DNA from: Thomasclavelia saccharogumia DSM 17460
Lineage (GTDB): Bacteria > Bacillota_I > Bacilli_A > Erysipelotrichales > Coprobacillaceae
Assembly: GCF_000686665.1 (NCBI RefSeq)
Contig: NZ_JMLH01000015.1
Location: 1 to 37,063, forward strand
Length of the DNA stretch: 37,063 nucleotides
Reading direction: 5' to 3'
Position numbers and translations under genes: made by a program
The notes under the pieces: generated by a model
Told to the model about the DNA's origin: nothing
What the model saw: the letters and a program-made list of their open reading frames with translations, nothing else
Database searches by the model: none
Shown here: positions 1-37,063 of the stretch, piece by piece
How the letters are laid out: every line of letters starts with the position of its first letter
How positions within the stretch are numbered: the first letter of the stretch is position 1

Positions 1-2
1 AA

Positions 3-431
3 GATATCGTGGAGATGGTGATAAAGATGTATGACAAGTTTAGAAGCAATGAGCCGATATGGTCATTAGCAAACCAGTTAGCGTTAGCGAAGCTTAGAAC
101 TGAATCATTAGAGATGGAACGTGAAGAAAAGACAGCCAAAAGAATCGAAGAAGGAATCAAAAAAGGTATCGAACAAGGGATTGAACAAGGTATTGCTCAA
201 GGAGTTGAGCAGGGGATTGAAATTGGCCGTGAAGAAGGAATCGGAATTGGCCGTAAACAGGAAAAAGAAGAGGAAATTAAAAGAAACAAGAATAATTGTA
301 TTGAATTACTTAAGGGAAGATATCAAAAAAATTGTAGTAAATGGGTAGAAGGATTGAGTGAAAAACAAATAGATTTAATCTATCGGTATATATTTGAAGA
401 AGATGATTTTGCAATGTTTAAGAAAAAATAG
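3..431 (+). CDS. Rpn-family PD-(D/E)XK nuclease / putative transposase, 3' part only (cut by window edge)
   Basis: Only the C-terminal part of the gene is present; the reading frame is already open at the left edge, so the GTG at position 9 is not a real start. The first ~165 bases match the interior of the complete Rpn gene at 35837-36811 (from about 36437) with only seven mismatches that I count, after which the two diverge. The protein carries the Gly-Ile-Glu-Gln type short repeats (EQGIEQGI and variants, encoded around 160-260) common at the C-terminus of this family, then a basic segment and an acidic tail. Rpn proteins are RecA-independent, recombination-promoting DNA nucleases; the nuclease core would lie upstream of the window. 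The gene sits where ybeY's usual upstream neighbour would be, 32 bases before ybeY. Family assignment is firm; the activity of this copy is unknown. Confidence 0.85.
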   Translation, partial: DIVEMVIKMYDKFRSNEPIWSLANQLALAKLRTESLEMEREEKTAKRIEEGIKKGIEQGIEQGIAQGVEQGIEIGREEGIGIGRKQEKEEEIKRNKNNCIELLKGRYQKNCSKWVEGLSEKQIDLIYRYIFEEDDFAMFKKK

Positions 432-463
432 AAGATGAATATTTTTTGAAGTGAGGTAAAGTA

Positions 464-922
464 ATGGAAATAGATTTTGCATTGGTAAATGAAGTAGAAG
501 GATTTGATGAAGATTATCAACAAATTTATTTAGAAATTATTAAAGAAACAGTTAATCAGTTAGAAATTGATGAGGATTTAGAATTATCGTGTATTTTAGT
601 TGATGATCAAAAGATTCATGAAATTAATAAAGAATATCGTAATATTGATCGTTCCACAGATGTAATTAGTTTTGCATTGGAAGACAACGAGCAGTATTAT
701 GTGTCAGGGATGCCAAGAAGTCTTGGTGATATTTTTATTTCAATTGATCATGCAAAAATGCAGGCTGAAGAATACGGTCATAGTTTAAAAAGAGAAATGT
801 GTTTTTTATTTACCCATGGTTTACTACATTTATTAGGATTTGATCATATGGAAGTTGAAGATGAAAAGGAAATGATTGCCATGCAAAAAACTATTTTAGA
901 AGCTTTGGCGATAGGAAGATAA
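464..922 (+). CDS. ybeY: Endoribonuclease YbeY (rRNA maturation and quality control)
   Basis: YbeY is a zinc-dependent single-strand RNase needed for 16S rRNA 3'-end maturation and ribosome quality control in the cytoplasm. The 152-aa product is the normal family length. The signature HGLLHLLGFDH spans residues 118-128, supplying the three zinc-binding histidines (118, 122, 128). The upstream family motif is also visible as RSTDVISF (residues 63-70). The ATG follows a GAGG ribosome binding site. It is the first gene of a tightly packed run ybeY-cdd-era-recO, with two bases to cdd, which matches the Firmicute order except that dgkA, usually between ybeY and cdd, is missing. Confidence 0.97.
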   Translation: MEIDFALVNEVEGFDEDYQQIYLEIIKETVNQLEIDEDLELSCILVDDQKIHEINKEYRNIDRSTDVISFALEDNEQYYVSGMPRSLGDIFISIDHAKMQAEEYGHSLKREMCFLFTHGLLHLLGFDHMEVEDEKEMIAMQKTILEALAIGR

Positions 923-924
923 AT

Positions 925-1320
925 ATGAATCATCAAGCAATTATTGAAAAAGCTTTTATGGCAAGCAAAAATTCGTATTCTCCATATTCAAAATTTAAAG
1001 TAGGAGCCTGTGTTGAAATGAATGATGGAAAGTATTTCATGGGCGCTAATATTGAAAATGCTGCTTATGGTGCAACGATGTGCGCAGAAAGAAATGCTGT
1101 GTATGGGGCATATTGCAATGGATATACTAAAAAAGATATTAAGTTATTAGCAATCGCAGCTGATAGTGCGGCGATCGTTTCACCGTGTGGAGCATGTCGT
1201 CAAGTATTAAAAGAACTAATTCCTGATGAGTGTCAAATTATTTTGGCTAATCGTCAGGGATATAAAATAATGACAATTAAAGAGCTATTACCAATGGCTT
1301 TTACAGAGGAGAATTTATAA
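925..1320 (+). CDS. cdd: Cytidine deaminase
   Basis: It hydrolytically deaminates cytidine and deoxycytidine to (deoxy)uridine for pyrimidine salvage. The 131-aa length fits the small homotetrameric class found in Bacillus. Zinc-site residues are visible: the catalytic CAE motif (Cys53, Glu55, within TMCAERNAV) and the PCGAC motif (Cys88 and Cys91). The substrate-binding NIENAAYG segment lies at residues 42-49. The start lies two bases after the ybeY stop and the stop overlaps the era start by one base, so translation is probably coupled along the operon. Confidence 0.97.
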   Translation: MNHQAIIEKAFMASKNSYSPYSKFKVGACVEMNDGKYFMGANIENAAYGATMCAERNAVYGAYCNGYTKKDIKLLAIAADSAAIVSPCGACRQVLKELIPDECQIILANRQGYKIMTIKELLPMAFTEENL

Positions 1321-2210
1321 TGTTTAAATCAGGATTTGTAAGTATAGTTGGTCGTCCTAATGTTGGAAAATCAACATTATTAAATTGTATATTAGAAACT
1401 AAGCTGGCAATTATGTCAGATGTTGCGCAAACAACAAGAAATACGATTCAAGGAATTTATACTGATGATGAGGCACAAATTATTTTTATGGATACTCCAG
1501 GAATTCATAAGCCCCAGGATCGTTTAGGAACTTTTATGAATACAACAGCTTTAAATAGTATTTTTGGCGTTGATATAGTATTGTTTTTAGCTCCAGCTAA
1601 TGAAAAAATTGGTCGTGGTGATAAGTTTATTGTTGAAAGATTAAAAGAAGCAGATGGTCCTGTGTTTTTGGTTTTAAGTAAGATCGATACCGTTAGTAAA
1701 GAGGAATTAGTCTTAAAACTTCAAGAATGGCAGACATTGTTTGATTTTAAAGAGATTATTCCGGTTAGTGCAAAAGATAATGATAATATTGATTTATTAT
1801 TGAATACGATAAAAAAATATTTACCTGAAGGTAATATGTATTATCCTAAAGATCATTTGACAGATCATCCGGAGCGTTTTGTAATGGCTGAATTTATTAG
1901 AGAGAAAATTTTATATTTTACTAGAGAAGAAGTACCTCATAGTGTTGCTATTGTAGTTGAAAGAATGATTGAAGATGAAGATGGAGTTGAAATAATTGCA
2001 ACGATTGTTTGTGATCGTAAAAGTCAAAAGGGAATTATTGTTGGTAAACAAGGTTCGATGATAAAAAAGATTCGCCTAAATGCACAACGTGAGATGAAGC
2101 GCTTTTTACAAGTACCAGTACATTTAGAATTGTTTGTAAAAGTTGAAAATAATTGGCGCAATAAACAAAAATACTTAAAAGAATTTGGTTATAATGAAGA
2201 TGACTACTAA
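1320..2210 (+). CDS. era: GTPase Era (30S ribosome assembly)
   Basis: Era is a Ras-like GTPase that binds the 3' end of 16S rRNA through a C-terminal KH domain during small-subunit assembly. In the 296-aa product the P-loop GRPNVGKST is at residues 11-19, the effector threonines at about 38-43, DTPG at 58-61, and the SAK motif at 150-152. The KH domain with its GxxG-type loop (GIIVGKQGSMIKKI) lies around residues 238-251. The base-specificity motif reads SKID (residues 120-123) rather than the usual NKxD, a Ser-for-Asn change. The start overlaps the cdd stop by one base, and the 3' end overlaps recO. Confidence 0.97.
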   Translation: MFKSGFVSIVGRPNVGKSTLLNCILETKLAIMSDVAQTTRNTIQGIYTDDEAQIIFMDTPGIHKPQDRLGTFMNTTALNSIFGVDIVLFLAPANEKIGRGDKFIVERLKEADGPVFLVLSKIDTVSKEELVLKLQEWQTLFDFKEIIPVSAKDNDNIDLLLNTIKKYLPEGNMYYPKDHLTDHPERFVMAEFIREKILYFTREEVPHSVAIVVERMIEDEDGVEIIATIVCDRKSQKGIIVGKQGSMIKKIRLNAQREMKRFLQVPVHLELFVKVENNWRNKQKYLKEFGYNEDDY

Positions 2211-2946
2211 TGGAGAAGAAAGTGTTATTGGTATTGTCTTAAAAAATAAATCTTATAAAGAAAATGATATGCTGGTATGGATATATACTAAAGATTATGG
2301 AAAAATGGCTTTAATTGCACGTGGGGTTAAGAAATTAAAGAGCAAAAATGCTCCAGCTTGTCAAACGGTAACATTATCTGATTTTATTTTTGTACCTAGG
2401 AAGGGACTATCGACATTAATAAAAGCTTCACCAATCGAATATTTTCGTCATATTAAAGAAGATATTGAATTAGAGGCATATGCGAGTTACTGTATGGAGT
2501 TTATTTATAAATATACTAAGGATAATGATCCTGATTATGAATGTTATCATAATCTATTGTTAGCTTTGAAATATTTAGAAAATGGCTATGACCCAAAATT
2601 AGTATATTTATTATTTAATGCTTTTATTTTAAAAATAACTGGATCAAGATTAGAAGTTGGACAATGCGTGCATTGTAATAGACAAGATCATATCATTGGT
2701 ATTTCAATCCATGGTGGTGGATTTGTTTGTCAAAATTGTATTGGTTTATATGATCGAAAGTTATCAGTAGATGTTTTAAAAGGCTTTCGTTATATAAATA
2801 TTTGTAAATTAGAGAATATTGATAAATTAAATTTAGAAAAAGATGTGATTTATCAATTGATAGAGATCATGGATACATATATAGATGAGTTTACAGGATT
2901 GACTTTTCAAAGCCGTAAATTTATTCGTCAAATCAATGATTTGTAA
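2194..2946 (+). CDS. recO: DNA repair protein RecO
   Basis: RecO loads RecA onto SSB-coated single-stranded DNA with RecR and anneals complementary strands (RecFOR pathway). The N-terminal OB-fold is recognisable from GIVLKNKSYKENDML and the following ARGVKK segment, which is how RecO proteins normally begin. The central zinc finger is present as CVHC followed by CQNC about 20 residues later. Length (about 250 aa) is typical. Possible starts are TTG 2185, ATG 2194 and ATG 2200, all inside the end of era; none has a clear ribosome binding site, consistent with coupling to era translation. ATG 2194 is chosen, with 2200 equally possible. It is the last gene of this block and is followed by a strong terminator. 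Confidence 0.95.
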   Translation: MKMTTNGEESVIGIVLKNKSYKENDMLVWIYTKDYGKMALIARGVKKLKSKNAPACQTVTLSDFIFVPRKGLSTLIKASPIEYFRHIKEDIELEAYASYCMEFIYKYTKDNDPDYECYHNLLLALKYLENGYDPKLVYLLFNAFILKITGSRLEVGQCVHCNRQDHIIGISIHGGGFVCQNCIGLYDRKLSVDVLKGFRYINICKLENIDKLNLEKDVIYQLIEIMDTYIDEFTGLTFQSRKFIRQINDL

Positions 2947-2990
2947 ATGAAAGTTATATATTATAAACTAAAAATATTAACTAAATATGA

Positions 2991-3034
2991 AAAATAGACA
3001 AAAGTTAAAATAACTTTTGTCTATTTTGTTTATT
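2991..3034 (+). terminator. Terminator after recO
   Basis: A perfect 17-bp inverted repeat (left arm 2991-3007, right arm 3011-3027) with a three-base loop is followed by a T-rich stretch. The stem is AT-rich, and because A runs also precede it the structure could work in both directions. It closes the ybeY-recO transcription unit. Confidence 0.85.
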
Positions 3035-3084
3035 TTTTGCAATTTTACGTATATAATTAATAAATATAAGAAAGAGGGATAATC

Positions 3085-4923
3085 GTGAGTGAATTTTTAC
3101 CAGTAAATCGTCAAGAAATGGAAGCAAGAGGCTGGAAGCAGCCTGATTTTGTATATATATGTGGAGATGGATATGTTGATCATCCATCATTTGGGGCGGC
3201 TATTATTTGTCGAACTTTAGAAAGTCATGGGTTTAAGGTTTGTTTTTTGGCTCAGCCTGATTGGCACAACGTTGAAGAGTTTCGCCAGTTTGGTAAACCG
3301 CGACTAGGATTTTTAATATCATCAGGAAATATTGATTCAATGGTTAATCACTATACTGTTGCTAAAAAACGTCGTCATAAAGATTTATATACACCGGGCA
3401 GTGAAGGATTTAAACGCCCTGATCGAGCAGTGATCGTTTATAGTCAGATGGCGCGTCAAGCTTATAAAGATGCTAATATTATAATCGGCGGTATTGAAGC
3501 CAGCTTAAGACGTTTGGGACATTATGATTACTGGGATGATAAAGTTCGTAAATCAATTATTATCGATGCTAATGCTGATCTACTATTATACGGGATGGGT
3601 GAAAATAGCATTATTGAAGTGGCTGAAGCTTTAGATAGTGGCTTAGAAATCAAATATTTAACTTATTTGGATGGAACAGTATTTAAAACTAAAAATCTTG
3701 AAGATGCTCATGAGCCAATCATATTGCCAAGTTATGAAGAAATCTGTAAAGATAAAATGACTTATGCAAAGTCATTTCAGATTCAGTATTTAAATACGGA
3801 TCATTATAGTGCTAAAACATTAGTAGAACCATATCAGGGCTGGTATGTAGTGCAAAATAGACCTAATCGCCCACTAACGCAACGAGAATTTGATCGTGCT
3901 TATTCGTTGGATTATAATCGAACGGGACATCCTGATTATAAACATATTCCAGCTATTGATGAGGTTAAATTTTCATTAATAAGTAACCGTGGCTGTTTTG
4001 GCTCTTGTAATTTTTGTGCTCTAGCTTTTCATCAGGGACGAATCGTGCAAACTCGTTCACATGAGTCAATACTTGCTGAAGCAAGTAAAATGGTTTGGGA
4101 TCCAGAGTTTAAAGGATATATTCATGACGTAGGTGGACCGACTGCTAATTTTAGACAGCCATCATGTAAGAAGCAAAATAAGTTTGGAGCCTGTCCGACA
4201 AAACAGTGTTTATGGCCCAAACCTTGTAATAACTTAGAAGTAAGTCATCAGGATTATAAAGAATTATTAAATAAGTTGAAGATGCTGCCTAATGTAAAAA
4301 AGGTTTTTGTTCGTTCTGGAATTCGTTATGATTATTTAATGTATGATAAAGATGATAGTTTTTTTCGAGAATTAGTTCAAAATCATATTAGTGGTCAGCT
4401 AAAAGTAGCTCCTGAACATATTAGTGATCAGGTTTTAGATAAAATGGGTAAACCGCGTCGCGGTCTATATGAAAAATTTGTTGATAAATATTATCGTTTA
4501 AATGAGGAGTATCATAAAAAACAATTTTTAGTACCGTATTTAATGTCATCACATCCTGGCTGTACTTTAGAAGATGCTATTGAGTTAGCGGAATATTTAC
4601 GAGATATTCATCATCAGCCAGAACAAGTTCAGGATTTTTATCCAACCCCAGGAACTCTTTCAACAACGATGTATTATACTGGTTTAGATCCTCGTGATAT
4701 GTCAAAAGTATATGTACCTAAATCTGCTAAAGAAAAAGCAATGCAAAGAGCATTGATTCAATATCGAAATCCTAAAAATTATGATCTAGTATATGAAGCT
4801 TTGATCAAAGCAGATCGTCGTGATTTAATTGGCTTTGGTAAAAAATGTTTAATTAGACCTAGAAAAAATAATCAACAAAATTATCCCTCAAAAAATAACA
4901 GTTATCAAAAACGGAGGAGATAA
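3085..4923 (+). CDS. YgiQ-family (UPF0313) radical SAM protein
   Basis: A 612-aa member of the YgiQ/UPF0313 family, conserved radical SAM proteins whose substrate has not been established. The 4Fe-4S cluster motif CxxxCxxC is at Cys304, Cys308 and Cys311 (within GCFGSCNFCALAFHQGR). The N-terminal part (residues 20-170) contains the family-typical conserved block with YICGDGYVDHPSFG and IIIGGIEASLRRLGHYDYW. A Cys-rich segment follows the cluster (around residues 362-383). The start is GTG, chosen because it lies just after an AGAGGG ribosome binding site and matches the family N-terminus. The gene ends in a basic, Asn-rich tail. It starts a separate two-gene unit with the downstream hydrolase (two bases apart), between recO and glyQS. 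Confidence 0.93.
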   Translation: MSEFLPVNRQEMEARGWKQPDFVYICGDGYVDHPSFGAAIICRTLESHGFKVCFLAQPDWHNVEEFRQFGKPRLGFLISSGNIDSMVNHYTVAKKRRHKDLYTPGSEGFKRPDRAVIVYSQMARQAYKDANIIIGGIEASLRRLGHYDYWDDKVRKSIIIDANADLLLYGMGENSIIEVAEALDSGLEIKYLTYLDGTVFKTKNLEDAHEPIILPSYEEICKDKMTYAKSFQIQYLNTDHYSAKTLVEPYQGWYVVQNRPNRPLTQREFDRAYSLDYNRTGHPDYKHIPAIDEVKFSLISNRGCFGSCNFCALAFHQGRIVQTRSHESILAEASKMVWDPEFKGYIHDVGGPTANFRQPSCKKQNKFGACPTKQCLWPKPCNNLEVSHQDYKELLNKLKMLPNVKKVFVRSGIRYDYLMYDKDDSFFRELVQNHISGQLKVAPEHISDQVLDKMGKPRRGLYEKFVDKYYRLNEEYHKKQFLVPYLMSSHPGCTLEDAIELAEYLRDIHHQPEQVQDFYPTPGTLSTTMYYTGLDPRDMSKVYVPKSAKEKAMQRALIQYRNPKNYDLVYEALIKADRRDLIGFGKKCLIRPRKNNQQNYPSKNNSYQKRRR

Positions 4924-4925
4924 TT

Positions 4926-5819
4926 ATGAAACACAGTGAAACTTTTACATCAACGACTAAGACGCATGTGAATTTTGATATTTATCTTCCTACTGTAATG
5001 ATTCGTTATAAAGCAATAATTCAAATTCATCATGCGATGGGAGAGCACTTGGGACGTTATCAGCGTTTTGCTGAGTACTTAGCCCATGATGGTTTTGTTG
5101 TAGTGGTTAGTGATTTTCCTGGTCATGGGATGTCATTATACAATTATGAGCAGGGGTATTTTGGTTTTGGGGATGCAACTAAAAATTTAGTTGAAGATAT
5201 GCAGCGTCTTAGAAATATCATGGCTGCTAGATATCCTGATCTGCCATATTTTATGATTGGAAATGAATTAGGTTCAATTGTTTTACGTAAATATGTATCG
5301 ATTTATGGTGATTATGTTCAAGGCTGTATATTTATGGGAACTTGTGGAAAATTCAGTAACATAAATCTTAGTAAGTTATTATTGAAAGGTGACATATTAT
5401 TGAAAGGAAATATGCACCGTTCGAAAATAGTTAAGAAAAAAATTATTAAGACAGAACCATACATAAGCGCTGATGCAAATGAATTAGAACAGTATTTAGA
5501 GGACCCTTTTACTGGTTTTATTTATACTAATCAGGCTTATAATGATATTTTAAAGTTAATTAAAGAAGTAACTGCATATGAGACAATAAAAAAAATACCT
5601 AATTATTTGTCTGTTTTGATTGTTTCGGGATCAAAAGATGTTTTTGGTAAATTAGGAAAAGGACCTAAGTGGTTTTATGATACGCTTTTAAATAATGGTG
5701 TAAGAGATCTTTCAATCAAGTTATATGAGGATAGTTATCATGATATTTTACACGATCAGCAGCGTCGAGAAGTGTACAAGGATATTTTAGAGTGGTTTAA
5801 TGATCGAACGTATGTTTAG
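4926..5819 (+). CDS. Alpha/beta hydrolase, monoacylglycerol lipase-like (Hydrolase_4), with Glu at the nucleophile position
   Basis: The 297-aa protein has the layout of serine hydrolases of the monoacylglycerol lipase / lysophospholipase group: an oxyanion-region motif HHAMGEHLGRY (residues 35-45), the DFPGHGMS segment (63-70), a nucleophile elbow, an acid residue in SGSKD (Asp238) and a histidine in YHDIL (His272). The elbow, normally G-H-S-M-G-S, reads G-N-E-L-G-S at residues 112-117, so the catalytic serine is replaced by Glu114. The codon is an unambiguous GAA, and there is no frameshift. Either the protein has lost classical esterase activity or it uses a carboxylate nucleophile, as the Asp of epoxide hydrolases does. 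No signal peptide is seen, so it is likely cytoplasmic. It has a strong GGAGGAG ribosome binding site and is coupled to the YgiQ-like gene. Confidence 0.85.
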   Translation: MKHSETFTSTTKTHVNFDIYLPTVMIRYKAIIQIHHAMGEHLGRYQRFAEYLAHDGFVVVVSDFPGHGMSLYNYEQGYFGFGDATKNLVEDMQRLRNIMAARYPDLPYFMIGNELGSIVLRKYVSIYGDYVQGCIFMGTCGKFSNINLSKLLLKGDILLKGNMHRSKIVKKKIIKTEPYISADANELEQYLEDPFTGFIYTNQAYNDILKLIKEVTAYETIKKIPNYLSVLIVSGSKDVFGKLGKGPKWFYDTLLNNGVRDLSIKLYEDSYHDILHDQQRREVYKDILEWFNDRTYV

Positions 5820-5820
5820 A

Positions 5821-5863
5821 ACCCTTATAGTTGGTTGACAAAAAACCACTATAAGGGTATTTT
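5821..5863 (+). terminator. Terminator after the hydrolase gene
   Basis: Inverted repeat with left arm at 5821-5836 and right arm at 5844-5858 (ACCCTTATAG paired with CTATAAGGGT, extended by TGGTT/AACCA with a one-base bulge), followed by ATTTTAT. It separates the ygiQ-hydrolase pair from glyQS. Confidence 0.85.
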
Positions 5864-5906
5864 ATATGTGCATAAAAATAAAATATAGATATATAATAAT
5901 AAAATA

Positions 5907-5935
5907 GGCTTGACTATGTTCAAGTCTTTCGTTGT
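5907..5935 (+). promoter_or_regulatory. Short leader hairpin upstream of glyQS
   Basis: GGCTTGA (5907-5913) can pair with TCAAGTC (5920-5926), forming a 7-bp stem with one G-T pair, followed by TTTCGTT. It lies in the roughly 110-base leader between the preceding terminator and glyQS. A TATAAT at 5892-5897 could be the promoter -10, without a good -35. The leader is too short for a complete T-box riboswitch. Function uncertain. Confidence 0.25.
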
Positions 5936-5972
5936 TTATATATTTAAAATTCAGTGGATGAAGGAGTAAATT

Positions 5973-7346
5973 ATGGCAAATAAAGATATGGATAAATTAG
6001 TGAATCATGCTAAAACTTCAGGATTCGTTTATCAAGGATCGGAAATTTATGATGGTTTAGCAAATACTTGGGATTATGGACCTTTAGGAGTAGAGATGAA
6101 AAATAATATTAAACAGTTATGGTGGAAAAGATTCATTCAAGAATCACCATACAATGTTGGTTTAGATTCTGCAATATTCATGAATCCTAAAGTTTGGGAA
6201 GCAAGTGGACATGTTGGAGGATTTTCTGATCCATTGATCGATTGTAAAGAGTGTAAAACAAGACATCGAGCTGATAAATTAATTGAATCATTTGATCCCA
6301 CAGTTCACAGTGAAGGCTGGTCAAGTGAAGAAACAGTGAAATATATTAAAGATCATAAAATTGTTTGTCCTAACTGTGGAAAAAGTAATTTTACTGATGT
6401 TAGACAATTTAAATTGATGTTTGAAACAAGAATGGGGGTTGTTGAAGATGCTAAATCAACGGTATATCTACGTCCTGAAACAGCTCAAGGTATTTTTGTG
6501 AACTTTAAAAACATTCAAAGAACGACTCGTAAAAAAGTTCCTTTTGGAATTGGGCAAATTGGTAAAGCTTTTAGAAATGAAATTACACCAGGTAACTTTA
6601 TTTTTAGAATGCGTGAATTTGAGCAAATGGAATTAGAATTTTTCTGCAAACCAGATACTGATCTAGAATGGTTTGAATATTGGAAAAGTTATTGTAAACA
6701 ATTCTTAAAGGATCTAGGTTTAAAAGAAGAAAACTTACGTTTTAGAGATCATGATAAAGAAGAGTTATCTTTCTATTCTAAAGGTACTTGTGATGTTGAA
6801 TATAATTTCCCATTTGGCTGGGGAGAATTATGGGGCATTGCTGATCGTACTAATTATGATTTAACACAGCATCAAAATCATTCTAAAAAATCTTTAGAAT
6901 ATTTAGATCCAACTACTAACGAAAAATATATTCCTTATGTAATCGAACCTTCAGTTGGAGCGGATCGTTTATTCTTATCAGTGTTATGTGATAGTTATGA
7001 AGAAGAAACGTTAGAAGACGGTGAAACAAGAATCGTAATGAAGTTACATCCAGCTGTGGCTCCATATAAGGTAGCAGTTTTACCATTAACTAAAAAACAA
7101 AGTGATAAAGCTGTTGAAGTATATAGTATGTTGAGTAAACATTTCAGTTGTGAATATGATGTTGCTGGACAGATTGGTAAACGTTATCGTCGTCAAGATG
7201 CGATCGGGACACCATATTGTGTAACTGTTGATTTCGATACGATGGAAGATAATAGTGTTACGGTACGTGATCGTGATACGATGGAACAAATTCGTTTATC
7301 AATTGATGAATTAGTGGATTATATTAGTAAAAAAGTTATATTCTAA
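5973..7346 (+). CDS. glyS: Glycyl-tRNA synthetase, alpha2 (single-chain) type
   Basis: A class II aminoacyl-tRNA synthetase that charges tRNA-Gly in the cytoplasm. At 457 aa it is the homodimeric type (called GlyQS or GlyS), not the two-gene alpha2-beta2 form found in B. subtilis. Visible class II signatures are the [12 protein letters not shown] segment near the N-terminus, motif 2 within [21 protein letters not shown] (about residues 203-222) and motif 3 in [13 protein letters not shown] (about 327-339). A Cys pair CKEC followed further on by CPNC suggests a zinc site in the insertion. The C-terminal anticodon-binding domain starts around residue 360. It is followed after 15 bases by dnaG. 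Confidence 0.96.
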
Positions 7347-7361
7347 TAAGGAGGAGTATAG

Positions 7362-9113
7362 ATGCCAAGATTATCAGCAGAAAAAATTAATGAGATCAGA
7401 CAAAGTGTCGATATCGTTGATGTCATTGGTAACTATCTCTCTTTACAAAAAAAAGGACGTAATTATGTAGCTTTATGCCCATTCCACGATGATAGTCATC
7501 CTTCGATGTCAATTTCACCAGAAAAACAAATTTATATGTGTTTTGTCTGTCATAATGGCGGGAATGTTTTTACTTTTTTAAAAAATTATCTGAAGATCCC
7601 TTACATCGAAGCTGTAAAAATGGTTGCTTCAATGGGAAATGTCGATATTAGTGAATATCATCTTGAAAAAAGAGTTCAGCCTGTTGATCAACGATTAGAG
7701 CCGTTGTATAAAATGCATGATGAAGCTAATAAGATTTATAACCATTATTTAAATACTAAATTAGCTTTAAAAGCTAAAGAATATTTGACTGATCGTGGCA
7801 TAACAGATGAAATTATTAATACTTTTGAAATTGGATATGCACCTAGTAATGATGTTTTATTAAAGGCATTTGAAAAAATGAATTTTGATAAAGTAGCGAT
7901 GTTTGAATCTGGTTTGATCATTGAATCTGGTAAAGGATATGACCGTTTTACTGATCGAATCATGTTTCCATTATATGATCCTAGTGGTCGAGTAGTAGGA
8001 TTTAGCGGCCGTATTTATCAGACGAGTCAAAATGAATCTAAATATATGAATTCACCTGAGTCAGATATTTTTATTAAAGGTGAAACATTATATAATTATC
8101 ACCGAGTGATCGAAGAAACGAGACAAGCTGGTTTTGTAATTGTTACAGAAGGTTTTATGGATGTAATTGCTTTGTATAAGGCGGGAATAAAAAATGCAGT
8201 AGCAATTATGGGAACAGCTTTGACAAAAGGGCAGATAAAACTATTAAAACGCCTTTGTAAAACTGTATATCTTTGTTTAGACGGTGATCAGGCAGGGAAA
8301 AATGCAACGATTAAAAGCATTGATATTTTATTACAGGCAGATTTTAATATAAAAGTTATTGATTTACCTGATAATTTAGATCCTGATGAATTTTTAAATA
8401 AAAAGGGAAAAGAAGAATTAAATGCCTTATTAAAAAAACCGATAACGTCATTGGATTTTAAAATGAATTATTATTATGAGATGACGAACATGGATAATTA
8501 TGAAGATCGAAAAAAATATTTAGAAATGATTACTAAAGAAATTAGTAATCTTGATGATGTGATCGATCAAGATTATTATATCCAGCAATTAGAAAAAAAA
8601 TCTGGTTTTTCAAAAGAAACGATCTTAAAACTTGTAAATAGTAAAATGAGTACTAAGATTAAACAAACCAATGATTATATTCCCTATCAAAAAAGTGTTC
8701 GCTTGATTGATAAATATGCAAGAGCGGAACGAGATTTATTATATTATATGATGAATGATAAAAATGTCGCAATTATGTATGAAGCAAAAGCGGGATTTAT
8801 GTTTAACGATACTTATCGGATCATTGCTTCTTATATAGTTGATTATTATCGTCAGGAAGTCGTTTTAGAAGTTGCTGATTTAATTAGTAGTATTGAAGAT
8901 GAGAATCTTGTTAAAAATATAGTGGAAATATCACAATTAGAATTGCCTAAATTAGAGGATACAAAGGCAATTGATGATTATATTGAGGTAATTAAAGAAA
9001 ATACTGTAAAAGTTAAAATAGAAGAATTGAAAAAAGCTTTAAAAGATACTTTTGATCCTAAGCAGAAAGCTCAGATTTTAAAAGAAATCATAGCATTAAA
9101 AGATAAGGAGTAG
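7362..9113 (+). CDS. dnaG: DNA primase
   Basis: DnaG makes RNA primers for replication and works with the replicative helicase at the fork. The 583-aa product has the N-terminal CHC2 zinc finger (Cys39, His42, Cys60, Cys63), the RNA polymerase-like core, and a TOPRIM domain with VTEGFMDVIAL (about residues 260-270) and the acidic CLDGDQAG motif (about 306-313). The C-terminal helicase-interaction region is low in similarity but present from about residue 440. It starts after a near-perfect AAGGAGG site and forms the core of the dnaG-rpoD 'macromolecular synthesis' operon, three bases ahead of rpoD. rpsU, often upstream in other bacteria, is replaced by glyQS here. Confidence 0.97.
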   Translation: MPRLSAEKINEIRQSVDIVDVIGNYLSLQKKGRNYVALCPFHDDSHPSMSISPEKQIYMCFVCHNGGNVFTFLKNYLKIPYIEAVKMVASMGNVDISEYHLEKRVQPVDQRLEPLYKMHDEANKIYNHYLNTKLALKAKEYLTDRGITDEIINTFEIGYAPSNDVLLKAFEKMNFDKVAMFESGLIIESGKGYDRFTDRIMFPLYDPSGRVVGFSGRIYQTSQNESKYMNSPESDIFIKGETLYNYHRVIEETRQAGFVIVTEGFMDVIALYKAGIKNAVAIMGTALTKGQIKLLKRLCKTVYLCLDGDQAGKNATIKSIDILLQADFNIKVIDLPDNLDPDEFLNKKGKEELNALLKKPITSLDFKMNYYYEMTNMDNYEDRKKYLEMITKEISNLDDVIDQDYYIQQLEKKSGFSKETILKLVNSKMSTKIKQTNDYIPYQKSVRLIDKYARAERDLLYYMMNDKNVAIMYEAKAGFMFNDTYRIIASYIVDYYRQEVVLEVADLISSIEDENLVKNIVEISQLELPKLEDTKAIDDYIEVIKENTVKVKIEELKKALKDTFDPKQKAQILKEIIALKDKE

Positions 9114-9116
9114 TGT

Positions 9117-10367
9117 ATGAAGAAAAAAAATGTAACAGCTGTATCATTTGATGATTTAAAGAAAATAGTTTTGGATGATGCAAAAAACGGAGATGGAATT
9201 TTAACACAAGATCAAATTGATAATTATTTATCTACTTATGATTTAAATGATGATCTTGCAGAAGAATTATTAGAATTTATTGGTGAAAATGATATTATTA
9301 TTTCTGATGATGGTTTAGACGATATAGATGTTGAAGATGATTTGTTATTGGCTGGTGTACCAGGAGATTTAGATGTAGATCTTGATTTAGATGATGATTT
9401 GGGTTTAGATGATGATACTCCTGATTTAGATTTTGCTGGTGATTTCGATATGATGACTGGAGATACGCTTCATATGTATCAAGTTGCTGATGCTGATGCT
9501 GAAATGGATCAAAATCAATTAGGAAGTAATGTTAAGATCAATGATCCGGTAAAGATGTATTTAAAGGAAATTGGTCGCGTTGAACTGTTATCACATGATG
9601 AAGAAATCGATTTGGCGAAAAAGATTTTAGAGGGCGATGAAACTGCTAAAAAAGAATTAGCTGCGGCCAATTTACGTTTAGTTGTTTCTATTGCTAAAAG
9701 ATATGTTGGTCGAGGAATGTTATTTTTAGACTTGATTCAAGAAGGAAATATGGGGTTAATTAAAGCTGTTGAAAAATTTGATTATACAAAAGGATTCAAA
9801 TTCTCGACATATGCAACCTGGTGGATCCGGCAGGCAATTACAAGAGCAATTGCAGATCAGGCAAGAACGATTCGTATACCAGTTCATATGGTTGAGACAA
9901 TCAATAAATTAACGCGAATTCAGCGCCAACTGATTCAAGAATTGGGACGTGAACCAAGTGCTGAAGAAATTGCTGAAAAGATGGACGGAATGACACCTGA
10001 AAAAGTTCGTGAAATTCAAAAGATTTCATTAGAACCAGTTTCTTTAGAAACACCTATAGGTGAAGAAGATGATTCTCATTTAGGTGATTTTATTGAAGAT
10101 GAGGGTGCTATGTCCCCAGATGATTATGCAGCAAATGAGTTACTTAAAGATGAGTTGAATGAAGTTTTACTAGAACTTACAGATCGTGAAGAAAAAGTAT
10201 TACGTTTGAGATTTGGTCTAGATGATGGACGGACGAGAACATTGGAAGAAGTAGGTAAAGAATTTAGTGTAACTAGGGAAAGAATTCGTCAAATTGAAGC
10301 TAAGGCATTACGTAAGTTAAAACATCCTTCACGTTCTAAAAGATTAAAGGATTTTTTGGATCGTTAA
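9117..10367 (+). CDS. rpoD: Primary RNA polymerase sigma factor (sigma-A/RpoD)
   Basis: The housekeeping sigma-70 factor. The 416-aa protein has region 1.2 (from about residue 141, [18 protein letters not shown]), region 2 with [20 protein letters not shown] (about 222-241), which recognises the -10 element, region 3, and region 4.2 with [20 protein letters not shown] (-35 recognition helix). The N-terminal 1.1-like region is joined to region 1.2 by a highly acidic tract (residues 64-110, dominated by Asp with Leu, e.g. [17 protein letters not shown]), which makes the protein about 45 residues longer than the B. subtilis protein. Translation starts after AAGGAG three bases beyond dnaG. Confidence 0.98.
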
Positions 10368-10368
10368 G

Positions 10369-11061
10369 ATGAAGTTATCAAAAAGATTACAATTAATTGC
10401 AGATGTAATCATCAAATATAAACAAGGAAGTGTTTTAGCTGATATTGGAACGGATCATGGGTATTTGCCTTGTTATCTAGTAGAAAATAAAATTATTGCA
10501 AGTGCTTATGCTTGTGATGTTGCTAAAGGACCGCTCGAGTCCTCTAAAGAAACAATCAAGCAGTATGCGTTAGAAGATCGCGTTTTTCCGATGCTTGGAA
10601 GTGGTTTGAATCCAATTTTAAATCGTAAAGTTGATATGATCAGTATTGCCGGAATGGGTGCTTATTTAATTTGTGAGATACTGGATGAGCATCGTGAATA
10701 TTTAAGAGATGTAAAAGTATTATTTCTACAATCTAATGCTAATAACGATCATCTAAGAAAATATTTATTTGCAAATGACTGGATCATCATTGATGAACAG
10801 ATGGTAAAAGATGCTGGACATATTTACGAAGTTATGGTAATAACTGCAAGAAAGAATAAAGCAATTACTTATAATCAAAAAGATGAAGAGTTTGGACCTA
10901 TTTTGATTAATAACCAAACACCATTATTTAAAGAAAAATGGCAAAAACAGTATCAAGTATATAAAAAAATTCAAAATACATTATCTCAAGATCATCCCCG
11001 TTATCATGAGATAGATAATAAGATGAAAATGATAAAAGAGGTATTACATGATTGCTTATGA
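10369..11061 (+). CDS. trmK: tRNA (adenine(22)-N1)-methyltransferase TrmK
   Basis: SAM-dependent Rossmann-fold methyltransferase that makes m1A at position 22 of tRNAs in Gram-positive bacteria. At 230 aa it has the family length. The SAM-binding motif I is visible as LADIGTDHGYLP (about residues 23-34), followed by the ACDVAKGPLESSK segment and a GMGAYLI motif around residue 93. It begins immediately after the rpoD stop and its last 14 bases overlap the start of the nif3-like gene. The sigA-trmK-nif3 order is the same as in Bacillus (yqfN-yqfO). Confidence 0.95.
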   Translation: MKLSKRLQLIADVIIKYKQGSVLADIGTDHGYLPCYLVENKIIASAYACDVAKGPLESSKETIKQYALEDRVFPMLGSGLNPILNRKVDMISIAGMGAYLICEILDEHREYLRDVKVLFLQSNANNDHLRKYLFANDWIIIDEQMVKDAGHIYEVMVITARKNKAITYNQKDEEFGPILINNQTPLFKEKWQKQYQVYKKIQNTLSQDHPRYHEIDNKMKMIKEVLHDCL

Positions 11062-11797
11062 AATAATTAATTACTTAGAAAATTATTTTCCATTAGATCT
11101 ACAGCAGCCATGGGATAAATGTGGCGTACAAATAGGTGATATCCATCAAGAAATTAATAAAGTTATGATTTCGTTAAATGCAGATCTTCAAAGTTTGCAG
11201 TTAGCTATCGATAATGATTGTCAAATGTTGATCACTCATCATCCGTTTTTCTTAGAAAAAATTAATAATTTAAGTTTTGATAATCATCATGGTAAATTTG
11301 TGCAATTAGCAATAATTAATAATATTATTGTTTATAGTCTGCACACTTGTTTAGATCAAGGAAAAGATGGTATTTCCATGAATGACTGGCTGATCAATGA
11401 ATTAGATGTTCATGATGTAAAATGTTATGATGATATTAAAGTTGGTAAACAGGCAATTTTAAATGTCCCTTGTTCAACAAGCCAATTAGTATCTAAAATT
11501 AAAGATAAATTTAATTTACCTGTAAAATATGCCGGTAAAGAAAAAATGATTTCCAGTATTGCAATATGTGGCGGCAGTGGTGCGGAAGATATTGAACAGC
11601 TGGCAGGTAAAGTTGATGCCTATATTACTGGGGATACTAAACATCGTCATGCTAAATATGCGATAGATCACGATATTGTCTTGATTGATGTTCCTCATCA
11701 TATTGAGGTAATAATGGAAAAAAAGCTTAAAGATTTATTGAAAAATAAAAATATTGAAGTCTTAACTGCAAATATTAATGACTATTATATATACTAG
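11048..11797 (+). CDS. Nif3-like dinuclear metal-center protein (YqfO family)
   Basis: Member of the Nif3/YqfO family, ring-forming hexamers with a two-metal site; the cellular reaction is uncertain (GTP cyclohydrolase I type 2-like annotations exist for some members). Metal-site elements are visible: ITHHPFF (about residues 62-68), the HTCLD block (about 99-103), and the C-terminal DTKHRHAKYA plus DVPHHIEVIMEKK motifs. At 249 aa it lacks the PII-like insertion present in the longer B. subtilis YqfO. It overlaps trmK by 14 bases and ends the operon at a terminator. It is the last gene of the conserved block before the accessory island. Confidence 0.93.
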   Translation: MIAYEIINYLENYFPLDLQQPWDKCGVQIGDIHQEINKVMISLNADLQSLQLAIDNDCQMLITHHPFFLEKINNLSFDNHHGKFVQLAIINNIIVYSLHTCLDQGKDGISMNDWLINELDVHDVKCYDDIKVGKQAILNVPCSTSQLVSKIKDKFNLPVKYAGKEKMISSIAICGGSGAEDIEQLAGKVDAYITGDTKHRHAKYAIDHDIVLIDVPHHIEVIMEKKLKDLLKNKNIEVLTANINDYYIY

Positions 11798-11823
11798 ACG
11801 ATCGTCATGGTCGTCTTTTTAGT
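11796..11823 (+). terminator. Terminator after nif3-like gene
   Basis: AGACGA (11796-11801) pairs with TCGTCT (11811-11816) and is followed by a T run. The stem begins inside the stop codon of the nif3-like gene. Confidence 0.8.
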
Positions 11824-11873
11824 TAAAAATTTTATTACTTTATGATCTTGTATAGGAATTTTTATCAAAGAAA

Positions 11874-11927
11874 AAGAGATTTTAAAATGATTAATAAATA
11901 TAGTCATTTTTAAAATCTCTTATTTTT
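11874..11927. terminator. Second hairpin between convergent genes, probable bidirectional terminator
   Basis: A long inverted repeat (AAGAGATTTTAAAATGA at 11874-11890 against 11904-11921, with one bulged T) is bounded by A-rich sequence on the left and ATTTTTA on the right, so it could stop transcription from either side. It lies between nif3 (plus) and the LxxG-repeat gene (minus). Confidence 0.7.
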
Positions 11928-12015
11928 AACTGCTCATTATATAAGTAAGAAGCTTATATTGTAGAGATAAGTTTATTAAATTTTAATATTTTCTATAAAC
12001 TATTTAATCTTTTGT

Positions 12016-13986
12016 TTAAAAACCAAATAATTGAATAAATTTTTGCCATAAAGATTTAGATTCAGCTTGCTTTTTTTCTTTAACATCTTTTTCTTTTTTT
12101 TCAATAGCTGCGGTTTTGATAACAAATTGAACATTATTAACATTTGTATTTTTTTCTGAAACAAAAGATGTATTTTTTGTTTTTTCTCCTTGTATAGAAG
12201 AAAGTATTTCATTTATTTGATCTGCTATTTGAGTATCCATTTTTGAAGTCTTAGAACTTAATTCATTTGTACCATTATTTAATTCTTTTGTACCCTCACA
12301 ATAAGCTGTAATGCCAGCATATAATTCAGATGAACCAGATGCAAGACTATTTGAACCATTTAGTAATTCTTTACTACCAGAAGCTAAAGAAGAAACGCCT
12401 TTTATCATTTGATTATATCCAAAAACAATAGTGGCTACGCCATTAGTATAATTATTTATTCCTTTATCAAATTCTTGATAATTGACAACAAGTTGATTAA
12501 TTCCTGATGCTAATTTTGACATTTTTGTAATCATATTGCTAAGTGTATTTGTCAATTCAGATATTGCAGTATCGAATTTATCATATTCATTTTCAAGTGA
12601 TGTTACACCTGTATATAAATCATCGACCCCTTTGGAAACAGTGTCTAAATAATTTTTTGTACCATTTATTGCGGCATTATTTGCATTTAATAATTGGATC
12701 ATATTTTCTAAACTTGTGACTTGTTCTTTTAATTGGGCTATTTGATTTTCAAAACCGCTTTGATTTTCTAAAGCAGTAATTGTTTGTTTTAATGATTCTA
12801 CCTGGTTTGTACAATCTGTGATTGTCTGCTGATTGCTGCTTTTTAATGAATCTATATCTAATCCATTTTGTGATATCGTTGTTTTATACTGAGAATATCC
12901 CAAATTGTTTTTTAAAGCTGTAATGCCATCAGATAAGCTGTTAATACCACTTTTTATTTTACTAGAAGCTGAAGTTAGTTCTTGAAGCTGATCTGTTGAA
13001 AAGGAAATAACATTTAAACTTGTTTGAATGGTTTCAAGGGTGCTTTTTATTTGTGAGGAACTTTTTGTTAAAGTCGATGATTGATTGTTTAAAGTGTCAA
13101 GTCCCATCTGCATAGATTTCATGCTGTCTTGAAGTACTGTAATTCCAGAATCTAATTCACTTGCGCCGTTTTGTAAAGAATAAACTCCATTATTCAAAGA
13201 ATCACTACCGTTTTTTAAATTTTTTGTTCCATCATAAAGTTGAGTCGCACCATTATTTAATGTTTCTGTAGCATTCATTAATTCTGTAACTTTTTCCATT
13301 AATGCATCATCATCAATTTCAATATTTAAGTTTAGCTTTATACCATTTATTGATACAGGATCCATTTCAAAGTTTTTAACATCGGTATAAATAGATGTTT
13401 CTAACCCTTTTTGGGGAAGAATTGTATATAATAGCTGTTTATCAGCACCAACATTAGCTATTGTTGCTCCATTAGCGTTTATATTGCTGCAAAGATTAGT
13501 ATCTAGTAAAAATGTTGCTTGTAAAGCATAATCATTAAAATATGAATCATTACATTTTTCGTTTTTGGTAATTGAGATTCTTATTTCTAGAGCACCGCTT
13601 TTACCAGCAATTTCTTTGGCAGTGTATTCTTTGTTATCTAGAAAATATTTAATAGATATGTTCCATGGAATTTCTTTATTTTTTAATGTACCTTGATAGT
13701 ATACTTTTTTGGCTGAAGATGAAAAAGTAATTTTATTTCCTTTTTGATTAATTTTATCTGTAGTATTTAACATTTTAACTGATGAATAATCACCATAATC
13801 ACTAATATTACCACCATCAAAAATATTAACCACGTTAATATTGTTTACGGTCCCATCAGCATCACTCATAATATACACTATTTCTTCTTTGGAAGAATCA
13901 TTTTCAGCAGCAAATACCGGAATTGTAATATTTGTTGCCATTAAAATTGCAAGAAATATAATAGTAACTTTTTTATACATTTTCAT
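12016..13986 (-). CDS. Secreted LxxG-repeat (YhgE/Pip-like) coiled-coil protein, partner of the MMPL protein
   Basis: About 656 aa with a clear signal peptide (basic MKMYKK, hydrophobic stretch, likely cleavage after VFA). The N-terminal 220 residues form a beta-rich domain I do not recognise by name. From about residue 235 come runs of 7-residue units of the form L-x-x-G-x-x-x, such as LNNGATQLYDGTKNLKNG, again near the C-terminus, with coiled-coil-like stretches between. Such repeats are known from YhgE/Pip-type and MMPL-associated proteins. The C-terminus is Lys-rich and ends in a short aromatic segment rather than a clear TM helix. ATG 13986 is preferred over the upstream 14004 start because GGAGG lies nine bases before it. 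It overlaps the MMPL gene by 14 bases, implying coupled expression and a joint envelope function. Exact role unknown. Confidence 0.75.
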   Translation of the reverse strand: MKMYKKVTIIFLAILMATNITIPVFAAENDSSKEEIVYIMSDADGTVNNINVVNIFDGGNISDYGDYSSVKMLNTTDKINQKGNKITFSSSAKKVYYQGTLKNKEIPWNISIKYFLDNKEYTAKEIAGKSGALEIRISITKNEKCNDSYFNDYALQATFLLDTNLCSNINANGATIANVGADKQLLYTILPQKGLETSIYTDVKNFEMDPVSINGIKLNLNIEIDDDALMEKVTELMNATETLNNGATQLYDGTKNLKNGSDSLNNGVYSLQNGASELDSGITVLQDSMKSMQMGLDTLNNQSSTLTKSSSQIKSTLETIQTSLNVISFSTDQLQELTSASSKIKSGINSLSDGITALKNNLGYSQYKTTISQNGLDIDSLKSSNQQTITDCTNQVESLKQTITALENQSGFENQIAQLKEQVTSLENMIQLLNANNAAINGTKNYLDTVSKGVDDLYTGVTSLENEYDKFDTAISELTNTLSNMITKMSKLASGINQLVVNYQEFDKGINNYTNGVATIVFGYNQMIKGVSSLASGSKELLNGSNSLASGSSELYAGITAYCEGTKELNNGTNELSSKTSKMDTQIADQINEILSSIQGEKTKNTSFVSEKNTNVNNVQFVIKTAAIEKKEKDVKEKKQAESKSLWQKFIQLFGF

Positions 13987-16033
13987 TTTGTAATACCTCC
14001 TCATGTTTTTTTATAACTAATCCATCAAAAATATATAGTAAAGCTGGCAGAATAAAAAGCACAATGATAAGAGAACAAAGTGTTCCTTTTCCAAGAAAGA
14101 ATCCTAATTGTGAAAGTAGTCCGTGAGTGGAAATGTTTCCCAATAAAAATCCTACGATCGTAAGGACTCCGCCCGAAGTTAAAATTGAAACGGTAACAGA
14201 AGAAATTGTACTAATTATTGCTTGCTTTTTATTGTTAGTAATTCTTTTTTCTTTATATCTATCTGAAAATAATATTGCATAATCTACTGTTGCACCTAGT
14301 TGAATAGAACTGATGATTAAGTAAGCAATATAGAAAATTGTACTATTTGTAAAATAAGGAATAGATAAATTTATCCAAATTGCTGTTTCAATAGCCAATA
14401 CTAAAATAATTGGTAAAATAATAGATTTTGTTGTTAATAAAAGTACTAAAAATACAGCTCCAATAGCTAATAGATTTACTTTTGTCATATCAGAAGTAAC
14501 TGTATCCATTAAATCATAGGTAGAAACCCCTTCACCTGCAAGATACCAGTCTTTTTCATAATATTTTTTAGTAATATCACGAATATTTTCAACTAATTTA
14601 AAAGTCTCCTCACCTTCATAATCTGTTTCAACAGATATTACCATTCGAGTATAATTATCCGAGTTCAATTTCGAAAGTGTTTCTGAATCAAGATATGATT
14701 CTGGTATTTCAACACCAACAGTATCAACATAAGACATTATATTTGTTACTTGAGGCAAATTTTTTAATTCGTTGGATAAATCTTTTTGTGTCGCAGTACT
14801 TTCTTTAGGAACTAATAAGACATATGTGTCATTTTCGCCAAATATAGAATCTATTTTTTTGATGTCTAAACCTAATTTAGTCTCAGGACCAAAGATGTGT
14901 GATGAACCATAATAAAAATCATTTGCATTAGAAGCTAGATAGCAGGGAACGATTAAAATAACAAAGACACATAGTAATGGAAACATTGTTTGAAAAACAA
15001 CTTTTCCAAAACCATTAAAGGATGGCATAAAAGAACGATGGGTTGTTTTATCAATCCATTTATATGTGTAAAGAATAAATACTGGCATAAATGTAAATAC
15101 TGTAATTAAACTTATTAAAATACCTTTGGCTAATGCTAAGCCTAGATCTGGACCTATTTGAAATCTCATTAAGCAAAGTGCTAAAAATCCAATTACTGTT
15201 GTAAGGCCACTAGAAAGAATAGATGTTGTTGATATACAGAGGGCATTTACCATGGCATTTTTTACATTTTTTTCTTTTTTACGACATTCTTCAAAACGAT
15301 GAATCAAAAATACGGAGTAGTCTAAGGAAACTGCTAATTGCAGAATACTTCCGGCAGCATTTGTAACAAATGAAATTTCACCAAAGATAAGATTACTGCC
15401 TGCATTAATGATAACAGCAACACCTAATCCTAATAACACGATAAATGGTTCGGCCCAGGAAGTTGTTGTTAAAATGAGAATCAACAGTACAAGAATAATA
15501 GCAATAACAGCAATTTTTCCAATTTCGCTAACAGTACTTGTTGTCGCTGCAGCAGTTGAAACAGCACTTCCCATCATAGAATTTTCATCACCAATGATTT
15601 CTTGGATGTCTTCAACTGCCTGAATGTTTTTATCTTCTTCAATAGTGATGGAAAGTAAGGCATTATTATCTTTATAATAAGTTTCAATAGTTTTTGAATC
15701 TATTGTTTCTAATGGCTCTGTAATATCAATGACATCATCAAGCCATGTAACATCGCTAACACCATCTACTGATTTAATAGTGTTTTTGTAATTTAAGGCT
15801 TCTGGAATTGAAACATTTTCCAACATAACACGAGCATTAGGAATTCCGCCATCATATTCTTTTTCCATAATGTCAATTGCAGTAGTGGAAGAACTATCTG
15901 GGGGAAGATAATCATTCATATCATAATTTACGGTAATAAATTGTCGTGAAATTAAGCAAATAATAAACAGAATTGAAAATATTATTAAAATTATTTTGGG
16001 ATGATTAATAATTTGATCATAAATTTTTTTCAT
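13973..16033 (-). CDS. MMPL/RND-family membrane transporter
   Basis: About 686 aa with the two-fold RND layout: a first TM helix at residues 12-35, a large extracellular loop, a TM bundle, a second large loop and a second bundle. The matching TM4-type motifs of each half are LDYSVFLIHRFEE and VDYAILFSDRYKE, each with the Asp-Tyr typical of proton-driven MMPL/HAE-like exporters. The family exports lipids, siderophores or drugs; the substrate here is unknown. ATG 16033 is chosen because GAGG sits nine bases upstream; the open frame continues to 16087 but that extension has no ribosome binding site and delays the first TM helix. It is co-transcribed with the LxxG-repeat gene and divergent from the TetR-type regulator, which probably controls the pair. 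Confidence 0.9.
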   Translation of the reverse strand: MKKIYDQIINHPKIILIIFSILFIICLISRQFITVNYDMNDYLPPDSSSTTAIDIMEKEYDGGIPNARVMLENVSIPEALNYKNTIKSVDGVSDVTWLDDVIDITEPLETIDSKTIETYYKDNNALLSITIEEDKNIQAVEDIQEIIGDENSMMGSAVSTAAATTSTVSEIGKIAVIAIILVLLILILTTTSWAEPFIVLLGLGVAVIINAGSNLIFGEISFVTNAAGSILQLAVSLDYSVFLIHRFEECRKKEKNVKNAMVNALCISTTSILSSGLTTVIGFLALCLMRFQIGPDLGLALAKGILISLITVFTFMPVFILYTYKWIDKTTHRSFMPSFNGFGKVVFQTMFPLLCVFVILIVPCYLASNANDFYYGSSHIFGPETKLGLDIKKIDSIFGENDTYVLLVPKESTATQKDLSNELKNLPQVTNIMSYVDTVGVEIPESYLDSETLSKLNSDNYTRMVISVETDYEGEETFKLVENIRDITKKYYEKDWYLAGEGVSTYDLMDTVTSDMTKVNLLAIGAVFLVLLLTTKSIILPIILVLAIETAIWINLSIPYFTNSTIFYIAYLIISSIQLGATVDYAILFSDRYKEKRITNNKKQAIISTISSVTVSILTSGGVLTIVGFLLGNISTHGLLSQLGFFLGKGTLCSLIIVLFILPALLYIFDGLVIKKHEEVLQNENV

Positions 16034-16171
16034 TATGTCTATCCTCATTTCATTATTGATATATTCCATAAAAAATAGTATTTGCAAATTTTTTTGTAAA
16101 AAAATATTTTTATATGCAAATGGACTTTTTTATGTAAAATAAATATATTAAAATAAGATTCTAAAAACAAT

Positions 16172-16230
16172 GGACAAATATCTTGTTAGTGGGTAAATAA
16201 GGACAAATCATATTGATTTGATGGGCAAAT
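16172..16230. promoter_or_regulatory. Repeat-rich intergenic control region with candidate TetR operator
   Basis: In the 228-base divergent spacer, CAAATCA-TAT-TGATTTG (16204-16220) is a perfect 7+7 inverted repeat. Around it the octamer GGACAAAT and close variants occur four times in one orientation: 16172, 16191 (GGGTAAAT), 16201 and 16223 (GGGCAAAT). This fits a binding site for the divergent TetR-type regulator controlling itself and the MMPL operon. No classical promoter was assigned with confidence. Confidence 0.5.
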
Positions 16231-16261
16231 TCTAAGTGAAAATATAGGAGGTTGATTTCTA

Positions 16262-16840
16262 ATGACACATGATGAAATATCATTACAAACCAAGCAAAAA
16301 CTAGCGACATCATTAAAAAAGTTTATGATGTTAAAAAGTCTAAATAAAATAACAGTTACAGATATTATCAGAGATTGTAATGTTAATAGAAAAACATTTT
16401 ATTATCACTTTGAAGATATTTATGATTTATTAAAATGGATTTTAGAGCAGGAAGCTGTTGAAGTAGTCAAAAAGTTTGATTTAATGGTTGATTATAAAGA
16501 AGCAATTATTTTTGTGATGAGCTATATTGAAAATAATGCACATATTTTAGCTTGTGCATATGATTCTTTAGGTAGAGAAGAAATGCGTCGATTTTTATAT
16601 CATGATTTTACTAGTATTGTTGAAACGCTCATTGATAACGTAGAAAAAGAATTGGGTCTTTGTGTAAAAAAAGAGTTTAAATATTTTGTATGTAATCTTT
16701 ATACGGAGTCGTTAGCTGGAATTTTAATAGAATGGTTTAAAAATCCGCAAAATCGATGTAAAGAACAAGTCGTAGAATATTTATCGATTATTTTTTGCTC
16801 ATCTTTACCAGAAATCATGAAAAATGCCCCTAAAGATTAG
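16262..16840 (+). CDS. TetR/AcrR-family transcriptional regulator
   Basis: A 192-aa one-component repressor-type protein. The N-terminal helix-turn-helix is clear: ITVTDIIRDCNVNRKTFYYH (about residues 32-51) followed by FEDIYDLLKWIL, the usual TetR recognition helix and helix 4. The C-terminal ligand domain resembles the group of TetR proteins that includes dihydroxyacetone-kinase regulator DhaS-like members; the ligand is not predictable. It has a strong AGGAGG site. Its position divergent from the MMPL-LxxG operon, with palindromic and repeated sites in the shared spacer, suggests it controls that operon in response to an envelope-active or hydrophobic compound. Confidence 0.9.
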   Translation: MTHDEISLQTKQKLATSLKKFMMLKSLNKITVTDIIRDCNVNRKTFYYHFEDIYDLLKWILEQEAVEVVKKFDLMVDYKEAIIFVMSYIENNAHILACAYDSLGREEMRRFLYHDFTSIVETLIDNVEKELGLCVKKEFKYFVCNLYTESLAGILIEWFKNPQNRCKEQVVEYLSIIFCSSLPEIMKNAPKD

Positions 16841-16864
16841 TTATATAATTATATTTTTAGTTTG

Positions 16865-16902
16865 TTGACAAAGATGGATTTTGGACTTTGTCAATTTTTT
16901 GC
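16865..16902 (+). terminator. Terminator after the TetR-family gene
   Basis: Perfect 9-bp stem TTGACAAAG (16865-16873) / CTTTGTCAA (16886-16894) followed by six Ts. Confidence 0.85.
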
Positions 16903-17095
16903 TTTAATAATTGTTTTTCATTTTTAATTTTTATAAGATTTGGATATATGTAAAAAATATTTTTATAAATTTTTTATTACTAAAATTACTATTTTTAGTT
17001 AATAATTAAACTATTAACATTAAAAATTTATGATTAAAAACTATATTATATGTTATATAAATAATTAGTATCTCATTTTATAAAAAGGACATAAA

Positions 17096-17123
17096 TTGAA
17101 AAAAAAGTTAATAGTGGTATAAT
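17096..17123 (+). promoter_or_regulatory. Sigma-A promoter for the giant surface protein
   Basis: TTGAAA (17096-17101), a 16-base spacer and TATAAT (17118-17123), with a TG one base before the -10 (extended -10). It lies about 70 bases before the start codon. The rest of the 352-base gap from 16841 holds only the preceding terminator and very AT-rich DNA. Confidence 0.7.
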
Positions 17124-17192
17124 GTTTAATAGCGATATTATGTTAAATTATGCTGATTTATAGCGGGTAAATTGTTGAGGGAGGATTTTAAT

Positions 17193-20100
17193 ATGAAAAT
17201 GAGAAGAAAGATTGTAGCGTTATTATTAGTTTTAGCGATGATAGTGATGGTTTTGCCAACGCCAATTTTAAATGTAAAAGGAGCTGACAATATAATTAAC
17301 CTTAATGAGTTAGCGCCATTTAAAGGAAGAACAAAGCAGGAAGTAGCAGCAAAATATCAAAATGTTAAAATTGATGAATACTATGATTATGGAACTAATG
17401 AGGATTATTATAAAGAAAAACCATCATTAGTGGCACCATATGCTGGTGGAGAATTAAAAGAAGAAGTCCATCAGGCAATGAGCAATATGGTAAATTATTA
17501 TCGCTGGTTAGCTGGTGTTGATAAATATGAACAAAGATCTGTTCATAATGACAGGTTACAAGCCGGGGCAGTAATTCAAAATTTATATTGTAAGGCTGAA
17601 GGTAAGTTAACGCATAACTTAGCTACTGACTGGTCAAAGCCTGATAATATGGATCAATATTTTTGGAATATAGGTGCATATGCTAATCATAATATTATAG
17701 CCTATAATTATACTCCACAAGGAGCTATCGAGGGTTGGTTTAATGAAGGATATAATATCGAAAATAAATCTTTTGATACGATAGGACACCGCAAAGCCCT
17801 TTTGTCATATACAACTACAGGTGCTGATTTTGGATATGCTGGTGATATTGCATATGGATTAATAAAATCTCAAGGAACTACTGATTTGCCTTGCGTTGCC
17901 TATCCTGCTCCAGGTGCTTATCCAAGTAATAATATTGATCCTAAGGTTACAGCATGGTCAGTTGAGTTAAATCTTGATAAATTAAGTTATAATTCTTTGA
18001 ACGATGTAACTATTCGTGTCACTAATTTAACGGCAAATAAATCATATGATTGTACTAAAGCAAATAATAAATTAATTGAATCAGATGATCAAGAAGGACA
18101 ATTAGTGTTTGTTCAGCCAACTATTTCTACAAGTAACTATGAAGATTCTTATAAAGTAGAAATTTTAGGATTGAAGGATGATAGTGGTAATACAAGTGTA
18201 GTTGAGTATCAAATTGATTTCTTCGATATAGACACTTTAGTTCCTTCTACTGTTGATCATGTTAGTACAGATTGTTTAAATGTATACATGGGAGTAACCG
18301 CAAATAATCCTTCTTTTACAACAATAGAATCAATTTTACCAAAACAAGTAACTATAACTACTGATACAGATCGAACAGAAGTAATTGATGTTGAATGGCA
18401 ATATAATGAAGAGACAAATGAATTTATGGTTAAACCAGAATCTTATATGTTCCCGGATTTAATAAACGATAATAATCATGTCTTAGAAAATTTTGCAATA
18501 AAATATGAAACCCAAAATACCGTAGATAAAAGTCGTACTCTTAATTATGCTGTAAATGAAAATGGAACTGTTAGCATTGAAGCAGATCCATATTGGTCAG
18601 ATGCTGATGTATTTTACTGGTATAAAATTTTAGATAATGGAACAGTATCATTACTTGATCAAACATCAAAAGTGTTAACTATTGAAAATGCTAGCATGGA
18701 TGATGCAGGACAATATTTTGCAGTATATAAATGTAGTTATGCTGCAAATTCAAATATATATGTAACGCCTATTAAAACATTAAATGTAATATCATCAAAA
18801 ACACTTGCAGGTATAGAAATAACACCACCTGCAAAAACTCAATATTTTGTAGGAGAAAATCTGGTTTTAGATGGCTTGAATGTAAAAGCAATCTATAATG
18901 ATAATAGTAATAAAGAAATTGATATTTCCCAGGTTCAAATTAGTGGTTTTGATACAACCATTCCTGGTAAAAAGACAATCACGGTTACTTATCAAAATAA
19001 AACAGCAACATTTGAAATCGATGTAGTTGAAAAAGAAGTAACTAGTATTAAAGTTACACCACCTGCAAAAGGGCAATATCTTGAAGGTCAGGAATTAGAT
19101 TTAACAGGTGGAAAGATAACAGTTTTCTATAGTGATGGCAGCAGTGAAATAATAGATTTAACAAATGAAGGAATTGAAATTACTGGTTATGATAAAAATA
19201 AAATTGGTAGCCAGCAAGTTACAGTTATATATAAAAATGTACCAGCTGCTTTTACAGTTAATGTAAAAGCTAAAGAAATTACAGATATCAGCATGAGCAG
19301 TTTACCGGATAAAGTGCAATATGTTAAGGGGCAAGATCTAGAATTAGCTGGTGGAAAAATATTAGTAAGATATAATAATGGAACGAGTGAAGAGATAGAT
19401 TTAACTAATTCACAAGTTATAGTAACGGGTTATCAAAAAAATAAAATTGGTAATCAGAATTTAATAGTGCGTTATGGCGGAAAGAGAACGTCAATGACGA
19501 TTGAAGTAGTTGAAAAAGTTGTTACAAGCATTTTTGTAACAGCACCAACTAAAGTTCAATATATCGAGGGTCAAGAAATAGATTTAACAGGTGCAATGAT
19601 AACAGCAACCTATAACGATGGCAGTATTCAAGAGGGAATAGCTGTTACTGCAGATATGATAAGTGGTTATGATAGTACGGTTTTTGGTAATCAAACGATT
19701 ACAGTAACTTATCAAAATCAAATATCAATATTTAATGTGAATGTTAAAGCTAAATCGGTAGTTGGAATTGAAATGTTTAATAATCCAGCTAGATTAGAAT
19801 ATATTGAAGGACAAGAGTTAGATTTAACAGATGGAAAAATAAAAGTAAATTATGATAATGGTTCATATGATGAAGTAACAATTAAATTACCAATGATAAG
19901 CGGTTATGAAAGTGATAAATTAGGAAATCAAAATATTACAGTTTCTTATGGTGAGTTTACTACTCAATTTACAGTTAATGTAATTGAAAAAGTTGTTACG
20001 AAATTAGAATTGATTTCTTTACCTAATAAATTGAGTTATATAATAGGTCAAGAATTGAATGTCGAAGGAGCAATATTGCAGGCAGAATATAATGATGGTG

Positions 20101-22265
20101 AAGTTAAAAATAATATTGTTGTAACTAATGATATGTGCAGTGGCTTTGATAGTTCAAGTTTAGGAACTAAAACAGTTAATGTTAAGTATGAAGAAGGGTC
20201 AATTGCATTTAATGTTAATGTTGAAGAAAAGAAACTGGTAGATTTGAAAATAACAGCACCAAATAAAACTACTTATATTGAAGGACAGGAAATTGATTTA
20301 TCAGGATTAAAAGTACAAGCAGTTTATAATGATGATAGTGAAGTTTTACTTGATTTAAACAATGTTGTGATTACAGGATATGATGCTAATAAAATTGGTA
20401 AACAATTGATTACAGTTATGTATGGAACTTTAAATAAAAGTTTTGAAGTTGAAGTGATAAATAAAACAGCAGAAAAAATTGAAATAACTTCACCGTTAAA
20501 ATTAGAATATGTAAAAGGGCAAGAATTAAATCTTGATGGAATGACAATTACAGTAACATATAACAATGGTGAAAAAGCTAATCTAAATATTGCTGATGTT
20601 GGAATTGTTGGTTATGATAAAAATAAGACTGGTAAGCAAATCGTTAGTGTCATTTATCAGGATAAAATTGCTGTGTTTGAAGTAAATGTGATTGAAAAAG
20701 TGGTTACAGAAATTTCTATAAGTACTCCTGCAAAAACTGAGTACATTCAAGGACAAAAACTTGATTTAACAGGAGTAACGATCATCGCTAAATATAATGA
20801 TGGAACAAGTAATCCAATTAGTGTTGAAAATGAAATGGTTAGTGGATATGATGCTAATAAGGTTGGAAAACAAACAGTTGTAATTACTTTTGAAGGAAAG
20901 ACAGCAACATTTGAAGTTGAAGTGTTAGCTAAAGAAATAACTAAGATGGAAATAACAGCACCATCAAAATTGGAATATGTTGAAGGTCAGGAACTAGATT
21001 TAACTGGGGCATCAATACTTTTGACATATAATGATAGTAGTTCGAAAACTATTTCAATTACTAAGGATATGATCAGTGATTATGATAGTAGCAAGATTGG
21101 TAAACAAGTTGTTAATGTAACATATCAAAATCAATCTGCAATATTTGAAGTAAATGTAATAAAAAAAGCAATTACTAATATTGAAATGAATTCTTTACCA
21201 AATAAAGTTAATTATATTGTCAATCAAACATTTGATATTACTGGGGCAACACTTAAAGTAACTTATAATAATGATGAAACAGAAATTATTACTGTAACTA
21301 ATGAAATGGTTACGATTCCTGCTTTATCATCATTAGGAAGTAAAACAGTTAAAGTTGTTTATGATGGCTTTGAAACAAGTTTTAATATTATCATTAGAAA
21401 TAAGGCATTAACAGCAATTGAAATCTTTAAAGCACCTGATAGAGTAGAATATATTGAAGGTCAGCAATTGGATATAACAGGTGGTAAATTATCGTTGATC
21501 TATGATGATAATTCTAAAGAAATAATTGATTTAGATTCTACGATGTGTAATGTTGATATGAATCAAATTAGTGAAAAAGTTGATGTTGAAGTATCATATA
21601 ATGAATTAAAAACATCTTATTCAATTAAAATTGATGCTAAGACTGTTACTGCAATGAAATGGATCGAAGAACCAGATATTTTACAATTTAAAGAAGGGAA
21701 ACCATTTATATTTAGTGGTAAATTAGAATTAACATATAATAATGGTAGTGTAGAAATTACTAATGCTAATAGTGATAATTTTATCATTAAAGGATATGAC
21801 AACAGTAAAGTTGGTCAGCAAGTGATTGATATTGTCTATAAAGGAACTAATGTTTCAGTTGATCAAACAGTTGAAATATTACCTAAAACATCTATAGGTA
21901 TAGTGATCCAAACATTACCAACTAAAACTGTTTATGAAATGGGTGAAGAATTTAAAATCGATGGTTTAGCAGCTGCAATCATTTATGATAATGATACAGT
22001 AGAAATAATTCCATTAGAAAAATTAATTATTTCTAAACCAGATATGAATAAAGCTGGAAAACAAAAGATCAATCTTTCAGATGGAAAATATAAAACATCA
22101 TTTGAGATTGAAATCATCAAAAGAGAAGCAGCTCAAAATGATACTCATGTAGCTGTAAATACAAGTGATGATACGTCAATTGCAATCCATAGTGGTACTT
22201 TAGCACTAACATTATTGACAGCTGTAATTTCTTTAATAAAAAAGAAAAAAGTAACAGCATCATAA
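17193..22265 (+). CDS. Giant cell-surface protein: signal peptide, CAP domain, Ig-like domain, 14 Big_3 repeats, C-terminal membrane anchor
   Basis: A 1690-aa exported protein. Residues 1-32 are a signal peptide. A CAP/SCP-PR1 domain (about 85-235) shows LTHNL and the GHRKALL motif. A linker and an Ig-like domain with the DDAGQY signature (about 450-535) follow. Then come 14 repeats of about 79 aa (537-1645) of the bacterial Ig-like group 3 type, with the pattern YxxGQxLDLTG...Y-N-D-G...GYD..KxGxQ-xVxVxY. The C-terminus has a hydrophobic helix and a KKKK tail; the preceding VNTSDDTS looks like a degenerate version of the TGD-type sorting motif, with no LPxTG. ATG 17193 is chosen because GGGAGG lies eight bases before it. 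CAP proteins have varied roles (adhesion, lipid binding, peptidase); adhesion or wall interaction is the best inference. It has its own promoter. Confidence 0.88.
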   Translation: MKMRRKIVALLLVLAMIVMVLPTPILNVKGADNIINLNELAPFKGRTKQEVAAKYQNVKIDEYYDYGTNEDYYKEKPSLVAPYAGGELKEEVHQAMSNMVNYYRWLAGVDKYEQRSVHNDRLQAGAVIQNLYCKAEGKLTHNLATDWSKPDNMDQYFWNIGAYANHNIIAYNYTPQGAIEGWFNEGYNIENKSFDTIGHRKALLSYTTTGADFGYAGDIAYGLIKSQGTTDLPCVAYPAPGAYPSNNIDPKVTAWSVELNLDKLSYNSLNDVTIRVTNLTANKSYDCTKANNKLIESDDQEGQLVFVQPTISTSNYEDSYKVEILGLKDDSGNTSVVEYQIDFFDIDTLVPSTVDHVSTDCLNVYMGVTANNPSFTTIESILPKQVTITTDTDRTEVIDVEWQYNEETNEFMVKPESYMFPDLINDNNHVLENFAIKYETQNTVDKSRTLNYAVNENGTVSIEADPYWSDADVFYWYKILDNGTVSLLDQTSKVLTIENASMDDAGQYFAVYKCSYAANSNIYVTPIKTLNVISSKTLAGIEITPPAKTQYFVGENLVLDGLNVKAIYNDNSNKEIDISQVQISGFDTTIPGKKTITVTYQNKTATFEIDVVEKEVTSIKVTPPAKGQYLEGQELDLTGGKITVFYSDGSSEIIDLTNEGIEITGYDKNKIGSQQVTVIYKNVPAAFTVNVKAKEITDISMSSLPDKVQYVKGQDLELAGGKILVRYNNGTSEEIDLTNSQVIVTGYQKNKIGNQNLIVRYGGKRTSMTIEVVEKVVTSIFVTAPTKVQYIEGQEIDLTGAMITATYNDGSIQEGIAVTADMISGYDSTVFGNQTITVTYQNQISIFNVNVKAKSVVGIEMFNNPARLEYIEGQELDLTDGKIKVNYDNGSYDEVTIKLPMISGYESDKLGNQNITVSYGEFTTQFTVNVIEKVVTKLELISLPNKLSYIIGQELNVEGAILQAEYNDGEVKNNIVVTNDMCSGFDSSSLGTKTVNVKYEEGSIAFNVNVEEKKLVDLKITAPNKTTYIEGQEIDLSGLKVQAVYNDDSEVLLDLNNVVITGYDANKIGKQLITVMYGTLNKSFEVEVINKTAEKIEITSPLKLEYVKGQELNLDGMTITVTYNNGEKANLNIADVGIVGYDKNKTGKQIVSVIYQDKIAVFEVNVIEKVVTEISISTPAKTEYIQGQKLDLTGVTIIAKYNDGTSNPISVENEMVSGYDANKVGKQTVVITFEGKTATFEVEVLAKEITKMEITAPSKLEYVEGQELDLTGASILLTYNDSSSKTISITKDMISDYDSSKIGKQVVNVTYQNQSAIFEVNVIKKAITNIEMNSLPNKVNYIVNQTFDITGATLKVTYNNDETEIITVTNEMVTIPALSSLGSKTVKVVYDGFETSFNIIIRNKALTAIEIFKAPDRVEYIEGQQLDITGGKLSLIYDDNSKEIIDLDSTMCNVDMNQISEKVDVEVSYNELKTSYSIKIDAKTVTAMKWIEEPDILQFKEGKPFIFSGKLELTYNNGSVEITNANSDNFIIKGYDNSKVGQQVIDIVYKGTNVSVDQTVEILPKTSIGIVIQTLPTKTVYEMGEEFKIDGLAAAIIYDNDTVEIIPLEKLIISKPDMNKAGKQKINLSDGKYKTSFEIEIIKREAAQNDTHVAVNTSDDTSIAIHSGTLALTLLTAVISLIKKKKVTAS
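18801..22127 (+). repeat. Fourteen tandem Big_3-type coding repeats
   Basis: Fourteen consecutive units of about 237 bases each encode Ig-like group 3 domains. Repeats 1-10 share a near-constant core (variants of GAAGGTCAGGAATTAGATTT at e.g. 19083, 19566, 19806, 20984), whereas units 11-14 are progressively diverged and lose the GYD and GQ positions. This suggests expansion by duplication in the middle of the array, with older units at the membrane-proximal end. Confidence 0.85.
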
Positions 22266-22556
22266 ATAAAATTAGATAAAAATATAATCTCAAAATAAAT
22301 TTCTTGATAGATTGTTAATTAATAGGATAAATTAAAAAAGGTAGATAGTTAGATTAAGAATATAATGAATAGGGTAGCTAATATACGTATCGATAATGAT
22401 TAAAGGAAAATTTTAATAATATAAAAATTAAAATTTTTCTAATAACACTATGGCTAGGAAATAGTTTTAATTATAGAAGTTATTATTTGATACAAATACT
22501 ATTAAAAAGTAGCTATAAAAATAGAAGCTTTACAAAACAATCTAAGATTTTGATTA

Positions 22557-22620
22557 AAAGAGACTATTCCATAATATGAGGTATTGTGATTCATATTATG
22601 AAAAAAGTCTCTTTTATATT
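22557..22620. terminator. Long two-part hairpin, possible terminator of the surface-protein gene
   Basis: AAAAGAGACT (22557-22566) pairs with AGTCTCTTTT (22606-22615), and inside it CATAATATGA (22570-22579) pairs with TCATATTATG (22591-22600), with a small internal loop between. It lies 290 bases after the surface-protein stop. The outer arm ends in a T-rich stretch on the plus strand, so it may terminate that transcript; a remnant of a small mobile element is an alternative. Confidence 0.55.
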
Positions 22621-22787
22621 TGTATTATGTTTTGATTAATTAAAATATCAATCATAGATAATTAGTTTGATGAAATTTAAGATTGGAAATTAGTTTGAAT
22701 ACATGCAAATATTATTTAATATATTTTTTAAATATATGATAAATATCGATTAGTTTTTATTTCAAATATTTCACCAGTCATTTTTAA

Positions 22788-22958
22788 ATCAATATAAATC
22801 ATATTAATAAGATAATTTTTAAAAGTCACGACCGTTTAATTGAATATCAAACCATTAAATGGGGAAATGAACAATATCATTATTTATTATGTTATAGTAA
22901 AGGTAAGAAAAGTAGCTAAAAGAAATGATGCTTCTGTTTATTATGTAAATAAGTTATA
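22788..22958 (+). pseudogene. Possible decayed coding remnant (transposase-like flavour, unproven)
   Basis: One frame from 22788 reads protein-like (…SHDRLIEYQTIKWGNEQYHY…, then LLCYSKGKK) until a stop at 22917. The next frame continues with VAKRNDASVYYVNKL to a stop near 22957, as expected after a frameshift. The composition is more protein-like than the surrounding AT-rich DNA, and the style recalls transposase C-terminal regions, but I cannot name the family. Confidence 0.2.
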
Positions 22959-23134
22959 GTAACGCTAAATAGTTTTAATTTCATTAGATAGGTAAGGAGA
23001 GAAAATAAATTAAAGAAATGATAAGAAAGTAATTAAATATGAATTTGAAGTATTAGAAAAATTTCTTTTCTACTTTATGATCTAATTAAAATATTTGCGT
23101 CTATTAATGAAGTTAGACAGAAAAGGAGGAAATT

Positions 23135-23386
23135 ATGTTAAAACATATTAGCTGTTTATTCACTGGATATTCATTGATTATTGCTGTTACTCCTATTGAT
23201 GATTACCAGAAAATTCAATATGAATCAGGACATGATATTTATCGAATTGTTTTAAGTAAATTAAAAACATCAGCAAAACCAAGAGCTCGTTATGAACTTA
23301 CTGGCAAGTTTATTCCAGAATGTGAACCAAGACATTCAGGTCCATGTAATACTGGATATTGGGAATATAAGATCGGATCATTATAA
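23135..23386 (+). CDS. Small protein of unknown function (83 aa)
   Basis: I do not recognise this protein. It has a very strong AAAGGAGGAAAT ribosome binding site, so it is likely expressed. The N-terminus has a moderately hydrophobic stretch (residues 5-20, ISCLFTGYSLIIAVTP) that might be a weak signal or membrane segment. The middle is polar and basic. The C-terminal third has two cysteines in ECEPRHSGPCNTGYWEYKIG (about residues 61-80), rich in Pro, Gly and aromatics. It is followed two bases later by a small two-TM membrane protein. A secreted peptide with a membrane partner is one possible reading; this is inference only. Confidence 0.6.
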   Translation: MLKHISCLFTGYSLIIAVTPIDDYQKIQYESGHDIYRIVLSKLKTSAKPRARYELTGKFIPECEPRHSGPCNTGYWEYKIGSL

Positions 23387-23388
23387 TT

Positions 23389-23586
23389 ATGAAAAATAAT
23401 AAAAATTTATTTATAGCAATTTTTTTAATCGTTTGTATAATTGGTATGTTGATAGTTAGATATTGTTATGATCAAGCTGTTATTAATAGTACAACTGCAA
23501 TAGTTTTAAATGAAATTTTAGGTTTCCCCTGCGCAGTTGTGATTATATATAGTTTAATAATGCATGTTAAGAAAAAGAAAAATTAA
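23389..23586 (+). CDS. Small two-TM membrane protein (65 aa)
   Basis: Starts two bases after the stop of the 83-aa gene without its own good ribosome binding site, so translation is probably coupled. Hydrophobic helices are predicted at about residues 7-24 and 38-57, with a basic start (MKNNKN) and a basic tail (KKKKN), which suggests both ends face the cytoplasm. No family recognised. The arrangement of a small soluble or secreted product followed by a small membrane protein is reminiscent of peptide/immunity pairs, without direct evidence. Confidence 0.6.
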   Translation: MKNNKNLFIAIFLIVCIIGMLIVRYCYDQAVINSTTAIVLNEILGFPCAVVIIYSLIMHVKKKKN

Positions 23587-23623
23587 TTCTAACTTTTATT
23601 TAATAAATAATAATTAGTATTGG

Positions 23624-23652
23624 AAAAGCTCCTAAATCTAGGAGCTTTTTAG
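23624..23652. terminator. Bidirectional terminator between the small-protein unit and ispH
   Basis: Perfect stem AAAAGCTCCTA (23624-23634) / TAGGAGCTTTT (23639-23649) with A and T flanks, serving both converging transcripts. It touches the ispH stop codon. Confidence 0.88.
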
Positions 23653-24560
23653 AGTATTTTATTTAGATCAATTTTTGGTTTTGGATGCGTTGATGAATCA
23701 TTATAATTAAATTGTTTTAAATAATTAATGACTTGAGTAGTTAAATAAGTAGGGGTAGAAGCGCCCGAACTTACGGCAGCAGCTTTTTTATCCTTTAACA
23801 TTTCTAATGTAATATCATTAACACTTTCAATCATATAAGTAGTTTTATTAGCTTTATTATAAGCAATACTAGCTAATTTTTTGGTATTATTTGAATGTGG
23901 ATCACCAACAATAAAAACAACATCAACATCATCGTTAATTTTAGCAATAGCTTCTTGCCTGATGGTAGTTGCCTGGCATGTTTCTTTAGCAATAATTAAA
24001 TTAGAAAGCTGTGTTTTAGCATACTCACATAAATCATAGACATCATATAAAGACATGGTTGTTTGGTTGGTAATAACATATTTTAAATTTTTGTCTAACT
24101 TATCTAAATCTGTTTTAGTTTCAATTAAATGAATATGTTCATAATTAATAGATAGGGCACCTTCTGATTCAGGATGTCCATTTTTACCAATATAAAGAAT
24201 TTCAAACCCTTTATTAAGATAGTCTTTTATTAAATCATGAGTCTTGATCACATCAGGACAAGTTGCATCGATTACGTTTAGATTTTTTTCAAGAGCTTTT
24301 TTTTTGACATTATCACTAGCTCCATGAGCTGTAATAATTACGGTTCCTTTATTAACTTCTTCTAACAATTCTTCTCTTGAGGCACCTTTTTTATCGATTG
24401 TTTTAATCCCTAAATTTTCAAGGGCATCGACAATATATTGATTATGAACAATCATTCCTAATATATAAGTATCTTCATGATGTGCCTGTTTTTTTGCTGT
24501 TTCTATTGCTCTGATAACACCTTTACAATATCCACGAGGAACAATTTGATAGACTTTCAT
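23649..24560 (-). CDS. ispH: 4-hydroxy-3-methylbut-2-enyl diphosphate reductase
   Basis: Last enzyme of the MEP isoprenoid pathway: it reduces HMBPP to IPP and DMAPP using a 4Fe-4S cluster. The 303-aa protein shows the three cluster cysteines, Cys12 (GYCKGVIRAI), Cys101 (ATCPDV) and Cys195 (ETCQATT), plus the AHGAS motif (78-82) and TNQTT (164-168) involved in substrate binding. It follows the YqfQ-like gene by 15 bases as a two-gene operon on the minus strand. Together with ispG at 29.4 kb it shows an MEP-dependent isoprenoid supply. In B. subtilis the corresponding gene (yqfP) is beside yqfO/nif3; here about 12 kb separates them. Confidence 0.96.
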   Translation of the reverse strand: MKVYQIVPRGYCKGVIRAIETAKKQAHHEDTYILGMIVHNQYIVDALENLGIKTIDKKGASREELLEEVNKGTVIITAHGASDNVKKKALEKNLNVIDATCPDVIKTHDLIKDYLNKGFEILYIGKNGHPESEGALSINYEHIHLIETKTDLDKLDKNLKYVITNQTTMSLYDVYDLCEYAKTQLSNLIIAKETCQATTIRQEAIAKINDDVDVVFIVGDPHSNNTKKLASIAYNKANKTTYMIESVNDITLEMLKDKKAAAVSSGASTPTYLTTQVINYLKQFNYNDSSTHPKPKIDLNKIL

Positions 24561-24575
24561 TATATCACCTCAAAG

Positions 24576-24926
24576 TTATTGTATCATATTTTCAAACTGT
24601 ACGTCATTATCAGTAGAGTTTTTTATTTTTTCTTCGTTGAGCGGAGTGATATTTTGTTCTACTTCATCAAAGTCGATATCATTAATATGATTTACTGCTT
24701 GAATAACGCGAAAGGCATTTTTAGTATTATTAATTATTGGTCGGATCTGATATATTAATGGAATTATTTGGTTGATCGTATATATTGTTTTAGTAGCATA
24801 ATGTAATGATTTTTGGATATTAGCTCGGGTTTTCATTTTACGATTAATTGGATATACTTGATTCATAGGATAGATTTGTGGATTAAAGTTATCATAGTAG
24901 AAATTCTCATCATAAAATGGGTTCAT
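24576..24926 (-). CDS. YqfQ/VrrA-like small protein
   Basis: The 116-aa protein has a Tyr/Asn/Pro-rich N-terminus (residues 1-30), then a helical segment with INQIIPLIYQIRPIINN (about residues 51-67) that resembles the conserved core of YqfQ/VrrA proteins, and an acidic C-terminal tail. Position supports this: yqfQ lies between ispH and the DEAD-box helicase gene in Bacillus, exactly as here. Function in the family is unclear; a spore- or envelope-related role has been suggested for VrrA-like proteins. The start follows GGAGGG. A TATAAT-like -10 lies just upstream on the minus strand (24942-24947). Confidence 0.65.
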   Translation of the reverse strand: MNPFYDENFYYDNFNPQIYPMNQVYPINRKMKTRANIQKSLHYATKTIYTINQIIPLIYQIRPIINNTKNAFRVIQAVNHINDIDFDEVEQNITPLNEEKIKNSTDNDVQFENMIQ

Positions 24927-25045
24927 ACTATCCCTCCTTTTATTATAGTTTATGTGTTTTTTTTGTATGTGTGCTAAAAATAAAAGATAAATAAGTATTT
25001 TTTAATAAACATATCAAAATAGTTTTAAAGAGAATATAAATTTAT

Positions 25046-25073
25046 TTGCTTTTTATTTATGTTATGATAAAAT
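25046..25073 (+). promoter_or_regulatory. Candidate promoter for the DEAD-box helicase operon
   Basis: TTGCTT (25046-25051), 16 bases, then TAAAAT (25068-25073) preceded by TG at the extended -10 position. It lies about 35 bases before the ATG, in the divergent spacer with the YqfQ-like gene. Confidence 0.45.
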
Positions 25074-25106
25074 TAATTGAATTTTTCAAAGAAAAGGAGG
25101 AAAAAG

Positions 25107-26477
25107 ATGAGTACATTCGAAAAATATAAATTACAGGAATTTTGCTATCAAACAATTAATGAATTAGGTTTTATTAAACCAACGCCAATTCAAGAACAAG
25201 TGATTCCTTTAGGATATAAAAATAATGATATAATCGGTATTTCACAAACCGGAACAGGGAAAACACATGCCTTTTTATTACCAATTATGGATCAAATAGA
25301 TACAAGTAAAGATCATGTTCAAGCCGTGATTACTGCACCAACACGTGAATTAGCAACACAAATATACAATAATGCCAGGTTATTTGTTAAATATAATCAG
25401 GATATTCGGGTATCTTTAATTATTGGTGGAAGTGATCGTCAAAAAGCGGTCAATAAATTATTAGTTCAGCCGCATATTGTTATTGGGACACCAGGAAGAA
25501 TTAAAGATCTATCATTAGATGAACAAGCATTAAAAATAACGACAGCTTCTATCCTCGTAATTGACGAAGCAGATATGACGTTGGAATTTGGGTATTTAGA
25601 AGATATTGATGCTGTTGCAGGTAAAATGAAAGATGATTTGAAAATGATGGTTTTTTCAGCAACTATTCCCCAAATGTTAAGACCGTTTTTAAAGAAATAT
25701 ATGAAAACACCAGTAACGATCGAAATTGATGATGATAAAGTTACTACTGATAATGTTGAACATGTTTTAATTGCGACAAAACATCAGGATCGATATGATG
25801 TTTTAAAGAAAATAATGAAGGCTATCGACCCTTATATATGTATTATTTTTGCAAATAAGCGTGATGAAGTAGCAATGATAACAAAAAAATTACGTGAAGA
25901 TGGTTTCAAGGTAGGAGAAATTCATGGTGATTTAGAACCGCGGGAACGTAAACAAATGATGAGAAGAATTCGTAACAATGATTATCAATATATTGTTGCT
26001 ACTGATATTGCAGCTAGAGGAATAGATATTGATGGGGTATCACATGTAATTAATATGGAGTTACCTAAAGAAGCAGATTTTTACATTCATCGCAGTGGTC
26101 GTAGTGGAAGAGGTAAATATACAGGTATTTGTTACAGTATGTATGATACTAGTGATGAAGAAAATCTAAGAATCTTAGAGAGAAAAGGGATTGCTTTTAA
26201 AAATATGACGATTAAAAATGGTCAATTTGTTGATCTAGGGGAACGTCTAAAAAGAACTAAACGTCCAAAGCAGCAAACAGAATTAGAAAAAAAAGTTCAA
26301 AGTATTATTCGTAAACCAAGAAAAGTAAAACCAGGTTATAAGAAGAAACGTAAAAGAGAAATTGAAAAAGTAGTTCGTAAACAAAAACGGCAAATGATTC
26401 AAAACGATATTAAACGTCAGAAAAAAGAACGTGCAAAAGCTGCACAAATTGCTAAAAGAAATGGAGAAGAATATTAA
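25107..26477 (+). CDS. cshB: DEAD-box ATP-dependent RNA helicase, CshB-like
   Basis: An RNA helicase that remodels RNA duplexes, usually in cold growth, ribosome assembly or mRNA turnover. The 456-aa protein has the Q motif (PTPIQEQ, 25-31), Walker A SQTGTGKT (46-53), PTRELA (78-83), TPGR (128-131), DEAD (153-156), SAT (184-186), the domain-2 motif ARGIDIDG and the HRSGRSGRG arginine-finger motif. The C-terminus is a Lys/Arg-rich tail of about 80 residues that probably binds RNA. The open frame extends upstream to 25077, but ATG 25107 follows AAGGAGG directly and gives the normal family start. The helicase-nfo order matches yqfR-yqfS in Bacillus, which supports the CshB assignment. It overlaps nfo by one base. 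Confidence 0.93.
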
Positions 26478-27337
26478 TGATAATTGGAAGTCATGTCTCA
26501 ATGTCAGGTAAAGAAATGCTGTTAGGTTCAGTCAAAGAAGCTCTTTTGTATAATGCTAATACTTTTATGTTTTATACAGGAGCTCCTCAAAATACCGCAC
26601 GTAAACCAGTAGATCAATTAAGATTTGATGAAGCTAAAAAATTAATGGAAGAAAATGGCATTGATATTAATAATGTTGTTGTTCATGCACCATATATTAT
26701 TAATTTAGCTAATACGATCAAACCAGAAACTTTTGAATTGGCTGTAAACTTTTTAAAGCAGGAAATTGAACGCTGTAAAGCTTTAGAAATGACGAGATTA
26801 GTTTTACATCCTGGAAGTCATGTAAAAGCAGGGGCACAGGCAGGTTTAGATAAAATTGTTGCCGGACTAAATGAAGCTGCTAAAAATTGTGGCAATGTTA
26901 AAATTGCTTTAGAAACGATGGCAGGAAAAGGTTCTGAGTGTGGTCGTTCATTTGATGAAATAAAATATATTATTGAACATGTTGATAATAATGAATGTTT
27001 AGGGGTATGTTTAGATACTTGTCATATGCATGATGCAGGTTATGATTTAAGTAAATTTGATGAAATTTTAGCGGAATTTGATCAAAAAATTGGTTTAGAT
27101 CGATTATTAGTTGTTCACGTTAATGATTCTAAAAATGTATGTGGGGCTGGAAAAGATCGCCATGAAAATATTGGCTATGGTCATATTGGTTTCGATATTT
27201 TAAATAAGATCGTTCATCATGATAAATTAAAAGATGTCCCTAAAATTTTAGAAACACCGTACATCGATAAAAGAGCACCATATAAAGATGAAATAGAAAT
27301 GTTTAAAACTCAAACTTTTAATCCTAATTTAAAATAA
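26477..27337 (+). CDS. nfo: Endonuclease IV (AP endonuclease)
   Basis: Cuts DNA 5' to abasic sites in base excision repair, using three zinc ions. The 286-aa TIM-barrel protein has the expected metal ligands: His70, His111, Glu146, Asp180, His183, His214, Asp227, His229 and Glu260, in the family motifs [33 protein letters not shown] and HVNDSK. It starts on the last base of the helicase gene. Its 3' end overlaps the convergent yqfT-like gene by 28 bases; an 8-bp palindrome (27322-27343) spans the stop codon and may act as a weak bidirectional terminator. Confidence 0.97.
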
Positions 27338-27579
27338 TTAGGACAATTAGCTAAAAAAGATTTAATTTTAAGGCAAGTAGCAATACTTGTCTTTTCAATT
27401 ATATAGTTATAAAGTACTTCATTGTAATGACTATCAACTAAGGCATAACGATTATTCTGAATCAAATTATAAATTATTAATAATTGATCTTCATCAATTT
27501 CGATATCCTGGTCATAAACAAGTTTTTCAAATGTTTTAAAATCTAAATCAAATAGATTATCATAATTATTATTACTCAT
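27310..27579 (-). CDS. YqfT/DUF2624-like small protein
   Basis: An 89-aa acidic, helical protein. Residues 12-83 line up by eye with the DUF2624 (YqfT) pattern: a short helix ([15 protein letters not shown]), a Glu/Asp-Gln turn, a second helix ending in [13 protein letters not shown], then a helix with [13 protein letters not shown]. yqfT follows nfo (yqfS) in B. subtilis, which agrees with the position. Function unknown. ATG 27579 is chosen because GGAGG lies eight bases upstream; the longer frame to 27633 has no such site. It is convergent with nfo and overlaps it by 28 bases. Confidence 0.55.
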
Positions 27580-27653
27580 TATTTTGCCTCCATAATTGAT
27601 AATATGCATAAATAAAATAAATAGAACATTCATACAAAATTATTTTCGATAAA

Positions 27654-27685
27654 AAAGGAAACAGATTTATTTTTCTGTTTCCTTT
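27654..27685 (-). terminator. Terminator at the end of the minus-strand Rpn gene
   Basis: AAAGGAAACAGA (27654-27665) pairs with TCTGTTTCCTTT (27674-27685). On the minus strand the stem runs into a T-rich tract. The stop codon of the gene is inside the loop. Confidence 0.8.
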
Positions 27686-28596
27686 ATCTCATCTATTCTT
27701 TGTTTGAACCTTTCATACTCATCCTCTTCAAAGATTATTTTATCAATCACTTTTAATTGTTTAGTATTTAGCGATAATACCCATTCTTCTTCTCTTATTC
27801 CATATCTTGCTTCAATAAAATCAATAGTTATTTTTAATGCACCTTCAGTTCTTCCCTTAGCCAATCCCTTTTCATATATTTCCTGCTTTTCGGATTCATT
27901 TGCTGCCCTGTTTAAATTTCGCTTATAATACATATCTCTTAATAGTTCGTCTTCATTAAACATTTCTAATTTTTTTTTCATGATCTTTACCACTCCTTGG
28001 TTCGTTAAACCAATTATATCACTATCTATCCCGTTTTTAAATATATACAAAGCCAGTTCTATTTCACTCATTTTTTTTAAACTTTTCTGTTTCCTGATTA
28101 TATTGATATATGGCAGCTGGACATAACTCCTGGTAATGAGATTATACTTTTCTATTATTCCATCTTCATTAGTACTTCTATATGTATCAATCAATTTTAG
28201 ATTATCTTTATCAATATCATCAATAAAGATAATCTGATATACAGAATGCATGGTTTCAATATAACTCCTGCTTTTTTCTTTTTGTGCTGCTAGTAAAGCT
28301 GCACCATACTGCCAGAAACGATAGTAATGACTTTTAGAAAAGGTAGAATTCTGCATTTCGATATCAATAATATCACCATCAGTTGTTTTTACCTTAACAT
28401 CAAGGATCATATCTTTATCAGATATATGTTTCGGGTTAAGATCAGGATTAAGGACAGAGATTTGATCACATTTAATATTGAGGATATTTTCAATAAAGAG
28501 TTTTAACATAAAGATACAGTCAGGATCTAAATCATCGTGCAGTAAATATTTGAATAAGATATCATTTTTAAAATCATTGTAAAATTCTTTTGTCAT
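27667..28596 (-). CDS. Rpn-family PD-(D/E)XK nuclease / putative transposase
   Basis: A 309-aa protein of the recombination-promoting nuclease (Rpn, PDDEXK_2) family. The catalytic core is visible as Asp66 in ILDVKVK and Glu80-Met-Gln82 in IIDIEMQ, the typical D...ExQ arrangement, followed by YRFWQYGAALLA and a YQIIFIDD strand. The C-terminal part has a short basic Gly-containing segment (EKGLAKGRTEGALK) and ends in an acidic helix. It belongs to a different Rpn subfamily from the copies at the window edges, with which it shares the fold but little else. A GGAGGT site precedes the start. It is inserted between the yqfT-like gene and ispG, beside a decayed regulator gene, so this spot appears to be an insertion-prone site. 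Confidence 0.9.
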   Translation of the reverse strand: MTKEFYNDFKNDILFKYLLHDDLDPDCIFMLKLFIENILNIKCDQISVLNPDLNPKHISDKDMILDVKVKTTDGDIIDIEMQNSTFSKSHYYRFWQYGAALLAAQKEKSRSYIETMHSVYQIIFIDDIDKDNLKLIDTYRSTNEDGIIEKYNLITRSYVQLPYINIIRKQKSLKKMSEIELALYIFKNGIDSDIIGLTNQGVVKIMKKKLEMFNEDELLRDMYYKRNLNRAANESEKQEIYEKGLAKGRTEGALKITIDFIEARYGIREEEWVLSLNTKQLKVIDKIIFEEDEYERFKQRIDEIKETEK

Positions 28597-28759
28597 AAAA
28601 AAGACCTCCTATTAATATATACAAAAGAATTATTCATTTTACTTGTTATTTGCCATTTTTAATAAATATTATATTAATCAATAGTTAGCCAGTTAGTGTT
28701 TAAAATGAGCTGAAAGATAATATATCATTTGATAAAATATTATATAGATGAGAGGATAT

Positions 28760-29207
28760 ATGGTTTGGTATGAAAAACTATAGATGATTATTGATAATGA
28801 CGAAATAGTTTAGATTGTAGGATATTCTTTTGGCTTTTTTTAAAAAATATTTTCATATATGAATGGAATCAGTTTTGCAGAATATATTCATTTACAAAAA
28901 CTAACTTTAGCGAGATATGATTTAAAGAGTACAAAAATGAAAATAGTTGATATAAGTTATAAATATGGTTATGATTCATCATCGTCATTTACTAAAGCGT
29001 TTGCACATTTTCATGGTGTCTGTTCCAGCAAAGACATGGATTAAAAGTCAAAGATATACTTGGTGAATTGAATAAAAAAGCAGTTTTGGATTAGTAGGTA
29101 AAAGTGTTAAAGTTTCATGTATTGACAATATTCATTATTTAAAGATTCCCAAGTTTTGGAATAATTGTCAAAAAGAAGAGACATTGAAACATCATTTAGA
29201 GAAGTGA
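28760..29207 (+). pseudogene. Decayed AraC-family regulator with GyrI-like effector domain
   Basis: From an ATG at 28760, preceded by GAGAGG, one frame reads MVWYEKL, stop, MIIDNDEIV, stop, IVGYSFGFF, stop, which resembles an AraC N-terminus with stop codons. The HTH continues in another frame (28844-29043) with FSYMNGISFAEYIHLQKL, then DISYKYGYDSSSSFTKAF, a clear second AraC helix-turn-helix. The effector-domain remnant VSCIDNIHYLKIPKFWNNCQ ends at a TGA at 29205-29207; IPKFW is typical of GyrI-like domains. Several frameshifts, stops and an apparent internal deletion make a functional product very unlikely. The gene is marked as a pseudogene rather than as the 61-aa open frame inside it. 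Confidence 0.8.
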
Positions 29208-29261
29208 AATATGCGCTAACGTATTGCATTCTAAAGAAACTATTCAAGACACTTTCTAACT

Positions 29262-29284
29262 AAAAAGGGTGGGAAAATCCCACC
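29262..29284 (-). terminator. Terminator downstream of ispG
   Basis: GGTGGGA (29268-29274) and TCCCACC (29278-29284) form a GC-rich stem with a three-base loop, followed on the minus strand by CTTTTTAG. It lies about 130 bases beyond the ispG stop; the stretch between holds no gene. Confidence 0.75.
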
Positions 29285-29414
29285 AATAAAACATTTTATA
29301 GCTAAAGGAATACTTGCTAATTCGCTTAGGCAGGAATTGTTAACTCCAACCGTTATACCTTTTCAAATGTGTACTTTTTTAACTTAATAATATTGATTAT
29401 AAGCTCAATCCTTA

Positions 29415-30467
29415 TTAAATCATTGCTAAAATTTCTTTTTTTAACTCAGCGACAATATGCTCTTGTTTAACTTTACGGATGATTTTACCTTTTTTGATCA
29501 ATAAACCTTCATTGACTCCCCCAGCAATTCCAATATCAGCATGTTTTGCTTCACCTGGGCCATTAACTGCACAGCCCATAATCGCTACAGTGATATTAGC
29601 ATTGATCGTATTTAAGAAATCTTCAATTTCTTTAGCGATAGGAATTAGATCATATTGGATTCGTCCACAGGTAGGACAGGAAACTAGAGTCGGGACATTA
29701 TCAATTAACTGCAATTCTTTTAATAATGTTTTAGCTACTTTTATTTCTTCTAATGGACTATCGCTTAAAGATACTCTTATAGTATTACCAATTCCTTGAT
29801 ATAAAATAGTTCCAATTCCTAAACTAGATTTAATTGTCCCGCCTAGTTTTGTTCCCGCTTCAGTAACGCCGATATGTAAAGGGTATGGGAAGGTTTCACT
29901 GGCTAATTGATAAGCTTCGATCGTAAGTAAAGTATTAGATGATTTTAATGAGATACAAATATCATAAAAATCTAGACTTTCTAAAATTTCAACGTGTTTT
30001 TTAGCACTATCGATCATTCCCTGGGCAGTTGGTTTACCATATTTTTCTAAAATTTCTTTTTCTAAAGAACCGCCATTAACACCAATTCTAATAGGAATGT
30101 GTTTCTTTTTACAAGCTTCAACTACTAATTTAACTTTATCAATAGAACCAATATTACCAGGATTGATTCTAATTTTATCAATTCCTGATTCAATTGCCTG
30201 CAGGGCTAAACGGTAATCAAAATGGATGTCAGCAACTAAAGGAACATTAACACGATTTTTGATTTCTTTAATTGCTAAGGCATCATCCATATTTAAAACA
30301 GCTAAACGAACTAGCTGACAGCCTGTGTTTGCTAATTCATTAATTTGTTTAACAGTTGCTTCAATATCTTTAGTTTTAGTATTTGTCATTGATTGAATAA
30401 CTACTTCATCATTACCACCAATAGTAAGATTACCTACTTTTATAGCTCTTGTTTCATTTCTTTTCAT
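29415..30467 (-). CDS. ispG: 4-hydroxy-3-methylbut-2-en-1-yl diphosphate synthase (flavodoxin)
   Basis: MEP-pathway enzyme that converts MEcPP to HMBPP, the substrate of IspH. The 350-aa two-domain bacterial form has a TIM-barrel domain (RINPGNIG around residues 100-107) and a C-terminal 4Fe-4S domain with Cys264, Cys267 (SCPTCGRI), Cys299 ([11 protein letters not shown]) and the cluster-ligand Glu306. The start follows AGAGGTGAG. It has its own promoter squeezed between the pepF terminator and the start codon. In B. subtilis ispG (yqfY) also lies a few genes beyond nfo, so this is part of the conserved backbone. Confidence 0.96.
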
Positions 30468-30484
30468 GAACTCACCTCTAAACT

Positions 30485-30493
30485 ATTATAACA
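30485..30493 (-). promoter_or_regulatory. Extended -10 promoter for ispG
   Basis: On the minus strand TGTTATAAT (TG-N-TATAAT) occupies 30493-30485, about 18 bases before the ispG start. The expected start of transcription would leave only a very short leader containing the ribosome binding site. No good -35 is seen because that position falls in the preceding terminator stem. Confidence 0.55.
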
Positions 30494-30494
30494 T

Positions 30495-30523
30495 ATAAAA
30501 AACGCTATTTATAATAAATAGCG
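30495..30523 (-). terminator. Terminator after pepF
   Basis: CGCTATTTA (30503-30511) and TAAATAGCG (30515-30523) form a perfect 9-bp stem followed on the minus strand by TTTTTTATAT. It separates pepF from ispG. Confidence 0.82.
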
Positions 30524-30532
30524 CAAATACTT

Positions 30533-32308
30533 TTATGATGACTTTTTAATTGCCTCAAATTGATTTAATAAATCTTCAAAATAATTAAAGGCATCTTCAT
30601 AAATTTGATCATCTAAAGGATCGATTCCAGCTTTCTTTAATAAATCAACTGGAGCCATACTGCCACCAGATTTTAAGAAATTTAAATAATTTTCAACTTG
30701 ATTTTGATCACCTTTTAAGATTCGATTAACAATTGCTAGAGCAGCAGTCATTCCTAAAGTATATTTGTAAACATAATAATTATAATAAAAATGTGGAACA
30801 TAGTAACAAGACCAGCCAACTAGATCATCCATCACAACATCATCACCATAATATTCTTGGTTTAGTTTAGCGTATAAATCAGTAATTACTTTAGAAGATA
30901 AGGGCTCATTATTTTCAGCCATAGTATGCAGTTTATATTCAAAATCAGCAAACATCGGTTGTCTAAAAATTAAACCAACACAATTCTCTAACTGTTCATA
31001 AATAAAATAAGCTTTTTCTTGATCATCTTTAGCATTATTGATCATATAATTGATCAATAATGTTTCATTTACAGTTGATGCAACTTCGGCAACAAAAATA
31101 CGATAATTAGCATTAACAGATTCCTGATAATGATTAGATAAATAAGAATGTACACTATGTCCTAATTCATGGATCATAGTTGAAAGAGAATTATAATCAC
31201 CAATAAAATTCATTAAAATAAATGGGTTAGTGTCATAGCTGCCGCTAGAATAAGCTCCAATTCTTTTGCCAGGAGTTGGATAATAATCGATCCAGCGCTC
31301 ACTTCTAGCTTTATTAATAATATTTAAATATTCTTGTCCAAATGGTTTTAAACATTCATTGATGATTTCAAAACATTGATCGATCGTGTATTCTTTTTTT
31401 ATCGATGAAACTAAAGGAATATTTAAATCATAATTATAAATTACATCTTTATTTAAAAGCTCTTTTTTTAGACGATTATAGCGATGAAATAAATGACGAT
31501 ATTTTACATTAGCACTGTCTAAAATTTTAAAGAACAAATCACTAGGTACATCATCATCAAAAACACTAGCTTCTAAAGCATTGTCAAATTTACGAACATT
31601 AGCGTAGAAAACATCTTTTTTCATTGCCCCAGATAGTGTTTGGGCAAAAACATTTTCAAATTTTTTGTATTCCTTAAAAAAATTAGTATAGGCCTGTTTA
31701 CGTACATTATCATTTTTACTTTTTAAAAACTGATTTAAAGTAGCGTTGTTTAAAGTTTTCATTTCACCGTTTTCTTCAACATCATCATATTCAAGGCGCA
31801 ACGCATCAAATACCTGGCTGGAAGTATCAGCGATACTTTCAACTTTAGCTAAAAGTTCTTCTTGTTCTTTAGGTAAAATATGATCTTTAAATGATAATAA
31901 TGAATTAATTTTATAAGTATATTTTTGAAGTTTTGGATCTTTGATATATTCTAAAACTTTATCTTTAGATTCAATAATTTCATTATCAATAAAAGAGATT
32001 TTTACCGATGAAGCTTCTAAAACACCGATGGTTGAAGCCATCATTGTCTGATATTCCTGGTTATTAGGCTCAACATCACAATTTAGGTGAGCAAAACAGT
32101 ATAATTTATTAATTAATCGTTCTACTAGATCTTTTGTTGATAAAAAATTATAGAAACTATCAATACTATTACATATTTTTCCTTTAAAACTAACTATTTC
32201 ATCGATTAAAGATTTAGCTTTTTCTAAATCCTGATAAAAGTCATTATGATTTTGATATATAGTGCTTAAATCCCAAGTATCTTTAATATCAATATCTTTT
32301 CTTTCCAT
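30533..32308 (-). CDS. pepF: Oligoendopeptidase F (M3B metallopeptidase)
   Basis: Cytoplasmic zinc peptidase that cuts short peptides of about 7-17 residues. At 591 aa it has the family length. The zinc motif HELGH is at residues 380-384, with the third ligand expected in FVAEVASTVNE (around residue 409). The N-terminal M3 helical domain begins with the typical WDLSTIYQN. Further family motifs include the YSSGSYDTNPFILMNF segment (353-368). It has a clear AAGGAG site. It is downstream of rpsT on the same strand, separated by an overlapping terminator, so partial read-through from rpsT is possible. Confidence 0.95.
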   Translation of the reverse strand: MERKDIDIKDTWDLSTIYQNHNDFYQDLEKAKSLIDEIVSFKGKICNSIDSFYNFLSTKDLVERLINKLYCFAHLNCDVEPNNQEYQTMMASTIGVLEASSVKISFIDNEIIESKDKVLEYIKDPKLQKYTYKINSLLSFKDHILPKEQEELLAKVESIADTSSQVFDALRLEYDDVEENGEMKTLNNATLNQFLKSKNDNVRKQAYTNFFKEYKKFENVFAQTLSGAMKKDVFYANVRKFDNALEASVFDDDVPSDLFFKILDSANVKYRHLFHRYNRLKKELLNKDVIYNYDLNIPLVSSIKKEYTIDQCFEIINECLKPFGQEYLNIINKARSERWIDYYPTPGKRIGAYSSGSYDTNPFILMNFIGDYNSLSTMIHELGHSVHSYLSNHYQESVNANYRIFVAEVASTVNETLLINYMINNAKDDQEKAYFIYEQLENCVGLIFRQPMFADFEYKLHTMAENNEPLSSKVITDLYAKLNQEYYGDDVVMDDLVGWSCYYVPHFYYNYYVYKYTLGMTAALAIVNRILKGDQNQVENYLNFLKSGGSMAPVDLLKKAGIDPLDDQIYEDAFNYFEDLLNQFEAIKKSS

Positions 32309-32321
32309 ACAATTTTCTCCT

Positions 32322-32352
32322 TTAAAATAAAAACCCTATCATTAGATAGAGT
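32322..32352 (-). terminator. Terminator overlapping the rpsT stop codon
   Basis: On the minus strand ACTCTATC (32352-32345) pairs with GATAGGGT (32340-32333), with one G-T pair, then TTTTATTTT. The rpsT stop codon lies inside the structure. Confidence 0.65.
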
Positions 32353-32602
32353 TCACTAATTTAGCTAATCTAGATTTTTGTCTACTAGCATAGTTTTTAT
32401 GATGAATTCCTTTTGAAACAGAAGCATCTAATTTTGATGCAACAATGTTATAAGCTTCTACTGCTCCATCTTTATTTCCAGCTTCAACTTCAGCCAATAA
32501 TTTTTTAATTGCAGTTTTTAATGCTGATTTATAAGAAGCGTTTTTTGCTCTTTTTACATTATCATTTTTATAACGTTTGATTTGTTGTTTCATATTTGCC
32601 AT
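32342..32602 (-). CDS. rpsT: 30S ribosomal protein S20
   Basis: The 86-aa, Lys-rich, all-helical protein is the normal S20 length; S20 binds 16S rRNA early in 30S assembly. The N-terminal MANMKQQIKRYKND and the central SALKTAIKKL segment, and the C-terminal HHKNYASRQKSRLAKLV, match the family. The start follows GAGGTGA. It is divergent from gpr, as in Bacillus, where rpsT and gpr-spoIIP lie next to each other. Confidence 0.97.
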   Translation of the reverse strand: MANMKQQIKRYKNDNVKRAKNASYKSALKTAIKKLLAEVEAGNKDGAVEAYNIVASKLDASVSKGIHHKNYASRQKSRLAKLVNSI

Positions 32603-32731
32603 GATTTTTCACCTCGCTTTATTCTTGCCTTTACATTATATATAAATAATTGATTAAATGCAACTTTTTTTTAAATTGATAAGACATTATTTAGATAAAA
32701 ATGTATTAAAATTAAAGAATTGGTGATATTT

Positions 32732-33706
32732 ATGGTAGGTGATATGATGAATTTTAAGAATATACGTAGTGATTTAGCGACAGAATCATTGGAACAATTA
32801 GAAATAGGGAAACATTATAATAAAGAAGAATATGTTAATAACGGTGTAAAAGTAGAAAAAGTATCAATTCTCCAACCTCATCAAAGTATTAATCAAGGAA
32901 TCGGGACATATATTGAAATTAGTTTTAAAAATTACATGAATCAACAGATCATTATTGATGAACTGGTAAATAATTTAAAACCCTTGATTGACAAAATCAA
33001 CTATCCTAAAATTTTAATCGTTGGTTTAGGAAATCAATATTTAACTAATGATGCAATCGGACCTAGAACTTTAAGAGATATTCGAATTACACATTTTCTT
33101 GATGACGAAGATAAACTCTTGAATCATTATTATGATATTTTAGGAATTGCTCCAGGGGTAAAAGTCCAAACGGGAATGGAGACAAGTGAAATTGTAAAAG
33201 CTATAGTTGATAAAGAAAATATTGATTTAGTAATTGTTGTAGATGCTTTATGTGCTAAAAATTATCGTAAATTGGCCCATGTTATCCAAATAAATGATGT
33301 GGGAATCAATCCTGGTAGTGGAATAGGTAATTATCGTCAAGCAATAAATGAGCAAACGATGGGAACTAAAGTCATTGCAATCGGAATACCAACAGTAATC
33401 TATGCCAGTAGCCTTGTTAGTGATGTGTTAAATTATACTATCGATTATTTTGGCGATAGTTTAAATCCTGTAAATAGATTAAAGGTAGGAAAAAGAGAAA
33501 GCTATCAAGGGACTTTAAATGAACAGCAAAAGGAAATGATGTTAGGGCAGATCGGAAAACTTAATGATAATGAACTAGAAATGTTATTTAATGAAGTATT
33601 AGACCCTATTGATTGTAATTTTGTTTTAAGTGATAAACAGATTGATGAACAGTGTGAAATAATGTCTAAAATAATTAGTAAAAGTATTAATTCTTTAAGG
33701 TACTAA
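32732..33706 (+). CDS. gpr: Germination protease GPR (spore protease)
   Basis: GPR degrades small acid-soluble spore proteins when spores germinate; it is made in the forespore as a zymogen that is processed later. The protein (about 324 aa) shows the N-terminal NIRSDLATES segment, VGLGNQYLTNDAIGPR (about residues 98-113), the VVDALCAK strand, and PGSGIGNYR plus IGIPTVIYAS, all typical of the A25 peptidase family. Several starts are possible (TTG 32720, ATG 32732, 32744, 32747); 32732 has a GGTGA site at a fair distance, 32747 a second one. Together with spoIIP downstream it shows that the organism belongs to a spore-forming lineage. Confidence 0.93.
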   Translation: MVGDMMNFKNIRSDLATESLEQLEIGKHYNKEEYVNNGVKVEKVSILQPHQSINQGIGTYIEISFKNYMNQQIIIDELVNNLKPLIDKINYPKILIVGLGNQYLTNDAIGPRTLRDIRITHFLDDEDKLLNHYYDILGIAPGVKVQTGMETSEIVKAIVDKENIDLVIVVDALCAKNYRKLAHVIQINDVGINPGSGIGNYRQAINEQTMGTKVIAIGIPTVIYASSLVSDVLNYTIDYFGDSLNPVNRLKVGKRESYQGTLNEQQKEMMLGQIGKLNDNELEMLFNEVLDPIDCNFVLSDKQIDEQCEIMSKIISKSINSLRY

Positions 33707-33721
33707 ATCCTACATTTCGTG

Positions 33722-33729
33722 CATACAAT
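33722..33729 (+). promoter_or_regulatory. Candidate sigma-E-type -10 for spoIIP
   Basis: CATACAAT at 33722-33729 matches the mother-cell sigma-E -10 consensus, 29 bases before the spoIIP start; spoIIP is sigma-E dependent in B. subtilis. The -35 is poor, and the motif sits in a small inverted repeat (TACAA-TTAG-TTGTA). Confidence 0.4.
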
Positions 33730-33757
33730 TAGTTGTATAGTATAGTGGGTGATGAAG

Positions 33758-34504
33758 ATGAGACTAAAAAATACTTTTTTGATTTTATTGAAATTAGCCG
33801 TTATAGTTGGTTTGATCGTATATCTTCCAAGTAAAGTATCAACTTCTCCTAATGCACAAGTTATTAATGCTATTAATAATGCTACTAGTTCTACCCCTGT
33901 AGCAGCTAATCCTCAAACTACCGAGTTTACAATTACTAAAGATAAAAAGGTTCATATCTACAATACTCATCAAGGTGAAGAATATGATGGATATAATGTT
34001 GTATTAGGGGCGAATTATTTAAAGGATTGTTTAAATAGTCAGGGTTATCAGTGTGATGTTGAAGGTAATGATTTTGAAAGCTACAAAGCTGTGCATAATA
34101 TTGCTTATAACAAATCTTATACGGTTTCTAAGATGTATTTGGAACAAAGTTTACAAAGTAATGGTGGATATGATTTGATCATTGATTTTCATCGGGATTC
34201 AATTTCTAAAGAATTGTCGACGATTAGTTATAATGGTAAATCATATGCTAAAATTATGTTTGTAGTAGGAAAAAGCAGTGGCAAGTTTGATGCTGTAAAT
34301 CAATTATCGCAAAAATTATCAGATTTAGCGAATGCTACGATTCCTAAGATCAGTAGAGGTGTTTATGTTAAAAATTCACACTATAATCAAGGTACAAGTG
34401 ATAACATGGTATTAATTGAAGTTGGAGCTCAAAGTAACACCAAAGAAGAAATTCAGGCAACTGTTGAAATCATTGCAAAAGCGATTGGAGAATATTTAGG
34501 CTGA
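33758..34504 (+). CDS. spoIIP: Stage II sporulation protein P (SpoIIP)
   Basis: SpoIIP is a membrane-anchored peptidoglycan amidase/endopeptidase that, with SpoIID and SpoIIM, drives engulfment of the forespore. The 248-aa protein has an N-terminal TM helix (residues 6-23), a Ser/Thr/Asn-rich linker, and the amidase domain: IYNTHQGEEY with His71 and Glu75 as zinc/catalytic residues, DFHRDS (around 140) and LIEVGAQSNTKEE near the C-terminus. It is shorter than the B. subtilis protein (about 400 aa), mainly because of a reduced linker. ATG 33758 follows GGTGAT; the open frame reaches GTG 33749. It follows gpr and overlaps the next small gene by one base. Confidence 0.93.
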   Translation: MRLKNTFLILLKLAVIVGLIVYLPSKVSTSPNAQVINAINNATSSTPVAANPQTTEFTITKDKKVHIYNTHQGEEYDGYNVVLGANYLKDCLNSQGYQCDVEGNDFESYKAVHNIAYNKSYTVSKMYLEQSLQSNGGYDLIIDFHRDSISKELSTISYNGKSYAKIMFVVGKSSGKFDAVNQLSQKLSDLANATIPKISRGVYVKNSHYNQGTSDNMVLIEVGAQSNTKEEIQATVEIIAKAIGEYLG

Positions 34505-34788
34505 TGAAAAATTTTTTAATTGATTTATGCCTGGTGGGAATGCTTTTATTTATGATCAATGGTTTGTTTGGTGATTTTAGTGTTAAAAAGGCAATGTTTG
34601 AACAAAATATTGAACAGTTTGAAGAAGATATAAAAGAACAACAACCAATTACAACTGATTATGGAACTACTAATGATAATGATGAAAATGCATTATCATT
34701 AGTAGTAAAAAAAATTAGTGATGGATGTATTAAAGTAATTGAAACTTTAGTATTGATTATTTCTAATATTATTAGTACACTTTTATAA
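34504..34788 (+). CDS. Small membrane protein downstream of spoIIP
   Basis: The 94-aa protein starts on the last base of spoIIP (TGATG overlap), so it is translationally coupled to it. It has an N-terminal hydrophobic helix (LIDLCLVGMLLFMINGLF, residues 5-22), an acidic Glu/Gln/Asn-rich middle, and a hydrophobic C-terminal helix (IETLVLIISNIISTLL, about residues 79-94). I do not recognise a family. Its coupling to spoIIP suggests a role at the sporulation septum or engulfing membrane, which is inference. fmt begins 15 bases later. Confidence 0.7.
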   Translation: MKNFLIDLCLVGMLLFMINGLFGDFSVKKAMFEQNIEQFEEDIKEQQPITTDYGTTNDNDENALSLVVKKISDGCIKVIETLVLIISNIISTLL

Positions 34789-34803
34789 GAAAGTGGTGAT
34801 TAA

Positions 34804-35757
34804 ATGAAAGATGTAAAAATATTATTTATGGGAACTGCAAGTTTCTCTAGACATGTATTAGAAGAATTATTAAAAAATAGTTTTAATATTATTGGTGTTG
34901 TTAGTCAGCCTGATCGTTTTGTTGGACGGAAAAAGGTTTTAACGATGCCAGAGGTAAAAGAAGTAGCTATTAAAAATAATATTCCAGTGTTTCAACCGCA
35001 GAAAATTAAGCAGGAATATCAAGAAATTATTGATTTAAAATCAGATTTAATAATTACAGCAGCTTATGGTCAAATTGTACCAGAAATAATTTTAAATACC
35101 CCAAAACTTGGCTGTATTAATGTACATGCTTCATTGTTGCCTAAATATCGCGGTGGAGCACCTGTTCATTATGCTATCATTAATGGTGAAAAAGTTACTG
35201 GAATAACAATTATGTATATGGCTAAAAAGATGGATGCAGGAAATATTATTAGTCAGTTGGAAGTTAATATTGATGATGCAGAAACAACTGGAGAATTGTA
35301 CGAACGCTTAAGTGTTGCAGGAGCAAAATTATTAATTGAAACTTTACCAAGTATTATTGAAGGAACAAATGCTTCTATTGAGCAGGATGAAAATCTTGTT
35401 ACATATGCTCCAACAATCAGCCATGAACAAGAAAAGCTGGATTTTAATAAAAGTGCTTTGCAAGTTTATAATCAAGTACGTGGAATGAATCCTTGGCCTG
35501 GTGCTTACACTACTTATCAAGATAAGATAGTTAAAATTTGGGCTGGTAAGGTTCATCATTGTAAAAATGCTATTGAACATCATGGGCATCAAGAAAATGG
35601 TACGATCGTTAAAATATTTAAAGATGCTATTGGTGTAAAAACAGGGGCAGGTATTTATTTAATTACGGAATTACAGATTGCTGGTAAAAAAAGAATGTTT
35701 GTAAAAGATTATTTAAATGGTAATAATGTTTTTAAAGTAGATACTAAGTTTGAATAG
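34804..35757 (+). CDS. fmt: Methionyl-tRNA formyltransferase
   Basis: Formylates Met-tRNA for translation initiation, using 10-formyl-tetrahydrofolate. The 317-aa protein has the N-terminal formyltransferase domain with the catalytic residues Asn106 and His108 (INVHASLLPKYRGGAP, residues 105-120) and Asp144 (KKMDAGNI), followed by the C-terminal OB-like tRNA-binding domain with the MNPWPGAYT motif. It has a weak GTGGTGAT ribosome binding site. In many Firmicutes fmt is next to def and rsmB; here it sits behind the gpr-spoIIP genes. Confidence 0.97.
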   Translation: MKDVKILFMGTASFSRHVLEELLKNSFNIIGVVSQPDRFVGRKKVLTMPEVKEVAIKNNIPVFQPQKIKQEYQEIIDLKSDLIITAAYGQIVPEIILNTPKLGCINVHASLLPKYRGGAPVHYAIINGEKVTGITIMYMAKKMDAGNIISQLEVNIDDAETTGELYERLSVAGAKLLIETLPSIIEGTNASIEQDENLVTYAPTISHEQEKLDFNKSALQVYNQVRGMNPWPGAYTTYQDKIVKIWAGKVHHCKNAIEHHGHQENGTIVKIFKDAIGVKTGAGIYLITELQIAGKKRMFVKDYLNGNNVFKVDTKFE

Positions 35758-35787
35758 CAGCTTTTTTTCAAAAAAGCTGCTTTTTTA
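35757..35787 (+). terminator. Terminator after fmt
   Basis: GCAGCTTTTTT (35757-35767) pairs with AAAAAAGCTGC (35770-35780), followed by a T run. Confidence 0.9.
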
Positions 35788-35807
35788 AAGTAATTCTCCT
35801 TTTTAGA

Positions 35808-35903
35808 TTGTAAAAGATAATGAGGAGGAAAAAAATATGATTCATGAAAAAACTGTTATCCAAAATAATGTCAGCTTTAGTAATGACCTGTTCTTTAAAT
35901 ATC
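35808..35903 (+). repeat. Direct repeat, copy A: Rpn gene ribosome binding site and start
   Basis: This segment is almost identical to 36969-37063 (one A fewer in the second copy's A run near the ribosome binding site). Identity begins about 29 bases before the start codon and continues to the right window edge, marking a duplicated gene start. Confidence 0.9.
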
Positions 35904-36811
35904 TGCTCTCTAGAGATACTTTTGAATCCAAAAAAATAAGAAAGTTTATCGTTAAATCTGTCACTGGCCTTGACTGTCAGCAGATGATCGTTAAAAATCC
36001 CGAAATCAATCAAAATACGGTCCTCGCTAAAAACATCATCCTCGATATCTGTGCGATTGATGAAAAAGGTCGAATCATCGATATCGAAATGCAGATGGCC
36101 GGCAGCAGTAATAGCGAAAGTACCCGCTTTCAGTTCTATGGTGCCAGACTGTTAGTAGAACAGATCGATACTGGTGAAAAATATCATCAGTTAAGACCGG
36201 TATATCAAATCATCTTTATCAATGAAGATGATGATCGTCTGATCAAAGAATATGCGTTTCGAGATGACCAGGGAGAGGTAGAAAAAAGTAATCTTAATTA
36301 CCGCTATTTTATCAAGATGAGACATATCGATAAGCTCATCAAGGAAAAGGGAATTGCAGGATTGAATGATTTAGAAAGATTATGTTATTTGTTTATAAAA
36401 AATGAATATCCTGCTATAATGAAAGAAAGAGAAGAAGATATCGTGGAGATGGTGATAAAGATGTATGACAAGTTTAGAAGTAATGAGCCGATATGGTCAT
36501 TAGCAAACCAGTTAGCCTTAGCGAAGCTTAGAACCGAATCCTTAGAGATGGAACGTGAAGAAAAGACGGCTAAAAGAATCGAAGAAGGAATCAAACAAGG
36601 TATTGAAATTGGACGAGAAGAAGGGGTTGAAATAGGAAAAAAAGAAACTCTTAGACAAACATGTATTAAATTGATTAAAAAGCAGTATCATCAAGACTGT
36701 CAGGAATGGGTAGAGAGCTTAAGTGAAAAGCAATTAGAAGAAATAATTGAATTGATTTTTAAAGAAGAAGATTTTAAAGTTTTTAAGCAAAAAATAGATA
36801 TGATCAAGTGA
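35837..36811 (+). CDS. Rpn-family PD-(D/E)XK nuclease / putative transposase (complete)
   Basis: The 324-aa protein is a complete member of the Rpn family. Catalytic residues are visible as Asp70 (NIILDICAID) and Glu84-Met-Gln86 (IIDIEMQ). A helical region with RFQFYGARLLVEQ and the YQIIFINEDDD strand follow. The C-terminal part has EGIKQGIEIGREEGVEIGKKE repeats and an acidic end. The 5' half has a visibly higher GC content and more C-ending codons than the neighbours, suggesting horizontal transfer. It has a GAGGAGG site. Its middle is nearly identical to the gene fragment at the left edge, and its start to the copy beginning at 36997. Rpn proteins promote DNA transfer or recombination; a role of this one is not shown. 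Confidence 0.92.
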   Translation: MIHEKTVIQNNVSFSNDLFFKYLLSRDTFESKKIRKFIVKSVTGLDCQQMIVKNPEINQNTVLAKNIILDICAIDEKGRIIDIEMQMAGSSNSESTRFQFYGARLLVEQIDTGEKYHQLRPVYQIIFINEDDDRLIKEYAFRDDQGEVEKSNLNYRYFIKMRHIDKLIKEKGIAGLNDLERLCYLFIKNEYPAIMKEREEDIVEMVIKMYDKFRSNEPIWSLANQLALAKLRTESLEMEREEKTAKRIEEGIKQGIEIGREEGVEIGKKETLRQTCIKLIKKQYHQDCQEWVESLSEKQLEEIIELIFKEEDFKVFKQKIDMIK

Positions 36812-36851
36812 TAAAGAAAAAGTTTTTATTAGCTAATATCCAAACAAAATT

Positions 36852-36897
36852 AAGGAAGTTTTAATTATCGGTAATGAAGTTAATACTTCCTTTTATA
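36852..36897 (+). terminator. Terminator between the two tandem Rpn genes
   Basis: AAGGAAGTTTTAA (36852-36864) pairs with TTAATACTTCCTT (36880-36892) with one mismatch, followed by a T-rich stretch. The remaining spacer up to 36968 contains no gene. Confidence 0.7.
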
Positions 36898-36968
36898 CTA
36901 TTAAATATTGGTATACATATTTTATGTAAAAAAATAACTAATAAAAAGAAGTAATTTCTCTAATTATC

Positions 36969-37063
36969 TTGTAAAAGATAATGAGGAGGAAAAAATATGA
37001 TTCATGAAAAAACTGTTATCCAAAATAATGTCAGCTTTAGTAATGACCTGTTCTTTAAATATC
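36969..37063 (+). repeat. Direct repeat, copy B: start of a further Rpn gene
   Basis: Second copy of the 35808-35903 segment, running off the right edge. All 67 coding bases visible are identical to the first copy. Confidence 0.9.
36997..37063 (+). CDS. Rpn-family PD-(D/E)XK nuclease, 5' part only (cut by window edge)
   Basis: Start of a second, tandem Rpn gene. The first 22 codons (MIHEKTVIQN and onward) are the same as in the gene at 35837, as is the GAGGAGG ribosome binding site; the catalytic part lies beyond the window. A 185-base spacer with a terminator separates the two genes. Confidence 0.85.
   Translation, partial: MIHEKTVIQNNVSFSNDLFFKY

Follow-up and report, generated by a model that had tools for sequence, protein, structure and literature searches.

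A syntenic clade of alpha/beta hydrolase-like proteins lacking the nucleophile serine, encoded upstream of glyS in one bacterial family

Gene, fold and surroundings of the altered elbow

What does an alpha/beta hydrolase do when its nucleophile is gone? The question is raised by an ORF of 297 aa (4926–5819, plus strand) in the window, i.e., the whole analyzed stretch of 37,063 nucleotides from Thomasclavelia saccharogumia DSM 17460. A first-pass annotation of this DNA had reported a glutamate in place of the catalytic serine and had offered two interpretations, a pseudo-enzyme repurposed for binding or regulation and an enzyme with a carboxylate as nucleophile. The substitution itself was confirmed. 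The ORF is intact, and its nucleophile elbow GNELGS (codons at 5259–5276, plus strand) comprises Gly112-Asn113-Glu114-Leu115-Gly116-Ser117, with a GAA codon for Glu114 at 5265–5267, where serine hydrolases of the monoacylglycerol-lipase (MGL)-like type have the serine of GxSxG. From the sequence comparisons below, we consider the protein to be probably a vertically inherited, non-hydrolytic pseudo-hydrolase of the MGL-like alpha/beta hydrolase branch.

The assignment of the gene is based on the ORF call, Pfam, phmmer, and a structural model. Pfam placed the protein in Hydrolase_4 (PF12146; E = 3.9e-31, 108.6 bits versus a gathering cut-off of 27), and the best solved relative was the carboxylesterase 5o7g from Bacillus coagulans (phmmer E = 4.5e-30, residues 13–292). 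The alignment to 5o7g runs without gaps through the elbow and sets Glu114 opposite the serine of GHSMGS, Asp238 (5637–5639, plus strand) opposite the acid, and His272 (5739–5741, plus strand) opposite the histidine; together with the Hydrolase_4 match, it bears out the acid and base positions and the monoacylglycerol-lipase layout that had been read from the sequence. An AlphaFold2 model computed from seven rows (mean pLDDT 71.8, pTM 0.75, with low confidence in the lid, residues 141–200) has a strand at residues 108–113 and a helix at 115–130, and residue 114 therefore forms the elbow turn. A fold search with this model returned 5o7g as the top match (Z 26.2, 242 residues, 2.6 A), and the best matches were MGL-type esterases. 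Both the predicted model and the fold matches thus show an alpha/beta hydrolase fold in which strand 5 leads through the elbow into the following helix. The retained pocket residues are His36, Glu40, Tyr45, the GHGxSL...EQGYFG loop, and Asp238; the codons of His36-Ala37 in the oxyanion loop (HHAMGEH), located from the aligned rows, lie at 5031–5036 (plus strand).

Immediately upstream, a YgiQ-family radical SAM protein is encoded on the same strand (3085–4923; TIGR03904, 856.9 bits versus a cut-off of 462.35), and the hydrolase-like ORF starts 3 bases past its stop. The strong ribosome binding site noted before can be read directly from the sequence as GGAGGAG at 4913–4919 (plus strand), within the 3' end of the ygiQ gene. 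A terminator-like hairpin, a consensus match only, precedes ygiQ (2991–3027, plus strand), and a hairpin with a U-rich tail follows the hydrolase-like gene as a likely terminator (5821–5858, plus strand; −20.5 kcal/mol, z −4.4). As hairpins flank the pair on both sides, it is reasonable to read ygiQ and the hydrolase-like gene as a two-gene unit. The next ORF (5973–7346, plus strand), which also entered our neighborhood survey of syntenic loci, we take to be glycyl-tRNA synthetase GlyS by recognition of its sequence rather than by a family scan; no Rfam match to a T-box or another known RNA was found near glyS within the window.

Elsewhere in the window, the ORFs at both ends (9–431 and 35837–36811) have in common a nearly identical segment that includes variable GIE-type repeats, and these end repeats may, we infer, be the reason why the contig stops there. 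PDDEXK_2 matches were obtained for the ORFs 35837–36811 and 27667–28596. A 1697-aa protein (17172–22265) carries 11 Big_3 Ig-like repeats and, toward its N-terminus, a weak sub-threshold match to a CAP domain. The region 12016–16840 comprises a pair of large-protein ORFs that overlap on the minus strand, of which the one with 704 aa appears by eye to be of RND type, and, adjoining them, a TetR-like regulator ORF (16262–16840, by eye).

Distribution, elbow residues and selection

An orthologue upstream of glyS-dnaG was found in 39 of 43 genomes of the family to which the window belongs (Coprobacillaceae). The 38 intact copies span 17 of its 20 genera, with genera defined by the group codes of the search tool, and 8 of 9 Thomasclavelia genomes are among the carriers; Thomasclavelia cocleata DSM 1551 has an 81% identical copy. 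The remaining copy (G031, L054:2641–3565) is broken into two overlapping frames separated by a stop, owing either to recent pseudogenization or to misassembly. Two further good genomes of the family lack the gene at the locus, which then reads recO-ygiQ-glyS (G014) or recO-glyS (G026). The gene is not indispensable, since it is absent at the locus in these two genomes and split in G031. Two other genomes are uninformative on absence, G005 with glyS at a contig end and G016, which is 69% complete and yielded no glyS. Six genomes inspected from the other family of the order had no such gene upstream of glyS. By profile score, the syntenic group reached at least 365 bits (two partial matches: 258 and 286) versus at most 252 elsewhere in the order, and no match at the syntenic level turned up beyond the family in 395 genomes sampled evenly across the class. 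Four relatives from another family of the class scored 239–243 bits and have the elbow GHSMGS. Viral contigs yielded no homologue from the syntenic clade; serine-bearing homologues were present at three viral loci. Downstream, glyS is the nearest recognized gene in 37 of the 38 syntenic loci. In G038, glyS and the hydrolase-like gene are separated by an ORF of 620 aa (L053:4294–6153), the sole such interruption among the 38; by eye, its product is a secreted protein with a metallo-beta-lactamase fold.

We then compared the elbow residue across these loci. The 38 syntenic rows contain Asp (16), Gly (10), Glu (7), Gln (4), and Asn (1). An intact GxSxG in close homologues had been named beforehand as an observation that would undo the first interpretation, and none of the 38 has serine. 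Among 49 unlinked homologues, a chosen sample of the hits, serine is present in 48 and Gly in one. Sequencing error or an isolated mutation was rejected for the window copy, as GNELGS also occurs in independent records from related genomes (L021, L022, and L023 with 98%, 87%, and 81% identity to the window protein). Glu114 itself is not conserved across the clade, as the check proposed with the first-pass annotation revealed (7 of 38), nor is it fixed in Thomasclavelia, where five of eight orthologues have Glu and three have Gln.

Trees were computed after removal of the columns for elbow, acid, and base; the split gene L054 and the duplicates L094–L096 were excluded from the alignment and the trees, and for a second tree the non-syntenic rows were reduced from 49 to 21 and joined by the four class-level rows. 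In the trees, the 38 syntenic rows form one side of a 100/99 branch, and over the entire tree the elbow letter changes 9 times (87 rows) or 8 times (63 rows). Because all 38 rows form one clade, a single loss of serine can be placed on its stem; most simply, serine would have been lost once at the clade base and again in a paralogue in G033. The elbow codons can be connected through single-base steps, whose order we infer. The letters used at the elbow are mostly those tolerated by the strained left-handed turn, which fits a structural rather than a nucleophilic role of residue 114. No Ser, Cys, or Thr near the site is newly conserved in the clade. Two serines elsewhere were considered as replacements and rejected: S70 shows similar conservation among the unlinked homologues, and S9 belongs to an N-terminal segment that for the most part does not align outside the clade.

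Purifying selection acts on the gene. Its dN/dS of 0.043–0.182 (12 pairs) is in the range of neighboring RecO (0.095–0.175 for the 8 of these pairs with RecO at both loci), with values of 0.009–0.077 (12 pairs) for GlyS and 0.016–0.066 (10 pairs) for YgiQ in the same set; the ratios are approximate, as dS is about 1 in several pairs. Columns of the oxyanion loop and of the GHGxSL...EQGYFG loop have low entropy; those of the lid have high entropy. Compared with the unlinked homologues, most parts of the clade proteins are less variable (GHG loop: 0.88 versus 1.67 bits; residues 46–62: 1.09 versus 2.05), and the elbow and base columns are more variable; since the unlinked set is broader than the clade, this reversal alone is informative.

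Readings of the site

Single loss of serine and purifying selection support the pseudo-enzyme interpretation well. The comparisons show a serine lost once at the base of the clade and an elbow that has drifted among Asp, Gly, Glu, Gln, and Asn; in the half-clade that includes the window protein, the catalytic histidine has often been lost as well, and selection keeps the protein as a whole. According to the pseudo-hydrolase reading, no acyl-enzyme would be possible without a nucleophile, and the protein would therefore work by binding. The retained pocket would most likely bind a partner protein or a small ligand of acyl or amphipathic character, and the role could be that of a sensor, carrier, or scaffold in a housekeeping process. 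In Thomasclavelia, the gene is translationally adjacent to ygiQ in the two-gene unit. Against this reading stands the invariance of Asp238 (38 of 38 rows) and, in the other half-clade, of His272 (22 of 22), neither of which is required of a simply dead site. Two further points count against it: the elbow of the 38 rows is never Ala, Cys, Thr, or a hydrophobic residue, and the gene is not indispensable (G014, G026, and G031). The invariant Asp238 and His272 would be compatible with a non-covalent activity.

The strongest competing explanations concern a pocket carboxylate, and they draw on residue 37. This position, which corresponds to the Gly of HG in the oxyanion loop, varies among Gly, Ala, and Asp within the clade. 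Asp37 occurs in 8 of the 38 rows, each time with a Gly elbow (D37/G114), and all 16 rows with an Asp elbow have Gly37 (G37/D114). In the other half-clade of 22 rows, 13 have the elbow Asp and 8 have Asp37 with a Gly elbow. The swap may mean that a pocket carboxylate moved between neighboring loops, or it may reflect the tolerance of a dead site. As histidine and acid are invariant in this half-clade and an Asp is found at 114 or 37, the carboxylate may matter there. The paralogue in G033 (contig 47, L126:2872–3804) is an unlinked Hydrolase_4 protein with the elbow GQGMG that lost its serine independently. It is the only unlinked homologue with a Gly elbow, also has Asp37, and thus repeats the combination on a separate branch; the 19 next-best relatives retrieved from the taxonomic order all have a serine elbow. 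The tally of residues 37 and 114 includes proteins fetched twice (L126 = L163). It is rather unlikely, in our estimate, that the carboxylate, present as D114/G37 or D37/G114, took on a new non-nucleophilic job as general acid/base or in binding a metal or a cationic ligand: the two independent events are the only ones, L126 is a long branch, Thomasclavelia combines Ala37 with Glu or Gln, and two of the 38 rows (G/G and A/G) have neither acid nor amide at either place. A wider version is doubtful too, namely that a carboxylate from the loop of residue 114 or 37 and the old His-Asp pair would form a new catalytic or sensing center that arose twice, in the Gly group of the clade and in the G033 paralogue, with the Glu/Gln forms of Thomasclavelia being degenerate or retuned. 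If true, such a center would put the alpha/beta hydrolase site to a non-serine, non-classical use.

The second explanation looks to the neighbor instead of the pocket and makes the protein a functional partner of YgiQ in a shared pathway. The pairing with a radical SAM protein, claimed before, is real in the window, with its hairpin-flanked unit, and ygiQ is the immediate upstream gene in 24 of the 38 syntenic loci (recO in 12, neither in 2). However, 13 of the 39 genomes carrying the gene have no YgiQ above the family cut-off, so the function cannot depend on YgiQ everywhere, and G014 keeps YgiQ at the locus without the hydrolase-like gene. An obligate partnership is thereby refuted, and we regard a functional one as unlikely.

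The third explanation is the carboxylate nucleophile, in which Glu114 or Asp would attack the substrate as in epoxide hydrolases and haloalkane dehalogenases, and the His272-Asp238 pair would activate water. The window protein has all three residues, and Asp114, His272, and Asp238 occur together in 13 of the 22 rows of the other half-clade. However, the variation of residues 114 and 272 is hard to reconcile with such a mechanism. His272 is kept in 26 of the 38 rows, i.e., in 22 of 22 rows of the other half-clade and in 4 of 16 of the half containing Thomasclavelia; of the 7 Glu rows, 4 lack it and 3 have it, and of the 16 Asp rows, 3 lack it. The eight Thomasclavelia orthologues combine Glu/His (3), Glu/Gln (2), Gln/His (1), Gln/Asn (1), and Gln/Gly (1) at the two positions, so that the Glu-His pair needed by a Glu nucleophile is not maintained; Gln replaces Glu114 in three of the eight, and Gln replaces His272 in two of the five with Glu. 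In the other half, Asp alternates with Gly and Asn. Classical epoxide hydrolase and haloalkane dehalogenase families have Trp after the elbow Asp and HGxP in the oxyanion loop; here, the elbow Asp is followed by L, F, M, or I, and HGxP is absent. For the window protein, the carboxylate nucleophile is thus unsupported, and we rate this reading as quite unlikely; for the Asp-bearing relatives of the other half-clade, in which histidine and acid are invariant, it retains a low probability. An actinobacterial cluster of alpha/beta hydrolases with Ser replaced by Asp is presented as candidate epoxide hydrolases in passages of one study (PMC11878206).

Other histidines, which might replace the lost His272, occur near the base position. 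His276 is present in all 16 rows of the half-clade with Thomasclavelia. Five of the eight Thomasclavelia orthologues (L085, L086, L087, L088, and L089) have a histidine at residue 271, immediately ahead of the usual base position; His271 could act as a shifted base, which is the sole observation softening the loss of the Glu-His pair.

A decaying gene or a sequencing error is extremely improbable: the gene is split in G031, but it is open and syntenic in 38 genomes from 17 genera with dN/dS of 0.04–0.18 (12 pairs), and the same non-serine elbow recurs in independent assemblies.

Significance and comparison with known systems

Most known nucleophile-less alpha/beta hydrolases are eukaryotic, with a few bacterial DUFs. 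The clade described here has a single origin, and selection has maintained it in 17 genera of a single bacterial family. It offers a natural elbow series (Asp, Gly, Glu, Gln, Asn), and many of its genomes also encode paralogues with the serine intact, which makes it a clean system for asking why a dead hydrolase pocket is retained. The labels lipase or serine aminopeptidase are probably wrong for proteins of this clade.

The closest known systems are the MGL-like Hydrolase_4 esterases and lipases (5o7g, human and mycobacterial monoglyceride lipase). The clade shares with them the fold, the length, the HxxxE oxyanion loop, GHGxS, and the acid; in contrast, the nucleophile serine is missing in 38 of 38 rows, the histidine is lost in 12 of 38, and the lid columns are highly variable.

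NDRG proteins resemble the clade in other respects. They have an Asp after the oxyanion-loop His, and the NDRG2 elbow GVGAG resembles that of the Gly-elbow relatives of the clade, a likeness that is not significant (E = 0.22). According to passages in one source, the eukaryotic NDRG family (Pfam Ndr, PF03096) shares the alpha/beta hydrolase fold with an altered triad, and in NDRG3 the triad is replaced by non-reactive residues (PMC7022630). The window protein had no match to PF03096 at E 0.001; of nine relatives, five had PF03096 listed at E up to 1, the best with 18.6 bits versus a cut-off of 23.3. As these Ndr scores lie under the cut-off, membership in NDRG was rejected and we speak of likeness only. 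Moreover, NDRG combines a Gly elbow with loss of acid and histidine, whereas the window protein has a Glu elbow and both Asp238 and His272. NDRG was not among the 50 fold matches listed, which has no bearing on kinship.

An elbow carboxylate, found in 23 of the 38 syntenic rows, is also a feature of the Asp-nucleophile families, i.e., epoxide hydrolases, haloalkane dehalogenases, and 'Cluster 64', the alpha/beta hydrolases with an elbow Asp described in parts of PMC11878206. Those families conserve the Asp, whereas the window protein has Glu and the clade is mixed (D16 G10 E7 Q4 N1). Passages of the same source read DUF3530 (PF12048) and DUF687 (PF05095) as bacterial triad-less alpha/beta hydrolases of a non-enzymatic kind (PMC11878206); the window protein matched neither at E 0.001, and both belong to other taxa and other neighborhoods. 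Our searches of the open-access literature found no description of this protein family. Triad-less alpha/beta hydrolases are an accepted kind, and what is new here is a family-wide clade with a fixed chromosomal place and a series of elbow residues.
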